The position numbers and the translations under genes were made by a program. Positions 1 to 64,000 of a stretch of 64,000 bases of DNA are shown here, piece after piece (the stretch's first letter is position 1; each line of letters begins with the position of its first letter). The stretch spans positions 1 to 64,000 of the forward strand of contig JALUAG010000011.1 of assembly GCA_027045875.1 (NCBI GenBank), written 5' to 3'. Below the pieces are notes generated by a model that worked only from the letters and a program-made list of their open reading frames with translations, did no database searches and was not told the origin of the DNA. This DNA comes from Alphaproteobacteria bacterium (GTDB taxonomy: Bacteria > Pseudomonadota > Alphaproteobacteria > Geminicoccales > Geminicoccaceae).

Positions 1-38
1 GCCCACGGCCGCAACGGATCCTGCCTTTGCGGAGACTG

Positions 39-209
39 TCACGCCATCCACCGACACGCCGAGGGTTTTGCGGGGAGGTCTCGTGGCATGACAAGGCCGG
101 CGGCATCGACTTCGCGGCGGTTGCCGAACTCGTCGTACTTCCCTTCCCACACCAACTCGGTGCGCATCCGCGAGAGAGGATGGGGATTGTGCGGCCCGTA
201 AGTGGTCAT
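39..209 (-). pseudogene. Truncated N-terminus of a site-specific DNA methyltransferase-like protein
   Basis: From an ATG at 209 (or a TTG at 227) the frame reads MTTYGPHNPHPLSRMRTELV, followed by WEGKYDEFGNRREVDAAG. I recognise this as the N-terminal leader of large adenine-specific DNA methyltransferases of restriction/defence loci, which normally run for several hundred residues. Here the resemblance stops near position 100 and the frame ends at a TGA at 39-41 after unrelated residues. An adjacent frame (…KTLGVSVDGVTVSA…) stays open to the window edge, so a deletion or rearrangement junction near 95-105 is likely. What is visible is the leader and the stop; the family assignment is from memory and moderate. 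Confidence 0.45.
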
Positions 210-435
210 CTGGGGCCCCGTCGACAATGCTGTGGTGAATATGCGGCTACTGCGCGGGCATGCCTACGGCGGCGTACCTGTTTTTTCCCGTGCCCCCACG
301 AGACGGTCAAGTACCCAATCGAGCGTCTGCACAATGCTGTGTCGGCTTTCGCCGCAGTCGGGAAGGCCCCGTTCGCTTGCGCTGCCAAAACGATACCGGC
401 ACATTCTCCGATCAGAAGGGTGTTCCTCCGGACCG

Positions 436-3099
<2,664 letters not shown>

Positions 3100-3273
3100 C
3101 AGTGGATGTTACCTTTTCGCGAACGCATAGGTCCAGTCTCGCCCAAGATGGGCATCGGCCGGGGTACTGTCAACGCGACCCTTCCGCGAGCCGGCCGGCG
3201 GCGATCCCCGCTGGCGGGATCTTACGCCCCCGCACCGCCGGGGCAAAGGGCAAAGCGGCGCGACGGACGGGCC

Positions 3274-3849
3274 TCAGGCGCGGCCCGTCTGCACCGAGAG
3301 CAGGCTGGGGTCGATGCCGATCGCCCTGAGCGCCCGCTCCCATTTGGTCTCGTCATCGGCGTCGAAGACGATCGCCGGATCGGCGGGCACCGTGAGCCAG
3401 CCGTTGGCCTGGATCTCGGCGTCGAGCTGCCCGGCGCTCCAGCCGGCGTAGCCGAGCGCCAGCATGCGCTGCCCGGGACCGCTGCCGGCGGCGATGGTCC
3501 GGAGCATCTCGACGGTGGCGGTGAGGGCGAACCGCTCGTCGATCACGAGGCTCGTGTCGTCCACGCAGTCGGTGGAATGGAGCACGAAGCCGCGTCCGGT
3601 CTCCACCGGCCCGCCGTAGTGGACGGCGACCTCCGCCCGGATGCCGTCGGGCTCGATGCCCACCTGGCCCGCGATCTCGGCGAAGCTCACGTTCTCGAGG
3701 CGCTTGTTGACGATGAGGCCCATCGCCCCTTCCGCCGAATGGACGCAGAGGTAGACCACCGACCGCACGAACCGCGGATCGGCCATGCCCGGCATGGCCA
3801 CCAGCAGCTGACCGGTGAGCCGGGTATCGGTCCCGCTTTCCGAGCTCAT
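3274..3849 (-). CDS. YqgE/AlgH family protein
   Basis: UPF0301 family (YqgE, AlgH), about 190 residues, cytosolic, exact biochemical role unsettled. The family hallmarks are present: LTGQLLVAMPGMADPRF near the N-terminus, VNKRLENVSF, HYGGPVETGRGFVLH, and ALGYAGWSAGQLDAEI. I chose the ATG at 3849, preceded by a GGAG a few bases upstream, because the family normally begins just before this LLVAMPGM motif. The frame stays open to 3918 and would otherwise add 23 residues of low-complexity sequence. It is divergent from the peroxiredoxin at 4016, so the two may share a promoter region. Confidence 0.93.
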   Translation of the reverse strand: MSSESGTDTRLTGQLLVAMPGMADPRFVRSVVYLCVHSAEGAMGLIVNKRLENVSFAEIAGQVGIEPDGIRAEVAVHYGGPVETGRGFVLHSTDCVDDTSLVIDERFALTATVEMLRTIAAGSGPGQRMLALGYAGWSAGQLDAEIQANGWLTVPADPAIVFDADDETKWERALRAIGIDPSLLSVQTGRA

Positions 3850-4015
3850 GTTCTCCAGATAGACCCTGGCGCGGCCGGCAACAAGGGAGGGCGCAGCGGC
3901 ATTTCGCACGCCGGCCACCTGCCCCGTTGCGGATCGGCCCGCGAACGGCCATTCTGCGGTCGTGACACGGCCCCGCCGGCAGCCCGCCGGCGACGATCAC
4001 GGGAGGAAACGGACC

Positions 4016-4501
4016 ATGCCCATCAAGGTCGGCGACCGGCTCCCCGACGCCACCTTCAAGGTCAAGACCGACAAGGGAATCGAGGACGTCACCACGAACG
4101 AGCTCTGCGCCGGGCGGACGGTGGTGATCTTCGCCGTGCCGGGCGCCTTCACCCCCACCTGCCATCTCAAGCACCTGCCGAGCTTCCTCGCCAACCTGGA
4201 CGCGCTGAAGGCCAAGGGGGTGGACGAGGTGGTCTGCGTCGCCGTCAACGATCCCTTCGTCATGGAGGCCTGGGAAAAGGCTACCGGAACCGGTGGCAAA
4301 ATCCGCATGCTGTCCGACGGCAACGCCACCTTCACCCGCGCCATCGGCATGGACTTCGACGGCAGCGCCCTCGGCCTCGGCGTCCGCAGCAGGCGCTACG
4401 CCATGCTCGTGCGGGACGGGGTGGTGGAGATCCTCAACGTCGAGGAGAACCCCGGCGAGGTGGAGGCCTCGGCCGCCGAGAAGATCCTGGAAGCCCTCTG
4501 A
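4016..4501 (+). CDS. Peroxiredoxin (Prx5-type, thiol peroxidase)
   Basis: Reduces hydrogen and alkyl peroxides in the cytosol using a peroxidatic cysteine, probably with glutathione/glutaredoxin as reductant. The 161-residue protein begins MPIKVGDRLPDATF and carries VPGAFTPTCHLKHLPSF, with the peroxidatic Cys at residue 49 and the conserved Pro/Thr around it. The downstream segment VNDPFVMEAWEKA is typical of the Prx5 subgroup. The ATG at 4016 has a strong GGGAGGAA ribosome site at 4001-4008, which decides against the in-frame start at 3962. It is followed one base later by an OsmC-like gene and then a GST, forming a small oxidative-stress cluster. Confidence 0.95.
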   Translation: MPIKVGDRLPDATFKVKTDKGIEDVTTNELCAGRTVVIFAVPGAFTPTCHLKHLPSFLANLDALKAKGVDEVVCVAVNDPFVMEAWEKATGTGGKIRMLSDGNATFTRAIGMDFDGSALGLGVRSRRYAMLVRDGVVEILNVEENPGEVEASAAEKILEAL

Positions 4502-4502
4502 C

Positions 4503-4964
4503 ATGGCGGCGCCGGTGCGGGTCCATCCGCCGCACGGGACGGTGATCGCCTGCGAGAACGGTCGGGGGCGATACGGGCTCGACATCCTGGCCGGACGCCA
4601 TGTGCTTTCCGCCGACGAGCCCGAGGAGGCGGGCGGCGAGGACTCGGGTCCCAGCCCCTACGAGCTCCTGTCGGCGGCGCTCGCGAGCTGCACCGCCATG
4701 ACCCTGCGCATGTACGCCAACCGCAAGGGCTGGGAACTGGGGCGCATCCATGTGGCGGTACGGCACGAGAAGATCCACGCCTCCGACTGCGCCGACTGCG
4801 AGACCCGCGAGGGCCGGGTGGACGTCTTCGAGCGGGTGATCGAGATCGAGGGCGCGCTCGACGAGGAGAGGCGCCGGCGCCTGCTCGTGATCGCCGACAA
4901 ATGTCCGGTCCATCGCACGCTCACGGGCGAAGTCAGGATCCGTACGCGGCTCGCGGGAGGGTGA
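4503..4964 (+). CDS. OsmC-family peroxiredoxin-like protein
   Basis: OsmC/Ohr-fold protein of 153 residues, likely a cysteine-based hydroperoxide reductase. The family pattern is present: GPSPYELLSAALASCTAMTL contains the first active cysteine, and DKCPVHRTL near the C-terminus contains the second. The ATG at 4503 follows the peroxiredoxin stop by one base, so the two are translationally coupled. An extra Cys pair (ASDCADCETREG) lies in the middle; this insertion is common in the YhfA-like branch. The specific substrate cannot be told from sequence. Confidence 0.9.
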   Translation: MAAPVRVHPPHGTVIACENGRGRYGLDILAGRHVLSADEPEEAGGEDSGPSPYELLSAALASCTAMTLRMYANRKGWELGRIHVAVRHEKIHASDCADCETREGRVDVFERVIEIEGALDEERRRRLLVIADKCPVHRTLTGEVRIRTRLAGG

Positions 4965-4989
4965 CGCCGCCCGGCGGGGGGAGCCTCGG

Positions 4990-5622
4990 ATGATCCTCCA
5001 CGATTTCCCCCTCGCCCCCAACCCGCGTCGCGTGCGCATGTTCCTCGCCGAAAAGCGGATCATGGTGCCGCGGGTGCAGGTCGACATCCGGGACGGCGCC
5101 CAGTTCGCCGAGGGCTTCCGCCGCCGCAATCCCTGGTCCACCGTGCCGGTGCTGGAACTCGACGACGGCTGCTGTATCGCCGAATCGGTGGCCATCTGCC
5201 GCTATTTCGAGGAGCGGCACCCGGAACCCTCCCTGTTCGGACGCGATGCGCGGGAAAAGGCGCGGATCGAGATGTGGAACCGGCGGGCGGAACTCGACGG
5301 CTACGTGCCGCTCGCCGATGCCGTCCGCAACCGGCTGGCGCGGTTCGCCGACCGTGCCGTCGCCGGCCTGCCTTCGGGCTTTCCGCAGATCCCGGCCGTA
5401 GCCGTTCGCGGGCTCGAACGCTACCGGCTGTTCCTCGAACGCCTCGATCGCCGTCTCGCCGAACGCCCGTTCCTCGCCGGCGAGCGCTTCTCCATCGCCG
5501 ACATCACCGCCTTCGTCACCGTCGAATTCGCGAACCGGATCGACGAGCGCATCCCGGAGGGCCATCGCCATCTCGCCCGCTGGTACGCGGCGGTGGCGGC
5601 CCGCCCCAGCGCCGCGGCGTAA
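4990..5622 (+). CDS. Glutathione S-transferase family protein
   Basis: Cytosolic GST of 210 residues with an N-terminal thioredoxin-like domain (about 1-78) and an all-helical C-terminal domain. The glutathione-site signature is visible as NPWSTVPVLELDDG followed by CIAESVAICRYFEE, and the N-capping motif of the C-terminal domain as FSIADITAFVTVEFA. It starts 25 bases after the OsmC-like gene and is probably co-transcribed with it and the peroxiredoxin, consistent with a role in peroxide or electrophile detoxification. The class and substrate are not determinable. Confidence 0.92.
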   Translation: MILHDFPLAPNPRRVRMFLAEKRIMVPRVQVDIRDGAQFAEGFRRRNPWSTVPVLELDDGCCIAESVAICRYFEERHPEPSLFGRDAREKARIEMWNRRAELDGYVPLADAVRNRLARFADRAVAGLPSGFPQIPAVAVRGLERYRLFLERLDRRLAERPFLAGERFSIADITAFVTVEFANRIDERIPEGHRHLARWYAAVAARPSAAA

Positions 5623-6273
5623 GCACGGCACCGCGGACGCGATCCGGGCGCGGGCCTCGATCCGGCCAAGATCCCTTCGCGCTGCGTCGACGCGGAGAAA
5701 TCGCGCTTCGCCCCGGACCCTGCCCTCCGATGCATCTCGTGCCCGCTGCCGGCCTGGCCGTCGAAGGCGCCGCGTGCGGCGACGGTGCGATCATCGTCGG
5801 CCTGCTCGACCCTCCGGTCTTCTCCTACCCGGGCTTCCGCCACCGCAGGCGGCACCGCTCGATTCCGACTGCACGTGTCGTTTCACGTTTTTTCGACCTT
5901 CCTTCCGTTATCCTCCCGGACGGTGGAACAGGCACCGGCCGAGAAGGAGGCGCGACCCGGATTCCCACGAAGGCGAGAATAGCGGCGAACCGTGAAGGAA
6001 GGATGAAAGCCGGCGCGCCGGTTCTGGAGCCCAAGAAGCGGTAGGCGGGCGCGGAGACATGTGCGACTCCGCGGCATCACGGAGCCGGCCGGGGTCAGGG
6101 TCGAGATTTCCGAAACAGAGTCCGACGGTTGTCGATGCTGCCGGCGGCGGGGAGAACCCCGGCGGACGCTCGAGGACTCGGAAACTCCGTGCTCCAAGCA
6201 AGCCCGGACGACATGGAGCCGTCGTCCACGCGACCCGCCGCACCGTCGGGCATGGCGAAAGGATGGTCAGCCC
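5623..6273. other. Intergenic region of about 650 bases between GST and uvrA
   Basis: No convincing gene on either strand. Open frames here have no recognisable motifs and atypical composition. A weak hairpin (ACGTG, six-base loop, CACGT) followed by a run of T lies at 5873-5893 and might end transcription coming from the GST side, but the stem is only five base pairs. Base composition is slightly less G+C-rich around 5880-6000 than in the flanking genes. This is the longest non-coding stretch in the window. Confidence 0.5.
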
Positions 6274-9135
<2,862 letters not shown>

Positions 9136-9250
9136 GCTCGACCCGTTCGATGCGAGGGACCGGACCTGCCGGCGGCGAGAGGATCCTGCCGTCGCCTTCC
9201 AAGATGCGCGCCGCCACCGCGGCCGGCAAGGGTCGCGTTAGGCCGGGCGC

Positions 9251-10285
9251 TCACGCGAGATCGGCGCCCACCGCATCCTCCAGCCGCGCGACGCCGTCCC
9301 GGGCCAGCAGGGCATCGAGCTCCCGCAGAATGGTACGGACCACCCGCGGGCCACGGTAGACGAGAGCGGTGAAGATCTGGAGCGCCGAGGCGCCGGCCCG
9401 GATCATGGCGTAGGCGTCGGCACCGGTGAAGATGCCGCCGCAGCCCAGGAGACAGAGCCGGCCGCGGGCGAGGCGCGCGGTCGTGCGCAGGGCCCCGGTG
9501 GCGAGCGGAAAGAGGGGCCGGCCGCTGAGCCCGCCCGGCTCACGGGCGAGCGGCGAGCGCAGCCCCTGCGGCCGCGAAACCGTCGTGTTGCCGACGATCA
9601 GCCCGGCGACGCCGCAGGCGACCGCGGTCTCGACGAGAGCCGCGAGATCCTGCTCCGTCAGATCCGGCGCGATCTTGACCAACAGCGGCCGGGCGACGGC
9701 GAGCCGCGCCTGCGCTTCCCGCAGGGCCTCGAGGATCGGCCGCAGCCGTTCGGCCGCCTGGAGATCGCGCAGCCCCGGGGTATTGGGGGAGGAGACGTTG
9801 AGGGTGACGTAATCGGCGAGCGGCGCCAGCTTCTCATAGACCCGGCGGTAATCGGCCACCGGATCGCCGCTGTCGCGGTTGATGCCGATGTTGACCCCGA
9901 CCACGCCGCGCCCATGCCGGCGCGCGAGCCGGGCCGCCACCCGCTCCATGCCGGCGTTGTTGAAGCCCATGCGGTTGACGAGGGCCTCGTCTTCTTCGAG
10001 CCGGAACAGGCGCGGGCGCGGATTGCCCGCCTGCGGGCGCGGCGTCACGGTGCCGACCTCGACGAAGGAAAAACCGAGCCGCAGCAGACCGGAGACGGCC
10101 TCGCCGTCCTTGTCGAAACCCGCGGCGAGGCCCAGCGGATGGGGGAGGTCGATGGGACCGAGGCGGGTGCGCAGCCGTTCGGAACGGGGAACCGGCAGGG
10201 CCGGGGCCAGCCGCGCGGCGCGAAGGGCCGTCCGGTGCGCCGTCTCGGGCGGCAGGCGGCGGAGGAGAGCGAGCCAGCCGGTCAC
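9251..10285 (-). CDS. pyrD: Dihydroorotate dehydrogenase (quinone), class 2
   Basis: Oxidises dihydroorotate to orotate in pyrimidine synthesis, passing electrons to ubiquinone at the inner membrane. The 344-residue length and the N-terminal helical extension (residues 1-40) mark the membrane-associated class 2. Visible motifs are GLAAGFDKDGEA, EVGTVTPRPQAGNPRPR, NRMGFNNAG, and the catalytic loop NVSSPNTPGLRDLQ with the serine base at 165/166. The FMN-phosphate site GCGGIFTGADAYAMIRAGAS lies near the C-terminus. It begins 36 bases after cysQ ends, so the two are probably co-transcribed. Confidence 0.97.
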   Translation of the reverse strand: MTGWLALLRRLPPETAHRTALRAARLAPALPVPRSERLRTRLGPIDLPHPLGLAAGFDKDGEAVSGLLRLGFSFVEVGTVTPRPQAGNPRPRLFRLEEDEALVNRMGFNNAGMERVAARLARRHGRGVVGVNIGINRDSGDPVADYRRVYEKLAPLADYVTLNVSSPNTPGLRDLQAAERLRPILEALREAQARLAVARPLLVKIAPDLTEQDLAALVETAVACGVAGLIVGNTTVSRPQGLRSPLAREPGGLSGRPLFPLATGALRTTARLARGRLCLLGCGGIFTGADAYAMIRAGASALQIFTALVYRGPRVVRTILRELDALLARDGVARLEDAVGADLA

Positions 10286-10321
10286 CGGCCGCCGCGCCGG
10301 CGCGCGGTCGCCCGCCGATGA

Positions 10322-11116
10322 TCAGGCGGGGAAGGGTTCGAGACCGCCATAGGCGACGAAACCGGGATTGCGGAAGGCGGGCTTGCCGTAGCCGAGGGGC
10401 TCGCCTTCCACCGTCACCACGCGACCGCCGGCAATGCTCAGGACGGCGTGTCCGGCTGCCGTGTCCCATTCCATGGTCGGGCCGAAGCGCGGATAGACGT
10501 CGGCCCGTCCTTCCGCGATCACGCAGAACTTGAGGGAACTGCCGGCGGCGACGGTCTCGGCGATGCCGTGACGGCTGAGCCAGGCATCGGTCTCCGCATC
10601 GCGGTGGGAACGGCTGGCCACCGCCACGAGACGTGCCGGATCGGCCCGGCGCACGGCGATCCGCCGTTCGCCCTCGCGGTCGCGGCGGTACGCGCCGTAC
10701 CCCTCGGCGGCGTACCAGCTCGTGGCCAGGGCGGGCGCGCGCACCACACCGAGGATCGGCCGGCCCGCCTCGACGAGGCCGATGTTGACCGTGAACTCGC
10801 CGTTCCCCGACAGGAACTCCTTGGTGCCGTCGAGGGGGTCGACCAGCCAGAACAGCCCGCCCGCGGTCTCGGGCACATGGCCGGCGGCCACCGCCTCCTC
10901 GGCGATCACCGGCACCTCGGGCGTAAGCCGTCGCAGCTCCTCGAGGATGATCGCCTCCGCCGCCTCGTCGGCGTCGGTGACCGGCGAACGGTCCGCCTTG
11001 TAGCGGGTTCCCGCCTCGCCGCCGTAGAAGCGCAGGGTCGCCTCGGCGGCCCGGTCGGCGACGGCGAGAAGCGCGGCCAGCAGCGAGGCCGGCGGATGAT
11101 CGGCGAGGAAGGACAT
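10322..11116 (-). CDS. cysQ: 3'(2'),5'-bisphosphate nucleotidase CysQ
   Basis: Inositol-monophosphatase-fold enzyme that hydrolyses 3'-phosphoadenosine 5'-phosphate to AMP during sulfate assimilation. The 264 residues carry the metal-binding motifs VTDADEAAEAII, VIAEE, and WLVDPLDGTKEFLSGNGEFT, and the C-terminal signature MEWDTAAGHAVLSIAGG. The ATG at 11116 gives MSFLADHPPAS and is preferred over the longer frame (to 11176), whose extra 20 residues lack similarity to the family. Upstream is an intergenic region holding a CtrA-type box, shared with the divergent gene at 11285. Confidence 0.95.
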   Translation of the reverse strand: MSFLADHPPASLLAALLAVADRAAEATLRFYGGEAGTRYKADRSPVTDADEAAEAIILEELRRLTPEVPVIAEEAVAAGHVPETAGGLFWLVDPLDGTKEFLSGNGEFTVNIGLVEAGRPILGVVRAPALATSWYAAEGYGAYRRDREGERRIAVRRADPARLVAVASRSHRDAETDAWLSRHGIAETVAAGSSLKFCVIAEGRADVYPRFGPTMEWDTAAGHAVLSIAGGRVVTVEGEPLGYGKPAFRNPGFVAYGGLEPFPA

Positions 11117-11188
11117 GAACGGACGATCCGACGATGGATGTGCCGCGGTTCTAGGACAGGCGGCGATGCCCCGCAACGGCGGGTTGCG

Positions 11189-11204
11189 TTAATCGCCCGT
11201 TAAC
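11189..11204. promoter_or_regulatory. CtrA-type binding site
   Basis: TTAA-TCGCCCG-TTAAC is an exact match to the full CtrA box (TTAA-N7-TTAAC) known from Caulobacter and other alphaproteobacteria. It lies 81 bases upstream of the ATG at 11285 and 73 bases upstream of the divergent cysQ start. TTAA is rare in this GC-rich DNA, which makes a chance match less likely. The base match is seen; binding is inferred. Confidence 0.6.
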
Positions 11205-11284
11205 CCTCCCGGGCTATGGTCCGCCCTGGCGGGCGTGGCCGCCTGCCGTGCTCTCCGGAGCTCCGGAAGGCCGCGGCGACAGCG

Positions 11285-12619
11285 ATGGAGGTGGAGACGG
11301 TCTTGCACGAGGCGCAGATCGAACAGGAGGCACCGCACCCCGGGCGACGAGCCTTCTCCCTGTATCCGCCGCGCGGGCGCAAGGGGCTCGATCCCACCGT
11401 GCTGGCGAATTTCGCGAGCCGCATCGCCGCCTTCCGGCGGGCGGTGCTCGACCAGCCGCAGCCGCGACTCTATAGCGCCCTGCAGATCCTCGATTTCGGC
11501 CAGATCCATCTGCGCTTCGGGAGGCGATGGGAGGAGCTGCGCGAGAAGATCTTCCTGATCATCGAGCACGCCCTCGATCGGGCGATCGGTCCCGACGACC
11601 TCTATCTGATGGTGGACGAGGAGCACGCCTATCTGCTGCTCACCGGCCGGCGCCGCGCCGAGGCCGAGGCGCGGGCACGGATCGTGGCGGCGGAGATCAC
11701 CCAGCGGCTCTGCGGTCTCGTGCCCGGCGGGGTGGCGATGCGGGTGCAGACCCTGCCCTTCGATTTCGATGCCGGCCTCAAGGACGTGATGAGCGCCCGC
11801 CAGCTCAGGGAGCGCATCGCCGCCTTCAACCAGGAGCTCGAGGACCGGGAGCGGCGCGCCTTCCGCGACAACGTCATGCTGTTCCGGGCCCGCTACCGTC
11901 CGCTCGTCCATCTCCGCAAGTCCCTCGTTTCCGCCTACCGGGTCGAGGCCCTGCTGCGGCGCCCGGAGGGCCCCGAGTTCCCGGCCGAGACGGTGTGCGA
12001 GGAGCGAATCAACGGTATCTTCGACGCCGAGCTCGACGGCTGGATCCTGCGCCGCGCCGGCGAAGCGCTGCGCGCGCTGCGGGGCCGGCTGCGGGCCTTC
12101 GTGGTGCTGCCAATCCACTACGAGACCCTGGCCGCGCGGCGCCTGCGCGACCCCTATCTGCAGCACTGCCGGGCCCTGCCCGCCCACTCCGGGCGTCATC
12201 TCGTGTTCGAGCTCCTGGACCTGCCGCCCGGCATGCCCCAGGCGAGCCTGCGCGAGCTCACGGCCTATCTGCGGCCCTTCGCCTTCACCCTGGCGGCGCG
12301 GATCGAGCCCGAGCTCCTGACCACCGAGCATCTCGAAGGCTGCGAGATCCGCTTTCTCACCGCCGATTGGTACGGCGAGCGGATGGCGGAGGACAGCGGC
12401 GCGCGCGAACGGGTCCAACTCTGGGACCATGAGAGCCTGGCCCGCTTCGCGGTACTCGGGCGGGAAGCCCGCATGCGCACGGCGATGCTGGACATCGAGG
12501 AAGCGAGCGCCCTTCAGGCGGTGGCGGCGGTCGGCATCGACTACGGCGGCGGGCCGCTGATCGCCCCGCCGCTGGCCGAGCCCCGGGCCCGGCACGGGAC
12601 CCGCAGCGAGGACTCCTGA
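11285..12619 (+). CDS. Degenerate GGDEF-EAL tandem protein, probably non-catalytic
   Basis: About 444 residues, no membrane segment. The N-terminal half has the layout of a GGDEF fold (LYSALQILDFGQIHLRFG, then IIEHALDRAIGPDDLYLMVD and HAYLLLTG), but no GGDEF motif. The C-terminal half resembles an EAL domain: RARYRPLVHLRKSLVSAYRV corresponds to the usual YQPIVDL…VGYEAL segment, and ending AVGIDYGGGPLIAPPL matches the family's GIDYxQGYLI end. The catalytic glutamates and EAL triplet are not visible. It is therefore likely a c-di-GMP effector or protein-interaction scaffold. The ATG at 11285 is preferred over the GTG-like start at 11216. A CtrA box lies upstream. Confidence 0.75.
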   Translation: MEVETVLHEAQIEQEAPHPGRRAFSLYPPRGRKGLDPTVLANFASRIAAFRRAVLDQPQPRLYSALQILDFGQIHLRFGRRWEELREKIFLIIEHALDRAIGPDDLYLMVDEEHAYLLLTGRRRAEAEARARIVAAEITQRLCGLVPGGVAMRVQTLPFDFDAGLKDVMSARQLRERIAAFNQELEDRERRAFRDNVMLFRARYRPLVHLRKSLVSAYRVEALLRRPEGPEFPAETVCEERINGIFDAELDGWILRRAGEALRALRGRLRAFVVLPIHYETLAARRLRDPYLQHCRALPAHSGRHLVFELLDLPPGMPQASLRELTAYLRPFAFTLAARIEPELLTTEHLEGCEIRFLTADWYGERMAEDSGARERVQLWDHESLARFAVLGREARMRTAMLDIEEASALQAVAAVGIDYGGGPLIAPPLAEPRARHGTRSEDS

Positions 12620-13000
12620 ACCCGGTGGGTGGCGGCCGGCGCGCTCCCGGCACCTCGCCGGCAGGCGGCGGCGCGTCGCGGGATCGCCGGAAGACGGCGG
12701 GCCGCGTGTTCCAGCCTCTCGTCTCGGCACCGTCGCCCGCCTGGTGGCTCGCGGGCGCGCCGCCGGCGTTTCGTGGCGTGCGCTTTGCGCCCGCGGCGCG
12801 GTGCGTTCCGGGGAAAACGCGGGCCGGAGCCTTCGCTCTCCCGGGCGGGAACGGGCGGTCCGTGCCGCGCCGACGGCACCGGGCTCCCGCGCCATGATCG
12901 GAGCGGCAATGCCGCGACCGACCGACGGGGCAGTGGCGAACCGGGCGATCGCGCCCGCGTCGGTGGTGGCCGTCGCGCGCGAACGCGGACGTGTCGGTCG
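12620..13000. other. Intergenic region between convergent genes
   Basis: About 380 bases between two convergent genes. I see no credible gene. A six-base-pair inverted repeat (GTGCCG…CGGCAC) at 12862-12879 has no T run after it and I do not call it a terminator. Confidence 0.5.
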
Positions 13001-14599
13001 TCAGGCGGCGGGGGGATCCCACTGGTAGAGCCAGGTCTCGCTCAGCGCCTGGTGGCCGAGCCGCAGATAGAGGCGCAGATCGACGGGCCGCGTCTCCCGC
13101 CAGCGATAGTCGAACACCACGCGCCAGATCCCGGCTTCGGGCACGGTGAAGGCGGCCGGTGCGCCGGGACGACGGCTGCCCGCCGCCTCGTTGCCCGGGA
13201 TCTCGCCGTGGGAGGCGGTGACCACCGGCACGAGCGGCGCGTCGCCGGGAAGCAGCGACAACGGCCCGCCGGCGAAATCCACCACGAACTTGGCGGTGCG
13301 AGGCGGCCGCGGGCGGCCCACCACGCCACCCCGGCCGATCCGGGTCGCCCGCACCCGGGCGAGGTCGGCCGGCGGCGCGGGGTCGGCGCTCCAGACGAGG
13401 CGGTAGCGTAGCGCCAGCTCCTCGCCGCCCCGGACCGGCCGTTCGGGCTTCCAGAAGGCGACGATGTTGTCGAAGGTCTCGTCCGGGGTCGGGATCTCCA
13501 CCAGCATCACCGCGCCCCGCCCCCACCCCTCGAGGGGCTCCACCCAGGCGCCGGGACGCAGATGGTAGCGGGCGCCGGTGTCCTGATAGCTCTCGAAGCG
13601 CTGGTCCCGTTGCAGCAGGCCGAACCCGCGCGGGTTCTCGTCGAGGAAGCTGCTGACGCGCAGGTAGGCCGGGTTGACGAGCGGCCGCCAGATCCGCTCG
13701 CCGGCGCCGGTCCAGAGCGCGAGCCCGTCCGAATCGTGGATCTCCGGCCGCCAGTCGTCGCACACCCGGCGGTCGTTCTCCCCGCACTGGAACATGCTGG
13801 TGAGGGGCGCGATACCGAGCCGCTCGATCGGGCGGCGGGGAAAGAGCCGGGCCTCCACCTCCATCACCGTGCGGCCTCCGGGAGCGATCAGGAAGCGGTA
13901 GGCGCCGGTGACGCTCCGGCTCTCGAGCAGGGCCCAGACGGTGACGGTAGTCTCGGCCGGCGCCGGACGAACGAGCCAGAAGCGGGTGAAGAGCGGGAAC
14001 TCCTCGGGCCGCGGGAGGCCGGTGTCGACGGCGAGGCCGCGGGCCGACAGGCCGTACTGGTTGCGACCGTCCACCGCCCGGAAATAGGAGGCGCCCTGGA
14101 AGGCCACCATGTCGAAGCGGAAATCGGTGTGGAACTGCAGCCGGAATCCCGCGAAGCCGAGGTCGGCCGGCAATGGTGGATCGAAGCGGTTGCCGCCGTA
14201 GTCGAACATCGCCGGATCGTAGGCGATCTCCCGCGCGCGGCCCTCCGCCACCTCGAAGATCCGCACCTTCTGGCGGAAGAACAGCCCGAGATGGAAGAAC
14301 TGGGCACGGAAGGCGAGGTCGCGATCGTGCCAGAGAGCGTGGTCGGGACGGAAGACGATGCGGCGGTAGCGGTCGTAGTCGAGAGCGCGGAGCTGGGGCG
14401 GTGTCTCGTCCACGAATTCGCGGGGCGGCGCCTTCGAGAGCCCGCGCGCGAGACGCACGAGCGCCGCGAAATCGAAGGGTTCGGCGGGGCCGGTCGCCAG
14501 CGGTGCTGCGGCCCGCGCCAGCTCCGCGAGCCGCGGCAGCAGGGAGAACCCCGAGATCCAGGCCGCGCCCGCCAGCACTCTCCGCCTCCGGACCGTCAC
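13001..14599 (-). CDS. Periplasmic glucan biosynthesis protein, OpgD/OpgG family
   Basis: MdoG/OpgG family protein of about 532 residues, acting in the periplasm on osmoregulated periplasmic glucans. The GTG at 14599 follows an AGGGAGG ribosome site and gives MTVRRRRVLAGAAWISGF, a twin-arginine-like signal that points to the Tat-exported OpgD branch. Family motifs are present: FDFAALVRLARGLSKAP, LDYDRYRRIVFRPDHALW, FFHLGLFFRQKVRIFEV, GIAPLTSMFQCGENDRR and NPRGFGLLQRDQRFESYQD. No opgH-type glucosyltransferase gene adjoins it. It sits just downstream of serA on the same strand, 50 bases away. OpgD against OpgG cannot be settled by eye. Confidence 0.92.
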   Translation of the reverse strand: MTVRRRRVLAGAAWISGFSLLPRLAELARAAAPLATGPAEPFDFAALVRLARGLSKAPPREFVDETPPQLRALDYDRYRRIVFRPDHALWHDRDLAFRAQFFHLGLFFRQKVRIFEVAEGRAREIAYDPAMFDYGGNRFDPPLPADLGFAGFRLQFHTDFRFDMVAFQGASYFRAVDGRNQYGLSARGLAVDTGLPRPEEFPLFTRFWLVRPAPAETTVTVWALLESRSVTGAYRFLIAPGGRTVMEVEARLFPRRPIERLGIAPLTSMFQCGENDRRVCDDWRPEIHDSDGLALWTGAGERIWRPLVNPAYLRVSSFLDENPRGFGLLQRDQRFESYQDTGARYHLRPGAWVEPLEGWGRGAVMLVEIPTPDETFDNIVAFWKPERPVRGGEELALRYRLVWSADPAPPADLARVRATRIGRGGVVGRPRPPRTAKFVVDFAGGPLSLLPGDAPLVPVVTASHGEIPGNEAAGSRRPGAPAAFTVPEAGIWRVVFDYRWRETRPVDLRLYLRLGHQALSETWLYQWDPPAA

Positions 14600-14649
14600 C
14601 GACGCCTCCCTGCCGTCCCTTCCGACCCGGGGGTGGAAACTGGCGCGGC

Positions 14650-16233
14650 TCAGCAGAAATGCAACGCCTTGGCCTGGAGGACCTGGGGCAGAGCGCGGAC
14701 CCGCTCCAGCAGGGGCTCGGGAATGGGCTGGTCCACCTCCACGAGGGCGACGGCGTCGCCGCCCGGCTTCTCGCGCCCGAGATGGAAGGTGGCGATGTTG
14801 AGCCCGGCATCGCCGAGCAGGGTGCCGAGGGCACCGATCAGCCCCGGCCGGTCGCGATTGCGCACATAGAGCATGTGCGGGCCGAGACGGGCCTCCATGG
14901 GCACGCCGCGGATCGAGACCACCCGGGGTTCCGAGCCCTGGAACAGGGTGCCGCTCACCTCCCGCGGACCGCGTTCGGTGCAGACCTCGACCGTCATCAG
15001 GGTCCGGTAGCCCTCGATGCTCTCCTTCTCGACCGTCGTCACCTCGATGTTGCGGGCACGCGCCACCGCCGGGGCGCTCACCATGTTGACGGTCTCGAGC
15101 ACCGGCCGCAGCAGCCCCTGGAGGGCGATCTGCACGAGGGGACGGGTGTTGAGGGCCGCCGCCTCGCCGCCGAAGGTGATGGTCACCGACTTGAGCCCGG
15201 TCTCGGTGAGCTGGCCGGCGAAGGAGCCGAGCTGCTCCGCCAGCTTCATGTAGGGAGTGAGGCGCGGGGCCTCCTCGGGGCTCACCGCCGGCATGTTGAG
15301 GGCGTTCACGATCGCCCCGTAGAGCAGATAGTCGCTCATCTGCTCGGCGATCTGGATCGCCACCTTCTCCTGGGCCTCGGTGGTGGAGGCGCCGAGATGG
15401 GGGGTCACCACCACCTCCTCGAGCTCGAACAGCGGCGACTCCTTTGCCGGCTCGGTGGCGAACACGTCGAGCGCGGCGCCCGCGACGTGACCGGCGCGGA
15501 TGAGGTCGTAAAGGGCCTGCTCGTCCACCAGCCCGCCGCGGGCGCAGTTGACGATGCGCACACCGGGGCGGGTCCGCAGCAGCGCCTCGCGGGAGAGGAT
15601 GTTGCGGGTCTGCTCGGTGAGCGGCGTGTGCAGGGAGATGAAATCGGCCCGCTCCAGGAGGGTGTCGAAGGACACCCGCTCGACCCCGAGCGCGCGGGCG
15701 CGTTCCTCGGAGAGGAAGGGATCGTAGACGAGCACCCGCATCTTGAGGGCATGGGCCCGCTCGGCCACGATCGAGCCGATGTTGCCGCAGCCGATCACGC
15801 CCAGGGTCTTGCCGGCGAGCTCGACCCCCATGAAGCGCGATTTCTCCCACTTGCCGGCGCGTGTGGAGCGATCGGCGGCCGGGATCTGCCGGGCGAGGGC
15901 GAACATCATCGCGATGGCGTGCTCGGCCGTGGTGACGGCGTTGCCGAAGGGGGTGTTCATGACCACCACCCCGCAGCGGGTGGCGGCCTCGACGTCGATG
16001 TTGTCGACGCCGATACCGGCGCGGCCCACGACCTTGAGGCGCGGCGCGCCGGCCTCCAGCACCGCCGCCGTAACCCTGGTGGCCGAGCGCACGGCGATGC
16101 CGTCGTAGCGATCGATCACGGCCAGGAGCTCGTTTTCGGAAAGGCCGGTACGCAGCTCGGGCAGGATGCCCCTTTCCTCGAAGATGCGCACCGCCACCGG
16201 GCTCAGCTTGTCGGCGATCAGGACCTTGGGCAT
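14650..16233 (-). CDS. serA: D-3-phosphoglycerate dehydrogenase
   Basis: First step of serine synthesis: oxidises 3-phosphoglycerate to 3-phosphohydroxypyruvate with NAD. The 527-residue long form has a substrate/NAD core (GVIGCGNIGS with Gly148, Gly150, Gly153), the catalytic arginine in NCARGGLVDE, the catalytic histidine in TPHLGAST, an intervening ASB domain, and a C-terminal ACT domain (RDRPGLIGALGTLLGDAGLN) for possible serine feedback. It begins 31 bases after the serC stop on the same strand, forming a serC-serA operon that covers the first two steps of the pathway. Confidence 0.98.
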   Translation of the reverse strand: MPKVLIADKLSPVAVRIFEERGILPELRTGLSENELLAVIDRYDGIAVRSATRVTAAVLEAGAPRLKVVGRAGIGVDNIDVEAATRCGVVVMNTPFGNAVTTAEHAIAMMFALARQIPAADRSTRAGKWEKSRFMGVELAGKTLGVIGCGNIGSIVAERAHALKMRVLVYDPFLSEERARALGVERVSFDTLLERADFISLHTPLTEQTRNILSREALLRTRPGVRIVNCARGGLVDEQALYDLIRAGHVAGAALDVFATEPAKESPLFELEEVVVTPHLGASTTEAQEKVAIQIAEQMSDYLLYGAIVNALNMPAVSPEEAPRLTPYMKLAEQLGSFAGQLTETGLKSVTITFGGEAAALNTRPLVQIALQGLLRPVLETVNMVSAPAVARARNIEVTTVEKESIEGYRTLMTVEVCTERGPREVSGTLFQGSEPRVVSIRGVPMEARLGPHMLYVRNRDRPGLIGALGTLLGDAGLNIATFHLGREKPGGDAVALVEVDQPIPEPLLERVRALPQVLQAKALHFC

Positions 16234-16264
16234 GCAGGGATTTCCGCTCAGCAGGAGAAGGGGA

Positions 16265-17419
16265 TCAGAGGGCGGCCCGGGCCTCGGCGAAGGCCCAGTC
16301 GAGCCAGGGCAGCAGGGCCTCGATGTCGCGGGTCTCCACCGTCGCCCCGCCCCAGATGCGGAGCCCCGGCGGCGCCTCCCGGTAGGCGGCGATGTCGTGG
16401 GCCACCTGTTCGGCCTCGAGAGGCGCCAGCATGGCCTTGACGAAGGCGCGCTGGCGCTCGTCGGGGAGGGCGGTCACCGCGGGATCGGTGATCCGAAGGC
16501 AGATCGCCGTCGGCGAGCGGATCTCGGGCCGGCGGGCGAGGAAGTCCACCCATCCGGTGCGCGCCACCCAGTCCTCCACGGCGGCGAGATTGGCCGCCAC
16601 CCGCGCCTCGAGGCCGGTACGGCCGCCCACCGTCTCGGCCCAGCCCAGCGCATCCAGCACGTCCTCGACGGCGAGCATCGAGGGGGTGTTGATGGTCTCG
16701 CCGCGGAAGATGCCCTCGATCGGACGCCCCCCCTTGGTCAGGCGGAAGAGCTTGGGCAGCGGCCAGGGCGGACGATAGGCCTCGAGGCGGGCCATCGCCC
16801 GCGGGCCGAGCGCCAGCATGCCGTGCTGGGCCTCGCCGCCCAGCACCTTCTGCCAGGACCAGGTGACCACGTCGAGCCGCTCCCAGGGAAGCTCCATGGC
16901 GAACACGGCGGAGGTGGCGTCGCACAGCACGAGCCCCTCGCGGTCGGCGGCGATCCACTCCCCGTCGGGCACCCGCACGCCGGAGGTGGTGCCGTTCCAG
17001 GTGAACACCAGATCCCGGGAGGGATCGACGGCGGAAAGATCGGGAAGCTCGCCGTAGGGGGCTTCCAGGACCCGCACGTCGGGCAGGCGGAGCTGCTTTT
17101 CGATGTCGGTGAGCCAGCCCTTGCCGAAGGCGTCGAACACGAGGACGTCCACGCCCCGCGGCCCGAGGAGTGACCACATCGCCGCCTCGAAGGCGCCGGT
17201 GTCGGAGCCCGGCATGATGCCGAGACGGTAATCCTCGGGGATGCCGAGCAGCCGACGGCTGCGCGCGATCACCTCGGCGAGCCGCGCCTTGGCGGCGGCG
17301 GAGCGGTGCGAGCGACCGACCAGGGCACCTTCGAACACGGCCGGCGACCAGCCCGTCCGCTTGGCGGTGGGTCCGGAGCTGAAGCAGGGGTCGAGGGGTC
17401 GGATCGAGGGGCGGTTCAT
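16265..17419 (-). CDS. serC: Phosphoserine aminotransferase
   Basis: PLP enzyme converting 3-phosphohydroxypyruvate and glutamate to phosphoserine. The 384 residues belong to the alphaproteobacterial-type SerC, recognised from the start FSSGPTAKRTGWSP. The PLP lysine is Lys191 in TWSWQKVLGGEAQHG. Other family segments are IMPGSDTGAFEAAMWSLLG and FRGETINTPSMLAVED. It is transcribed with serA. A perfect 7-1-7 inverted repeat sits 53 bases upstream of its ATG and may be an operator. Confidence 0.97.
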   Translation of the reverse strand: MNRPSIRPLDPCFSSGPTAKRTGWSPAVFEGALVGRSHRSAAAKARLAEVIARSRRLLGIPEDYRLGIMPGSDTGAFEAAMWSLLGPRGVDVLVFDAFGKGWLTDIEKQLRLPDVRVLEAPYGELPDLSAVDPSRDLVFTWNGTTSGVRVPDGEWIAADREGLVLCDATSAVFAMELPWERLDVVTWSWQKVLGGEAQHGMLALGPRAMARLEAYRPPWPLPKLFRLTKGGRPIEGIFRGETINTPSMLAVEDVLDALGWAETVGGRTGLEARVAANLAAVEDWVARTGWVDFLARRPEIRSPTAICLRITDPAVTALPDERQRAFVKAMLAPLEAEQVAHDIAAYREAPPGLRIWGGATVETRDIEALLPWLDWAFAEARAAL

Positions 17420-17471
17420 CGCGGGTCCTGACGCGGATCGGAAAGTTCGTGCCGCAAATTAGAGGCGGGGA

Positions 17472-17486
17472 TGTTGCATTGCAACA
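17472..17486. promoter_or_regulatory. Perfect inverted repeat upstream of serC, candidate operator
   Basis: TGTTGCA-T-TGCAACA is a 15-base perfect palindrome in the short gap between the M16 peptidase stop and serC. Its symmetry, one-base centre and position 53-67 bases before the serC ATG fit a dimeric repressor or activator site. The regulator is unknown. Confidence 0.45.
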
Positions 17487-17510
17487 CGGGCCGTGGCGCG
17501 ACTGCGGGTT

Positions 17511-18776
17511 TCACGAGAGCCGTCGACGGACGGCATCGAAATCGGGAAAGCCGGCCAGCGGGCCGATGGCGGCCAGGGTGGGCACGGCCGCGAGCAGCCG
17601 TTCCGCCAAGCGGCGGATCTGCACGCGGTCCACGGCCTCGATCTTTTCGACGAGCTCCGGCACCGGCAGCCGGCGGCCGAAGAAGAGGAGCTGCCGGGCC
17701 ATGTCCTCCGCCACCGCCCCACAGCTTTCGAGGCTCATCAGCAGGTTCGCCTCGAGCTGCTTTTTCGCGCGGGCCAGCTCCGCCTCGCTCGGCCCCTCAG
17801 CGAAACGCGCGATCTCGTCGCAGAGGGTGAACACGAGCTCCGCGGCACGGTCGGGCTCGGTGCTCGAATAGACCCCGAACAGCCCGGCGTCGGCGAAGCA
17901 GGAGACGAAGCCGAACACCGAATAGGCGAGGCCCCGCCGTTCCCGCACCTCCTGGAAGAGGCGCGAGGCCATGCCGCCGCCCAGGATGTTGGAGAGGAGA
18001 TGGAGGGCGTAATAGTCGGGGTCGGTGTAGGAGACGGCGGGAAAGCCGAGCACCAGATGGACCTGGTCGCAGTCCCGCTCCAGAAGACGCGCCCCGCCCC
18101 GATAGCGGGCGGCCGGTGCCGTCGTCGTGCCCCTGCGGGGGAGCTCGCCGAACAGCCGCGCCGCCAGCGCCACCACCTCCTCGTGGTCCACCTTGCCGGC
18201 GGCGGCGACGACGGCGCGGGAGGCGAGGTAGCGCTCGCCCAGGAACCGGCAGAGCGCCTCCCGCGGCATGGCGGCCACACTCGCCCGGTCGCCCAGGACC
18301 GGGCGCCCCAGCGGCTGTTCCGGAAAGGCCTGCGCCTGGAAGAGATCGAACACGAGATCGTCGGGCGTGTCGGCGACCTCGGCGATCTCCTGCAGGATCA
18401 CCTGCCGTTCGCGGGCGAGCTCCTCCTCCTCGAGCCGGGAATGCTGGAGGATGTCGGCCACGAGATCGAGGGCCAGCGGCAGATCGGCGGCCAGCAGCCG
18501 GGCATAGTAGGCGGTGTATTCGCGCGAGGTGTGGGCGTCGAGGCTGCCGCCCACGCTCTCGATCTCCTCGGCGATGCGGCGCGCGTCGCGCCGTTCCGTC
18601 CCCTTGAAGGCCATGTGCTCCAGCATGTGGGCGACGCCCGCGGCATCCGCGGGCTCGTGGCGGGTTCCGGCCCCGATCCACACGCCCACCGCCACCGTCT
18701 CGACGTGCGGCAGCCCGGCCGTGGCCACCCGCAGCCCGCTCGGAAGGGTCGTCAGGCGGTGTACGAGGGTGCTCAT
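17511..18776 (-). CDS. M16 family processing peptidase
   Basis: Zinc metallopeptidase of the pitrilysin/mitochondrial-processing-peptidase family, 421 residues. The inverted zinc motif HMLEH (His50, Glu53, His54) and the distal ligand Glu130 (RERQVILQEIAEV) are intact, so it is the catalytic type. The C-terminal half has the substrate-gating region LLSNILGGGMASRLFQEVRE. It starts with a four-base ATGA overlap with the end of thrC and is the last gene of the long cox-thrC unit. In alphaproteobacteria this thrC-M16 pairing is common. The physiological substrate is unknown. Confidence 0.95.
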   Translation of the reverse strand: MSTLVHRLTTLPSGLRVATAGLPHVETVAVGVWIGAGTRHEPADAAGVAHMLEHMAFKGTERRDARRIAEEIESVGGSLDAHTSREYTAYYARLLAADLPLALDLVADILQHSRLEEEELARERQVILQEIAEVADTPDDLVFDLFQAQAFPEQPLGRPVLGDRASVAAMPREALCRFLGERYLASRAVVAAAGKVDHEEVVALAARLFGELPRRGTTTAPAARYRGGARLLERDCDQVHLVLGFPAVSYTDPDYYALHLLSNILGGGMASRLFQEVRERRGLAYSVFGFVSCFADAGLFGVYSSTEPDRAAELVFTLCDEIARFAEGPSEAELARAKKQLEANLLMSLESCGAVAEDMARQLLFFGRRLPVPELVEKIEAVDRVQIRRLAERLLAAVPTLAAIGPLAGFPDFDAVRRRLS

Positions 18777-20170
18777 GCGCGGCCCGTGCGGCGGACGAAC
18801 TCCTGGACGGCGGCGAGATCGGCGTCGAGGACGACGAACCGCTCCTCGCGCGTCACGAGGTCGGCGAGATGCGGCGGCAGCGTCGGCCGCCTGCCGGTGG
18901 CCTCGGTCACGGTCTCCGGGAACTTGGCCGGATGGGCGGTGGCGAGGCAGACGAGCGGCCCCTCGCCCGGCCGCCGCAGCCGGCGACCGACCTCGACCCC
19001 GACCGCGGTGTGGGGGTCGATGACCTGGCCGCTCTCCTCGAACACCCTGCGGATGGCGGCGCGGGTCTCCTCCTCCGTCGCCCGGCCGGCCCGGAACAGC
19101 TCGCCCAGCCGCGCCATCCGCCCCGGCTCCACCGCGAGTTCGCCCGTCTTCGTGAAGTTCTCGAGCGCGCGCCGCACGCGCGCGCCGTCCCCGTCCTCGA
19201 GATCGAACAGCAGGCGCTCGAAGTTGCTCGCCACCTGGATGTCCATGCTCGGCGTCACGGTGGGGACCACCTCGCCCAGACGGTAGATGCCGGTTTCGAA
19301 GAAACGGGCGAGGATGTCGTTGCGGTTGGTGGCGACGATCAGGCGACGGACGGGCAGGCCGATGCGACGGGCCACGTAGCCCGCGTAGACGTCGCCGAAG
19401 TTGCCGGTGGGGACGGCGAAGACGGGCGGTCTTTCGAGCCCGCCAAGGCGCAGGGCGGCATGGACGTAGTAGACGGCCTGGGCGAGGATGCGCGCCCAGT
19501 TGATGGAATTGACGGCGGCCAGATCCTGTTCGCGGCGGAAGGCGGTATCCGCGAACATCGCCTTCACCAGCGCCTGGCAGTCGTCGAAGGTGCCGCGCAC
19601 CGCGATGTTGAAGACATTGTCGGCATCGACGGTGGTCATCTGCCGCCGCTGCACCGCCGATACGCGCTCGTGGGGGTGGAGCACGACGATGCGCATGTTG
19701 GCGCGCCCGGCGACGGCATGGATGGCGGCCGAGCCGGTATCGCCCGAGGTGGCGCCGACGATGGTGATGGACCGGCCGCGACGGGCCAGCACCCGCTCGA
19801 ACATGAGCCCCAGGAGCTGGAGGGCGAAATCCTTGAAGGCCAGGGTGGGGCCGTGGAAGAGCTCCAGCAGCCAGTCGTCGGGCGCGATCTGCACGAGAGG
19901 CGCGGTGGCGGCATGGGCGAAACCGGCGTAGGCGCGCGCACACAGCTCGGCCAGCTCGGCCTCGTCGAAACAGTCCTCGACGAAGGGCCGCAGCAGGCGG
20001 GTCGCCGTCTCCGGATAGGAGAGGCCGCTCAGGGCGGCGAGCGCTTCCCGCGGGAACCGCGGCCAGTCCTCGGGCAGGAACAGACCCCCGTCCTCGGCGA
20101 GGCCGGCGAGCAGCACCTCCTCGAAACCGCGCCGCCCGGCGCCGCCGCGGGTACTCACATGAGCGATCAT
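18773..20170 (-). CDS. thrC: Threonine synthase
   Basis: PLP enzyme producing threonine from O-phosphohomoserine. The 465-residue length and the start VSTRGGAGRRGFEEVLLAGL fit the long bacterial/fungal-type enzyme. The PLP lysine is Lys113 in FHGPTLAFKDFALQLLG, and the phosphate-binding run GATSGDTGSAAIHA follows. It overlaps the M32 carboxypeptidase stop by four bases at its start and the M16 peptidase start by four bases at its end, so translation is coupled through all three. No other threonine gene is nearby. Confidence 0.97.
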   Translation of the reverse strand: MIAHVSTRGGAGRRGFEEVLLAGLAEDGGLFLPEDWPRFPREALAALSGLSYPETATRLLRPFVEDCFDEAELAELCARAYAGFAHAATAPLVQIAPDDWLLELFHGPTLAFKDFALQLLGLMFERVLARRGRSITIVGATSGDTGSAAIHAVAGRANMRIVVLHPHERVSAVQRRQMTTVDADNVFNIAVRGTFDDCQALVKAMFADTAFRREQDLAAVNSINWARILAQAVYYVHAALRLGGLERPPVFAVPTGNFGDVYAGYVARRIGLPVRRLIVATNRNDILARFFETGIYRLGEVVPTVTPSMDIQVASNFERLLFDLEDGDGARVRRALENFTKTGELAVEPGRMARLGELFRAGRATEEETRAAIRRVFEESGQVIDPHTAVGVEVGRRLRRPGEGPLVCLATAHPAKFPETVTEATGRRPTLPPHLADLVTREERFVVLDADLAAVQEFVRRTGRA

Positions 20171-21666
20171 GCGGCCGGGCTCCCCAGGGCCACATCGTAG
20201 CGTTCCGCCAGATGGGCGAAGAAGGCGTCGCAGGAAAGGGGGGCGCCGCTGGCCTCGCGGACGAGCTCCGCGAATTCGGGCCGCGAGCCCTGCCCGTGCA
20301 CCTTCTCGCGCAGCCAGCCGAGGAGATCCCCGAACTCGCCGGCGGCGAGCGCCCGCGGCAGATCCGGCAGCGCCGCCCGCACCGCACGGAAGAGCTGGGC
20401 GGCCAGCAGCGCGCCCACCGTGTAGCAGGGGAAATAGCCGAACAGGCCCACGGGCCAGTGGATGTCCTGCAGGACTCCCCGGCGGTCGTCGGGCGGCGTC
20501 ACGCCGAGCAGTTCCCGCATACCCTCGTTCCAGGCCGCCGGCAGCTCGGCGGGCTCCAGCCCACCCTCTATCAGCGCCCGCTCCAGACGCCAGCGCAGGA
20601 TCACGTGGAGCGGGTAGGTGAGCTCGTCGGCATCGACGCGGATGAAACCGCGGGCGACGTGATTGTAGAGGCGCACGAGATTGTCGGTGGCTAATGCCGG
20701 GTCGGGACCGAAGGCGCGCTCCAGCTCCCCGGACAGGAAGGCGAGAAAGGGGCGCGAGCGACAGACCTGCATTTCCACGAGCAGCGACTGGCTCTCGTGG
20801 ACGGCCATGCCCCGTGCCGCGCCCACCGGCTGATCCAGCCAGTCGCGCGGCAGTCCGGCCTCGTAGAGGGCATGGCCGGTCTCGTGCAGCACCGCCATCA
20901 GGCCCGTCGTGGCGTCGGCCTCGTCGTAGCGGGTGGTAATGCGGATGTCGGTGGGCGTCCCACCGCAGAAGGGATGCGTGCTCTCGTCCAGCCGCCCGTG
21001 CGCGAAATCGAAGCCGAGGCGGCGCATCAGCCTCTCGGCGAGCGCCTTCTGGGCGGCACGCGGAAACGGCCCGCGGGGTCGCCGCGGCGGCTGCTGGCGG
21101 GCGAGGAGATCATCGACGAGATCGGGCAGGCGATCTGCGAGGGGTGCGAACAGGGGTTCGAGATCGCGGTCCGACAGGCCCGGCTGGTAGGTCCCGAGGA
21201 GCGCGTCGTAGGGCGCGAGGCCGAGCGCGGCGCCGAGCTGGCGCGCGCGTTCCCGCTCCAACCCGACCACCTCCTCGAGATGGGGGCGCAGCAGCGCGAA
21301 ATCGCTGTCCTCGCGCGCCCGTCGCCATACGAGCTCGGCCCGCGTCGTGGCCTCGGCGGCGGCCTCGACGAGGGCCGGATCGACCGCCACGGCGAGGGTG
21401 CGCAGCCGGCGCATCTCCCGCAGGTTGGCCCGCCGCCAGGGATCGTCGACGGGCGACGCCGCCGCTTCCTCGAGCCATTCCCCGAGCTCGGGCGAGGTCA
21501 GGATGTCGTGGGCGAGGCGTCGCAGGGTGGCGATCTGGAGACCGCGCGCCGGCGCGCCGCCCGAGGGCATCCAGACCGCCTGGTCCCAGGTCAGGACGGC
21601 GAGCGCGCCTTCGATGCCGTGGAGGCGGCGGAAGCGGGCCTCGAGTTCGGCGAGCGGCCCGCTCAT
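20167..21666 (-). CDS. M32 family metallocarboxypeptidase
   Basis: Thermostable carboxypeptidase Taq family, 499 residues, cytosolic zinc enzyme that trims C-terminal residues broadly. The zinc motif HETGH is at 261-265 (AVLHETGHALYEAGLP), preceded by the family segment STHPFCGGTPTDIRITTRYD and followed by AVHESQSLLVE with the third ligand glutamate. The start ATG at 21666 overlaps the ctaA stop by four bases. Its place between heme A synthase and threonine synthase is notable but may reflect only operon growth. Confidence 0.95.
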   Translation of the reverse strand: MSGPLAELEARFRRLHGIEGALAVLTWDQAVWMPSGGAPARGLQIATLRRLAHDILTSPELGEWLEEAAASPVDDPWRRANLREMRRLRTLAVAVDPALVEAAAEATTRAELVWRRAREDSDFALLRPHLEEVVGLERERARQLGAALGLAPYDALLGTYQPGLSDRDLEPLFAPLADRLPDLVDDLLARQQPPRRPRGPFPRAAQKALAERLMRRLGFDFAHGRLDESTHPFCGGTPTDIRITTRYDEADATTGLMAVLHETGHALYEAGLPRDWLDQPVGAARGMAVHESQSLLVEMQVCRSRPFLAFLSGELERAFGPDPALATDNLVRLYNHVARGFIRVDADELTYPLHVILRWRLERALIEGGLEPAELPAAWNEGMRELLGVTPPDDRRGVLQDIHWPVGLFGYFPCYTVGALLAAQLFRAVRAALPDLPRALAAGEFGDLLGWLREKVHGQGSRPEFAELVREASGAPLSCDAFFAHLAERYDVALGSPAA

Positions 21667-22583
21667 GCCCCGGCCGCTGGCACGCCGCCGGTCTCGCGAC
21701 CGGGATGGGCCTTCCACAGGATCATGGTGAGGTGCATGAAGACGAGGATGGCGATCGCCTGATGGGTGACCGCCGCCCAGAGGGGCCAGAAGGTGCCGAC
21801 GCCGTGGGCACCGAGAAGGGCCGCCAGCAGCACCAGCAGGAGCGCGCCGGTGCCGAGGCCGCGGAAGGCGCCGCCCCATCGGCGACCGCGGAGAAAGAGG
21901 AACAGGACCGCGATCACCGTCAGCCCGGCCAGCACCCGATGGATCCAGTTGACCAGCACGAGGGGATCCGAGAGGTCGGGGACGAGGGCACCGTCGCAGA
22001 GGGGCCAGGTCGCGCAGGCCATGGCGGCCCCCATCTTGGCCATCATCGCCGCCGAGACGATGGCGGCGAAGGTGACGATCCAGGTGAGGAGCACGAGCGC
22101 GCGAAAGGCGCCGTCGACCGCCGGCGCCGGGCTCCCCGCCCGGGCGGTGAGAAAGAGGGTCATGGCCAGCACGAGCAGGGCGGTGCCGAGATGAAGCGCC
22201 ACCGACCAGGGACTGTTCTGATCGAGCACGGTGACACCTCCGAGTCCCGCCTGGACGACGAGCAGAATGACGAGGAGGGCGGCCCCGCCGGCGAGACCGG
22301 GCCGTTCCTCGCGATGGCGCAGCGCCAGCCAGGCGACGATCAGCACCAGGGGTCCCAGGAACACGCCGGCAATCAGGCGATGCACCCACTCGAGCATCAC
22401 CTGGTAGTATTCGTAGCCGGCATCCTCGGGAATGGTACCCGGGAGCGGCAGCCAGCTCCCGTAGCAGGTCGGCCAGTCCGGACAGGAGAGGCCGGAATTG
22501 GTGACCCGCACGGTCGCTCCCAGAACGATCAGGACGAATGTCAGCAGAGCCGCCAGACCGGCGGTCAGTTTCAGGGCACGCAC
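21663..22583 (-). CDS. ctaA: Heme A synthase (CtaA/COX15)
   Basis: Integral membrane enzyme that oxidises the C8 methyl of heme O to give heme A for aa3 oxidase. The 306 residues form about eight helices. The four heme-ligand histidines are visible in WVHRLIAG, VALHLGTALL, WIHRVLAGL and VTHQAIAIL. Two cysteine pairs (SCPDWPTCYG and ACATWPLCDG) mark the cysteine-containing form. From memory, many alphaproteobacteria use a longer COX15 without these pairs. The gene lies between SURF1 (four-base gap) and the M32 peptidase (four-base overlap) in the cox unit. Confidence 0.94.
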   Translation of the reverse strand: MRALKLTAGLAALLTFVLIVLGATVRVTNSGLSCPDWPTCYGSWLPLPGTIPEDAGYEYYQVMLEWVHRLIAGVFLGPLVLIVAWLALRHREERPGLAGGAALLVILLVVQAGLGGVTVLDQNSPWSVALHLGTALLVLAMTLFLTARAGSPAPAVDGAFRALVLLTWIVTFAAIVSAAMMAKMGAAMACATWPLCDGALVPDLSDPLVLVNWIHRVLAGLTVIAVLFLFLRGRRWGGAFRGLGTGALLLVLLAALLGAHGVGTFWPLWAAVTHQAIAILVFMHLTMILWKAHPGRETGGVPAAGA

Positions 22584-22587
22584 GTCG

Positions 22588-23334
22588 CTATCCTTCGCTC
22601 AGAGACCGATCGCGGCGCTCGGCACCGCGCCTGAAGCCGAAGACGACATAGATCACCAGCAGCGAAGCCGCCAGCCCGAACCAAGTAACGGCATAGCCGA
22701 GATGGCGGTTGGGCAGGTTCGCCCGTACCGGCAGGACGGTGGCCAGCAGCTCCGGCGGTTCCGCCTCCTGGGCGTGGAGGAGGAAGGGAGCGACGGGAGC
22801 TCCCACCAGTCGCGCGAGGGCCTCGCGGTCGAGCCAATAGAAGCGACGGGCGGTGATGTCGTTGTCGGGCACGAACAGGCGCTGGCGCACATCGCCGATG
22901 TGGACCAGCACGCCGTCGATCCGCGCCCGTGCCGGTCGGGCGAGGGCGGCCGGCTCGGCGGGCGGCAGTTCGGCCTCGGGCAGCCAGCCGCGATCGACCA
23001 GGAGCACGGTCCCGTCGGCGAGGCGCATGGGGGTGATCAGGGAGGCGCCGAGCCGTCCGCCGACGGTGAGGGCACCGAGGGCGAAGTTGTGGACCGCCAG
23101 CAGTTCGCCCGCGAGCCGCACCCGCCGGTAGTCGAAGGCCCGCCCATCTGCCGGCAGGGTGTCGAGGGTGACGGGCGGCGCCGCCAGTCCCGTCTCCATG
23201 CGGGCGATGAGATCCTGCTTCCAGAACAGGCGCTTCACCTGCCAGGAACCGAGACCGACCAGTACCAGGAAGGCGAGGGCGGTGGCGAGGGTGGCGGCCG
23301 CTCCCGGCCGGAAGCGCCGCCCTTCAGCCGGCAT
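22588..23334 (-). CDS. SURF1 family cytochrome oxidase biogenesis protein
   Basis: Inner-membrane protein that helps place heme A in subunit I of aa3 oxidase. The 248 residues have the expected two terminal membrane helices (about 14-32 and 214-232) flanking a periplasmic domain. Family motifs are LGSWQVKRLFWKQDLI, LVDRGWLP, and the C-terminal NRHLGYAVTWFGLAASL. The start overlaps the DUF983 stop by 11 bases. It is a member of the cox unit. Confidence 0.95.
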   Translation of the reverse strand: MPAEGRRFRPGAAATLATALAFLVLVGLGSWQVKRLFWKQDLIARMETGLAAPPVTLDTLPADGRAFDYRRVRLAGELLAVHNFALGALTVGGRLGASLITPMRLADGTVLLVDRGWLPEAELPPAEPAALARPARARIDGVLVHIGDVRQRLFVPDNDITARRFYWLDREALARLVGAPVAPFLLHAQEAEPPELLATVLPVRANLPNRHLGYAVTWFGLAASLLVIYVVFGFRRGAERRDRSLSEG

Positions 23335-23683
23335 GATCGAAATCGCGCGCCCGATGCTTGAACTGGAGACCGATCATCATCGCCTTGAGAGGACGCATCA
23401 GCAGGAGACAGGCGAGCAGCGCGAGGGGAAGCCAGACCAGGAGATGGAGCCAGATCGGCCAGCCGAACCGGACCTCGACCAGGAGGGCGGTACCGACGAC
23501 GAGAAAGCCCACGAGCAGAACGATGAAGGCCACCGGCCCGTCGCCGCTGTCCTCGCCGGAAAGATCGAGACCGCAGGCTTCGCAGCGCGGGACCACGGAC
23601 AGGAATCCGCGGAACAGCCGGCCGCGCCCGCAGCGCGGGCAGCGGCCGGCGAGCGCGGAGCCGACCGGTGACGCGACGGTCAC
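23324..23683 (-). CDS. DUF983 family membrane protein
   Basis: Small alphaproteobacterial membrane protein nearly always next to coxC and SURF1; probably a helper of oxidase assembly, function unproven. A zinc-ribbon-like start (CPRCGRGRLF … CEACGLDLSGEDSGDGP) is followed by two membrane helices. I prefer the GTG at 23683, one base after the coxC stop, giving about 119 residues beginning MTVASPVGSALAG. An ATG at 23722 would add 13 residues and overlap coxC by 38 bases. Confidence 0.88.
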   Translation of the reverse strand: MTVASPVGSALAGRCPRCGRGRLFRGFLSVVPRCEACGLDLSGEDSGDGPVAFIVLLVGFLVVGTALLVEVRFGWPIWLHLLVWLPLALLACLLLMRPLKAMMIGLQFKHRARDFDHAG

Positions 23684-23684
23684 C

Positions 23685-24545
23685 CTATTCGACCGGGGTG
23701 ACGGTGAATTCGAGGCTGCCACCCCACCAGTAGACGAAGACGAACAGGAACAGCCAGACGGCGTCGACGAAATGCCAGTACCAAGCGGCGGCCTCGAAAC
23801 CGACGTGGCGCTGTGGCGTGAAGTCGTTCTTCCAGGCCCGGATGGTGCAGACGATCAGGAAGACGGTGCCGATCTGCACGTGCAGCCCGTGGAAGCCGGT
23901 GGCCATGTAGAAGGCCGAACCGAAGATCCCGTCCTGCAGGGTGAAGCCCTCGTGGACGATGGCGACGTAATATTCGTAGGCCTGGAAGAAGGTGAAGGTG
24001 AGGGCGAGCACCACCGTGAGCAGCAGCGCCTTGAAGGCGGTCCGGTTGTCGTTCTGCTTGATGGCGTGATGTGCCCAGGTGACGGTGGCGCCGGAGGTCA
24101 GCAGGATCAGGGTGTTGAGGAAGGGGATCTCCCAGGTCGGGACGGGCTCCACGCCTTCGGGCGGCCAGGAGACGGCGACCAGCTCCGGCGGTACCAGCGC
24201 GCCCCAGAAGAAGGCCCAGAAGAACGCGGCGAAGAACAGCACCTCGGAGGTGATGAAGAGCGCCATGCCCATGCGCAGCCCGCGGGCCACCACTTCCGTG
24301 TGATGGCCGCTCCGGGCCTCCTGGATGACGTCCCGCCACCAGCCCCACATGGTGACGAGAATGCCGAGGAAACCGAGCAGGGTGATCCACTTGCCACCGG
24401 CGATATCGTGCATCCACATGACCGCCCCGCCGGTGAGCGGGAGGGCGGCCAGGCTGCCGACGATGGGCCAGGGACTGGGATCCACGAGATGATAGGGATG
24501 CTCGTGCCCGTGAGCCGCCGTCGCCGTGTCTGTTCCTGACGCCAT
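23685..24545 (-). CDS. coxC: Cytochrome c oxidase subunit III
   Basis: Third core subunit of the aa3 oxidase, seven membrane helices, 286 residues. Recognised from HPYHLVDPSPWPIVGSLAAL at the N-terminus, FITSEVLFFAAFFWAFFW, the conserved glutamate-bearing helix, GFHGLHVQIGT and the C-terminal AAAWYWHFVDAVWLFLFVFV. It begins 30 bases after ctaG ends. All expected conserved segments are present. Confidence 0.98.
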   Translation of the reverse strand: MASGTDTATAAHGHEHPYHLVDPSPWPIVGSLAALPLTGGAVMWMHDIAGGKWITLLGFLGILVTMWGWWRDVIQEARSGHHTEVVARGLRMGMALFITSEVLFFAAFFWAFFWGALVPPELVAVSWPPEGVEPVPTWEIPFLNTLILLTSGATVTWAHHAIKQNDNRTAFKALLLTVVLALTFTFFQAYEYYVAIVHEGFTLQDGIFGSAFYMATGFHGLHVQIGTVFLIVCTIRAWKNDFTPQRHVGFEAAAWYWHFVDAVWLFLFVFVYWWGGSLEFTVTPVE

Positions 24546-24575
24546 GTCCTTCGCTCCTTCCCCGACTCGCTCCGC

Positions 24576-25154
24576 TCAGGAATCGCCGACCGGCTCGCCG
24601 GCGGCCTCCGTCGCCAGCGCCGCGGTGGCTTCCTCGTTGAGATAGAAGGTATAGGAGAGCGTGATCTGCCGCACCTCGTTGGCCGTCGGATCCTCGAGCA
24701 GTTCGCGATCGACGAAGAACGAGACCGGCATTTCGACCCGCTGGCCCGGCTCCAGCTTCTGCTCGTCGAAGCAGAAGCACTGGACCTTGTAGAAGTATCC
24801 GCCCACCTTGAACGGGGTAACGTTGTAGACCGCCTGGCCGACCAGCGGCCGGTCGGAAAGGTTGACCGCCTCGAACGCCACGAAACCCGGCTCGCCGATG
24901 CGCACGGTGACCGCCTTCTCGAGCGGACGCACCCGCCACGGCAGGCGCTTGTCGACGTCGGCGTTGAAGCTCACCTCGACCAGGACATCCGTGGCCTCTT
25001 CCGGCGGCGCCTCGGCGACGTCGGTCGTGCCACCGTAGCCCGTGATCTGACAGAACAGCCGGTAGAGCGGCACCGAGGCCGCCGTCAGGCCCACCATTCC
25101 GGCCACCACCGCGACGAGGGCGAACGCCGTGCGCCGGATACCGCGGGTCGCCAT
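24576..25154 (-). CDS. ctaG: Cytochrome oxidase copper chaperone CtaG/COX11
   Basis: Periplasm-facing, single-span chaperone delivering copper to the CuB site of subunit I. The 192 residues have one N-terminal helix (about 9-28), Cys35 just after it, and the copper motif CFCF (Cys126, Cys128) in KVQCFCFDEQ. The segment VNLSDRPLVGQAVYNVTP is diagnostic of the family. The ATG shares one base with the stop of the small coxF-like ORF, so translation is coupled. Confidence 0.97.
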   Translation of the reverse strand: MATRGIRRTAFALVAVVAGMVGLTAASVPLYRLFCQITGYGGTTDVAEAPPEEATDVLVEVSFNADVDKRLPWRVRPLEKAVTVRIGEPGFVAFEAVNLSDRPLVGQAVYNVTPFKVGGYFYKVQCFCFDEQKLEPGQRVEMPVSFFVDRELLEDPTANEVRQITLSYTFYLNEEATAALATEAAGEPVGDS

Positions 25155-25279
25155 CAGTTCCCCCCGAGCCGGACCAGGGTGACGAGATAGAAGAGGACGG
25201 CGAGGGCCACCAGGAGCCCACCCAGGAGCAGGTTCTTGGTGCGCTGGCGTCGCCGGAATTCGCGGTCGTCGAGGGACAC
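25154..25279 (-). CDS. Small single-span CoxF-like protein
   Basis: A 41-residue ORF with a GTG start at 25279 and a TGA sharing one base with the ctaG ATG. The product begins MSLDDREFRRRQRTKN and continues with one hydrophobic helix (LLLGGLLVALAVLFYLVTLV), then ends RLGGN. A short basic head plus one helix, placed between ctaB and ctaG, is the pattern of the tiny CoxF-like proteins of alphaproteobacterial cox operons. Its tight fit (four bases after the ctaB stop, one-base overlap with ctaG) supports it being real. Function is unproven, presumably oxidase assembly. Confidence 0.8.
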   Translation of the reverse strand: MSLDDREFRRRQRTKNLLLGGLLVALAVLFYLVTLVRLGGN

Positions 25280-25283
25280 GCGA

Positions 25284-26228
25284 TCAGCTCCCGAAGGCGT
25301 CGAATACGGCATGATCGACCACCAGTCCGAGAAAGATCAGGAACAGATAGAGGACGGACACGCGGAAGCCGCGCCGCGCCACCTCGTCGCGACCCGTGCG
25401 CAGCAGCCGCCAGGCGACGCCCGTGAACATCGCGCCCGCGACCAGCGCTACGAGTCCGTAGAGGGCTCCCGCCGCGCCGACCGCCACCGGCAGGAGGCCG
25501 GCCAGCGAGACCGCCAGCGCATAGGCGAAGATGTACCGCAGCGTCCGCCGCCGGCCGGCCACCACCGGCAGCATCGGCACCCCGGCGCGACGATAGTCCT
25601 CGTTGCGATAGAGCGCGAGCGACCAGAAATGGGGCGGCGTCCAGAGAAAGACGATCAGGAAGAGCAGGAGAGGTGGAAGCCCCACATCGCCGGTCACCGC
25701 GGCCCAGCCGACCACCGGCGGCAGGGCGCCGGCCACGCCGCCGATGACGATGTTCTGGGGCGTGCGACGCTTGAGGAACAGGGTGTAGACGACGAGATAG
25801 AAGAGGATGGTGAAGGCGAGGAGCCCCGCCGCCAGCCAGTTGAGCGCGAGTCCCATCAGCATCACGGCGATCAGCGCGAGCGCGATGCCGGTGCCGAGGG
25901 CCTCGGCCGGCGCGATCCGCCCGGTGGCGGTGGGACGCCCGCGGGTGCGCCGCATCTGCCGGTCGATGTCCGCGTCGTAGGCATTGTTGATCGCCGCACA
26001 GGCGCCGGCCCCGAGCGCGATGGCCAGGACGGCGACGAAGCCGAGCAGGGGGTGGATCGTGCCCGGCGCCAGATAGAGCCCGACCGCGCCCGTGAAGACC
26101 ACGAGCTGCATGACGTTGGGTTTCAGCAGGCGCCAGTAGTCGAGGGGGGTGGCCACCGGCTCGGCGGCCACCTCCGTCGCGATCATCCCCGCGCTGCGCG
26201 GCACGGTCCGCACGCCCCCCGCGGCCAT
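25284..26228 (-). CDS. ctaB: Protoheme IX farnesyltransferase (heme O synthase)
   Basis: UbiA-superfamily membrane enzyme that adds farnesyl to heme b, giving heme O for CtaA. The 314 residues have multiple helices, the first aspartate motif NNAYDADIDRQMRRTRGRP and the family segment FLWTPPHFWSLALYRNEDYRRAGVPMLPV (quoted here as FLWTPPHFWS and RRAGVPMLPV). An alternative start at the second methionine (residue 15) would be closer to relatives. It starts four bases after the coxA stop. Confidence 0.96.
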   Translation of the reverse strand: MAAGGVRTVPRSAGMIATEVAAEPVATPLDYWRLLKPNVMQLVVFTGAVGLYLAPGTIHPLLGFVAVLAIALGAGACAAINNAYDADIDRQMRRTRGRPTATGRIAPAEALGTGIALALIAVMLMGLALNWLAAGLLAFTILFYLVVYTLFLKRRTPQNIVIGGVAGALPPVVGWAAVTGDVGLPPLLLFLIVFLWTPPHFWSLALYRNEDYRRAGVPMLPVVAGRRRTLRYIFAYALAVSLAGLLPVAVGAAGALYGLVALVAGAMFTGVAWRLLRTGRDEVARRGFRVSVLYLFLIFLGLVVDHAVFDAFGS

Positions 26229-26232
26229 CGAC

Positions 26233-28682
<2,450 letters not shown>

Positions 28683-28762
28683 CGACCGCTCCCCTCCAGC
28701 GTGCCCTGTGCGAAAGACTCCCCGCGCCGCCCGTCGCCGCGAGCGGCTCGTTCCATCTCGCC

Positions 28763-28776
28763 TTGATCCAGATCAA
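28763..28776. promoter_or_regulatory. FNR/FixK-type box upstream of coxB
   Basis: TTGAT-CCAG-ATCAA is a perfect match to the FNR/FixK consensus TTGAT-N4-ATCAA. It lies 81-94 bases before the coxB start, a usual distance for regulation of that promoter. The match is seen; regulation by an oxygen-responsive Crp/Fnr protein is inferred, and sign (activation or repression under low oxygen) is unknown. Confidence 0.6.
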
Positions 28777-28858
28777 GTGATACCGACGCCGCGAAGGCTG
28801 CACTTGGTGACAGATTGTCGCAGAATATGCCGGAAATCCTGGAAGGGTGGTCGTCGTC

Positions 28859-30157
28859 CTAGACGCCGATGCGGTGTCGCAGCCGGCGCAGCCCCAGCCA
28901 GACCGCCGCCACCGCCAGCGGCACGAGGGCCGCCAGCAGCGGCGCCTGCGCCTTTCCGGCGAGGCCGAGCCAAGGTCCCGTGCCCTCGATCACATAGGCG
29001 GCAAGCCCCACCAGATAGTAGCTCAGGACCACCACCGACAGCCCTTCCACCGTCTGCTGCAGGCGCAGCTGGAGGGCCGCCCGGTGTTCCATCGATTCGA
29101 GAAGCGCGCGGTTCTGTTCCTGCAGCTCGAGATCGACGCGCGTGCGCACGAGATCCGATGCCCGCGAGATCCGCCGGCTCAGCCCCTCCAGCCGTTCGGC
29201 CGTCGAGCCGCAGGTGCGCATGGCAGGCTCGAAACGGCGGGCGAGGAACTGGCCCAGAGGCTGGAAGGGCTCGAACCGCTCCTCCCCGAGCTCCCGCAGC
29301 CGGTCGCGCACGAGCTGGTGGTAGGCCCGCGTGCCGCCGAACCGGAAGGCGGTTTCCGCAACCTGCCGCTCGATGTCGGCGGCGAGCGCGAACAGTTCCT
29401 CGAGCAGCTCCCGCTCGTCGGCCAGTCCCCGGGCCTCGCCGATCCGTGCCGTGAGCACCGCGAGTCGGGTTTCCGCCGCCGTCAGCCCCGGCGCCGCCCG
29501 GCGCGCGAGCGGCAGTCCGAGAAGCGCCATCATCCGGTAGGTGTCGATCTCCACCAGGCGCTGCACGAGCCGCCCGGCGCGGGCCGGATCCAGCCCCCGA
29601 TCGGTGATGTGGAAGCGCCCGAACCCGTCTCCGTGCGGCCGCCAGTCGGTGCAGACCACGGCGGCGTTGCCCATCACCCGGCTGGCCCGCACCCGATGGC
29701 CCTCGAACAGCGCGTCGATCCGCGCCGGGTCGGGTGGCCCGCCCCGTTCCAGAACGAGATGGGCGGCGGCCACCACGGTGCCGGGCAGTGCAGCGAGCCA
29801 GTCCTCGGGCAACAGCGCAATGGCCGTGTCGCGGAACGGCTGCAACCCGCCCCCGGGCCTGAGGAAGGTCAGGGTGACGAACTCCAGGTGCCGCTCGAAG
29901 CGCAGCTCGAAGCGGCCGAGGTCGACGGCGTGGAAATGTTCGCGGAAGGGAGGCGAGGCCCCGTAGCGGCGGCACAGCTCCGCCACCTGGTCGAGCACCC
30001 GGCCGGCCTCCTCGTGGCCGGTCAGCATGGCGACATGGGAGATGGTGACCGGCGCCGAAACGGCGGCCGCGGGACGGCTGTGCAGCTCGTCCACCAACCG
30101 CTCGAAGTCGGGGTGGAAGGTCAGCCCGTAGGCCCGGATCGCCGGATCTTCGCTCAT
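28859..30157 (-). CDS. DUF3422 family protein
   Basis: Conserved proteobacterial protein of unknown role, 432 residues. Recognised from HPDFERLVDELHSRPAA at the N-terminus, HLEFVTLTFLRPG, CTDWRPHGDGFGRFHI and IDTYRMMALLGLPLAR. A long helical central part (about 220-350) with many acidic residues precedes two C-terminal membrane helices (about 365-387 and 400-420), so it is likely anchored by its tail. The ATG at 30157 overlaps the rsmE stop by four bases, suggesting co-translation with rsmE, which need not imply shared function. Confidence 0.88.
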   Translation of the reverse strand: MSEDPAIRAYGLTFHPDFERLVDELHSRPAAAVSAPVTISHVAMLTGHEEAGRVLDQVAELCRRYGASPPFREHFHAVDLGRFELRFERHLEFVTLTFLRPGGGLQPFRDTAIALLPEDWLAALPGTVVAAAHLVLERGGPPDPARIDALFEGHRVRASRVMGNAAVVCTDWRPHGDGFGRFHITDRGLDPARAGRLVQRLVEIDTYRMMALLGLPLARRAAPGLTAAETRLAVLTARIGEARGLADERELLEELFALAADIERQVAETAFRFGGTRAYHQLVRDRLRELGEERFEPFQPLGQFLARRFEPAMRTCGSTAERLEGLSRRISRASDLVRTRVDLELQEQNRALLESMEHRAALQLRLQQTVEGLSVVVLSYYLVGLAAYVIEGTGPWLGLAGKAQAPLLAALVPLAVAAVWLGLRRLRHRIGV

Positions 30158-30879
30158 CGCCTCGCCACCTCCCGCAGCGCCCGCCAGACGGCGAGCATGT
30201 AGATCGCGGCGGTCTCGGTACGCAGTATGGTGGGCCCGAGACCGACCGGCAGCACCGCCGGATGTGCCCGCAGCATCGCACGTTCGGCGGGCGTGAAACC
30301 ACCTTCCGGCCCCACCAGGAAGACCGGTTCCGGCCGCCCGTCGAGCGCCTCGGCGAGCGGCCGGCCCTCCCCCGCCTCGTCGCCGAACAGGAGCAGCGGC
30401 GGGTCCTCCGCGGCCAGCCGCTCCGCGAGCGCGCGGGCGGGCGCGATCTCCGGCACCGTGAGGCGGCGACACTGTTCCGCGGCCTCGACGGCCAGGCTGC
30501 GCAGCCGATCGCTGCGCGGCAGGCGGACGACGCTGCGCCCGGTGATCACCGGGCAGAGCCGGGCCGCCCCCAGTTCCACCGCCTTTTCCACCAGCCACTC
30601 GAGGCGCACCCGTCGGGGCGGGGCGAACCAGAGCGTGGGGCCGGGTTCGGGACGCGGCGCCCGCAGGCGCTCCTCGACGAGGAGCTCGGCGCGGCGACGG
30701 CCGAGCGCCAGCAGGCGGGCCCGCCACTCGCCGTCCTCGCCGTTGAACAGCAGCACCGCGTCGCCCACCCCCAGCCGCAGCACGCGCGCCAGATAGTGGG
30801 TGCGGCCGGCATCGAGCACCACCGTGACCTCCGCGGCCAGGCGCGGATCCTCGACATGGAGCCTCGGAAGGGCGGCCAT
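30154..30879 (-). CDS. rsmE: 16S rRNA (uracil-1498-N3)-methyltransferase
   Basis: SPOUT-fold methyltransferase that modifies U1498 of 16S rRNA with SAM. The 241 residues have an N-terminal PUA-like domain and the C-terminal knot, with FLVGPEGGFTPAE and the end motif GLGPTILRTETAA forming the SAM site, plus the family segment WLVEKAVELGAARLCPVIT. It is divergent from ubiA 44 bases away, a common alphaproteobacterial arrangement, and overlaps the DUF3422 gene by four bases. Confidence 0.96.
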   Translation of the reverse strand: MAALPRLHVEDPRLAAEVTVVLDAGRTHYLARVLRLGVGDAVLLFNGEDGEWRARLLALGRRRAELLVEERLRAPRPEPGPTLWFAPPRRVRLEWLVEKAVELGAARLCPVITGRSVVRLPRSDRLRSLAVEAAEQCRRLTVPEIAPARALAERLAAEDPPLLLFGDEAGEGRPLAEALDGRPEPVFLVGPEGGFTPAERAMLRAHPAVLPVGLGPTILRTETAAIYMLAVWRALREVARR

Positions 30880-30923
30880 CCCTCGCCTTTACCCCGAATC
30901 GCGCCGACGGTAGAAGAGCGCCC

Positions 30924-31844
30924 ATGAGTCCACAAGTCGGCGAGGGAGCGGTTCTCGACCGCCAGAGCGGCTGGGTCGGCCGGCTGCCGGGGCGCCTGCG
31001 CGACTTCGCGGTGCTGGCCCGCTGGGACCGGCCGATCGGGACCTGGCTGCTGCTGATCCCCTGCTGGTGGGGGCTGGCGCTCGCACCGGCGGACTTCTCG
31101 CCCTGGCCCTATCTGCTGTTCGCCATCGGTGCGGTGGCCATGCGCGGGGCCGGCTGCACCGTCAACGATCTGGCGGATCGCGACTTCGACCGCAGGGTTG
31201 AACGCACCCGCAACCGCCCGCTCGCCGCGGGGCGCATCGGCACCGCCGGCGCCCTCGCCTTCTTCGCCCTCCAGTCGGCGGTCGGGCTCGCGGTGCTGGC
31301 GGCACTCCCGCGTTTCGCGGCCCTGGTCGCGCTCGCGAGCGTGCCGCTCATCGTCGTCTACCCCTTCATGAAGCGCGTCACCTGGTGGCCCCAGGCCTTC
31401 CTCGGCGTCACCTTCAACTGGGGGGCTCTGGTGGGCTACGCGGCGGCCACCGGGCGGCTCGATCCGGCGGCGTTCCTGCTCTACGCCGCGGGCATCTTCT
31501 GGACCCTCGGCTACGACACCGTCTACGCCCATCAGGACAAGGAGGACGACATCCGCATCGGCGTCCGCTCGACGGCGATCCGCCTCGGTGCCGCGAGCCG
31601 CGTCTGGATCGCCGGCTTCTACGGGATCATGCTGCTGCTGCTGGCGGCGGCCGGCGCTCTCGCGGGGCTCGGCCGGGCGTTCCTCCCGCTCCTCGCGGTG
31701 CCGGCGGCGATGCTGGCCTGGCAGGTGATCCGCGTCGATTTCGACGACCGCGCCTCCTGCCTGCACCATTTCCGCTTCCATCGCGACGTCGGCCTCGCCG
31801 TACTGGCGGCATTGTGGATCGGGCGCCTCGTCCCGGTTCCGTGA
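30924..31844 (+). CDS. ubiA: 4-hydroxybenzoate polyprenyltransferase
   Basis: Membrane prenyltransferase of ubiquinone synthesis. The 306 residues span about eight to nine helices; the two prenyl-diphosphate/Mg motifs are NDLADRDFD at 81-89 and YDTVYAHQDKEDD near residue 200. The segment RPIGTWLLLIPCWWGLAL is typical of UbiA. It is divergent from rsmE and first of a plus-strand run with the LLM oxidoreductase (79-base gap) and chaC. Confidence 0.97.
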   Translation: MSPQVGEGAVLDRQSGWVGRLPGRLRDFAVLARWDRPIGTWLLLIPCWWGLALAPADFSPWPYLLFAIGAVAMRGAGCTVNDLADRDFDRRVERTRNRPLAAGRIGTAGALAFFALQSAVGLAVLAALPRFAALVALASVPLIVVYPFMKRVTWWPQAFLGVTFNWGALVGYAAATGRLDPAAFLLYAAGIFWTLGYDTVYAHQDKEDDIRIGVRSTAIRLGAASRVWIAGFYGIMLLLLAAAGALAGLGRAFLPLLAVPAAMLAWQVIRVDFDDRASCLHHFRFHRDVGLAVLAALWIGRLVPVP

Positions 31845-31922
31845 GCGGGCACCTCCTCGCTTCCCTGCCGCCGCCGTTTCCGACTAGAAGACGCCCCGGG
31901 TCATCACTTCGTCGGGGAGGCG

Positions 31923-32948
31923 GTGTTGAAACTTTCCTGCTTTTCGGTCGTCGACCACTATCCGGCGGACCGCTATCCGGGACACCATCGGACGGTCGCC
32001 GACCGCTATCGCGAGCTGCTCGAGGATTGCGAGCTCGCCGAACGGCTCGGCTACGAGATCTTCTTCGTGGCCGAGCATCACTTCGACGAATACGGGGTGA
32101 TCCCCAATCCGGCGGTGTGGCTGGCCGCCGCGGCGGCGCGCACGACGCGCATCGGGCTCGCGCCGGCGATCGCCGTGCTGCCCTTCCGGGACCCCCGCAT
32201 CCTGGCCGAGGATTACGCGGTCCTCGACCAGCTCTGCGCCGGTCGTCTCGTGTTCGGGGTCGGCTCCGGCTATCTGCGCCACGAGTTCGAGGGCTTCAAC
32301 ATCGACGGCCGCAGCAAGCGGGCACTGTTCGACGAGAGTCTCGCCATCGTCCGCCGGCTGTGGCGCGGCGAACGAGTCCGACATGCGGGCCCCCGTTACG
32401 CCCTCGACGACGTGGCCCTGAACGTCCTGCCCTATGGGGGGCGCGAGCCCGAGACCTACATCGCCGTGCTGCGCGAGGAGGCCGCCTACCATATCGGCCG
32501 CGCCGGCGAGAACCTGATGACGGTTCCCTACGCCACCGTCGACCGGTTCGAGGAGATCGGCCGACTGATCGACGCCTACCGGCGGGGAGCCGCGGAGGCC
32601 GGGCACCGGCCGCGCAGCCTGGTCGCCCTCCACACCTATGTGGCGGAGAGCGACGCCGACGCCCGCGCGGACGCGGAACGGGCCTTCGACCTCTATGTCG
32701 CCACCCGCAAGTACGCGAAGAGCCAGACCTACGGCGACATTCTCGAAAGCGGGCTGTCGCTGTTCGGCTCGGTGGAGACGGTGGCCGACAAGCTCGTTGC
32801 CCTGCACGGGATGGGGGTCGACCATGTGATGGCCCTCTACACCTTCGGCGACCTTCCGCCGGAGCGCGCGCGCCGTTCCCTGCGGCTCCTCGCCGAGCGG
32901 GCGCTGCCGGCCGCCCGCGCGCGCATCGGTGCCGCCACCGACCGATGA
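31923..32948 (+). CDS. Luciferase-like (LLM) flavin-dependent oxidoreductase
   Basis: TIM-barrel monooxygenase-type protein of 341 residues, using FMNH2 or F420-like flavin. Hallmarks are ERLGYEIFFVAEHHFDEYG, the RIGLAPAIAVLPFRDPRILAED segment (given in parts: GLAPAIAVLPFRDPRI, LAEDYAVLDQL) and RLVFGVGSGYLRHEFEGF. A GTG at 31923 preceded by GGGGAGG is the likely start. The substrate cannot be deduced. It precedes chaC by 13 bases and is probably co-transcribed. Confidence 0.9.
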   Translation: MLKLSCFSVVDHYPADRYPGHHRTVADRYRELLEDCELAERLGYEIFFVAEHHFDEYGVIPNPAVWLAAAAARTTRIGLAPAIAVLPFRDPRILAEDYAVLDQLCAGRLVFGVGSGYLRHEFEGFNIDGRSKRALFDESLAIVRRLWRGERVRHAGPRYALDDVALNVLPYGGREPETYIAVLREEAAYHIGRAGENLMTVPYATVDRFEEIGRLIDAYRRGAAEAGHRPRSLVALHTYVAESDADARADAERAFDLYVATRKYAKSQTYGDILESGLSLFGSVETVADKLVALHGMGVDHVMALYTFGDLPPERARRSLRLLAERALPAARARIGAATDR

Positions 32949-32961
32949 GGCCGCGCCGCCC

Positions 32962-33702
32962 ATGAGCAGGCGAGGCGACGACCGGGCCGGCAGCGGGACC
33001 GATCGACTGGTGCTCGATCGCGCAACCCTGCTGGCGGGCGGGTTCCAGCGCCGGTTGCGGGCGATGGCGGCGGGAACCGAGCTGTGGAGCGAGGAGCGGA
33101 TCCGCCGCTCCCTCTCCCGCACCCTGGCCGCCCGTCCCGAACCGGAGGGCGACGTCTGGCTGTTCGCCTATGGATCGCTGATCTGGAACCCGACCATCCA
33201 CTATGCCGAGAAGCGCCTCGCGCTCGTGCGCGGCTATCACCGCCGGTTCTGCCTGCGGACGGTGCTGGGACGCGGCTGCCCGGAGCGCCCCGGGCTGATG
33301 CTCGGTCTCGATCACGGAGGAAGCTGTCGCGGCGTCGCCTACCGCCTGCCGGCGGGCACGGCGGAGGCGGAGCTGCTGCTGGTCTGGCGGCGGGAAATGG
33401 TGGCCGGCGCCTACCGGCCGCGCTGGCTGCGGGCCCGGACCGGCGAAGGTCCGCTCACCGTCCTCGCCTTCACCATCGAGCGGCGTCACGAACGCTACTG
33501 TCGGGACCTCGCCGAGGAGGAGCGGATCGCCATGCTGGCCACCGCCAGCGGCGCGCTGGGCCCGGCCGCCGACTATCTGTTCGACACCGCCCGGCATCTC
33601 GCCGAACTCGGCATTCCGGACCATCATCTCGACCGCCTCTGCGAGGCGGTGCGCGCCTATCAGCGAGGACTCAGGGACGGGTCGAGCGCTGATCGACGAT
33701 GA
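32962..33702 (+). CDS. chaC: ChaC-like gamma-glutamylcyclotransferase
   Basis: Cleaves glutathione to 5-oxoproline and Cys-Gly. The 246 residues carry the glycine-binding start DVWLFAYGSLIWNPTIHY, the family RRFCLRTVLGRG, and LLVWRREMVAGAYRPRW, which contains the putative catalytic glutamate. The ATG at 32962 is chosen; an in-frame ATG at 32929 overlaps the previous gene. Its last 32 bases overlap, tail to tail, a small minus-strand gene. Confidence 0.92.
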   Translation: MSRRGDDRAGSGTDRLVLDRATLLAGGFQRRLRAMAAGTELWSEERIRRSLSRTLAARPEPEGDVWLFAYGSLIWNPTIHYAEKRLALVRGYHRRFCLRTVLGRGCPERPGLMLGLDHGGSCRGVAYRLPAGTAEAELLLVWRREMVAGAYRPRWLRARTGEGPLTVLAFTIERRHERYCRDLAEEERIAMLATASGALGPAADYLFDTARHLAELGIPDHHLDRLCEAVRAYQRGLRDGSSADRR

Positions 33703-33970
33703 CCGGGCCGAGCCAGTCCGGTGCCGGTGCCGGAGGTGCGAGCGGCGCGAACCGGTCGGCCGGTCGCAGAATGCCGCAGTCCCAGCGGTAGCCCGGCCGT
33801 CTTCCGGTCAGCGTGCCGCCGCGCTCGTAGAGGCAGACGCAGCGCTTGCCGGCCATCGCCGCCACGCTGCCGACACGGCCGGCCTCGCAGGCCGGCTCCC
33901 CGGCCGCGGCGGGCCATGGCGCCGGGATGGTCACGAGGAGCAGGCAGAAGACCAGGGCACGGCTCGACAC
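33671..33970 (-). CDS. Small exported cysteine-containing protein
   Basis: 99 residues with a clear signal peptide (ALVFCLLLVTIPAPWPAAAG, cleavage near residue 23). The mature part has four cysteines: EPACEAGRVG, GKRCVCLYERGGTLTGRRPG and WDCGILRP. I recall similar CxC…GGxLTGxPxGxxWxC proteins of unknown function in alphaproteobacteria, so I take it as real. The two or three spaced cysteines could form disulfides. It overlaps chaC by 32 bases in convergent orientation. No function is proposed. Confidence 0.65.
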   Translation of the reverse strand: MSSRALVFCLLLVTIPAPWPAAAGEPACEAGRVGSVAAMAGKRCVCLYERGGTLTGRRPGYRWDCGILRPADRFAPLAPPAPAPDWLGPVIVDQRSTRP

Positions 33971-34042
33971 GGGGCGACCTCCACCGTCCCCTCTTAGTCC
34001 GATCCGCCGGTCGCACGGCGACCGACCGTCCCCCGGGCGTAC

Positions 34043-34336
34043 TCAGCTATCGCCGCCGGAAGTACCTTTCCTCTCTCCGCCCTCGCTGCGCTCCGCCGCC
34101 TGCTTGATCGCGGCACCCAGCCGGTCGAGCGCCTGACCGAGGCTGCGCAGTGCCTCCTCGCCCACCTCGACGCCGGCGCGCAGCGCCTTCTGCAGCTTTT
34201 CGCGCACCACCTCGGCCTCGGCCCGCAGATCCGCGAGCGTCGTCTCGTCGAGCCCGTCGGCCAGCCGCTCGATGCGTGCCTTGAGCTCATGCAGACGTAC
34301 CCGGCTCTTGTCGAGCAACTCGCGCTGGACGCTCAT
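34043..34336 (-). CDS. Small coiled-coil protein of unknown function
   Basis: 97 residues, no signal or membrane segment, very rich in Glu, Arg, Leu and Ala. Residues about 8-85 read as an amphipathic coiled coil (LHELKARIERLADGLDE, LRAEAEVVREKLQKAL), followed by a polar Glu/Gly/Ser tail. Start ATG at 34336 with a GGGGGAAGAT-like purine stretch upstream. I do not recognise the family. It is divergent from ccoG. Confidence 0.6.
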   Translation of the reverse strand: MSVQRELLDKSRVRLHELKARIERLADGLDETTLADLRAEAEVVREKLQKALRAGVEVGEEALRSLGQALDRLGAAIKQAAERSEGGERKGTSGGDS

Positions 34337-34473
34337 CTTCCCCCTCCGCGATGTCTCCCTGTTCTCCCCTCACGTCGGGATTGCGGCGGCACGTTCAAGG
34401 TCCTCCCGCCGCTGCGCCGATCCGCCACAGTTCTTGAAACTGGTCCAATTCAATATATCGCCTGGGTAACACC

Positions 34474-34499
34474 CACCGACCGGTGGCGTCCGGTCGGTG
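34474..34499. promoter_or_regulatory. Perfect 10-bp hairpin/inverted repeat upstream of ccoG
   Basis: CACCGACCGG, a six-base spacer (TGGCGT) and CCGGTCGGTG form a perfect inverted repeat ending 27 bases before the ccoG ATG. As RNA it would make a stable hairpin in the 5' leader; as DNA it could be an operator. No T run follows, so it is not a simple terminator. No FNR-type box is visible here, which is unusual for a fixG promoter. Confidence 0.45.
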
Positions 34500-34526
34500 A
34501 CCGGACGTCTTGCAGGCAGGAGCGAG

Positions 34527-35987
34527 ATGGGCGAGGCCGTTGCCACGGAAGAGGTGCTCTCGCGCAAGGAGCAGAAGGAATCCCCGCTCTACGAAGGCCG
34601 CGTCAAGGTTTATCCGAAGGCGGTAAGGGGGCGTTTTCGTACCATCAAATGGGCGACTCTGGTCACCCTGCTCGGGATCTACTACGTCCTTCCCTGGATC
34701 CGCTGGGACCGTGGTCCCGGCGCTCCGGACCAGGCGGTGCTCGCCGATTTCCTCACCCGTCGCCTCTACTTCTTCGGTATCGAGATCTGGCCCCAGGAGG
34801 TCTACTACCTGACCGGCCTCCTGGTACTGGCGGCCTTCGCCCTGTTCCTCGCCACCGCCCTGTTCGGCCGGGTCTGGTGCGGCTTCACCTGCCCGCAGAC
34901 GGTCTGGACCGATCTTTTCATGTGGGTCGAGCGGATGGTGGAGGGCGACCGCGGCGAGCGCATCCGCCTCGACAAGGCTCCCTGGACCGGCGCCAAGATC
35001 GCCAAGAAGGGCGTCAAGCACCTTCTGTGGCTGCTGATCGCCGCCGCCACCGGCGGTGCCTGGATCATGTACTTCAACGACGCGCCGACCGTGACGGTGG
35101 CCCTGCTCACCGGCGACGCCAGCCTGACCCAGTATTTCTTCTTCGGCCTGTTCACCAGCACCACCTATCTCCTCGCCGGCATCGCCCGCGAGCAGGTCTG
35201 CATCTACATGTGCCCCTGGCCGCGCATCCAAGGGGCCCTGATCGATCAGGACACCCTCGCCGTCACTTACGAACGCTGGCGTGGCGAGCCGCGCATGCCG
35301 TTCCGCAAGGGTCAGGACTGGAGCAAGCGGGGCGATTGCATCGACTGCAGGCAATGTGTCGTCGTCTGCCCGATGGGCATCGACATCCGCGACGGCTTCC
35401 AGCTCGAATGCATCGGCTGCGCCCTCTGCGTCGACGCCTGCAACGGAGTCATGGAGAAGATCGGCCGGCCGCGCGATCTCATCACCTACGACAGCGAGCG
35501 CAACCTCGAGCTGCGCGAGCAGGGGCGGCCGCCGCGGCTCAATCTCGTGCGGCCCCGCACCATCCTCTACGCCTCGGTGATCCTGCTCGTGGGTGCCCTC
35601 ATGCTGGCGGCGCTGCTACTGCGCTCGGATGCCGAGATCAGCGTGCTGCACGACCGCAACCCGCTGTTCGTGAGCCTCTCCGACGGCAGCCTGCGCAACG
35701 GCTACACCGTCAAGATCATCAACAAGGAGCGCCGGCCGCGTCGCTTCGAGATACGCGTGGAGGGTCTCGAGGAAGCGCTGCTGACGATGATCGGGACCCG
35801 CAGGATCACGGGCTCGACGCTCACCGTCGAGGCACCGCCGGACGGAGTGAGCGAGCACCGCATCTTCGTCACCGTCCCACGCCCTCTCGTGGAAGGATCG
35901 ACGACCGACGTGCGGTTCGTCATCACCGACCTCGAGACCGGCGAGACGCGGCGGGCGGAGAGCGTCTTCCGGGGACCCGAGAAATGA
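34527..35987 (+). CDS. ccoG: Cytochrome cbb3 oxidase accessory protein CcoG (FixG)
   Basis: Membrane iron-sulfur protein involved in copper handling (Cu(II) to Cu(I) reduction) for cbb3 oxidase assembly. The 486 residues have several helices with the conserved VWCGFTCPQTVWTDLFMW loop, a ferredoxin domain with CIDCRQCVVVCPMGID and CIGCALCVDACNGVM, and a C-terminal periplasmic Ig-like domain. The ATG at 34527 gives MGEAVATEEVLSRKEQKE. It overlaps ccoH by four bases. No ccoNOQP genes precede it in this window. Confidence 0.95.
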   Translation: MGEAVATEEVLSRKEQKESPLYEGRVKVYPKAVRGRFRTIKWATLVTLLGIYYVLPWIRWDRGPGAPDQAVLADFLTRRLYFFGIEIWPQEVYYLTGLLVLAAFALFLATALFGRVWCGFTCPQTVWTDLFMWVERMVEGDRGERIRLDKAPWTGAKIAKKGVKHLLWLLIAAATGGAWIMYFNDAPTVTVALLTGDASLTQYFFFGLFTSTTYLLAGIAREQVCIYMCPWPRIQGALIDQDTLAVTYERWRGEPRMPFRKGQDWSKRGDCIDCRQCVVVCPMGIDIRDGFQLECIGCALCVDACNGVMEKIGRPRDLITYDSERNLELREQGRPPRLNLVRPRTILYASVILLVGALMLAALLLRSDAEISVLHDRNPLFVSLSDGSLRNGYTVKIINKERRPRRFEIRVEGLEEALLTMIGTRRITGSTLTVEAPPDGVSEHRIFVTVPRPLVEGSTTDVRFVITDLETGETRRAESVFRGPEK

Positions 35988-36478
35988 TGCGGGAAAAGGT
36001 CGAAAAACCTCGGCGGGGTCATTGGATCCCCTGGGCGTTCGGCGCCTTCTTCCTGGTGGTGCTGATCGCCAACGGCACCATGGTCTACATCGGCATGACC
36101 ACCTGGACCGGCCTCGTATCGGAGAACTATTACGAGGAAGGACGCAACTACAACCGTAACATCGCCGCGGCCGAAGCCCAGGCCGCCCTCGGCTGGCAGC
36201 TCGACATCGAGGCGCGCCTGCGCTTGGGCTTCGAGGGCGAACTTCTGGTCGACCTCCGGGACCGGCAGGGCGCACCCATCACCGACGCGGAGGTGACCGC
36301 CCGCTTCGTCCGGCCCACCTCCGAGGGCAACGATTTCGCCGTCGCCCTCGCGGATGCCGGTGACGGTCGCTACCGCACCGTCTTCACCCTGCCCCTGACC
36401 GGGCTCTGGGAGATCCACGTCGATGCCGTCCGGGGCGAGGATCGCTTCGTCCGCAGCCGCCGGGTGACCCTGCGCTGA
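35984..36478 (+). CDS. ccoH: FixH family protein
   Basis: Single-span accessory protein of cbb3 assembly, 164 residues. One N-terminal helix (about 16-38, WIPWAFGAFFLVVLIANGTM) is followed by a periplasmic beta domain containing YYEEGRNYNRNIAAAEAQAA and GWQLDIEARL, which are family-typical. Two ATGs (35984 and 35987) are possible. It overlaps ccoG by four bases and ccoI by one. Confidence 0.93.
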   Translation: MMREKVEKPRRGHWIPWAFGAFFLVVLIANGTMVYIGMTTWTGLVSENYYEEGRNYNRNIAAAEAQAALGWQLDIEARLRLGFEGELLVDLRDRQGAPITDAEVTARFVRPTSEGNDFAVALADAGDGRYRTVFTLPLTGLWEIHVDAVRGEDRFVRSRRVTLR

Positions 36479-38685
36479 TGGCATCGACCGGCGCCGGCCA
36501 GCCGCTGCCGCCGGAAGAGGAATTGCCGGCTCCCGACGTGCTGCCCTTCGTGCGCGAGGACGGCGAAAGCGGCGACCGGCTGCTGCATCTCATGGTGGAA
36601 GGAGTGCATTGCGGCGGCTGCGTGGCCCGCATCGAACGGCGCCTCGCCCGCGAGCCCGACGTCGCGACCGCCCGCGTCAATCTCACCACCCGGCGGCTGC
36701 TCCTGCGCTGGCGGGGTCCGGCCGAGCGCGGCAACGCGCTGGCCGGGATCGTGCGCCAGCTCGGCTACCGGGTGGTGCCCTACGATCCCGAACGGCTGCG
36801 GAGCCAGGACGACCGCCAGGAGAAGGAGCTGCTGCGGGCGATGGCGGTGGCGGGTTTCGCTACCGGCAACGTCATGCTGCTGGCGATCTCGGTCTGGGCC
36901 GGCCATTTCACGGGCATGGGGGAGGCCACCCGCGCCTTCTTCCACTGGTTCGAGGCCCTGGTCGCGCTGCCGGCCATCGCCTATGCCGGCCGGCCCTTCT
37001 TCCGCTCCGCCCTGGGCGCGCTCAGGGCCGGCCACACCAACATGGACGTGCCGATCTCGCTGGCGGTGCTGATCGCCCCGGCGGTGAGCCTGTTCGAGAC
37101 CGTGCGCGGTGGCCCCCACGTCTATTTCGACAGCGCCATCACCCTCCTCTTCTTCCTGCTGATCGGCCGCTATCTGGACAGTCGGGCCCGCGGTTCCGCC
37201 CGCTCCGCCGCCGAGCGCCTGCTGGCGCTGGCCGCGGGCTCGGTGACCCTCGTCCGCCCCGACGGCACGACCCGCAGCGCCCGCCCCGAGGAGCTGGAGG
37301 CGGGCCAGGAGATCCTGGTCGCCAGGGGCGAGCGCATCGCCGTCGACGGGGTGGTGAGCCACGGCAGGAGCGAGGTGGACACGAGCCCGATCACCGGCGA
37401 GACGGTGCCGCAGGCGGTGACCGAGGGAGACCGGGTGTTCGCCGGCACCCTCAACCTCGCCGCCCCCATCCGGGTGCGGGTGCGGGAGGTGGGCGAGGGC
37501 ACCCTGTTGGCCGAGATCGTGCGGCTGATGGAACTGGCCGAGCAGCGGCGCGGCCGCTACGTGGCCCTCGCCGACCGCGTCGCCCGCCTCTACGCCCCCT
37601 TCGTGCACAGTCTCGCCGCCCTCGCCTTCCTCGGCTGGTGGCTGCTGGGCGGCATGGACTGGCAGGCGGCGCTGCTGATCGCCACCGCGGTGCTCATCAT
37701 CACCTGTCCCTGCGCCCTCGGCCTCGCCGTGCCGGCGGTGCAGGTGATCGCCTCGGGACGGCTGATGAAGCGGGGCACGCTCCTCAAGAGCGCCACCGCC
37801 CTCGAACGGGTGGCGGAAGTGGACACGGTGGTGTTCGACAAGACGGGCACCCTCACCGAAGGCCTGCCGCTGCCGATCCTCGACGGCATCGACCGCGAGG
37901 ATCTGCTGGCCGCCGCCTCCCTCGCCAAGACCTCGCGCCATCCCCTCGCCCGGGCGCTGGCGGCGGCGGTGCCCGAGGCGCGGGCGGCGACGGAAGTGGA
38001 GGAGGTGCCCGGCTGCGGCCTGCGACGCCGCACCGCGGCCGGGGAATGGCGGCTCGGACGGCGCGGCTGGGCGGCGGCGGGCGACGGTCGCGAGCCCGAA
38101 GGCCCCGAACTCTGGTTCGCCCGCCCCGGCCGGGAGCCGGTCCGCATCCCCTTCCGCGACCGGCTGCGCCGCGACGCGGCCGCCGTGGTGGCGGCCCTGC
38201 GCCGGCGCGGCATCGCGGTCGAGCTCCTTTCCGGCGACCGCGTGGCGGTGGTGCGCCGGGTGGCCGACCAGCTCGGCATCGAGGCCTGGCAGGGCGAGCT
38301 GCAACCGGCCGCCAAGGTCGCCCGTCTCGAGGCCCTCGCCGCCGCGGGTCGGCGGGTGATGATGGTCGGCGACGGGCTCAACGACGCGCCGGCGCTGGCG
38401 GCGGCGCACGTCTCCATGTCGCCCGCCACCGCCATGGACATCAGCCAGACGGCGGCGGACGCCGTGTTCCAGGGGCGCGATCTGGCACCGGTGGCGGACC
38501 TCCTCGACACCGCCCTGCACGCCCGCCGGCTGGTGAAGCAGAACCTCGCCCTGTCGCTCGCCTACAATCTCGTCGCGGTGCCGCTGGCGGTGGCCGGCTA
38601 CGTGACGCCGCTGGTCGCCGCCATCTGCATGAGCGCGAGCTCCGTCACCGTGGTCGCCAACTCCTTCCGTCTCGAACGGCGCTGA
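36478..38685 (+). CDS. ccoI: Copper-exporting P1B-type ATPase CcoI (FixI)
   Basis: Pumps Cu(I) across the inner membrane for insertion into cbb3 oxidase. The 735 residues have an N-terminal HMA domain with GVHCGGC (Cys45, Cys48), the transmembrane metal motif CPC at about 410-412 (TCPCALGLAVP), the phosphorylated aspartate in DKTGT at about 454, SRHPLA, and GDGLNDAPAL at about 632. The FixI-subgroup identity rests on its position after ccoGH and on CGGCVARIE. The small ccoS gene that often follows is absent; the next gene is convergent 12 bases on. Confidence 0.95.
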   Translation: MASTGAGQPLPPEEELPAPDVLPFVREDGESGDRLLHLMVEGVHCGGCVARIERRLAREPDVATARVNLTTRRLLLRWRGPAERGNALAGIVRQLGYRVVPYDPERLRSQDDRQEKELLRAMAVAGFATGNVMLLAISVWAGHFTGMGEATRAFFHWFEALVALPAIAYAGRPFFRSALGALRAGHTNMDVPISLAVLIAPAVSLFETVRGGPHVYFDSAITLLFFLLIGRYLDSRARGSARSAAERLLALAAGSVTLVRPDGTTRSARPEELEAGQEILVARGERIAVDGVVSHGRSEVDTSPITGETVPQAVTEGDRVFAGTLNLAAPIRVRVREVGEGTLLAEIVRLMELAEQRRGRYVALADRVARLYAPFVHSLAALAFLGWWLLGGMDWQAALLIATAVLIITCPCALGLAVPAVQVIASGRLMKRGTLLKSATALERVAEVDTVVFDKTGTLTEGLPLPILDGIDREDLLAAASLAKTSRHPLARALAAAVPEARAATEVEEVPGCGLRRRTAAGEWRLGRRGWAAAGDGREPEGPELWFARPGREPVRIPFRDRLRRDAAAVVAALRRRGIAVELLSGDRVAVVRRVADQLGIEAWQGELQPAAKVARLEALAAAGRRVMMVGDGLNDAPALAAAHVSMSPATAMDISQTAADAVFQGRDLAPVADLLDTALHARRLVKQNLALSLAYNLVAVPLAVAGYVTPLVAAICMSASSVTVVANSFRLERR

Positions 38686-38697
38686 GGGGGCCGCCCG

Positions 38698-39558
38698 TCA
38701 CTCGCCCCGCGCGAGACCGACCAGCGCCCCGAACAGCTCGCTGTCGGGCCGCTCCAGCTCCTCGAGCACGGCGAAATGGTCGAGACCCGGCGGTTCCAGC
38801 CAGTGGCCCTCGAGCCCGGCGGCCCGCCAGGCGGCGAGGAACTCCCGGCTCTGACGGCGGAATTCGGCCGTCTCGGCTCCGCCCACCGCCACCGTGAGGG
38901 GCGGCGCCGATCGCGGAATGTGGCGGATGGGGCTCGCCCGTTCGATCTCGTCCCCGTCGAGCTGAAGAGCGGGCTGGAGGTAGGTGTAGCGCAGCGGCGC
39001 GAGATCGAAGAGGCCGCTGATGGCGAGCCCACCGCGCAGGATGTCGGCGGGAAGATCGTAGACACCGGGCCAGTCGGTGGCGAGCGCCATCGCCACCAGA
39101 TGGCCGCCGGCGGAATGGCCGGAAACGGTGATGCGTTCGCGGTCGATCGCGAGCTCGCCGGCATGGCGGTGGCACCAGGCCACCGCCGCCCGGACCTGGC
39201 GCACGATTTCGCCGATCGTCACCTCGGGGCAGAGCGCGTAGTTGACGTTGGCGAGGGCGATCCCGGCCTCGGTGACGGCCGGCGCGAGGAAGGCGAAATC
39301 GGCGGCCGCGAAGCGGCGCCAGTAGCCGCCGTGAACGAAGATGTGCAGCGGTGCCCCGTCGCCGGCCGGGAAGAAGTCGAGATGCTCCGCCCGTGTCGGG
39401 CCGTAGCGCAGGCCGCGGCGGACCTCGATCCGGTCCAGCACCCGCGCGCTCCGCACCTGCCAGCCGGCGATGCGCGCCGGCGCGTCGGGACAGGCCGCCA
39501 CCGCGTCGTACTCGCGATCGAGCTCCTCCTGGTTCGTGAACGGGCCGTAGAGCCGCAT
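38698..39558 (-). CDS. Alpha/beta hydrolase, kynurenine-formamidase-like
   Basis: 286 residues with the HGGYW oxyanion-hole motif (LHIFVHGGYWRRF) and the nucleophile elbow GHSAGGH, plus a terminal histidine in PGLDHFAVLEEL. These fit the arylformamidase/HSL-type branch, in which esters or amides are hydrolysed. The ATG at 39558 has a GGGGAGA site eight bases upstream and begins MRLYGPFTNQEELDREYD. It is divergent from the DeoR regulator and may belong to its regulon. No other tryptophan-degradation genes are nearby, so the kynurenine role is unproven. Confidence 0.85.
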   Translation of the reverse strand: MRLYGPFTNQEELDREYDAVAACPDAPARIAGWQVRSARVLDRIEVRRGLRYGPTRAEHLDFFPAGDGAPLHIFVHGGYWRRFAAADFAFLAPAVTEAGIALANVNYALCPEVTIGEIVRQVRAAVAWCHRHAGELAIDRERITVSGHSAGGHLVAMALATDWPGVYDLPADILRGGLAISGLFDLAPLRYTYLQPALQLDGDEIERASPIRHIPRSAPPLTVAVGGAETAEFRRQSREFLAAWRAAGLEGHWLEPPGLDHFAVLEELERPDSELFGALVGLARGE

Positions 39559-39574
39559 CGGATCGTCTCCCCTA

Positions 39575-39587
39575 TGTAAGAAAACTT
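39575..39587. promoter_or_regulatory. Candidate DeoR operator half in the divergent promoter
   Basis: TGTAAGAAAACTT lies between the hydrolase start and the DeoR gene. A closely similar TGTAAGAACTT occurs on the opposite strand upstream of the ABC ATPase at 40534-40544. Sharing between two promoters of one locus suggests a common regulator site. Confidence 0.3.
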
Positions 39588-39656
39588 CCATCCCGTGGCG
39601 GAAGCTGCTAGCCTCGATCCGGGTGATCCAACTCCTACGGATCGGATCGGCACCGC

Positions 39657-40499
39657 ATGATCGACGGGCCCGACGCGCGCTGGCTCGGCCTCAACGAACG
39701 TCAGAGCGCCATCGTCCGCATCGTCCGCGACCGCGGCTTCGCCACCATCGGCAGCCTCGCCGACCGTTTCGGGGTCAGCCAGCAGACCATCCGCCGCGAC
39801 ATCATCGAACTCGCCCGCCGCAACCTGGTCCAGCGCTACCACGGTGGCGCCGGCCTGCCCACCGGCCGCGACCGGCTGGCCTACGCCAACCGCCGGGTAC
39901 GCAACGCCGAGGCCAAGCGCCGCATCGCCCGCGCGGTGGCGGCGGAGATCCCGAACGGCGCCTCGCTGTTCATCGACATCGGCACCACCACCGAGGCGGT
40001 GGCGGAGGCCCTCCTGCAGCATCGCGGGCTGCGGGTGGTCACCAACCATGTCGGCGTGGTCTGGCTGTTCTGCCAGCACACCGACTTCGAGATCGTGCTC
40101 GCCGGCGGCATGGTGCGCAACCGCGATCTCGCCATCATCGGCACCGCCACCGCCGATTTCCTCGAAGGCTTCCGGGTCGCCTACGGCATCTTCGGCGTCG
40201 GCGCCATCGATCCGGAGGGCAATCTCCTCGACTACGACTACCGCGACATGCGCACCTCGCGCGCGGCGATGGAGATCGCACGTCGCCGCTTCGTCGTCGC
40301 CGACGCCGCCAAGTTCCACGGCGACGCCATGATCCGTCTCGGACATCTGGACGAGATCGACGCGCTGTTCACGGATGCTGCGCCGCCGCCGGAGATCGCC
40401 GCCTGTCTCGAGGCGGCGGGCACCCGGCTGGTGGTCACCGGGCGCGAGGAGCCGCGCCGGACGCAGCCGCCGGCCGATCGCGCCGCGTTGGGTGGTTGA
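39657..40499 (+). CDS. DeoR/GlpR-family transcriptional regulator
   Basis: 280 residues. An N-terminal DeoR-type winged helix (LNERQSAIVRIVRDRGFATI, SLADRFGVSQQTIRRDI, LVQRYHGGA) precedes a sugar-phosphate-sensing DeoRC domain with FIDIGTTTEAVAEAL, VVTNHVGVV, VLAGGMVRNRDLAIIG and DAAKFHGDAMIRLG. This architecture usually represses until a phosphorylated metabolite binds. It stands just ahead of a Ugp-like ABC transporter, so a glycerol-3-phosphate or related phosphorylated inducer is plausible. Confidence 0.94.
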   Translation: MIDGPDARWLGLNERQSAIVRIVRDRGFATIGSLADRFGVSQQTIRRDIIELARRNLVQRYHGGAGLPTGRDRLAYANRRVRNAEAKRRIARAVAAEIPNGASLFIDIGTTTEAVAEALLQHRGLRVVTNHVGVVWLFCQHTDFEIVLAGGMVRNRDLAIIGTATADFLEGFRVAYGIFGVGAIDPEGNLLDYDYRDMRTSRAAMEIARRRFVVADAAKFHGDAMIRLGHLDEIDALFTDAAPPPEIAACLEAAGTRLVVTGREEPRRTQPPADRAALGG

Positions 40500-40533
40500 C
40501 AGGCCGATGAGCGGATCGTTACGGATTTCGAGC

Positions 40534-40544
40534 AAGTTCTTACA
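40534..40544. promoter_or_regulatory. Candidate DeoR operator half upstream of the ABC transporter
   Basis: AAGTTCTTACA (reverse complement TGTAAGAACTT) lies 49 bases before the start of the ABC ATPase and resembles the motif at 39575-39587. Too short to be conclusive. Confidence 0.3.
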
Positions 40545-40592
40545 GGCGCGGGGGGCGACGGCCCCGGCGGGGGTGCGCACGAGGGTCGGCCG

Positions 40593-41711
40593 ATGACGGC
40601 GATCGAAGTGGAGGGCGTGACCAAGCTCTGGGGCACCACCCGGGCGGTCGACGACGTCTCCTTCCGGGTCCCCGAGGGCAGTTTCGTGGTCCTCCTCGGC
40701 CCCTCCGGCTGCGGCAAGTCGACGACGCTGCGCATCCTCGCCGGCCTCGAGGAACCCACCGCCGGACGGGTGCTGATCGGCGGTCGCGACATGACCCGGG
40801 CGGCGCCCGCCGAGCGGCGCATCTCCATGGTGTTCCAGTCCTACGCCCTGTTTCCCCATCTCGACGTGCGGGAGAACATCCTGTTCGGCCTCAGGGTCCG
40901 CAGGGTCGCCCGGGAGGAGCGCGAGCGGCGGCTCGCGCGGGTGGCCGAGCTCGTGGGCCTCGCGGAGCTGCTCGACCGCAAGCCGGCCCAGCTTTCGGGC
41001 GGCCAGCGGCAGCGGGTGGCCCTCGCCCGTGCGATCGTCAGCGAACATCCCATCTGCCTGATGGACGAGCCGCTCTCCAATCTCGACGCCAAGCTGCGCC
41101 AGGAGATGCGGCTCGAACTGCGCGCCCTGCAGCGCCGCCTCGCCATGACCGTGGTCTACGTCACCCACGACCAGGCCGAGGCCATGAGCATGGCCGACCG
41201 CATCATCCTCATGCGGGCGGGCCGCATCGAGCAGGAGGGCGATCCGGACGCCCTCTACGGACAGCCCGCGACCCTGTTCGCGGCGAGCTTCATCGGCACC
41301 CCGCCCATGAACCTCCTCGCGCTCGAGGACGGGCCCGAAGGCGCGGTGGTGGCGGGCTCGGGCGTCACCGTGCTCGAGGGACCGGGAAGGGGGCGCATTC
41401 TGGGCATCCGTCCCGAACATGTGCGCATCACGGAAGAGGGCGGCGTGCCGGCCGAGCTGCTGGCCACCGACTATCTCGGTGCCGACACCGTGATCTCGGC
41501 CCGGATCGGCGACCAGCGGCTGGGAATCCGCGTCCCCGGCCGCTTCCGGGCCACGCCCGGTACGGCGATCCGGCTCGCCTGGTCCCCCGAACATCTTCAT
41601 CTGTTCGATGCCCGGAGCGGCCGTCGCGAGAGCGGTCCCGCCGGGCTCCGAGGCACCGATCCGGCGCCGGTCCGGATCGCGGCCACCGCAAGCAAGGGAG
41701 GCGGATCATGA
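40593..41711 (+). CDS. ABC transporter ATPase, UgpC/MalK type
   Basis: ATP-binding subunit of a carbohydrate-type (CUT1) importer, 372 residues. Walker A GPSGCGKST, Q-loop FQSYALFPHLDVRENI, signature LSGGQRQRVALARA, Walker B ICLMDEPLSNLDAKL and the switch His in VYVTHDQAEAMSMADR are all present. The C-terminal TOBE/regulatory domain includes LGIRPEHVRI. It overlaps the solute-binding protein gene by four bases and heads a transporter operon. Confidence 0.95.
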   Translation: MTAIEVEGVTKLWGTTRAVDDVSFRVPEGSFVVLLGPSGCGKSTTLRILAGLEEPTAGRVLIGGRDMTRAAPAERRISMVFQSYALFPHLDVRENILFGLRVRRVAREERERRLARVAELVGLAELLDRKPAQLSGGQRQRVALARAIVSEHPICLMDEPLSNLDAKLRQEMRLELRALQRRLAMTVVYVTHDQAEAMSMADRIILMRAGRIEQEGDPDALYGQPATLFAASFIGTPPMNLLALEDGPEGAVVAGSGVTVLEGPGRGRILGIRPEHVRITEEGGVPAELLATDYLGADTVISARIGDQRLGIRVPGRFRATPGTAIRLAWSPEHLHLFDARSGRRESGPAGLRGTDPAPVRIAATASKGGGS

Positions 41712-43015
41712 CACTCGGAACGCGCAGACACGGACGGGGGCGTTTCGGCGCCCTTCTGGGAGCGGCGCTGGCCACGGCCGGCATGTTCGCCGCACCGCCG
41801 GCCACCGCGAAGACCGAACTCACCATGTACTATCCGGTGGCCGTCGGCGGGCCGCTCACCAAGATCGTCGACGGGCTGGTCGCCGACTTCATGGCGGAGA
41901 ACCCGGACATCACGGTGAAGGCGATCTACGCCGGCAACTACAACGACGCCCGCATCAAGGCCCTGGCCGCCCTCAAGGCCGGGGAGCCGGCCCAGCTCTC
42001 GGTGATGTTCGCCATCGACGTCTTCGAGCTCATCGAGCAGGACGCCATCGTGCCCTTCGACGATCTCGTCGGCGCGGAAGGCCGGGCATGGCTCGATTCC
42101 TTCTATCCGGCCCTGATGGCCAACAGCCGCGCGCTCGGCAAGACCTGGGGCATCCCCTTCCAGCGCTCGACCATCGTCATGTACTACAACAAGGACGCCT
42201 TCCGCGAGGCCGGGCTCGATCCCGAGAAGCCGCCCCAGACCTGGGACGAGCTCGTGGCGATGGGCAAGCAGCTCACCAAGCGCAACGGCGATCAGGTGGA
42301 GCGCTGGGGGATCATGATCCCCTCAACGGGGTATCCCTACTGGATGTTCCAGGCGCTGGCGATCCAGAACGGCCAGGAACTGATGAACGCCGAGGGCAAC
42401 GAGACCTACTTCGACGCCCCGGCCACCGTCGAGGCACTGGAGTTCTGGGTGGCGATGGGTCGTGACTACGGGATCATGCCCGAGGGGACCATCGAGTGGG
42501 GGACGCTTCGGCAGAACTTCCTCGAGGGCAAGACCGCCATCATGTGGCATTCGACCGGCAACCTGACGGCCGTCAAGAACAACGCCAAGTTCGATTTCGG
42601 GGTGGCCATGCTGCCGGCCAACAAGCGCCGCGGCTCCCCCACCGGCGGCGGCAACTTCTACATCTTCAAGCAGACGACGCCGGAGGAAAAGCAGGCGGCC
42701 CTCAGACTCATCCGCTATCTCACCTCGCCCGAGAAAACGGCGGAGTGGAGCATCAAGACGGGCTACATCGCCACCCGGCCCGACGCCTACGAGACCCCGG
42801 CCCTCAAGGCCTACATCGAGGAGTTCCCCTACGCCGCGGTGGCGCGCGACCAGCTCGCGTTCTCCGTCGCCGAGCTCTCCACCTACCAGACCGGCCGCGT
42901 GCGCAAGGCGCTCGACGACGCCATCCAGGCGGCCCTCACGGGCGCCAAGACGCCGGAGGCGGCGCTGGCCGACGCCCAGAAGCTGGCCGATCGGGTGCTG
43001 CGCCGCTACCGCTGA
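41708..43015 (+). CDS. ABC transporter solute-binding protein, UgpB-like
   Basis: Periplasmic binding protein of 435 residues with an N-terminal signal (about 1-34, ending PPATA/KTEL). Family-1 extracellular solute-binding features are MYYPVAVGGPLTKIVDGLVA, WGIPFQRSTIVMYYNKDAF, GIMIPSTGYPYWMFQAL and GGGNFYIFK. The layout resembles sn-glycerol-3-phosphate and related binders, but the ligand is not readable from sequence. The ligand is likely a phosphorylated or polyol compound given the EEP enzyme and DeoR regulator beside it. Confidence 0.92.
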   Translation: MTLGTRRHGRGRFGALLGAALATAGMFAAPPATAKTELTMYYPVAVGGPLTKIVDGLVADFMAENPDITVKAIYAGNYNDARIKALAALKAGEPAQLSVMFAIDVFELIEQDAIVPFDDLVGAEGRAWLDSFYPALMANSRALGKTWGIPFQRSTIVMYYNKDAFREAGLDPEKPPQTWDELVAMGKQLTKRNGDQVERWGIMIPSTGYPYWMFQALAIQNGQELMNAEGNETYFDAPATVEALEFWVAMGRDYGIMPEGTIEWGTLRQNFLEGKTAIMWHSTGNLTAVKNNAKFDFGVAMLPANKRRGSPTGGGNFYIFKQTTPEEKQAALRLIRYLTSPEKTAEWSIKTGYIATRPDAYETPALKAYIEEFPYAAVARDQLAFSVAELSTYQTGRVRKALDDAIQAALTGAKTPEAALADAQKLADRVLRRYR

Positions 43016-43028
43016 GGCTGCCACACCC

Positions 43029-43910
43029 ATGCGTGCCTCGCGGCACCTGCATCACGTCTACGGATGGCTGCTGCTGACCCCGGCAGCCATCCTCCTCCTT
43101 TCGTTCACCCACTATCCCACCGTCGCCACCATCTGGCAGAGCTTCTTCTCCACCGGCACGGCGCTGCGACCCTCGAGCTTCGTGGGGCTGGACAACTACC
43201 GCTTCATGCTCGAGGACGAGATCTTCTGGAAGGTGGTGGGCAACAACCTGCTGTTCGCCGCCGGCACCATTCCGGCCAGCATCGCCCTCGCCCTGCTGAT
43301 GGCCGTCTGGGTCAACGGCCGGCTGCCGGGCCGGGCGCTCGTGCGCATGGCCTACTTCACCCCCACCGTTCTGCCGATGATCGCGGTGGCCAACATCTGG
43401 CTCTTCTTCTACACGCCGGAGATCGGCCTTCTCGACCAGATCCTGCGCGCCTTCGATCTCCCCACCCGCAACTGGCTCGGCGATCCCGACACGGTGCTGT
43501 GGTGCATCGTCGTCCTCGCCGTCTGGAAGGAGGCGGGCTTCTTCATGATCTTCTATCTGGCGGCGCTGCAGGCGCTGCCGCCCGAACTCGAGGAGGCGGC
43601 CCGGCTCGAGGGGGCGAGCCGCGCCTACTACTTCCGACGGGTGGTGTTCCCGCTCCTCATGCCCACCACCCTGTTCGTGCTGGTCAACGCGGTCATCAAC
43701 TCCTTCAAGCTCGTCGACCAGCTCTTCATCCTCACCAAGGGCGGACCCGACAACGCCAGCTCGCTGCTGCTCTACTACATCTACGAGGTGGCCTTCAGCT
43801 TCTTCGACGATTCCTATGCCGCCACCCTGACGGTGGTGCTGCTGGCGGCGCTGGCCCTCATCTCCCTCGGCCAGTTCCTGTTCCTCGACCGCCGGATCCA
43901 CTACCGATGA
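43029..43910 (+). CDS. ABC transporter permease, UgpA-like
   Basis: Inner-membrane permease of 293 residues, six helices. The EAA loop EELEEAARLEGASRAYYFRRV type signature (here ELEEAARLEGASRAYYFRR) couples to the ATPase. LLTPAAILLLSFTHYPT at the start and WLGDPDTVLWCIVVLAVWKE are typical of the UgpA/MalF group. It overlaps the next permease by four bases. Confidence 0.94.
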   Translation: MRASRHLHHVYGWLLLTPAAILLLSFTHYPTVATIWQSFFSTGTALRPSSFVGLDNYRFMLEDEIFWKVVGNNLLFAAGTIPASIALALLMAVWVNGRLPGRALVRMAYFTPTVLPMIAVANIWLFFYTPEIGLLDQILRAFDLPTRNWLGDPDTVLWCIVVLAVWKEAGFFMIFYLAALQALPPELEEAARLEGASRAYYFRRVVFPLLMPTTLFVLVNAVINSFKLVDQLFILTKGGPDNASSLLLYYIYEVAFSFFDDSYAATLTVVLLAALALISLGQFLFLDRRIHYR

Positions 43911-44734
43911 GCGGCCACGGACGGCGCATCGATCCCTGGCGGGCGGTGGAGACGGGCGCCGCCTGGCTGCTGGCGCTGCTGTGGCTCGCACCCCTCCTCT
44001 ACGCCTTCTGGGCCGCCTTCCACCCGCCCGAGTACGCCACCCGCTTCGTGCTCACGGCACCGCTCACTCTCGACAATTTCCGGGAGGCCTGGTCGCAGGC
44101 CCCCTTCGCCCGCTACTTCCTCAACACCTTCCTGCTGGTGACCTCGATCCTGGCCGCCCAATTCCTGCTCTGCACGCTGGCCGGCTACGCCTTCGCCCGC
44201 TTCGCGTTCCGCGGCCGCGATCTCGCCTTCGCCCTCGTGCTGGTGCAGCTCATGATCATGCCCGAGGTGCTGATCGTCGAGAACTACCGCACCATGAGCC
44301 GGCTCGGCCTCGTGGACACCATCGCCGGCATCGGCCTTCCCTACATGGCGAGCGCCTTCGGCATCTTCCTCCTGCGCCAGACCTTCAAGACCATCCCGAA
44401 GGAGCTCGAGGAGGCGGCCCGGGTCGAGGGCTGCTCGATGCTCCAGATCCTGTGGAAGGTCTACGTGCCGCTCGCCCGGCCCACCTACGTCGCCTACGGG
44501 CTCGTGTCGGTGAGCTACCACTGGAACAACTTCCTGTGGCCGCTCGTGATCACCAATTCGGTGGAAACCCGGCCGCTGACCGTGGGGCTCGCCATCTTCG
44601 GCGCGCCCGAATCGGGGGTGGACTGGTCGGTGATCACGGCGGGCACGCTGCTCGCCGTGGCCCCGCTGCTGGTCGCCTTCCTCCTCTTCCAGCGCCAGTT
44701 CGTGCAGTCCTTCATGTACGCGGGGATCAAATGA
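43907..44734 (+). CDS. ABC transporter permease, UgpE-like
   Basis: Second permease, 275 residues and six helices. The EAA loop is ELEEAARVEGCSMLQILWKV, and NTFLLVTSILAAQFLLCTLA and YHWNNFLWPLVITNS are typical of the UgpE/MalG group. It begins by a four-base overlap with the previous permease and ends by a four-base overlap with the EEP-family enzyme, so the enzyme is translated with the transporter. Confidence 0.94.
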   Translation: MSGHGRRIDPWRAVETGAAWLLALLWLAPLLYAFWAAFHPPEYATRFVLTAPLTLDNFREAWSQAPFARYFLNTFLLVTSILAAQFLLCTLAGYAFARFAFRGRDLAFALVLVQLMIMPEVLIVENYRTMSRLGLVDTIAGIGLPYMASAFGIFLLRQTFKTIPKELEEAARVEGCSMLQILWKVYVPLARPTYVAYGLVSVSYHWNNFLWPLVITNSVETRPLTVGLAIFGAPESGVDWSVITAGTLLAVAPLLVAFLLFQRQFVQSFMYAGIK

Positions 44735-45585
44735 TCACGGTGCTCTCCTGGAACATCCAGTGCGGCCGCGGCGTCGACGGCAGAGTCGATCTCGAGCGGA
44801 TCGCCCGGGTGATCCGGGCGAACGGCGATCCGGATCTGATCTGCCTGCAGGAGGTCGCGAGCCACATGCCCGAGCTCGACGGCGGCGCGGGCGGCGACCA
44901 GCCGGCCGCACTGGCGAGGCTGTTTCCGGGCCACGAGGCGGTGTACGGGCCGGCCCTCGAGGTGCGCGACGGCGCGGCCGGCCCGTATCGGCGGTTCGGC
45001 AATCTGGTACTGTCCCGCCTGCCCGTGCGGCAGATCTTCCGCCATCTCCTGCCGCAGCCCGCCGATCCCGGCGTCCTGCACATGCCGCGCCAGGCCACCG
45101 AGCTCGTGGTCGCCGCCCCCTCCGGACCGCTCAGGGTGATCACCACCCATCTCGAATACCACAGCGCGCGCCAGCGCCTCGCCCAGATCCTGCGCCTTCG
45201 GGAGCTCCAGCAGGAGGCGGCGGACAACGCCGCACGGCCGCCGCAGGCCGGAACCGGTCCCTACGCCACCCGGCCGCGACCGGTGCGCTGCGTCCTCTGC
45301 GGCGATCTCAACTGCCGGCCCGAAGAGGAGGCGTTCCGTCGTCTCCTCGATCCGCTGCCCGACGGGCTACCCGGCTTCCGGGACGCCTGGGCCCTCGCCC
45401 ACGGAGCGCGGCCGCACGCGCCCACCTGCGGCATCTTCGATCGCGTGCAGTGGCCGGAGGGGCCGCACTGCCGCGACTTCTTCCTGGTGGCCGGCGATCT
45501 CGAGGGGAAGGTGGCGGACCTTCGGATCGACGGCGAAACCGATGCCTCCGACCACCAGCCGCTGCTGCTGACCCTGCGCGCCTGA
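44731..45585 (+). CDS. Endonuclease/exonuclease/phosphatase (EEP) family enzyme
   Basis: 284 residues, no signal peptide, Mg-dependent phosphoesterase fold. Conserved positions are LSWNIQCGRG, CLQEVASHMPEL (catalytic Glu), THLEYHSARQRLAQ, CGDLNCRPEEEAF, and the C-terminal SDHQPLLLTL with the catalytic Asp-His. Translational coupling to UgpE-like permease implies action on the imported compound or its phosphodiester form, rather than on DNA. Known EEP relatives cleave phosphodiesters, inositol phosphates and nucleic acids. Confidence 0.9.
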   Translation: MITVLSWNIQCGRGVDGRVDLERIARVIRANGDPDLICLQEVASHMPELDGGAGGDQPAALARLFPGHEAVYGPALEVRDGAAGPYRRFGNLVLSRLPVRQIFRHLLPQPADPGVLHMPRQATELVVAAPSGPLRVITTHLEYHSARQRLAQILRLRELQQEAADNAARPPQAGTGPYATRPRPVRCVLCGDLNCRPEEEAFRRLLDPLPDGLPGFRDAWALAHGARPHAPTCGIFDRVQWPEGPHCRDFFLVAGDLEGKVADLRIDGETDASDHQPLLLTLRA

Positions 45586-45589
45586 GGGC

Positions 45590-46393
45590 TCACGCTTCCG
45601 CCGGCAGCGGATAGGCGCCCACCACCTGCTGGTCGAAATCCACGAGCGCCCCGGTCATGAGCCCGCTCTCGTCGCTCGCGAGGAAGGCGATCGCCCGGGC
45701 GGCGTCGGCGGCGGTCAGCAGCCGTCCGAACGGCAGCTCCCGTCCGGCGCGTTCGGCCCAGTCCTCGGGCAGGCCGTGATGTTCGGTCTGCACCCGGTGC
45801 TCGGCCGGTGTCATGGTCCAGCCGAGATTGAGCCCGTTGACACGGATGCGGTCTCGGGCCAGCGCGGCGGCGATGTTGCGCGTCATGGCCGCCAGCGCCC
45901 CCTTGGCGGCGACATAGGGGGCGAGATGCGGCAGACCGCCGTGGACCGTGATGGAGACGATGTTGACGACGGTGCCGCCGCCCGCACGTCGCAGGTGGGG
46001 CAGGGTTCGCTGGATCAGGAAGAAGGGTGCTCGGGCATCCACCGCCATCAGCCGGTCGAACAGTTCGGGGGTGGTGTCCTCGATGGTGCCGCGGTCGGTG
46101 AGACCGGCGGCGTTCACGAGGCAGTGGAGCGAGCCGAAGCGGGCGGCCGCCCGGTCGATGGCGCGGAAGCAGGCGTCGACCTCGGCGAGGTCGACGCAGA
46201 TGGGCTCGGCCGGGCAGCCCTCCTCGGACAGCTCGTGGGCGAGGGCGTCGAGCCGCTCCCCCTGACGATCGACGAGCGCGAGGCCGGCGGCACCGCGGGC
46301 CGCGAACAGTCGAGCCGTGGCCTCGCCCACACCCTGGGCGGCACCGGTGATCACCGCGACCCGGCCGCGGAAGGAAGAGGTCTCGGGCAGCAT
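45590..46393 (-). CDS. Short-chain dehydrogenase/reductase (SDR)
   Basis: 267 residues, NAD(P)-dependent. The cofactor motif TGAAQGVGEA, the NNAG-type VNAAG, the catalytic Ser region NIVSITVHGG and the active-site YVAAKGALAAM (Tyr-x3-Lys) are present, with a C-terminal DESGLMTGALVDFDQQ. It converges with the EEP gene (four-base gap). The substrate is likely a polyol or hydroxy acid by context, but this is inference. Reading on the opposite strand means it is not in the transporter operon. Confidence 0.92.
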   Translation of the reverse strand: MLPETSSFRGRVAVITGAAQGVGEATARLFAARGAAGLALVDRQGERLDALAHELSEEGCPAEPICVDLAEVDACFRAIDRAAARFGSLHCLVNAAGLTDRGTIEDTTPELFDRLMAVDARAPFFLIQRTLPHLRRAGGGTVVNIVSITVHGGLPHLAPYVAAKGALAAMTRNIAAALARDRIRVNGLNLGWTMTPAEHRVQTEHHGLPEDWAERAGRELPFGRLLTAADAARAIAFLASDESGLMTGALVDFDQQVVGAYPLPAEA

Positions 46394-46539
46394 CGGTCTT
46401 CCCCCGATCGATGGTTCTCGGTTGCGCCGAGCGTCAGTCTAGAGGGAAGCGGGGGTTCGCGGAACGCACGACGCTGCCCCCTGTCGGCGCCCCGGACCGT
46501 GTCCGGCGGGGCGGGAGCCCGGGATCGGCCCCCGCGGCC

Positions 46540-47811
46540 TCAGCGGATCGCCACCCGGACCGGCCGTTCCAGGGTCACCACCAGACAGTCCTGGCGACGG
46601 CTCTCGAGGACCCGGCAGGCCTCGCGCGCTTCGGTCAGCGTGAGTCCGACGATGCGCGCCCGGTAGAAGGTACGGTTGCGCCCACGCCGCTTGCTGACGG
46701 CGATGTTGGCGTCGAGCAGGATGTCGGGGGCCAGCTTGCGGGCACGATAGGCGATCTTGCGGGCCTGCTCCGCCCGCAGATAGGCACCCACCTGCACGCC
46801 GTAGAAGCGCTCCACCATGCGCCGCGTGCCGCCGCGTGCCGCCACCGGCGTCGCCACCGGATCGCGCAGGATCGGGCGGCGGCTACGCATCCGCGGGATC
46901 GGATAGGCGACGTCCGTCGGCAGCGGCGCCGCCTCGGGAAGGCTCGCGAGGGCGATGCCACCCGGGCGCGGGCGCGGGCGCGGCGCGTTGGCGACGAGAC
47001 GGCTTTCGAGCCGGCGGAAGCCGAGATCGAGCAGGTCCGCCACCCGGCGGTCGCGAGCACGCGCGGTGCGGCCACCGGCCACCACGGCGATCACCCGCCG
47101 CCCGTTGCGGACCGCCGAAGCCGCGAGATTGAAGCCCGACGCCCGGATGTAACCGGTCTTCACGCCGTCGAGACCGGCGTACCGACCGAGCAACCGGTTG
47201 TGGTTGCCGAAGCGGCGCCCCTTGAAGACGAAGCTCCGGCGCGAGAAGTAGCGGTAGTAGCGCGGGAAATCGCGCACGAGAGCGCGCGCCAGCAGTGCCA
47301 TGTCGCGCACCGTGGTGCGCTGCCGGCTGTTGGGAAGGCCGGACGCATTGCGGAAAGTGGTGCGCCGCATGCCGAGTGCCCGTGCCTTGGCGGTCATGCG
47401 CTTGGCGAAACGCCATTCGGTGCCGGCCAGCCGTTCGGCCACGGCCACCGCCACGTCGTTGGCCGATTTGGTCACCAGGGCCAGGATCGCCTGTTCGACG
47501 GTCAGCGACTGCCCGGCACGCAGCCCCAGTCGCGACGGTGGCATGCCCGCCGCCCGCCGTGAGATCCGGATCCGTTCGCGGAGCTTCAGACGACCGTTCT
47601 CGAGCGCCTCGAAGACCATGTAGAGTGTCATCATCTTGGTCAGCGAGGCCGGATAGATTCGCCGATCGGCCGCCTCGGCGTAGAGCACCGCACCGGTGTC
47701 GGCGTCCATGACGATGGCGGCGCTCGGCGGGCGCGCCCAAGCGGGACCGCTCACAAGCAGCATCAGGGCCATCAACCAGCCGACCAGCACCTGCGGTCTT
47801 CCGATACGCAC
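46540..47811 (-). CDS. D-alanyl-D-alanine carboxypeptidase with SPOR domain
   Basis: Penicillin-binding-type DD-carboxypeptidase (S11) that trims peptidoglycan side chains; 423 residues from a GTG at 47811 with GGAGG upstream. A signal peptide precedes the SxxK motif ASLTKMM, the SAN triad residue TKSAND and the KTGYI motif. The SPOR domain (about 330-420; VERFYGVQVGAYLRAEQA) ends the protein and binds denuded septal glycan. It is alone; a near-CtrA box lies upstream. Confidence 0.93.
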   Translation of the reverse strand: MRIGRPQVLVGWLMALMLLVSGPAWARPPSAAIVMDADTGAVLYAEAADRRIYPASLTKMMTLYMVFEALENGRLKLRERIRISRRAAGMPPSRLGLRAGQSLTVEQAILALVTKSANDVAVAVAERLAGTEWRFAKRMTAKARALGMRRTTFRNASGLPNSRQRTTVRDMALLARALVRDFPRYYRYFSRRSFVFKGRRFGNHNRLLGRYAGLDGVKTGYIRASGFNLAASAVRNGRRVIAVVAGGRTARARDRRVADLLDLGFRRLESRLVANAPRPRPRPGGIALASLPEAAPLPTDVAYPIPRMRSRRPILRDPVATPVAARGGTRRMVERFYGVQVGAYLRAEQARKIAYRARKLAPDILLDANIAVSKRRGRNRTFYRARIVGLTLTEAREACRVLESRRQDCLVVTLERPVRVAIR

Positions 47812-47988
47812 ACCGCCTCCGACGCTCAATCGACCCCGCCGCGGCGTCCGACCGGGCGGAAAAGCTCGTGAAAGCAAGTATTACCGCACAATGGTTAAGA
47901 AGAACCTTACAGCACCGCTATTTTCTTGCCAAGCGGAACGCAGAGTGACGAAACCGTGGGTTGTGCAAACTCGGCGGCTGCCGTTCGA

Positions 47989-48930
47989 TCAGCCCCACCC
48001 GTTCACGGGCTCCAGCCATTTGCGGTAGATGAAGCCGCGTCCGCCGTCCTCGAAGATCACCTCCTTCCAGCCCAGCTTCTCGCCGACGACGCGCACCACC
48101 GTGCCCTTGGCGGCGATGCGCCGTGCCGGATAGCCGTTGCCGGGTCCGGCGCGCACGTTGACGTCGGCCAGGGCGCGATAGGGCTCCCCTTCGCCGGGCG
48201 CGGTGGCGGTCCTGCGAGCGGCCTCCGGCGCCGCCTCCCCGGCGGTCCCGGCACCCTCGCCGGGCGACGTCGCCGGGCGCGGCGCCTGCGCCGCGGCGGT
48301 CGCCGGTGCCGCCGGCTCGGGTGCCGCCGCCGGCTCCGGCTGTCGCTCGGTGGCGAGCTGTACCGCCACCTGCCGCGCCGCCTCGCCGAGGCGGGCGAGT
48401 CGCCGTTCGGCGCGGACGATCTCTTCATCCCCGGGCGCGAGACGTCGTGCCTCGACGAGATCCGCCGCCGCGCCCTCCAGATCGCCACTCTCCATCCGCA
48501 CCTGGGCACGACGCAGCCAGGCGATGGCCTTGTCCGGGCCGAGTTCGATGGCCCGCGAAAGATCGGTCAGCGCCCGCTGGTACTCGCCGGTATTGGCGAG
48601 GGCGACGCCCCGCCGCACCAGCACCACCCGCAGATTGCGACGGGCCATGGTATCGTCGGGCTTGAGGGAGAGGGCCTCCTGGTAATCGGCCACCGCCCGG
48701 TCGTAGTCGCCGAGCTGGTCGTAGGCCACGCCCCGGTTGTTGTAGGCGATGGCCAGCGCCTCCACGTCGAGCTCGCCGGAAACGATGGCGGAGGTGAAGA
48801 ACTCCACCGCCTGCTCGTAACGCCCTTCGCGGTACGCCGCATTGCCGTTCCTGATGTCGTCCAGCCCCCCGGCGAGGGCCGTGACCGTCACCCAGGACAG
48901 GAACAGCATCGCCACAACGATCGCTCGCAT
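47989..48930 (-). CDS. Exported TPR protein with C-terminal SH3 domain
   Basis: 313 residues with a signal peptide (1-20), four or so tetratricopeptide repeats (about 25-185; NAAYREGRYEQAVEFFTSAI, NRGVAYDQLGDYDRAVADYQ, RGVALANTGEYQRALTDLSR), an Ala/Pro-rich linker (about 205-250) and a bacterial SH3b domain at the end (ADVNVRAGPGNGYPARRIA). The SH3b often binds peptidoglycan and the TPRs scaffold partners. It lies between dacF and glmU, both wall genes. The function is inferred. Confidence 0.85.
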   Translation of the reverse strand: MRAIVVAMLFLSWVTVTALAGGLDDIRNGNAAYREGRYEQAVEFFTSAIVSGELDVEALAIAYNNRGVAYDQLGDYDRAVADYQEALSLKPDDTMARRNLRVVLVRRGVALANTGEYQRALTDLSRAIELGPDKAIAWLRRAQVRMESGDLEGAAADLVEARRLAPGDEEIVRAERRLARLGEAARQVAVQLATERQPEPAAAPEPAAPATAAAQAPRPATSPGEGAGTAGEAAPEAARRTATAPGEGEPYRALADVNVRAGPGNGYPARRIAAKGTVVRVVGEKLGWKEVIFEDGGRGFIYRKWLEPVNGWG

Positions 48931-48969
48931 CCCTCTTCCTCCCTGCTCGCGGCTTCGTCCCGCCGCCCC

Positions 48970-50331
48970 CTACTCCTTCGCCGCTTTCTCCGCGCGGCGT
49001 CTCGCGAAACGTTGCCGCAGGTCCGGCGCGCGGCCGGGTTTGACCTGCTGGCCGCCCCGCGCGACCGCCACCGCCCGGTCCGGTACGTCGCGGGTGATCG
49101 TGCTGCCGGCCCCGACGATGGCCTCGGCACCGATCCGAACCGGTGCCACCAGCGCGCTGTTGGAGCCGACGAAGGCCCGCCGGCCGATCTCGGTACGATG
49201 CTTGGCCACGCCGTCGTAGTTGCAGGTGATCGTACCGGCACCGATGTTGGCGCCTTCGCCCACCGTCGCGTCCCCGAGATAGGCCAGATGATTGGCTTTC
49301 GCACCCGTTCCGAGCACGGCGTTCTTGGTCTCGACGAAGTTGCCCACGCGCGCGCCCTCGCCGAGGCGGCTGCCGGGCCGCAGCCGGGCGAAGGGACCCA
49401 CCACGGCACCTGCCGCCACCTCCGCTCCTTCGAGATGGCTGAAGCTGCGCACCCTGGCGCCTGCGGCGATCCGCACGCCGGGTCCGAACACCACCTGCGG
49501 TTCGATCACCGCTCCCGGGCCGATCTCGGTATCGAAGGCGAGGAACACCGTTTCCGGGACGGGCATGATCACGCCGCCTTCCAGCATCGCTTCCCGCCGC
49601 CGACGCTGGAAGACGGCTTCGAGCTCGGCCAGCTCGCGCTGGCTGTTGACGCCGAGCGCCTCTTCGGGATCGGCCTCGACCGCCACACAGCTGCGCGCGG
49701 CGGCGACCAGCGCCGCGACGAGATCGGTGAGATAGGACTCCCCCTTCTCGGGCCGGAGTGGCAGGCGGGACAGCAGCGGGCGTGCGGCCTCGAGCTCCAG
49801 CAGCATGACCCCCGCATTGCAGGGGGCTCCGGCGAGCAGTTCCGGCTCCGCATGCCGCTCCTCGACGATCTCGAGCAGCCTGCCGTCCTCCGCCAGCCGC
49901 AGGCGCCCGTATCCCTCCCGCCGCGCGGGCCGGAAGGCGAGTACGGTGGCCGCCGCCCCGGCCGTCGCGTGCCGCTCGATCATGGCACGCAGCCTGTCCG
50001 CTCCCAGAAGCGGCGTGTCACCGTAAAGCACGAGGAGACGATCGGCATCGCCGACGGCCTCCGCCGCCCGCCGCGTCGCGTCCCCGGTGCCCCGCGGCGG
50101 ATCCTGCCACACGATCCGTGCCCCGGGGCATTCCGCCGTGACGTAGGCGGCCACCTCCTCGGAGCACGGATCGAGCACCACGACGAGCGCCGCCGGCTCG
50201 AGGGCCGCGGCCGTGGCCAGCACATGGCCCAGCAGCGGCCGGCCTCCGAGCGGGTGGAGGACCTTGGCGAGACCGTTTCGCATGCGTGTCCCGCGGCCCG
50301 CGGCGAGAACGGCGATGGCGAGGGAGGTCAT
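48970..50331 (-). CDS. glmU: Bifunctional N-acetylglucosamine-1-phosphate uridyltransferase/acetyltransferase
   Basis: Makes UDP-GlcNAc from GlcN-1-P in two steps for wall and lipopolysaccharide synthesis. The 453 residues carry the nucleotide-binding start LAAGRGTRMRNGLAKVLHPL, the left-handed beta-helix hexapeptide repeats, and the acetyltransferase region VGNFVETKNAVLGTGAKANH with ITCNYDGVAKHRTEIG. The ATG at 50331 gives MTSLAIAVLAAGRG. It is divergent from gph, the usual pairing in alphaproteobacteria. Confidence 0.97.
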   Translation of the reverse strand: MTSLAIAVLAAGRGTRMRNGLAKVLHPLGGRPLLGHVLATAAALEPAALVVVLDPCSEEVAAYVTAECPGARIVWQDPPRGTGDATRRAAEAVGDADRLLVLYGDTPLLGADRLRAMIERHATAGAAATVLAFRPARREGYGRLRLAEDGRLLEIVEERHAEPELLAGAPCNAGVMLLELEAARPLLSRLPLRPEKGESYLTDLVAALVAAARSCVAVEADPEEALGVNSQRELAELEAVFQRRRREAMLEGGVIMPVPETVFLAFDTEIGPGAVIEPQVVFGPGVRIAAGARVRSFSHLEGAEVAAGAVVGPFARLRPGSRLGEGARVGNFVETKNAVLGTGAKANHLAYLGDATVGEGANIGAGTITCNYDGVAKHRTEIGRRAFVGSNSALVAPVRIGAEAIVGAGSTITRDVPDRAVAVARGGQQVKPGRAPDLRQRFARRRAEKAAKE

Positions 50332-50431
50332 GCGGATTCCGGCTCCGGATGCTGGCTGGACGACCAGGAGACTGGACTTGCGGGCGAACTGTAGCAAAGT
50401 TCGGCGTCGTCACAACATCGGGACACGCCTC

Positions 50432-51154
50432 GTGAATCTCCGCCTCCACGCCGCCATCTTCGATCTCGACGGCACCCTGGTCGAGACCCTGCCGGACATC
50501 CATGCGGTATTGGCGGAGCTGCTCGTCGAGGAGGGTATCGCGGTACCCGACCGCGAGCGGGTACGACGCATGATCGGTGACGGGGCGCGGATGCTGGTGG
50601 TACGGGCGCTGCAGGCGGCCGGGCGGGCGTCCGGAGAGGAGGACGAGATCGACCGCCTCCATCGTCGCTTCGTCGAACTCTACGAACGCCACCCCTGCCG
50701 CTACAGCGCGCCCTTTCCGGGCGCGGTCGAATGTCTCCGCCACCTGCGCGAGCGGGGCGTGAGGCTCGGCGTCTGCACCAACAAGCCGCAGCGGGCCAGC
50801 GAGCAGCTGCTGGACGCGCTCGGCCTCGCACCCTATTTCTCGGTCGTGATCGGCGGCGATCGGGCGGTGCGGCGAAAGCCGGACCCCGAGCATCCGAGGG
50901 CGGTCCTCGCGGCGCTCGGCGAGAATGCCCGGCACGGGCTGATGATCGGGGATTCGCGGAACGACCTGCTGGCCGCGCGGGCCGCGGGGCTGCCTTGCGT
51001 GCTCGTGCGCCACGGTTACGGGCCGGATCCCGCGGACGCGCTGGGCGCGGACCGGGTGATCGACGATCTGTCCGAGCTGCCGCCGCTGCTGTCGGCGGGT
51101 GCGCTTGACAGCGCCGCCGGGGAACCGTACGAGCCCGGGGGAGAGGGCGCTTAG
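50432..51154 (+). CDS. gph: Phosphoglycolate phosphatase (HAD family)
   Basis: Removes phosphate from 2-phosphoglycolate. The 240 residues have motif I FDLDGTLVETLPD, motif II GVCTNKPQ, motif III lysine RRKPDPEH and motif IV MIGDSRND. A GTG at 50432 is the likely start, 100 bases from glmU. The tail is unusual: the stop at 51152-51154 lies inside the tRNA-Val gene, so the final residues are encoded by tRNA sequence. Confidence 0.94.
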   Translation: MNLRLHAAIFDLDGTLVETLPDIHAVLAELLVEEGIAVPDRERVRRMIGDGARMLVVRALQAAGRASGEEDEIDRLHRRFVELYERHPCRYSAPFPGAVECLRHLRERGVRLGVCTNKPQRASEQLLDALGLAPYFSVVIGGDRAVRRKPDPEHPRAVLAALGENARHGLMIGDSRNDLLAARAAGLPCVLVRHGYGPDPADALGADRVIDDLSELPPLLSAGALDSAAGEPYEPGGEGA

Positions 51155-51219
51155 CTCAGCGGTAGAGCACCGTCTTCACACGGCGGGGGTCGCTGGTTCG
51201 AACCCAGCAGCGCCCACCA
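51145..51219 (+). tRNA. tRNA-Val (anticodon CAC)
   Basis: Folds as a full cloverleaf of 75 nucleotides: acceptor GGGCGCT/AGCGCCC with discriminator A and encoded CCA, D-arm GCTC…GAGC, anticodon stem CCGTC/GGCGG with loop TTCACAC (anticodon CAC at 34-36), and T-arm GCTGG-TTCGAAC-CCAGC. It reads GUG codons. Its 5' ten bases are shared with the end of gph, so one transcript may yield both. Confidence 0.95.
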
Positions 51220-51448
51220 TCCCGTTTCCGACCTCGGTCGGTCCGGCGTCTCTCCCGCCCGCAAGGGGATGCGGCATTTTTTCCGTGACTTGGCCGTTGC
51301 GGTACCGACACGGTGACGCCATGTGCGGGAGCGCCACTCGAAACATGCGAACGACGGGAGGATCGGGCGGCAGGAACGGTTGCCGCTGTCGTACCGCCTC
51401 TTCCCGGATGACGGCCCTCGGACCCTCGACAGAGGCGATCACAACCGG

Positions 51449-52721
51449 ATGTCCTCCAAGCTCCGAATCGCCCACGTCTATCCGCACGCGCGGATCGGCA
51501 GCGGGAACCGTGTCACCGACGCCATCTCGATCGTGCTCCACGAGTGCTGCCGCCGGCTCGCCCGCGAGCACGAGGTGTCTGCCTGGGTCCGGCGGATGCC
51601 GGGACAACCGGTGGTCGAGCGGGCCGAGGGCTTCACCATCCACCGTCTTCCGGTGGGCGCCCGATCGGCTGCTCAACGGGCTGATGCTGCTCGACCGGCT
51701 GGGACTCACCCCCACCGGCCGCCCCAGCCGTACGTGGCCCACCTACTACCTGCCGTTCGCCCTCCGGCTCGCGGTCGGGCTGCGGCGCCGCAACGTCGGG
51801 GTGGTTCATCTGCACAGCGTCGCCGGTCTGCTGCCGCTGCTGCGCCGGTTCCTGCCCGAGGCGGTGATCGGCCTGCACGTCCACGATCACTCGCTGGCCG
51901 ACTTCTCGCCCGGCTGGGGACGAGCCTGCCTGCGAGCGGCCGATTTCGCGCTCACCTGTAGCCATTTCGTTGGTGAGCGCATCCGCCGCCACCTGGGCGA
52001 CGGCATCCCGCCTCTCCACACCCTCCACAACGGGGTCGACCGGCGGTTCTTCGCCTGCCAGAGCGATCCCGGAGGAGCGCGGCGCATCGTCTTCGTCGGC
52101 CGGCTGGCACCGGAAAAAGGCGTCCATCTGCTGATCGAGGCCTTCGCGCGCATCGCCGACCGCTTCCCCGACGCCACTCTCGATCTCGTCGGGCCGGCCG
52201 AATTCTCCCCGCCCGAGTTCGTCGATCCCTGGCACCGCGATCCGCTGCTGCGTCCCCTCGTCCCCCGTCTGGCGCGACCCGCCAGCTACGGCGAGGAACT
52301 GCGCCGCCGGGCAACGAGCCTCGGCGATCGCGTCCGCTTCACCGGTGCCGTGGACAACGCGCGCCTGCCGTCGCTCCTGACCGGCGCGGCGGTGCTCGTC
52401 ATGCCCTCGCTGTGGGAGGAACCCTTCGGCATCCCCGTGGTCGAAGCGATGGCCGCGGGTCTGCCCGTGGTCGCGAGCGACGCGGGCGCCTTCCCGGAAA
52501 CGGTGGCGCACGACCGTACCGGCTTGCTCGTGCCGCGCGGCGACAGCCAGGCCCTCGCGGCGGCCCTCGACCGGCTGCTCGCCGATCCCGGGCTTCGCCG
52601 GCGTTTCGGCGTCGCCGGACGGACCCGGGCGCGCGAGCTCTTCACCTGGGACCATCGGGTGAGTCGCCTCGAGGTCATCTACCGGGAAGCGGCGGAACGG
52701 CGCGCGCGCCGCCGGCGATAG
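51449..52721 (+). pseudogene. Family 4 glycosyltransferase with a frameshift
   Basis: Two adjacent frames are needed to read the protein. From ATG 51449 the start SKLRIAHVYPHARIGSGNRV continues to about LPVGA near 51655-51660, then the next frame (+1) carries DRLLNGLMLLDRLGLTP through to the end at 52721. The second part holds the donor-binding GT-B signature VGRLAPEKGVHLLIEAF and the E-x7-E motif in EEPFGIPVVEAMAAG. A one-base insertion or two-base deletion relative to an ancestor would explain it. It may be a true pseudogene, a sequencing error or a frameshift site; all other genes here are intact. Confidence 0.75.
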
Positions 52722-52762
52722 CGGCGTCGACCGTCCGCTCGCCGTCTCCGGCGGCTGACGCT

Positions 52763-53314
52763 TCAGGCGCCGGAGCCCTTCGCCAGCGCCTCCAGCGCCC
52801 GCCGATGCAGGTCGGCGGATTCCCTGCCGAAACAGCAGAAGAGCACCGTCTCCGGAAGCGGGTTGGCGTCGAGGAACTCGGCCACCGTCCGCACCGCGAT
52901 GCGCGCCGCGCGATCCGGAGGAAAGCCGTAGATGCCCGTCGAGATGGCGGGGAAGGCGATCGACTTCAGCCCGTGGTCGCGGGCGAGCTCCAGCGAACGC
53001 CGGTAGGCGGAGGCGAGCAGCGCGTCCTCTCCGGCCTCCCCGCCGTGCCACCTGGGGCCCACCGCGTGGATCACGTACCGCGCCCGCAGGCGATGGCCGG
53101 CGGTGATGCGGGCGTCGCCCGTGGGGCAATGGCCGACGGTCTTGCATTCCTCCCGGAGCCCGGGGCCGGCAGCGCGATGGATGGCCCCGGACACGCCACC
53201 CCCCGGCGTGAGCCGACTGTTGGCGGCATTGACGATGGCATCCACGTCGAGGGTCGTGATGTCCCCCTCGACCACCTTCATGCGCGCCAGTGTCTCGGAT
53301 GGGAGCGGGTTCAT
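52763..53314 (-). CDS. Macro-domain protein, ADP-ribose/O-acetyl-ADP-ribose hydrolase
   Basis: 183 residues of MacroD type. The signature [20 protein letters not shown] (Asn-Ala-Ala-Asn at about 29-32) and the later [19 protein letters not shown] with GPRWHGG are intact, so it likely deacetylates O-acetyl-ADP-ribose or removes ADP-ribose from proteins. Start ATG at 53314; a shorter start at Met12 (53281) is possible. It is divergent from the M48 peptidase. Confidence 0.94.
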
Positions 53315-53401
53315 CGGCTTGCTCCTCGCAGCGCTTGCAGGACCGGTTCCTGCGGCTACATGATGGGTTCCGAGACCGGTCGCCCGCAAGCCCCCGGAGA
53401 G

Positions 53402-54388
53402 ATGAGACTGCCTCCCGTCACCTTCCACGTGAGCGAAGAGCAGCGCCGGCGCCACAAGCTGCGCAACATCCTCCATTCGGCCCTGCTGATCCTCGGCATG
53501 GCGGCGATCCTGGGCGTCTGTGCCTATGCGCTCTGGGGCGGCGAGGGGGTCGCCTGGGCACTCGTCGGCAGCGGCATCGCCTTCGCCCTTTCCCCCAACG
53601 TGCCGCCCGAGTGGGTCATGCGCATGTACCGGGCGGTGCCCATGCACCCGCGCGACTTTCCGGAGCTCTCGGAACTGGTGTCGCTGCTGGCGCGGCGCGC
53701 CGAACTGCCCGAGGTGCCGCGGCTCTACTGGGTGGGGAGCCCGGTGCTCAACGCCTTCGCGGTGGGACGGCCCGAGCACGCGGCGATCGCGGTCACCGAC
53801 GGCATTCTCCGCACCCTCACCATGCGCGAACTGGCCGGCGTGCTGGCCCACGAGATCAGTCACATCCGCAACAACGATCTGTGGATCATGCAGCTCGCCG
53901 ACACCATGAGTCGCTTCACGAGCATTCTTTCCTACTTCGGGCAGTTGCTCCTGTTCCTCAATCTACCGCTGCTGCTCACCGGCCGCACGGTCGTGCCCTG
54001 GCTCGCGGTGATCGTGCTGATCTTCGCCCCGACCCTGATGGCACTCCTGCAGCTCGCCCTTTCCCGGGCCCGCGAGTTCGACGCCGATCTCGACGCCGCC
54101 GGCCTGACCGGCGATCCGGCGGGCCTCGCCAGCGCCCTCGGCAAGCTGGAACGCTACCAGGGGCGCTTCTGGGAGGAGATCGTCTTCCCCGGCCGACGGA
54201 TCCCCGAACCGTCGCTGCTGCGCACCCATCCGCCCACCGAGGAGCGGATCCGGCGGCTGCTTTCCCTCTACGAGGCGCGGCCCGAAGCGGAACGGGAGAT
54301 CCGGCTGCCGCCCCGCCTCCGGCTTCCCGACCATTTCGGCGTCGCTTTCGGTCCCCCGCGCTATCGCTGGCCCGGCGTCTGGTACTGA
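53402..54388 (+). CDS. M48 family membrane metallopeptidase (HtpX-like)
   Basis: 328 residues. Two N-terminal helices (about 24-44 and 48-64) precede the catalytic HEISH zinc motif (His150, Glu151, His154; [12 protein letters not shown]), and the third-ligand region [15 protein letters not shown] lies at about 225-240, with further helices between. The role is quality control of membrane proteins. Alternative ATGs at 53360/53363 would add 13-14 residues; the ATG at 53402 has a GGAGAG just upstream. It converges with the sensor kinase gene seven bases away. Confidence 0.9.
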
Positions 54389-54394
54389 ACGCCC

Positions 54395-55878
<1,484 letters not shown>

Positions 55879-55882
<4 letters not shown>

Positions 55883-56598
55883 GCGCGCGTGACCTCGGCC
55901 ACGAAGCTGTAGCCACCGCCCCAATGGGTCTTGATGTACCGCGGCCGCCGCGGGTCCTTCTCGATCTTCTTTCTGAGCCGGCTCACCAGATTGTCGATGG
56001 AGCGGTCGAACAGCTGCGCCTCCCGGCCGCGTGCCAGATCCAGCAGCTGATCGCGGCTCAGCACCACACCGGGATGACGCACGAAGGCCAGGAGGAGCTG
56101 ATACTCGGCGGTGCTCAGCGGCACCGTCACACCGTCCTCGCGCAGCAGTTCGCGACGGGCGGGATCGAAGGTCCAGTGGCCGAACCGCAGACGGCCGCGC
56201 TCCACCCGCTCGTGGGCCGGTGGCAGGCTGTTGACGCGGCGCAGCACGGCCTTGATGCGGGCCAGGAGCTCCCGCGGATTGAAGGGCTTGGTGACGTAGT
56301 CGTCGGCCCCGATCTCGAGCCCCACGATGCGGTCGGTCTCGTCGGCCATGGCAGTGAGCAGGACGATCGGGACGGAGCTCCGCGCCCGCAGGTCCCGACA
56401 CAGCGAAAGACCGTCCTCGCCGGGCATCATGATGTCGAGAATGATTAGATCGATGGCGTGCCCCGCGAGCACCCGTCGCGCCTCTCGCACGTCCGCCGCC
56501 ATCGACACGCGATAGCCGTGGCGCTGCAGATACTTGCCGAGCGCGTCGCGGATCTCGCGGTGATCGTCGACGACGAGAATGTGGGCTGTCTTTTCCAT
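55879..56598 (-). CDS. OmpR-family response regulator
   Basis: 239 residues. The receiver has the acidic pair DD at 11-12, the phospho-acceptor Asp55 in LIILDIMMPGEDG, Thr in LLTAMADE, and Lys105 in VTKPF. The C-terminal winged helix has DRSIDNLVSRLRKKIEKDP and YIKTHWGGGYSF. It is the partner of the adjacent kinase. A direct repeat upstream is likely its own binding site. Confidence 0.96.
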
Positions 56599-56664
56599 CG
56601 GCCGGATCCGTCCTTCAGCGATGGGCCCTTACCACGACCCGGGAAGCCTCCGCGGAAGGGAAAA

Positions 56665-56681
56665 TTGTCACGGAATGTCAC
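56665..56681. promoter_or_regulatory. TGTCAC direct repeat with 10-base period, candidate OmpR-type site
   Basis: TTGTCAC-GGA-ATGTCAC lies between the response regulator (start 56598) and the divergent EF-hand gene (start 56790). Repeats of TGTCAC begin at 56666 and 56676, one helical turn apart, the arrangement OmpR/PhoB proteins bind. It could control both directions. Confidence 0.5.
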
Positions 56682-56789
56682 AAGGGCCAGCTCTCGAAAG
56701 ATCCGTTACCATCCGGGCGCCCGGAGACGATAGTTCTGCGACCTTCACCCCCCATATCGAGCACGGGCACAACACGAGGAGGTCGCAGG

Positions 56790-57323
56790 ATGAAGACCTG
56801 GAAGAAGTTGACAGTCGCGGGCGCCGCGGTCGCCCTCGTCGGCGGGGCGGTGCTCGTGGGCGGCGCCTACGCCGACTCGAGCTGGGACGACGACTACTAC
56901 GGCATGGGCTTCATGATGATGGGCGGCAAGGACGCGATGCGTCACGGCGGCCCGGGTACCATGCTGCGGAAGTTCGACCTCGACGGTGACGGCAGGATCA
57001 CCCGCGAAGAGGCGCTCCAATCCCGCGCCGACGAGCTCGCGAAGTACGACGCCGACGGCGACGGCAGGCTCAGCGTCAGGGAATACGAGCGGCTCTGGCT
57101 CGACTACACCCGTCCGATGCTCGTCCGGCGCTTTCAGATGCACGACACGGATGCCGACGGTCAGGTGACCAGGGAGGAGTTCGGCGCCATCGTCGATCGC
57201 ATGTTCTGGCGCATGGACAGGAACGGTGACGGCGTCATCGGACCCGCCGAGATGCGCCGGGCCGCCAAGTGGAAGAAGGAGCGCTACGAGTATCGTCGCT
57301 ACCGCGACGATGACGACGACTGA
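56790..57323 (+). CDS. Exported four-EF-hand protein
   Basis: 177 residues with a signal peptide (about 1-28, ending GGAYA/DS). Four complete 12-residue EF-hand loops are present: 63-74 (DLDGDGRITREE), 87-98 (DADGDGRLSVRE), 119-130 (DTDADGQVTREE) and 143-154 (DRNGDGVIGPAE), each with Asp at positions 1, 3 and 5 or Asn and Glu at 12. The C-terminus ends in five Asp. Likely a periplasmic calcium-binding protein. It is divergent from the regulator and followed by cytochrome b561 after 100 bases. Confidence 0.93.
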   Translation: MKTWKKLTVAGAAVALVGGAVLVGGAYADSSWDDDYYGMGFMMMGGKDAMRHGGPGTMLRKFDLDGDGRITREEALQSRADELAKYDADGDGRLSVREYERLWLDYTRPMLVRRFQMHDTDADGQVTREEFGAIVDRMFWRMDRNGDGVIGPAEMRRAAKWKKERYEYRRYRDDDDD

Positions 57324-57423
57324 ACCTCGTACCCCCGGGGCGGGACCGCGACCCGGCCCCGGGGACCTCCGTCCGGCGATCGCCCCGGACGGCGGCCGAA
57401 GGAACGGAAGAGGGAGCCCGCCC

Positions 57424-58047
57424 ATGTCCGCGTTGCGTGACACACCGGAAGGCTACGGCCTGGTGACAAGAGCCCTACACTGGTCGGTGGCCGCCCTGAT
57501 GATCGGAAATTTCGCCCTCGGTCTCCTCGGCGAGGAGGCGGAAGGCAGCGGCCTCGTCTATGATCTGCACGTTTCGCTGGGGTTGCTGACCGGTGTCCTG
57601 GTGGTGATCTGGATCCTGTGGCGGCTCGCCAATCCCAAGCCGGAGCCGCTGTCGCGCAGCCCGCTCGAACGCGGCCTCGCGCGCGGCGTCCAGTTCGCCC
57701 TGCTGCTGCTCACCCTGCTGATCGTGGCGAGCGGCGTGGGCGGTGTCCTGGGCGAGGGGCGGCCGCTCAGTTTCTTCGGTGTCGACCTCGCCGCCGCCTC
57801 GTCGTCGCCCGTCCCTTACGGCGAGCCCTCCCTGCGCAACGGCTGGTTCGAGGAGGAGGAGTACGAGGACGAATATGGCGAAACGGAAGCCGGTGAGTTC
57901 TGGGAAGAATTGCACGAACTGCTCTCCCAGCCCCTGTTCCTGCTGCTGCTGGCGCTGCACCTGGGCGGTGTCCTGAAGCACCATTTCGTCGATCGCGACC
58001 GGACGCTCGCCCGAATGCTGGGCGGCCTGCGGGGTGCCGCTTCCTAG
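57424..58047 (+). CDS. Cytochrome b561 family protein with acidic loop
   Basis: 207 residues, four helices. Heme-ligand histidine candidates are His19 (RALHWSVA), His49 (YDLHVSLGLL), His179 (LALHLGGV) and His186/187. The loop between helices 3 and 4 carries an acidic insert at about 143-165 (EEEEYEDEYGETEAGEFWEE). An AGAGGGAG site precedes the ATG at 57424. Predicted to exchange electrons between the quinone pool and a periplasmic partner. Its stop codon overlaps, tail to tail, that of the ABC ATPase. Confidence 0.92.
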   Translation: MSALRDTPEGYGLVTRALHWSVAALMIGNFALGLLGEEAEGSGLVYDLHVSLGLLTGVLVVIWILWRLANPKPEPLSRSPLERGLARGVQFALLLLTLLIVASGVGGVLGEGRPLSFFGVDLAAASSSPVPYGEPSLRNGWFEEEEYEDEYGETEAGEFWEELHELLSQPLFLLLLALHLGGVLKHHFVDRDRTLARMLGGLRGAAS

Positions 58048-59690
58048 CGGTCGGCGGCTTCCATCACCGCCTCGCCGCGGGCCTTCCGTTCGGCCCGCTC
58101 GCGCAACACGCGATCGAGCCAGCCCACTTCCATCTCCGGCACCGAGGAGAGCAGGAGATCGGTATAGGGATGATGGGGCGGCGAGAGGATCTCGGACTTC
58201 GGTCCCTGCTCCACCACTCGTCCCTCGAGCATGACCACGATGTCGTCGGCGATCGCCTTCACCGTCGCCAGATCGTGGGTGATGAAGAGGTAGGCGACGC
58301 CGGTCTCCTCCTGGAGGCGCAGCAGCAGACGCAGGACCGCGTCCGCCACCTGCACGTCGAGGGCGCTCGTGACCTCGTCGCAGATGATCACCTCGGGCCG
58401 CGCGGCCAGTGCCCGGGCGATGCAGACGCGCTGCTTCTGTCCCCCCGAGAGCTCGGCCGGATAGCGGTCGGCGAAGCCCGCGGGCAGCTCCACCTCCTCG
58501 AGCAGCCGCTCGACCTCGCGCCGACGCTCGGCACCGTTCGTGCCGAAGTAGAAGGTCAGCACCCGGCCGACGATCTCCTCCACCTTCTGCCGCGGGTTGA
58601 GGGCCACGTCGGGCATCTGGTAGACGAGCTGGATGCGCCGGAGCTGATCCTTGGCCCGCTCCTTGAGCGACGGCGGCAGCGGCCGCCCGTCGAGCCGGAC
58701 TTCGCCCTTGCGCGGCGGCAGGAGACCGGTGATCACCCGCGCGAGGGTGGATTTCCCCGAACCCGATTCGCCCACGACCGCCACCGTCCGCCCCGCTTCG
58801 AGGCACACCGACACGTCGAACAGCACCGGCACCGCCCCGTAGGCGGCGTCGACGTGGCGGACCTCGAGTAGCGGCGCCCCGCCGCTTCGGGGCTTTTCCG
58901 GCTTCTGCACCCGGCGCACGCCGACGAGGGCCCGGGTGTAGTCCTCGCGCGGCGCCTCCAGGATCCGCTCGGTCGGTCCCACCTCCACCTCGAGCCCGTG
59001 GCGGAGCACCATGATCCGATGGGCCATCTGGGCCACCAGCGCGAGATCGTGGGTGATGTAGATGGCCGCCATGCCCTCGTCGGTGATGGCCTCCCGGATG
59101 GCCGCCAGTACCTCGATCTGCGTCGTGACGTCGAGGGCGGTGGTCGGCTCGTCGAAGACGATGAGATCGGGGCGGGGGACCATCGCCATCACCGTCATCG
59201 CCCGCTGGAGCTGGCCGCCCGACACCTGGTGAGGGTAGCGGCGTCCGAACGTCGCAGGATCGGGGAGCTTCAGCTTGGCGTAGAGGCGGCGGGCCTCCGC
59301 CCGGGCCTCCCCGGGCGACATGATGCCGTGCTGCACCGCGGCCTCGATCACCTGGTCGTCGAGCCGGTGGGCCGGGTTGAAGGCGGCCGCCGCCGACTGC
59401 GCCACGTAGCAGACGCGCACGCCGCGGATCTCGCGCAGCTTCTCCGACGTGGCGCCGAACAGCTCCTCGCCCTCGAGCCGGATCGAGCCACGGGCGAGAC
59501 GACAGCCGTGGCGGGCGTAGCCGAGGGCGGCGAGGCCGATCGTCGACTTGCCGGCACCCGATTCGCCGATGAGCCCCAGCACCCGGGCGGGCTCGAGCTC
59601 CAGGGAGACGCCCTTGACGATCTCCTGCCAGCGGCCGTCCTCGCCCAGGGCCTCGATGTGGAGATCGCGGATCTCGAGCAGCATCGCCAT
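58044..59690 (-). CDS. Fused tandem ABC ATPase for peptide/nickel-type importer
   Basis: 548 residues with two full ATPase domains in one chain, equal to DppD and DppF joined. Domain 1 has GESGAGKST and the signature VSGGQLQRAMT; domain 2 has GESGSGKST and LSGGQKQRVCIARA; both have Walker B (LIVFDEPTTALDV, VIICDEVTSALDV). The final gene of the transporter operon; the order SBP, permease, permease, ATPase is typical of this class. Fused ATPases of this type occur in YejF/GsiA relatives. Confidence 0.94.
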   Translation of the reverse strand: MAMLLEIRDLHIEALGEDGRWQEIVKGVSLELEPARVLGLIGESGAGKSTIGLAALGYARHGCRLARGSIRLEGEELFGATSEKLREIRGVRVCYVAQSAAAAFNPAHRLDDQVIEAAVQHGIMSPGEARAEARRLYAKLKLPDPATFGRRYPHQVSGGQLQRAMTVMAMVPRPDLIVFDEPTTALDVTTQIEVLAAIREAITDEGMAAIYITHDLALVAQMAHRIMVLRHGLEVEVGPTERILEAPREDYTRALVGVRRVQKPEKPRSGGAPLLEVRHVDAAYGAVPVLFDVSVCLEAGRTVAVVGESGSGKSTLARVITGLLPPRKGEVRLDGRPLPPSLKERAKDQLRRIQLVYQMPDVALNPRQKVEEIVGRVLTFYFGTNGAERRREVERLLEEVELPAGFADRYPAELSGGQKQRVCIARALAARPEVIICDEVTSALDVQVADAVLRLLLRLQEETGVAYLFITHDLATVKAIADDIVVMLEGRVVEQGPKSEILSPPHHPYTDLLLSSVPEMEVGWLDRVLRERAERKARGEAVMEAADR

Positions 59691-59693
59691 CGC

Positions 59694-60503
59694 TCAGGCT
59701 CCGCGCCGCGCCGTCGAGGAACGCTCGAGCTGCCAGTCCACCACCAGATTGACGCCGATGGTGAGGACGGCGATGGCGGCGGCGGGAATGAGGGGAATCG
59801 GCAGCCCGAAGCTGATGGCGTTGGCGTTGTCGCGCACCATGCCGCCCCAGTCGGCCGCCGGCGGCTGGATGCCGAGGCCGAGGAAGGAGAGGGAGCTCAG
59901 GAACAGGAAGGCGAAACAGAAGCGCAGCCCGAACTCGGCGATGAGGGGCGGCAGGGTGTTGGGCAGCACCTCACGGAAGACGATCCAGCCCAGGCGTTCG
60001 CCGCGCAGCCGCGCCACCTCGACGAAATCCATCACCACCACGTCCATCGCCACCGCACGCGCGAGCCGGAAGACGCGGGTCGAATCGAGCACCGCGATGA
60101 CCAGGATCAGGATCACCACCGAAGGCGGCAGCACGGCCAGGACGACGAGGGCGAAGATGAGGGTCGGAATGGCCATCAGCGTATCGATGGCCCGGCTCAG
60201 CACCATGTCCACCCAGCCGCCCACCACCGCCGCCAGATAGCCGAGGGTCATGCCGATGGTGAAGGAGAGGAGGGTGGCGGCGAGGGCGACGCCGATGGTG
60301 CGCGAGGCCCCCCACAGAAGCCGGCTCAGCATGTCGCGGCCGAGATTGTCGGTGCCGAGCGGATGGGCGGCGGAGAAGGGCTCCCAGACATCGCCCACCA
60401 CCTCCGCCTCGCCGTAGGGCGAGACCAGGGGGCCGATCACCGCCGCCGCCACGTAGACGGCGATGATGGCGAAGCCGACGAGGACGCTGGGACGCGGGCG
60501 CAT
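59694..60503 (-). CDS. ABC transporter permease, DppC-type
   Basis: 269 residues and five to six helices. Motifs: YGEAEVVGDVWEPFSAAHPL with GTDNLGRDMLSRLLWGAS near the N-terminus (DppC hallmark), and the EAA loop EVARLRGERLGWIVFREVLP with LPNTLPPLIAEFGLRF. It is three bases from the permease gene upstream and three bases from the ATPase gene. Confidence 0.95.
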   Translation of the reverse strand: MRPRPSVLVGFAIIAVYVAAAVIGPLVSPYGEAEVVGDVWEPFSAAHPLGTDNLGRDMLSRLLWGASRTIGVALAATLLSFTIGMTLGYLAAVVGGWVDMVLSRAIDTLMAIPTLIFALVVLAVLPPSVVILILVIAVLDSTRVFRLARAVAMDVVVMDFVEVARLRGERLGWIVFREVLPNTLPPLIAEFGLRFCFAFLFLSSLSFLGLGIQPPAADWGGMVRDNANAISFGLPIPLIPAAAIAVLTIGVNLVVDWQLERSSTARRGA

Positions 60504-60506
60504 CGG

Positions 60507-61463
60507 CTATCTCGCATGCCGGATGCGCGGGTTGGCGAGGATCGCCAGCACGTCCGCGGTGAGATTGAGCAGCACGTAGGTGGCGGCGAAGATGATGCCG
60601 GTCGCCTGCACCACCGGCACGTCCCGCTTGGCCACCGCATCGACCATGAGCTGTCCCATGCCGGGGTAGACGAACACCACCTCCACCACCACCACGCCGA
60701 CCACCAGATAGGCGAGGTTGATCACCACCACGTTGATGATCGGCGAGAGGGCGTTGGGCAGGGCGTGCCGGAGGGTGATGCGCGCACGGGTGAGCCCCTT
60801 GAGCTCGGCGGTCTCGATGTAGGGGCTGGCCATGACGTTGACGATCGCCGCCCGGGTCATGCGCATCATGTGGGCGATGACGACGAGGGACAGGGTGGCG
60901 ACCGGCAGGGTCACCGCGTAGAGCCGGTCGGCGAAACTCATGCCCGGGAACACGCTGGCGATGGACGGTACCCAGAACAGCTTCACCGCGAAGACGAAGA
61001 TCAGGATGTAGCCGATGAAGAACTCCGGCATGGAGATGGCCGACAGGGTGACGATGGAGATCGCCTTGTCGAGCCAGGTCTCGCGGTAGCGGGCGGCGAC
61101 GATGCCCAGGGTGATGGCCACCGGCACCGCGAAGGCGGCGGCCACGCCGGCAAGGAAGAGGGTGTTCTCGAGGCGGCCCGCGATCATCTCGCCGATGGGC
61201 ACGCGATTGGCGAGGGAGGTGCCGAGATCGCCCCGAAGGAACCCCGAGAGCCAGTCGAGATAGCGGATCCAGGCCGGGCGATCGAGCCCGAGGTCCTCGC
61301 GGATCGCCGCCACCGCCTCGGGGGTGGCGGACTGGCCGAGGATCGCCTGGGCGACGTCGCCGGGAAGGATCTCGGTGCCGGCGAAGATCAGGGCCGACAC
61401 CACGAGGAGGGTGCCCGCGCCCAGCGCCAGGCGCTGGGCGACGAGCTTGACGAGTGGATGCAT
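60507..61463 (-). CDS. ABC transporter permease, DppB-type
   Basis: 318 residues, six helices. N-terminal GTLLVVSALIFAGTEILPGD and the EAA loop region ELKGLTRARITLRHALPNAL (the ArpE-type loop for ATPase coupling) identify it. The first helix has no cleavable signal. It begins four bases after the substrate-binding protein stop. Confidence 0.95.
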   Translation of the reverse strand: MHPLVKLVAQRLALGAGTLLVVSALIFAGTEILPGDVAQAILGQSATPEAVAAIREDLGLDRPAWIRYLDWLSGFLRGDLGTSLANRVPIGEMIAGRLENTLFLAGVAAAFAVPVAITLGIVAARYRETWLDKAISIVTLSAISMPEFFIGYILIFVFAVKLFWVPSIASVFPGMSFADRLYAVTLPVATLSLVVIAHMMRMTRAAIVNVMASPYIETAELKGLTRARITLRHALPNALSPIINVVVINLAYLVVGVVVVEVVFVYPGMGQLMVDAVAKRDVPVVQATGIIFAATYVLLNLTADVLAILANPRIRHAR

Positions 61464-61467
61464 GGAC

Positions 61468-63042
61468 TCAGAGGTCGGTGAAGTAGAGCTGCTCCGACAC
61501 CCGGAGACCGGTCAGCACGGGCACCGGCACGAAGCCGGCGACATTGTCCCGCGAGCCGAACAGGTAGTTGTTGAACATGGGGATGATCTCGCCGCCGTCC
61601 TCCCAGACCATCTTCTGCATTTCCCAGTAGAGCTGCTTGCGCTTCTCGAAATCGAGCTCGGCCCGGGCCTCGATCAGCAGCTTGTCGAACTCGGGACGCT
61701 TCCAGAAGCTCTCGTTCCACGGCGCATCCGACTTGTAGGCCACCGAGAACATGAGATCGGCCGTCGGCCGCCCGCCCCAGTAGGAGCCCACGAACGGCTT
61801 CTTCATCCACACGTTGGACCAGTAGCCGTCATTGGGCTCGCGCACGACCTCGAGCTTGATGCCCGCCTTCGCCAGATGCTGGGCGTAGAGCTGGGCGGCG
61901 TCCACCGCCCCGGTGAAGGCGGCATCGGCGATGTGCAGCTGGATGGGCCCCTCGTAGCCCGACTTTTCCATGTGGAACTTGGCCTTGTCGGGATCGTAGG
62001 TGCGCTGCGGCAGCTCGCTGTTGAAGAAGGGGTCGAAGTCGGGGATCGGATGGTCGTTGCCGATCCGCCCGTAGCCGCGCAGGATCTTGTCCACCAGTTC
62101 CTCGCGGTCGATGCCCCATTTGAGGGCGAGACGGAGGTGGTTGTTGTCGAAGGGCGGCGTGTCGCAGCGCATCACGAAGGTGTAGTGGCCGGCGCTCGGC
62201 ACGTCGATGACCAGCACCCCGGGCGCCCGCTCCAGCAGGTTCACCGTCTTCGGATCGAGACGGTTGATGAAATGCACGGCGCCCGTCTGCAGGGCGCTCG
62301 TGCGGGCGGTGAGATCGTTGAGGGCCAGGGTCTCGACCGAATCGGCCCAGCCGCGCCCCTCCTTCCAGTAGTCCGGATTGCGCTTGGCCAGGGTCCGCAC
62401 ACCCGGCTCGAAGCTCTCGATGACATAGGGGCCGGTGCCGATTGCCTCGGTGAAGTCGCTGCCCTCGGGAACGATCAGCACGTGATAGTCCGAGAGCACG
62501 TAGGGGAGATCGGCGCTCGGGGTCTCGAGCTCGAAGGTGACCTCGTACTTGCCGGTCGCCTTCACCTCCTTGATGACCTCGAGATAGCCCTTGGCGCCCG
62601 ACTTCGAATCGGGTCCCCGGTGATGGTTCACCGAATAGACCACGTCGGGCGCGGTCATCTCCTTGCCGTTGTGGAACGTGACGCCCTTTCTGAGCTTGAA
62701 CACCCAGACCGAGGCGTCGGCACTGGCCTCCCAGCTCTCCGCGAGTTCGGGGATGGGCTGGACCTTCTCGTCGAGCTCCACGAGACAGTTGCCCCACTGG
62801 TAGCCGACGGTCTGGGCGTAGGTCGCGGTGTAGGTCGCCGGATCGAGGCTGTCGGTGGCGGCCGCCCCGTCGAGCCCCAGCTTCAGATGCCCGCCGCGTT
62901 TCGGCGTCTCCGCCCACGCGCGCCCTAGCAGCCCCGGCGCCAGCGCCGCCGAGGCGCCGAGCAGCGCCGTCGAGCCGAGAAAACGGCGTCGCGGCAGAAG
63001 CAGTCCGCCGTGCCCGGATCCCGTTCCCGGTTTTTCGGCCAT
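61468..63042 (-). CDS. ABC transporter substrate-binding protein, peptide/nickel type
   Basis: 524 residues of the SBP family 5. A twin-arginine signal (LPRRRFLGSTALLGA, about 16-30) precedes AWAETPKRGG. Family segments are WVFKLRKGVTFHNGKEMTA, VYSVNHHRGPDSKSGAKG and IGTGPYVIESFEPG. Tat export suggests a folded or metal-bearing form, but the ligand (peptide, opine, nickel chelate) is unknown. First gene of the operon; 212 bases separate it from the plus-strand gene at 63255. Confidence 0.95.
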   Translation of the reverse strand: MAEKPGTGSGHGGLLLPRRRFLGSTALLGASAALAPGLLGRAWAETPKRGGHLKLGLDGAAATDSLDPATYTATYAQTVGYQWGNCLVELDEKVQPIPELAESWEASADASVWVFKLRKGVTFHNGKEMTAPDVVYSVNHHRGPDSKSGAKGYLEVIKEVKATGKYEVTFELETPSADLPYVLSDYHVLIVPEGSDFTEAIGTGPYVIESFEPGVRTLAKRNPDYWKEGRGWADSVETLALNDLTARTSALQTGAVHFINRLDPKTVNLLERAPGVLVIDVPSAGHYTFVMRCDTPPFDNNHLRLALKWGIDREELVDKILRGYGRIGNDHPIPDFDPFFNSELPQRTYDPDKAKFHMEKSGYEGPIQLHIADAAFTGAVDAAQLYAQHLAKAGIKLEVVREPNDGYWSNVWMKKPFVGSYWGGRPTADLMFSVAYKSDAPWNESFWKRPEFDKLLIEARAELDFEKRKQLYWEMQKMVWEDGGEIIPMFNNYLFGSRDNVAGFVPVPVLTGLRVSEQLYFTDL

Positions 63043-63254
63043 CGCCCCACTCCCTTCCTGTTGTCCCGCCCCTGCGAGGGGTCGGATGCCGTTGTGGCGG
63101 AAGTTTGGCCGACCTGGGCCCGAGGATCAACCGTCGCCTGATTGCAGCGGCCGACCCTCGAGGGCGGCCGAGGGGCATTCGCGAGTGGCACTTTACGTCG
63201 GGCGCCGCCGTCGCTACTCGGGTACGTCCATGGTAGCGATCCCCGCAGCTCGGA

Positions 63255-63995
63255 GTGCGCTTCATGCACGCGTCGCCGCCGAATTCGATCCGCCGGCAAC
63301 TGACGAACGCCGGAGACCGCGAACGAGTGGCGCTGGGCGATCGATCGGCGAAGAAGAATTTCGCGGAACGGCTCTCCCGAGCATTGGCGCAACTGGTCGC
63401 CGACGGACTCCGCGAAGCGTTTCCGGGAATTTTGCCTGACGAAAGGGGACGAGGACAGGAGTCGAGAGCTCGAACCGCTCGGGGATTCAAGAAGCTGGAC
63501 GTGAATTACAGCACCCCGGAACTCGGCTTGGGACTGGGCGTCTCCATCAAGACACTCAACTTCGTCGATCCTCGTTCCTCGCGATACACGAAGAACTACA
63601 CACGCATCGACAACGAACTCAGGGCAGAAGCGATGGACTACCATCGCCGGCAGCCCTACGCGGTACTGGTCGCCCTCGTGTTCCTTCCGATCGACGCTTG
63701 CGACGACGGTTCCCCCGAGCGCAAGTCGAGCCTCGCCAAAGCGGTAGAGATCTTCCGTTTTCGCGCGGGCCGCGAGGATCCCGGCGATTTGCCGGAGCTG
63801 TTCGAACGGATCTTTCTGATGCTCTACGAAACGGCACCCGAGCGGCTCGGCGAGCTCACGTGTCTGGACGTCTGCGACAAGTTGCCGAAATACGGTCGGC
63901 CCCGACGCAACATCCGAACGTTGGCGCAGGTCCTGGACGAAATCGTCGCGACCTACGATCAGCGCAACAAACCGAGAATAGAGTGGGACGATTGA
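63255..63995 (+). CDS. Conserved hypothetical, possible restriction-type nuclease
   Basis: 246 residues, no signal or helix. Not assigned to a named family. Segments such as FAERLSRALAQLVADGLREA, PDERGRGQESRARTARGF, LDVNYSTPELGLGLGVSIKT, NYTRIDNELRAEAMDYHRRQ and YAVLVALVFLPIDACDD look conserved and I have seen similar proteins near methyltransferase/helicase genes. Asp82 and Lys99 in VSIKT could be a variant PD-(D/E)xK site. Codon use seems a little less GC-biased than in flanking genes, consistent with transfer. An ATG at 63998, two bases after its stop, begins another gene beyond the window. Confidence 0.7.
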   Translation: MRFMHASPPNSIRRQLTNAGDRERVALGDRSAKKNFAERLSRALAQLVADGLREAFPGILPDERGRGQESRARTARGFKKLDVNYSTPELGLGLGVSIKTLNFVDPRSSRYTKNYTRIDNELRAEAMDYHRRQPYAVLVALVFLPIDACDDGSPERKSSLAKAVEIFRFRAGREDPGDLPELFERIFLMLYETAPERLGELTCLDVCDKLPKYGRPRRNIRTLAQVLDEIVATYDQRNKPRIEWDD

Positions 63996-64000
63996 GGATG

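Follow-up and report, generated by a model that had tools for sequence, protein, structure and literature searches.

Does an FNR-type box in front of an aa3 cytochrome oxidase operon call for the oxidase when oxygen is low, or does it switch the oxidase off? The question is raised by a 64 kb stretch of DNA (64,000 nucleotides, hereafter the window) from a genome of 3.53 Mb in 110 contigs, estimated to be 99.9% complete, in which genes were called with a codon-bias script without use of annotation. The nearest named relatives of its CoxB protein are two unclassified alphaproteobacterial sequences, followed by several from Geminicoccaceae metagenome assemblies, and this family is represented in our collection by 31 genomes, that of the window (G000) included.

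The oxidase genes form a long array on the minus strand, all read in one direction from coxB to a gene for an M16 peptidase. The array opens with coxB for subunit II (27843–28682) and coxA for subunit I (26233–27819; PF00115, 555 bits), continues with an ORF that we take to be a ctaB-like protoheme farnesyltransferase (25284–26228), a 52-residue membrane ORF that is presumably coxF-like (25154–25312), the assembly protein gene ctaG/cox11 (24576–25154), coxC for subunit III (23685–24545) and an ORF presumed to be DUF983-like (23324–23722), and reaches surf1 (22588–23334) and ctaA/cox15 (21663–22511), the start of which may lie further upstream. Behind these follow genes for an M32 carboxypeptidase (20167–21666), threonine synthase, thrC (18773–20170), and the M16 peptidase (17511–18776), each overlapping the gene before it by 4 nt; the M16 gene is the last of the tight cluster and is separated from the next ORF by 91 nt. 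G002 preserves the order from coxB to M32-thrC-M16, as does G014, where no ctaG match was found, while in the boxless genomes G006 and G023 the order reaches the M32 gene, with no match to thrC or the M16 gene in the roughly 7 kb fetched beyond. As far as gene order can tell, thrC and the two peptidases may thus be tied to the oxygen control of the aa3 oxidase.

The box itself lies at 28763–28776 on the minus strand (TTGATCCAGATCAA; TTGATCTGGATCAA on the coxB strand, where the sequence across it runs GGTATCAC-TTGATCTGGATCAA-GGCGAG). It is placed 81–94 nt before the coxB ATG, with 87 nt from box centre to ATG, in an intergenic gap of 176 nt between that ATG (28682) and the end, at 28859, of a DUF3422 gene (28859–30157, minus strand). 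Since the DUF3422 gene is co-oriented, coxB is the gene downstream of the box, and no divergent gene was seen that the box might serve. The box is an exact match to the TTGAY-N4-RTCAA dyad of FNR/FixK/ANR operators, and in its stricter form, TTGAT-N4-ATCAA, it is the single site in the window, where 0.01 matches are expected on average from dinucleotide shuffles (one of 100 shuffles contained a match); with one mismatch allowed it remains the sole match against 0.26 expected. The perfect box at a regulatory distance from coxB that had been claimed in a preliminary description of this DNA is therefore confirmed on both counts. Across the whole genome the exact form occurs twice and the degenerate form TTGAYNNNNRTCAA at 15 sites, the coxB box among them. 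A reversed-pattern control of this search was judged weak, its words being rare in coding DNA, and conservation and gene context were used in its place.

Judged by their neighbours, 12 of these 15 sites are located at redox, anaerobic or regulator genes, coxB being one of them. The other targets are an SCP2 protein gene followed by one for a U32 peptidase, fnr, napA (262 nt away), a cytochrome c gene, a nirS/nosR-like divergent pair, a CuA subunit gene beside an unusual COX1 protein, nnrS, a MauG/cytochrome c peroxidase-like gene, two POR_N-domain genes and nosR; the protein that we take to be NirS matches PF02239 with 495 bits. The remaining three sites lie 255 nt before a gene for a Cys/Met-metabolism enzyme, in the gap between glycosyltransferase and polysaccharide flippase genes, and before a 122-residue ORF without a Pfam match. 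No link between the coxB box and denitrification was found across the family: of the 23 family genomes that lie outside the box-bearing clade 12 have cytochrome cd1 matches below 1e-100, as do five of the eight inside it; G022 and G026 carry the coxB box and gave no cytochrome cd1 match below that threshold.

Several of these sites deserve mention in their own right. The box before the SCP2/U32 pair (L054, C16:7210), a pair that is presumably ubiT-ubiU-like, suggests that oxygen-independent ubiquinone synthesis may belong to the FNR regulon. The exact sequence TTGATCAGGATCAA recurs in all three members of the genus (C46:18013 here, L010; L205 and L226), 255–271 nt before the gene for the Cys/Met PLP enzyme. 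The glycosyltransferase/flippase divergent promoter carries its box in G000 (L065, C106:80467), G002, G001 and G014 (also L196, L230 and L254), and in G000, G002 and G001 it is followed, 22 nt on towards the glycosyltransferase gene, by a TA hexamer. The unusual COX1-family protein (L068, C49:43615–45150) has GHSSQQI in place of the oxidase motif GHPEVY and is accompanied by a CuA subunit and ctaB- and SCO-like ORFs, beside nnrS and FNR boxes at C49:45834 and C49:47109; we presume that it could be an sNOR-type NO reductase. As for the cbb3 oxidase, ccoG, an ORF taken to be ccoH-like and a heavy-metal P-type ATPase gene (ccoI-like) lie in the window at 34497–38685 on the plus strand, and ccoN on another contig (C106:88192–89496). 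No box within one mismatch of the degenerate pattern was found at either ccoG or ccoN of this genome (34101–34600 and C106:86500–88700 scanned); relatives have boxes at ccoN (G016, G022, G028, G014) and at ccoG (G016, G028).

Of 60 genomes 55 gave a coxB match, and the upstream regions of the 30 best loci among these were compared; 25 of those loci belong to the family. An exact TTGAYNNNNRTCAA box stands at the equivalent position in G000, G001, G002, G016, G022 and G026, and G028 and G014 each have a box there that departs by one mismatch; the remaining 17 of the 25 family upstreams have no box there, and G031, a genome outside the family, carries an exact box at a greater distance, some 270 nt before coxB. 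Among seven related genomes, in one of which the box has a single mismatch, seven of the eight half-site positions (TTGA/TCAA) are invariant, compared with 16 of 135 columns outside the box and the palindrome described below (Fisher p = 8e-6, a value that ignores kinship and, counting related genomes as separate rows, overstates the evidence), whereas the 4-nt spacer varies between genomes. Half-sites that are kept while the spacer drifts argue that the box is under selection. The eight box-bearing genomes form one branch of the midpoint-rooted CoxB tree (support 100/98), while the seven without G014 are grouped only at 51/93; a single gain of the box followed by its decay in G014 would be the simplest reading.

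The coxB promoter holds a second conserved element, absent from the preliminary description, namely the palindrome TGCGACAATCTGTCAC at 28807–28822 on the minus strand, which would be centred near −44. Sequences scoring at least 13 of 17 against TTGCGACANNNTGTCRC are present in 25 of the 30 coxB upstreams and in 24 of the 25 from the family, 12 of its 16 positions are invariant in the seven genomes, and a combined search for palindrome, 24–36 nt and box retrieved six of the 31 family genomes. Sites for RegA/PrrA/ActR are described in PMC4263372 as an inverted repeat of GCG that is degenerate and has a spacer of varying length, a loose definition into which TGCGACA-N3-TGTCRC falls, and the genome encodes a member of the RegA/PrrA family (NF033791, 277.9 bits, cut-off 250) beside a paralog that scores below the cut-off. 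The form TGCGACANNNTGTCRC is matched exactly only at 28807–28822, so that exact matches in the genome pointed to no other RegA targets, and one mismatch adds only two further sites, no more than the reversed control. Because the palindrome is no common motif in the genome, its assignment to a RegA-type regulator is a weak one.

A TA-initial hexamer follows the palindrome by 22–25 nt in 24 of 25 palindrome-bearing upstreams, boxless ones included (23 of 24 within the family). The hexamers (TATCCT, TATCTT, TATCAC and similar) were picked within offsets 21–26, and over all offsets from 0 to 54 TA occurs in at least three sequences only at 23, 24 and 25 (13, 5 and 5 sequences). The most plausible role of this conserved hexamer is that of the coxB −10 element, which in the window would be TATCAC at 28777–28782 on the minus strand and in most boxless relatives TATCCT or TATCTT at nearly the same distance; TATCAC is a weak −10, and a generic sigma-70 scan returned no promoter. 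In the box clade the FNR box comes directly after the hexamer or overlaps it by one base. It would thus span the putative transcription start, from about −6 to +8, in a clade of eight genomes, a layout that the sequence fits in all eight coxB promoters if the start is placed by this hexamer.

The position of the box at the putative start, together with the lack of an activating −10, favours repression over induction at low oxygen. We propose that a RegA/PrrA-type regulator, probably bound at the palindrome near −44 and replacing a good −35 element, would help RNA polymerase to use the −10 TATCAC in air. When oxygen is absent FNR would regain its Fe-S cluster and dimerize, and the dimer could occupy TTGATCTGGATCAA at about −6 to +8 and block initiation. 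Since FNR at the start point would block the polymerase, aa3 is expected to be off in anoxia and on in air; the low-affinity oxidase and the genes behind it would be shut down, while FNR, a DNR-like paralog or both would turn on denitrification through the same motif at activating positions. We infer the coxB start, the binding regulators, the direction of control and the extent of the operon from sequence, and give the model as a whole (an aerobic coxB promoter driven by a RegA-type regulator, with an FNR operator over its start and anaerobic repression of aa3 and the genes behind it) a probability of roughly three in four. The autorepression of fnr in Escherichia coli, where an FNR site covers the start point, offers the same operator position relative to the start in a different gene and organism.

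The regulators that this model calls for can be found in the genome, where matches to HTH_Crp_2 exceed the cut-off at six places, five clearly (at least 44.9 bits) and one barely. The protein encoded on contig C23 combines CDQCDARDLAVC (CxxCx7C) with another Cys 87 residues later and with a helix reading ETVSR; the four cysteines are the pattern expected for an Fe-S cluster, and its best NCBIfam model is FnrL (191 bits, below the cut-off of 300). This four-cysteine pattern is shared by 24 of 30 FNR-match loci, that of G000 included, with three cysteines in one and none in five. FNR matches at 1e-15 were found in 40 of the 60 genomes searched, most boxless family relatives among them; G026 (89% complete) has the coxB box and gave no FNR match at that threshold, and in G022 the match to the close FNR ortholog is a fragment of 82 residues. 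The search for FixK/FNR genes that the preliminary description had suggested thus yields a four-cysteine FNR with an FNR box before fnr itself and, taken with the half-sites conserved among relatives, this upholds the coxB promoter element as an FNR-type box.

The nirS contig encodes another Crp/Fnr protein, which carries a PETLSR (ExxSR) helix. The motif is the same for FNR and such a paralog, and a DNR/NnrR-type, NO-responsive protein might use the site in the same repressing layout, shutting off aa3 in response to denitrification intermediates. We regard this as possible and rather unlikely: the best models for the protein on the nirS contig are FtrB and fall below the cut-off, which leaves a DNR identity unsure, and G022 (99% complete) has an exact box without a strong cytochrome cd1 match.

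The natural reading of the preliminary description, class II activation in which FNR at −41.5 would induce aa3 at low oxygen, can be weighed by comparison with other FNR boxes. We scanned 79 non-cox loci in the same eight genomes, of which 58 could be oriented by a target signature, giving 73 rows, the others having no recognized target gene; 12 of the 73 rows (DUF2189, flippase and apbE sides) were dropped, and 61 rows from 56 loci were kept. A TA step at −6/−5 before the box is present in all eight clade coxB promoters as opposed to none of the 61 control boxes, and the coxB layout is absent from all 154 orientations of 77 distinct non-cox boxes when no target is chosen. Conversely a TA step 21–24 nt downstream, where an activating −10 would lie, accompanies 33 of the 61 control boxes and none of the eight coxB boxes, so that the −10 about 22 nt downstream that is typical of class II promoters is missing throughout, and AT content at that position is 0.40 in the controls and 0.18 at coxB. 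The other 28 control boxes also lack the downstream TA step, including all rows for ccoN (3), ccoG (2), fnr (5), nirI/nosR-like genes (5) and ubiT (1), and its absence alone is therefore no proof of repression; most fnr rows are arranged differently again, a TA hexamer coming some 10 nt behind the box, which would fit repression as well. In favour of activation, the 87 nt between box centre and ATG resemble the spacing at presumably activated genes of the same genome such as nirS (72), and Tsoy et al. give FixK/FnrN sites at cta operons, the sign being unstated in the part of that work consulted. With an AT-poor sequence where the activating −10 should be, a conserved −10 candidate on the other side of the box, and negative signs in the published cases of aa3 control that we encountered (excerpts of PMC5398030 and PMC4263372), we consider class II activation improbable. 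What stands of the low-oxygen control suggested earlier is the FNR-type box; induction at low oxygen gives way to probable repression, as the box covers the putative start. That the box is a chance palindrome without function is very improbable: the motif is short and two exact sites in 3.5 Mb are not far above what the window shuffles predict for the genome, but half-sites are conserved around a variable spacer in seven genomes, 11 other redox-type targets share the motif, and boxes recur at coxB elsewhere.

This recurrence was seen in named alphaproteobacterial records: in 16 of 80 loci, two of which belong to close kin of G000, a box is present in the 300 nt before coxB, where Markov resampling predicts 0.18. 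The first box is followed by another, TTGAG-N4-RTCAA, at eight of the 16 (L095, L097, L099, L100, L113, L116, L126 and L131; Emcibacteraceae, Kordiimonadaceae and unclassified alphaproteobacteria), and in six of these eight the second box immediately precedes TGGTA(T), an arrangement that would be compatible with repression. Boxes recurring at coxB in differing layouts make it seem that aa3 promoters acquired FNR sites on more than one occasion.

Repression of aa3 by FNR-family proteins has precedents. In Dinoroseobacter shibae anaerobic repression of ctaCBGE/ctaD is linked to FnrL, within an FnrL and Dnr network over denitrification genes that includes one box common to the divergent nirS and nosR2, all of which resembles the present case; the passages concerned differ in placing no box on the aa3 start, and their authors take the FnrL dependence of most genes to be indirect (PMC5398030, in excerpt). 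In Rhodobacter sphaeroides both CrpK and FnrL occupy the aa3 coxI region (RSP_1877-6), with a negative sign for CrpK (PMC4263372, in excerpt); FNR-family proteins thus act at aa3 there too, in another lineage and with a promoter layout not given in that excerpt. FnrN/FixK sites have been predicted ahead of ctaCDBXGE in Caulobacterales and ahead of cta in Rhizobiales, and these share the kind of motif, the operon and the bacterial class with our case, although the section in question gives neither sign nor promoter position and does not name Geminicoccaceae (PMC4999443). A negative effect is not universal, since Bradyrhizobium diazoefficiens has the same amounts of CoxA and CoxB whether its cells are oxic or microoxic (PMC6515984, in excerpt). 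A search of the open-licence literature found no work naming Geminicoccaceae together with FNR control of aa3. FNR-family control of aa3, repression included, is thus known from Rhodobacter and Dinoroseobacter, and what is new here is most likely the lineage, in a bacterium with denitrification genes.

A further reading, which we offer tentatively and hold to be less probable than its negation, is that an FNR operator built exactly onto an older RegA-driven aa3 start has rewired the oxygen switch of one clade and, through gene order, has brought the M32, thrC and M16 genes under anaerobic repression. As ccoN and ccoG of this genome are boxless and those of several clade relatives are boxed, the direct FNR target among the oxidases would on the same tentative reading have moved from cbb3 to aa3. 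The case shows how an older respiratory promoter may gain repression by oxygen status, with the same promoter, with and without its operator, open to comparison across 24 genomes of the family. The sign of FNR action is here predicted from sequence alone, and the prediction corrects the intuition that an FNR box before an oxidase means induction at low oxygen.
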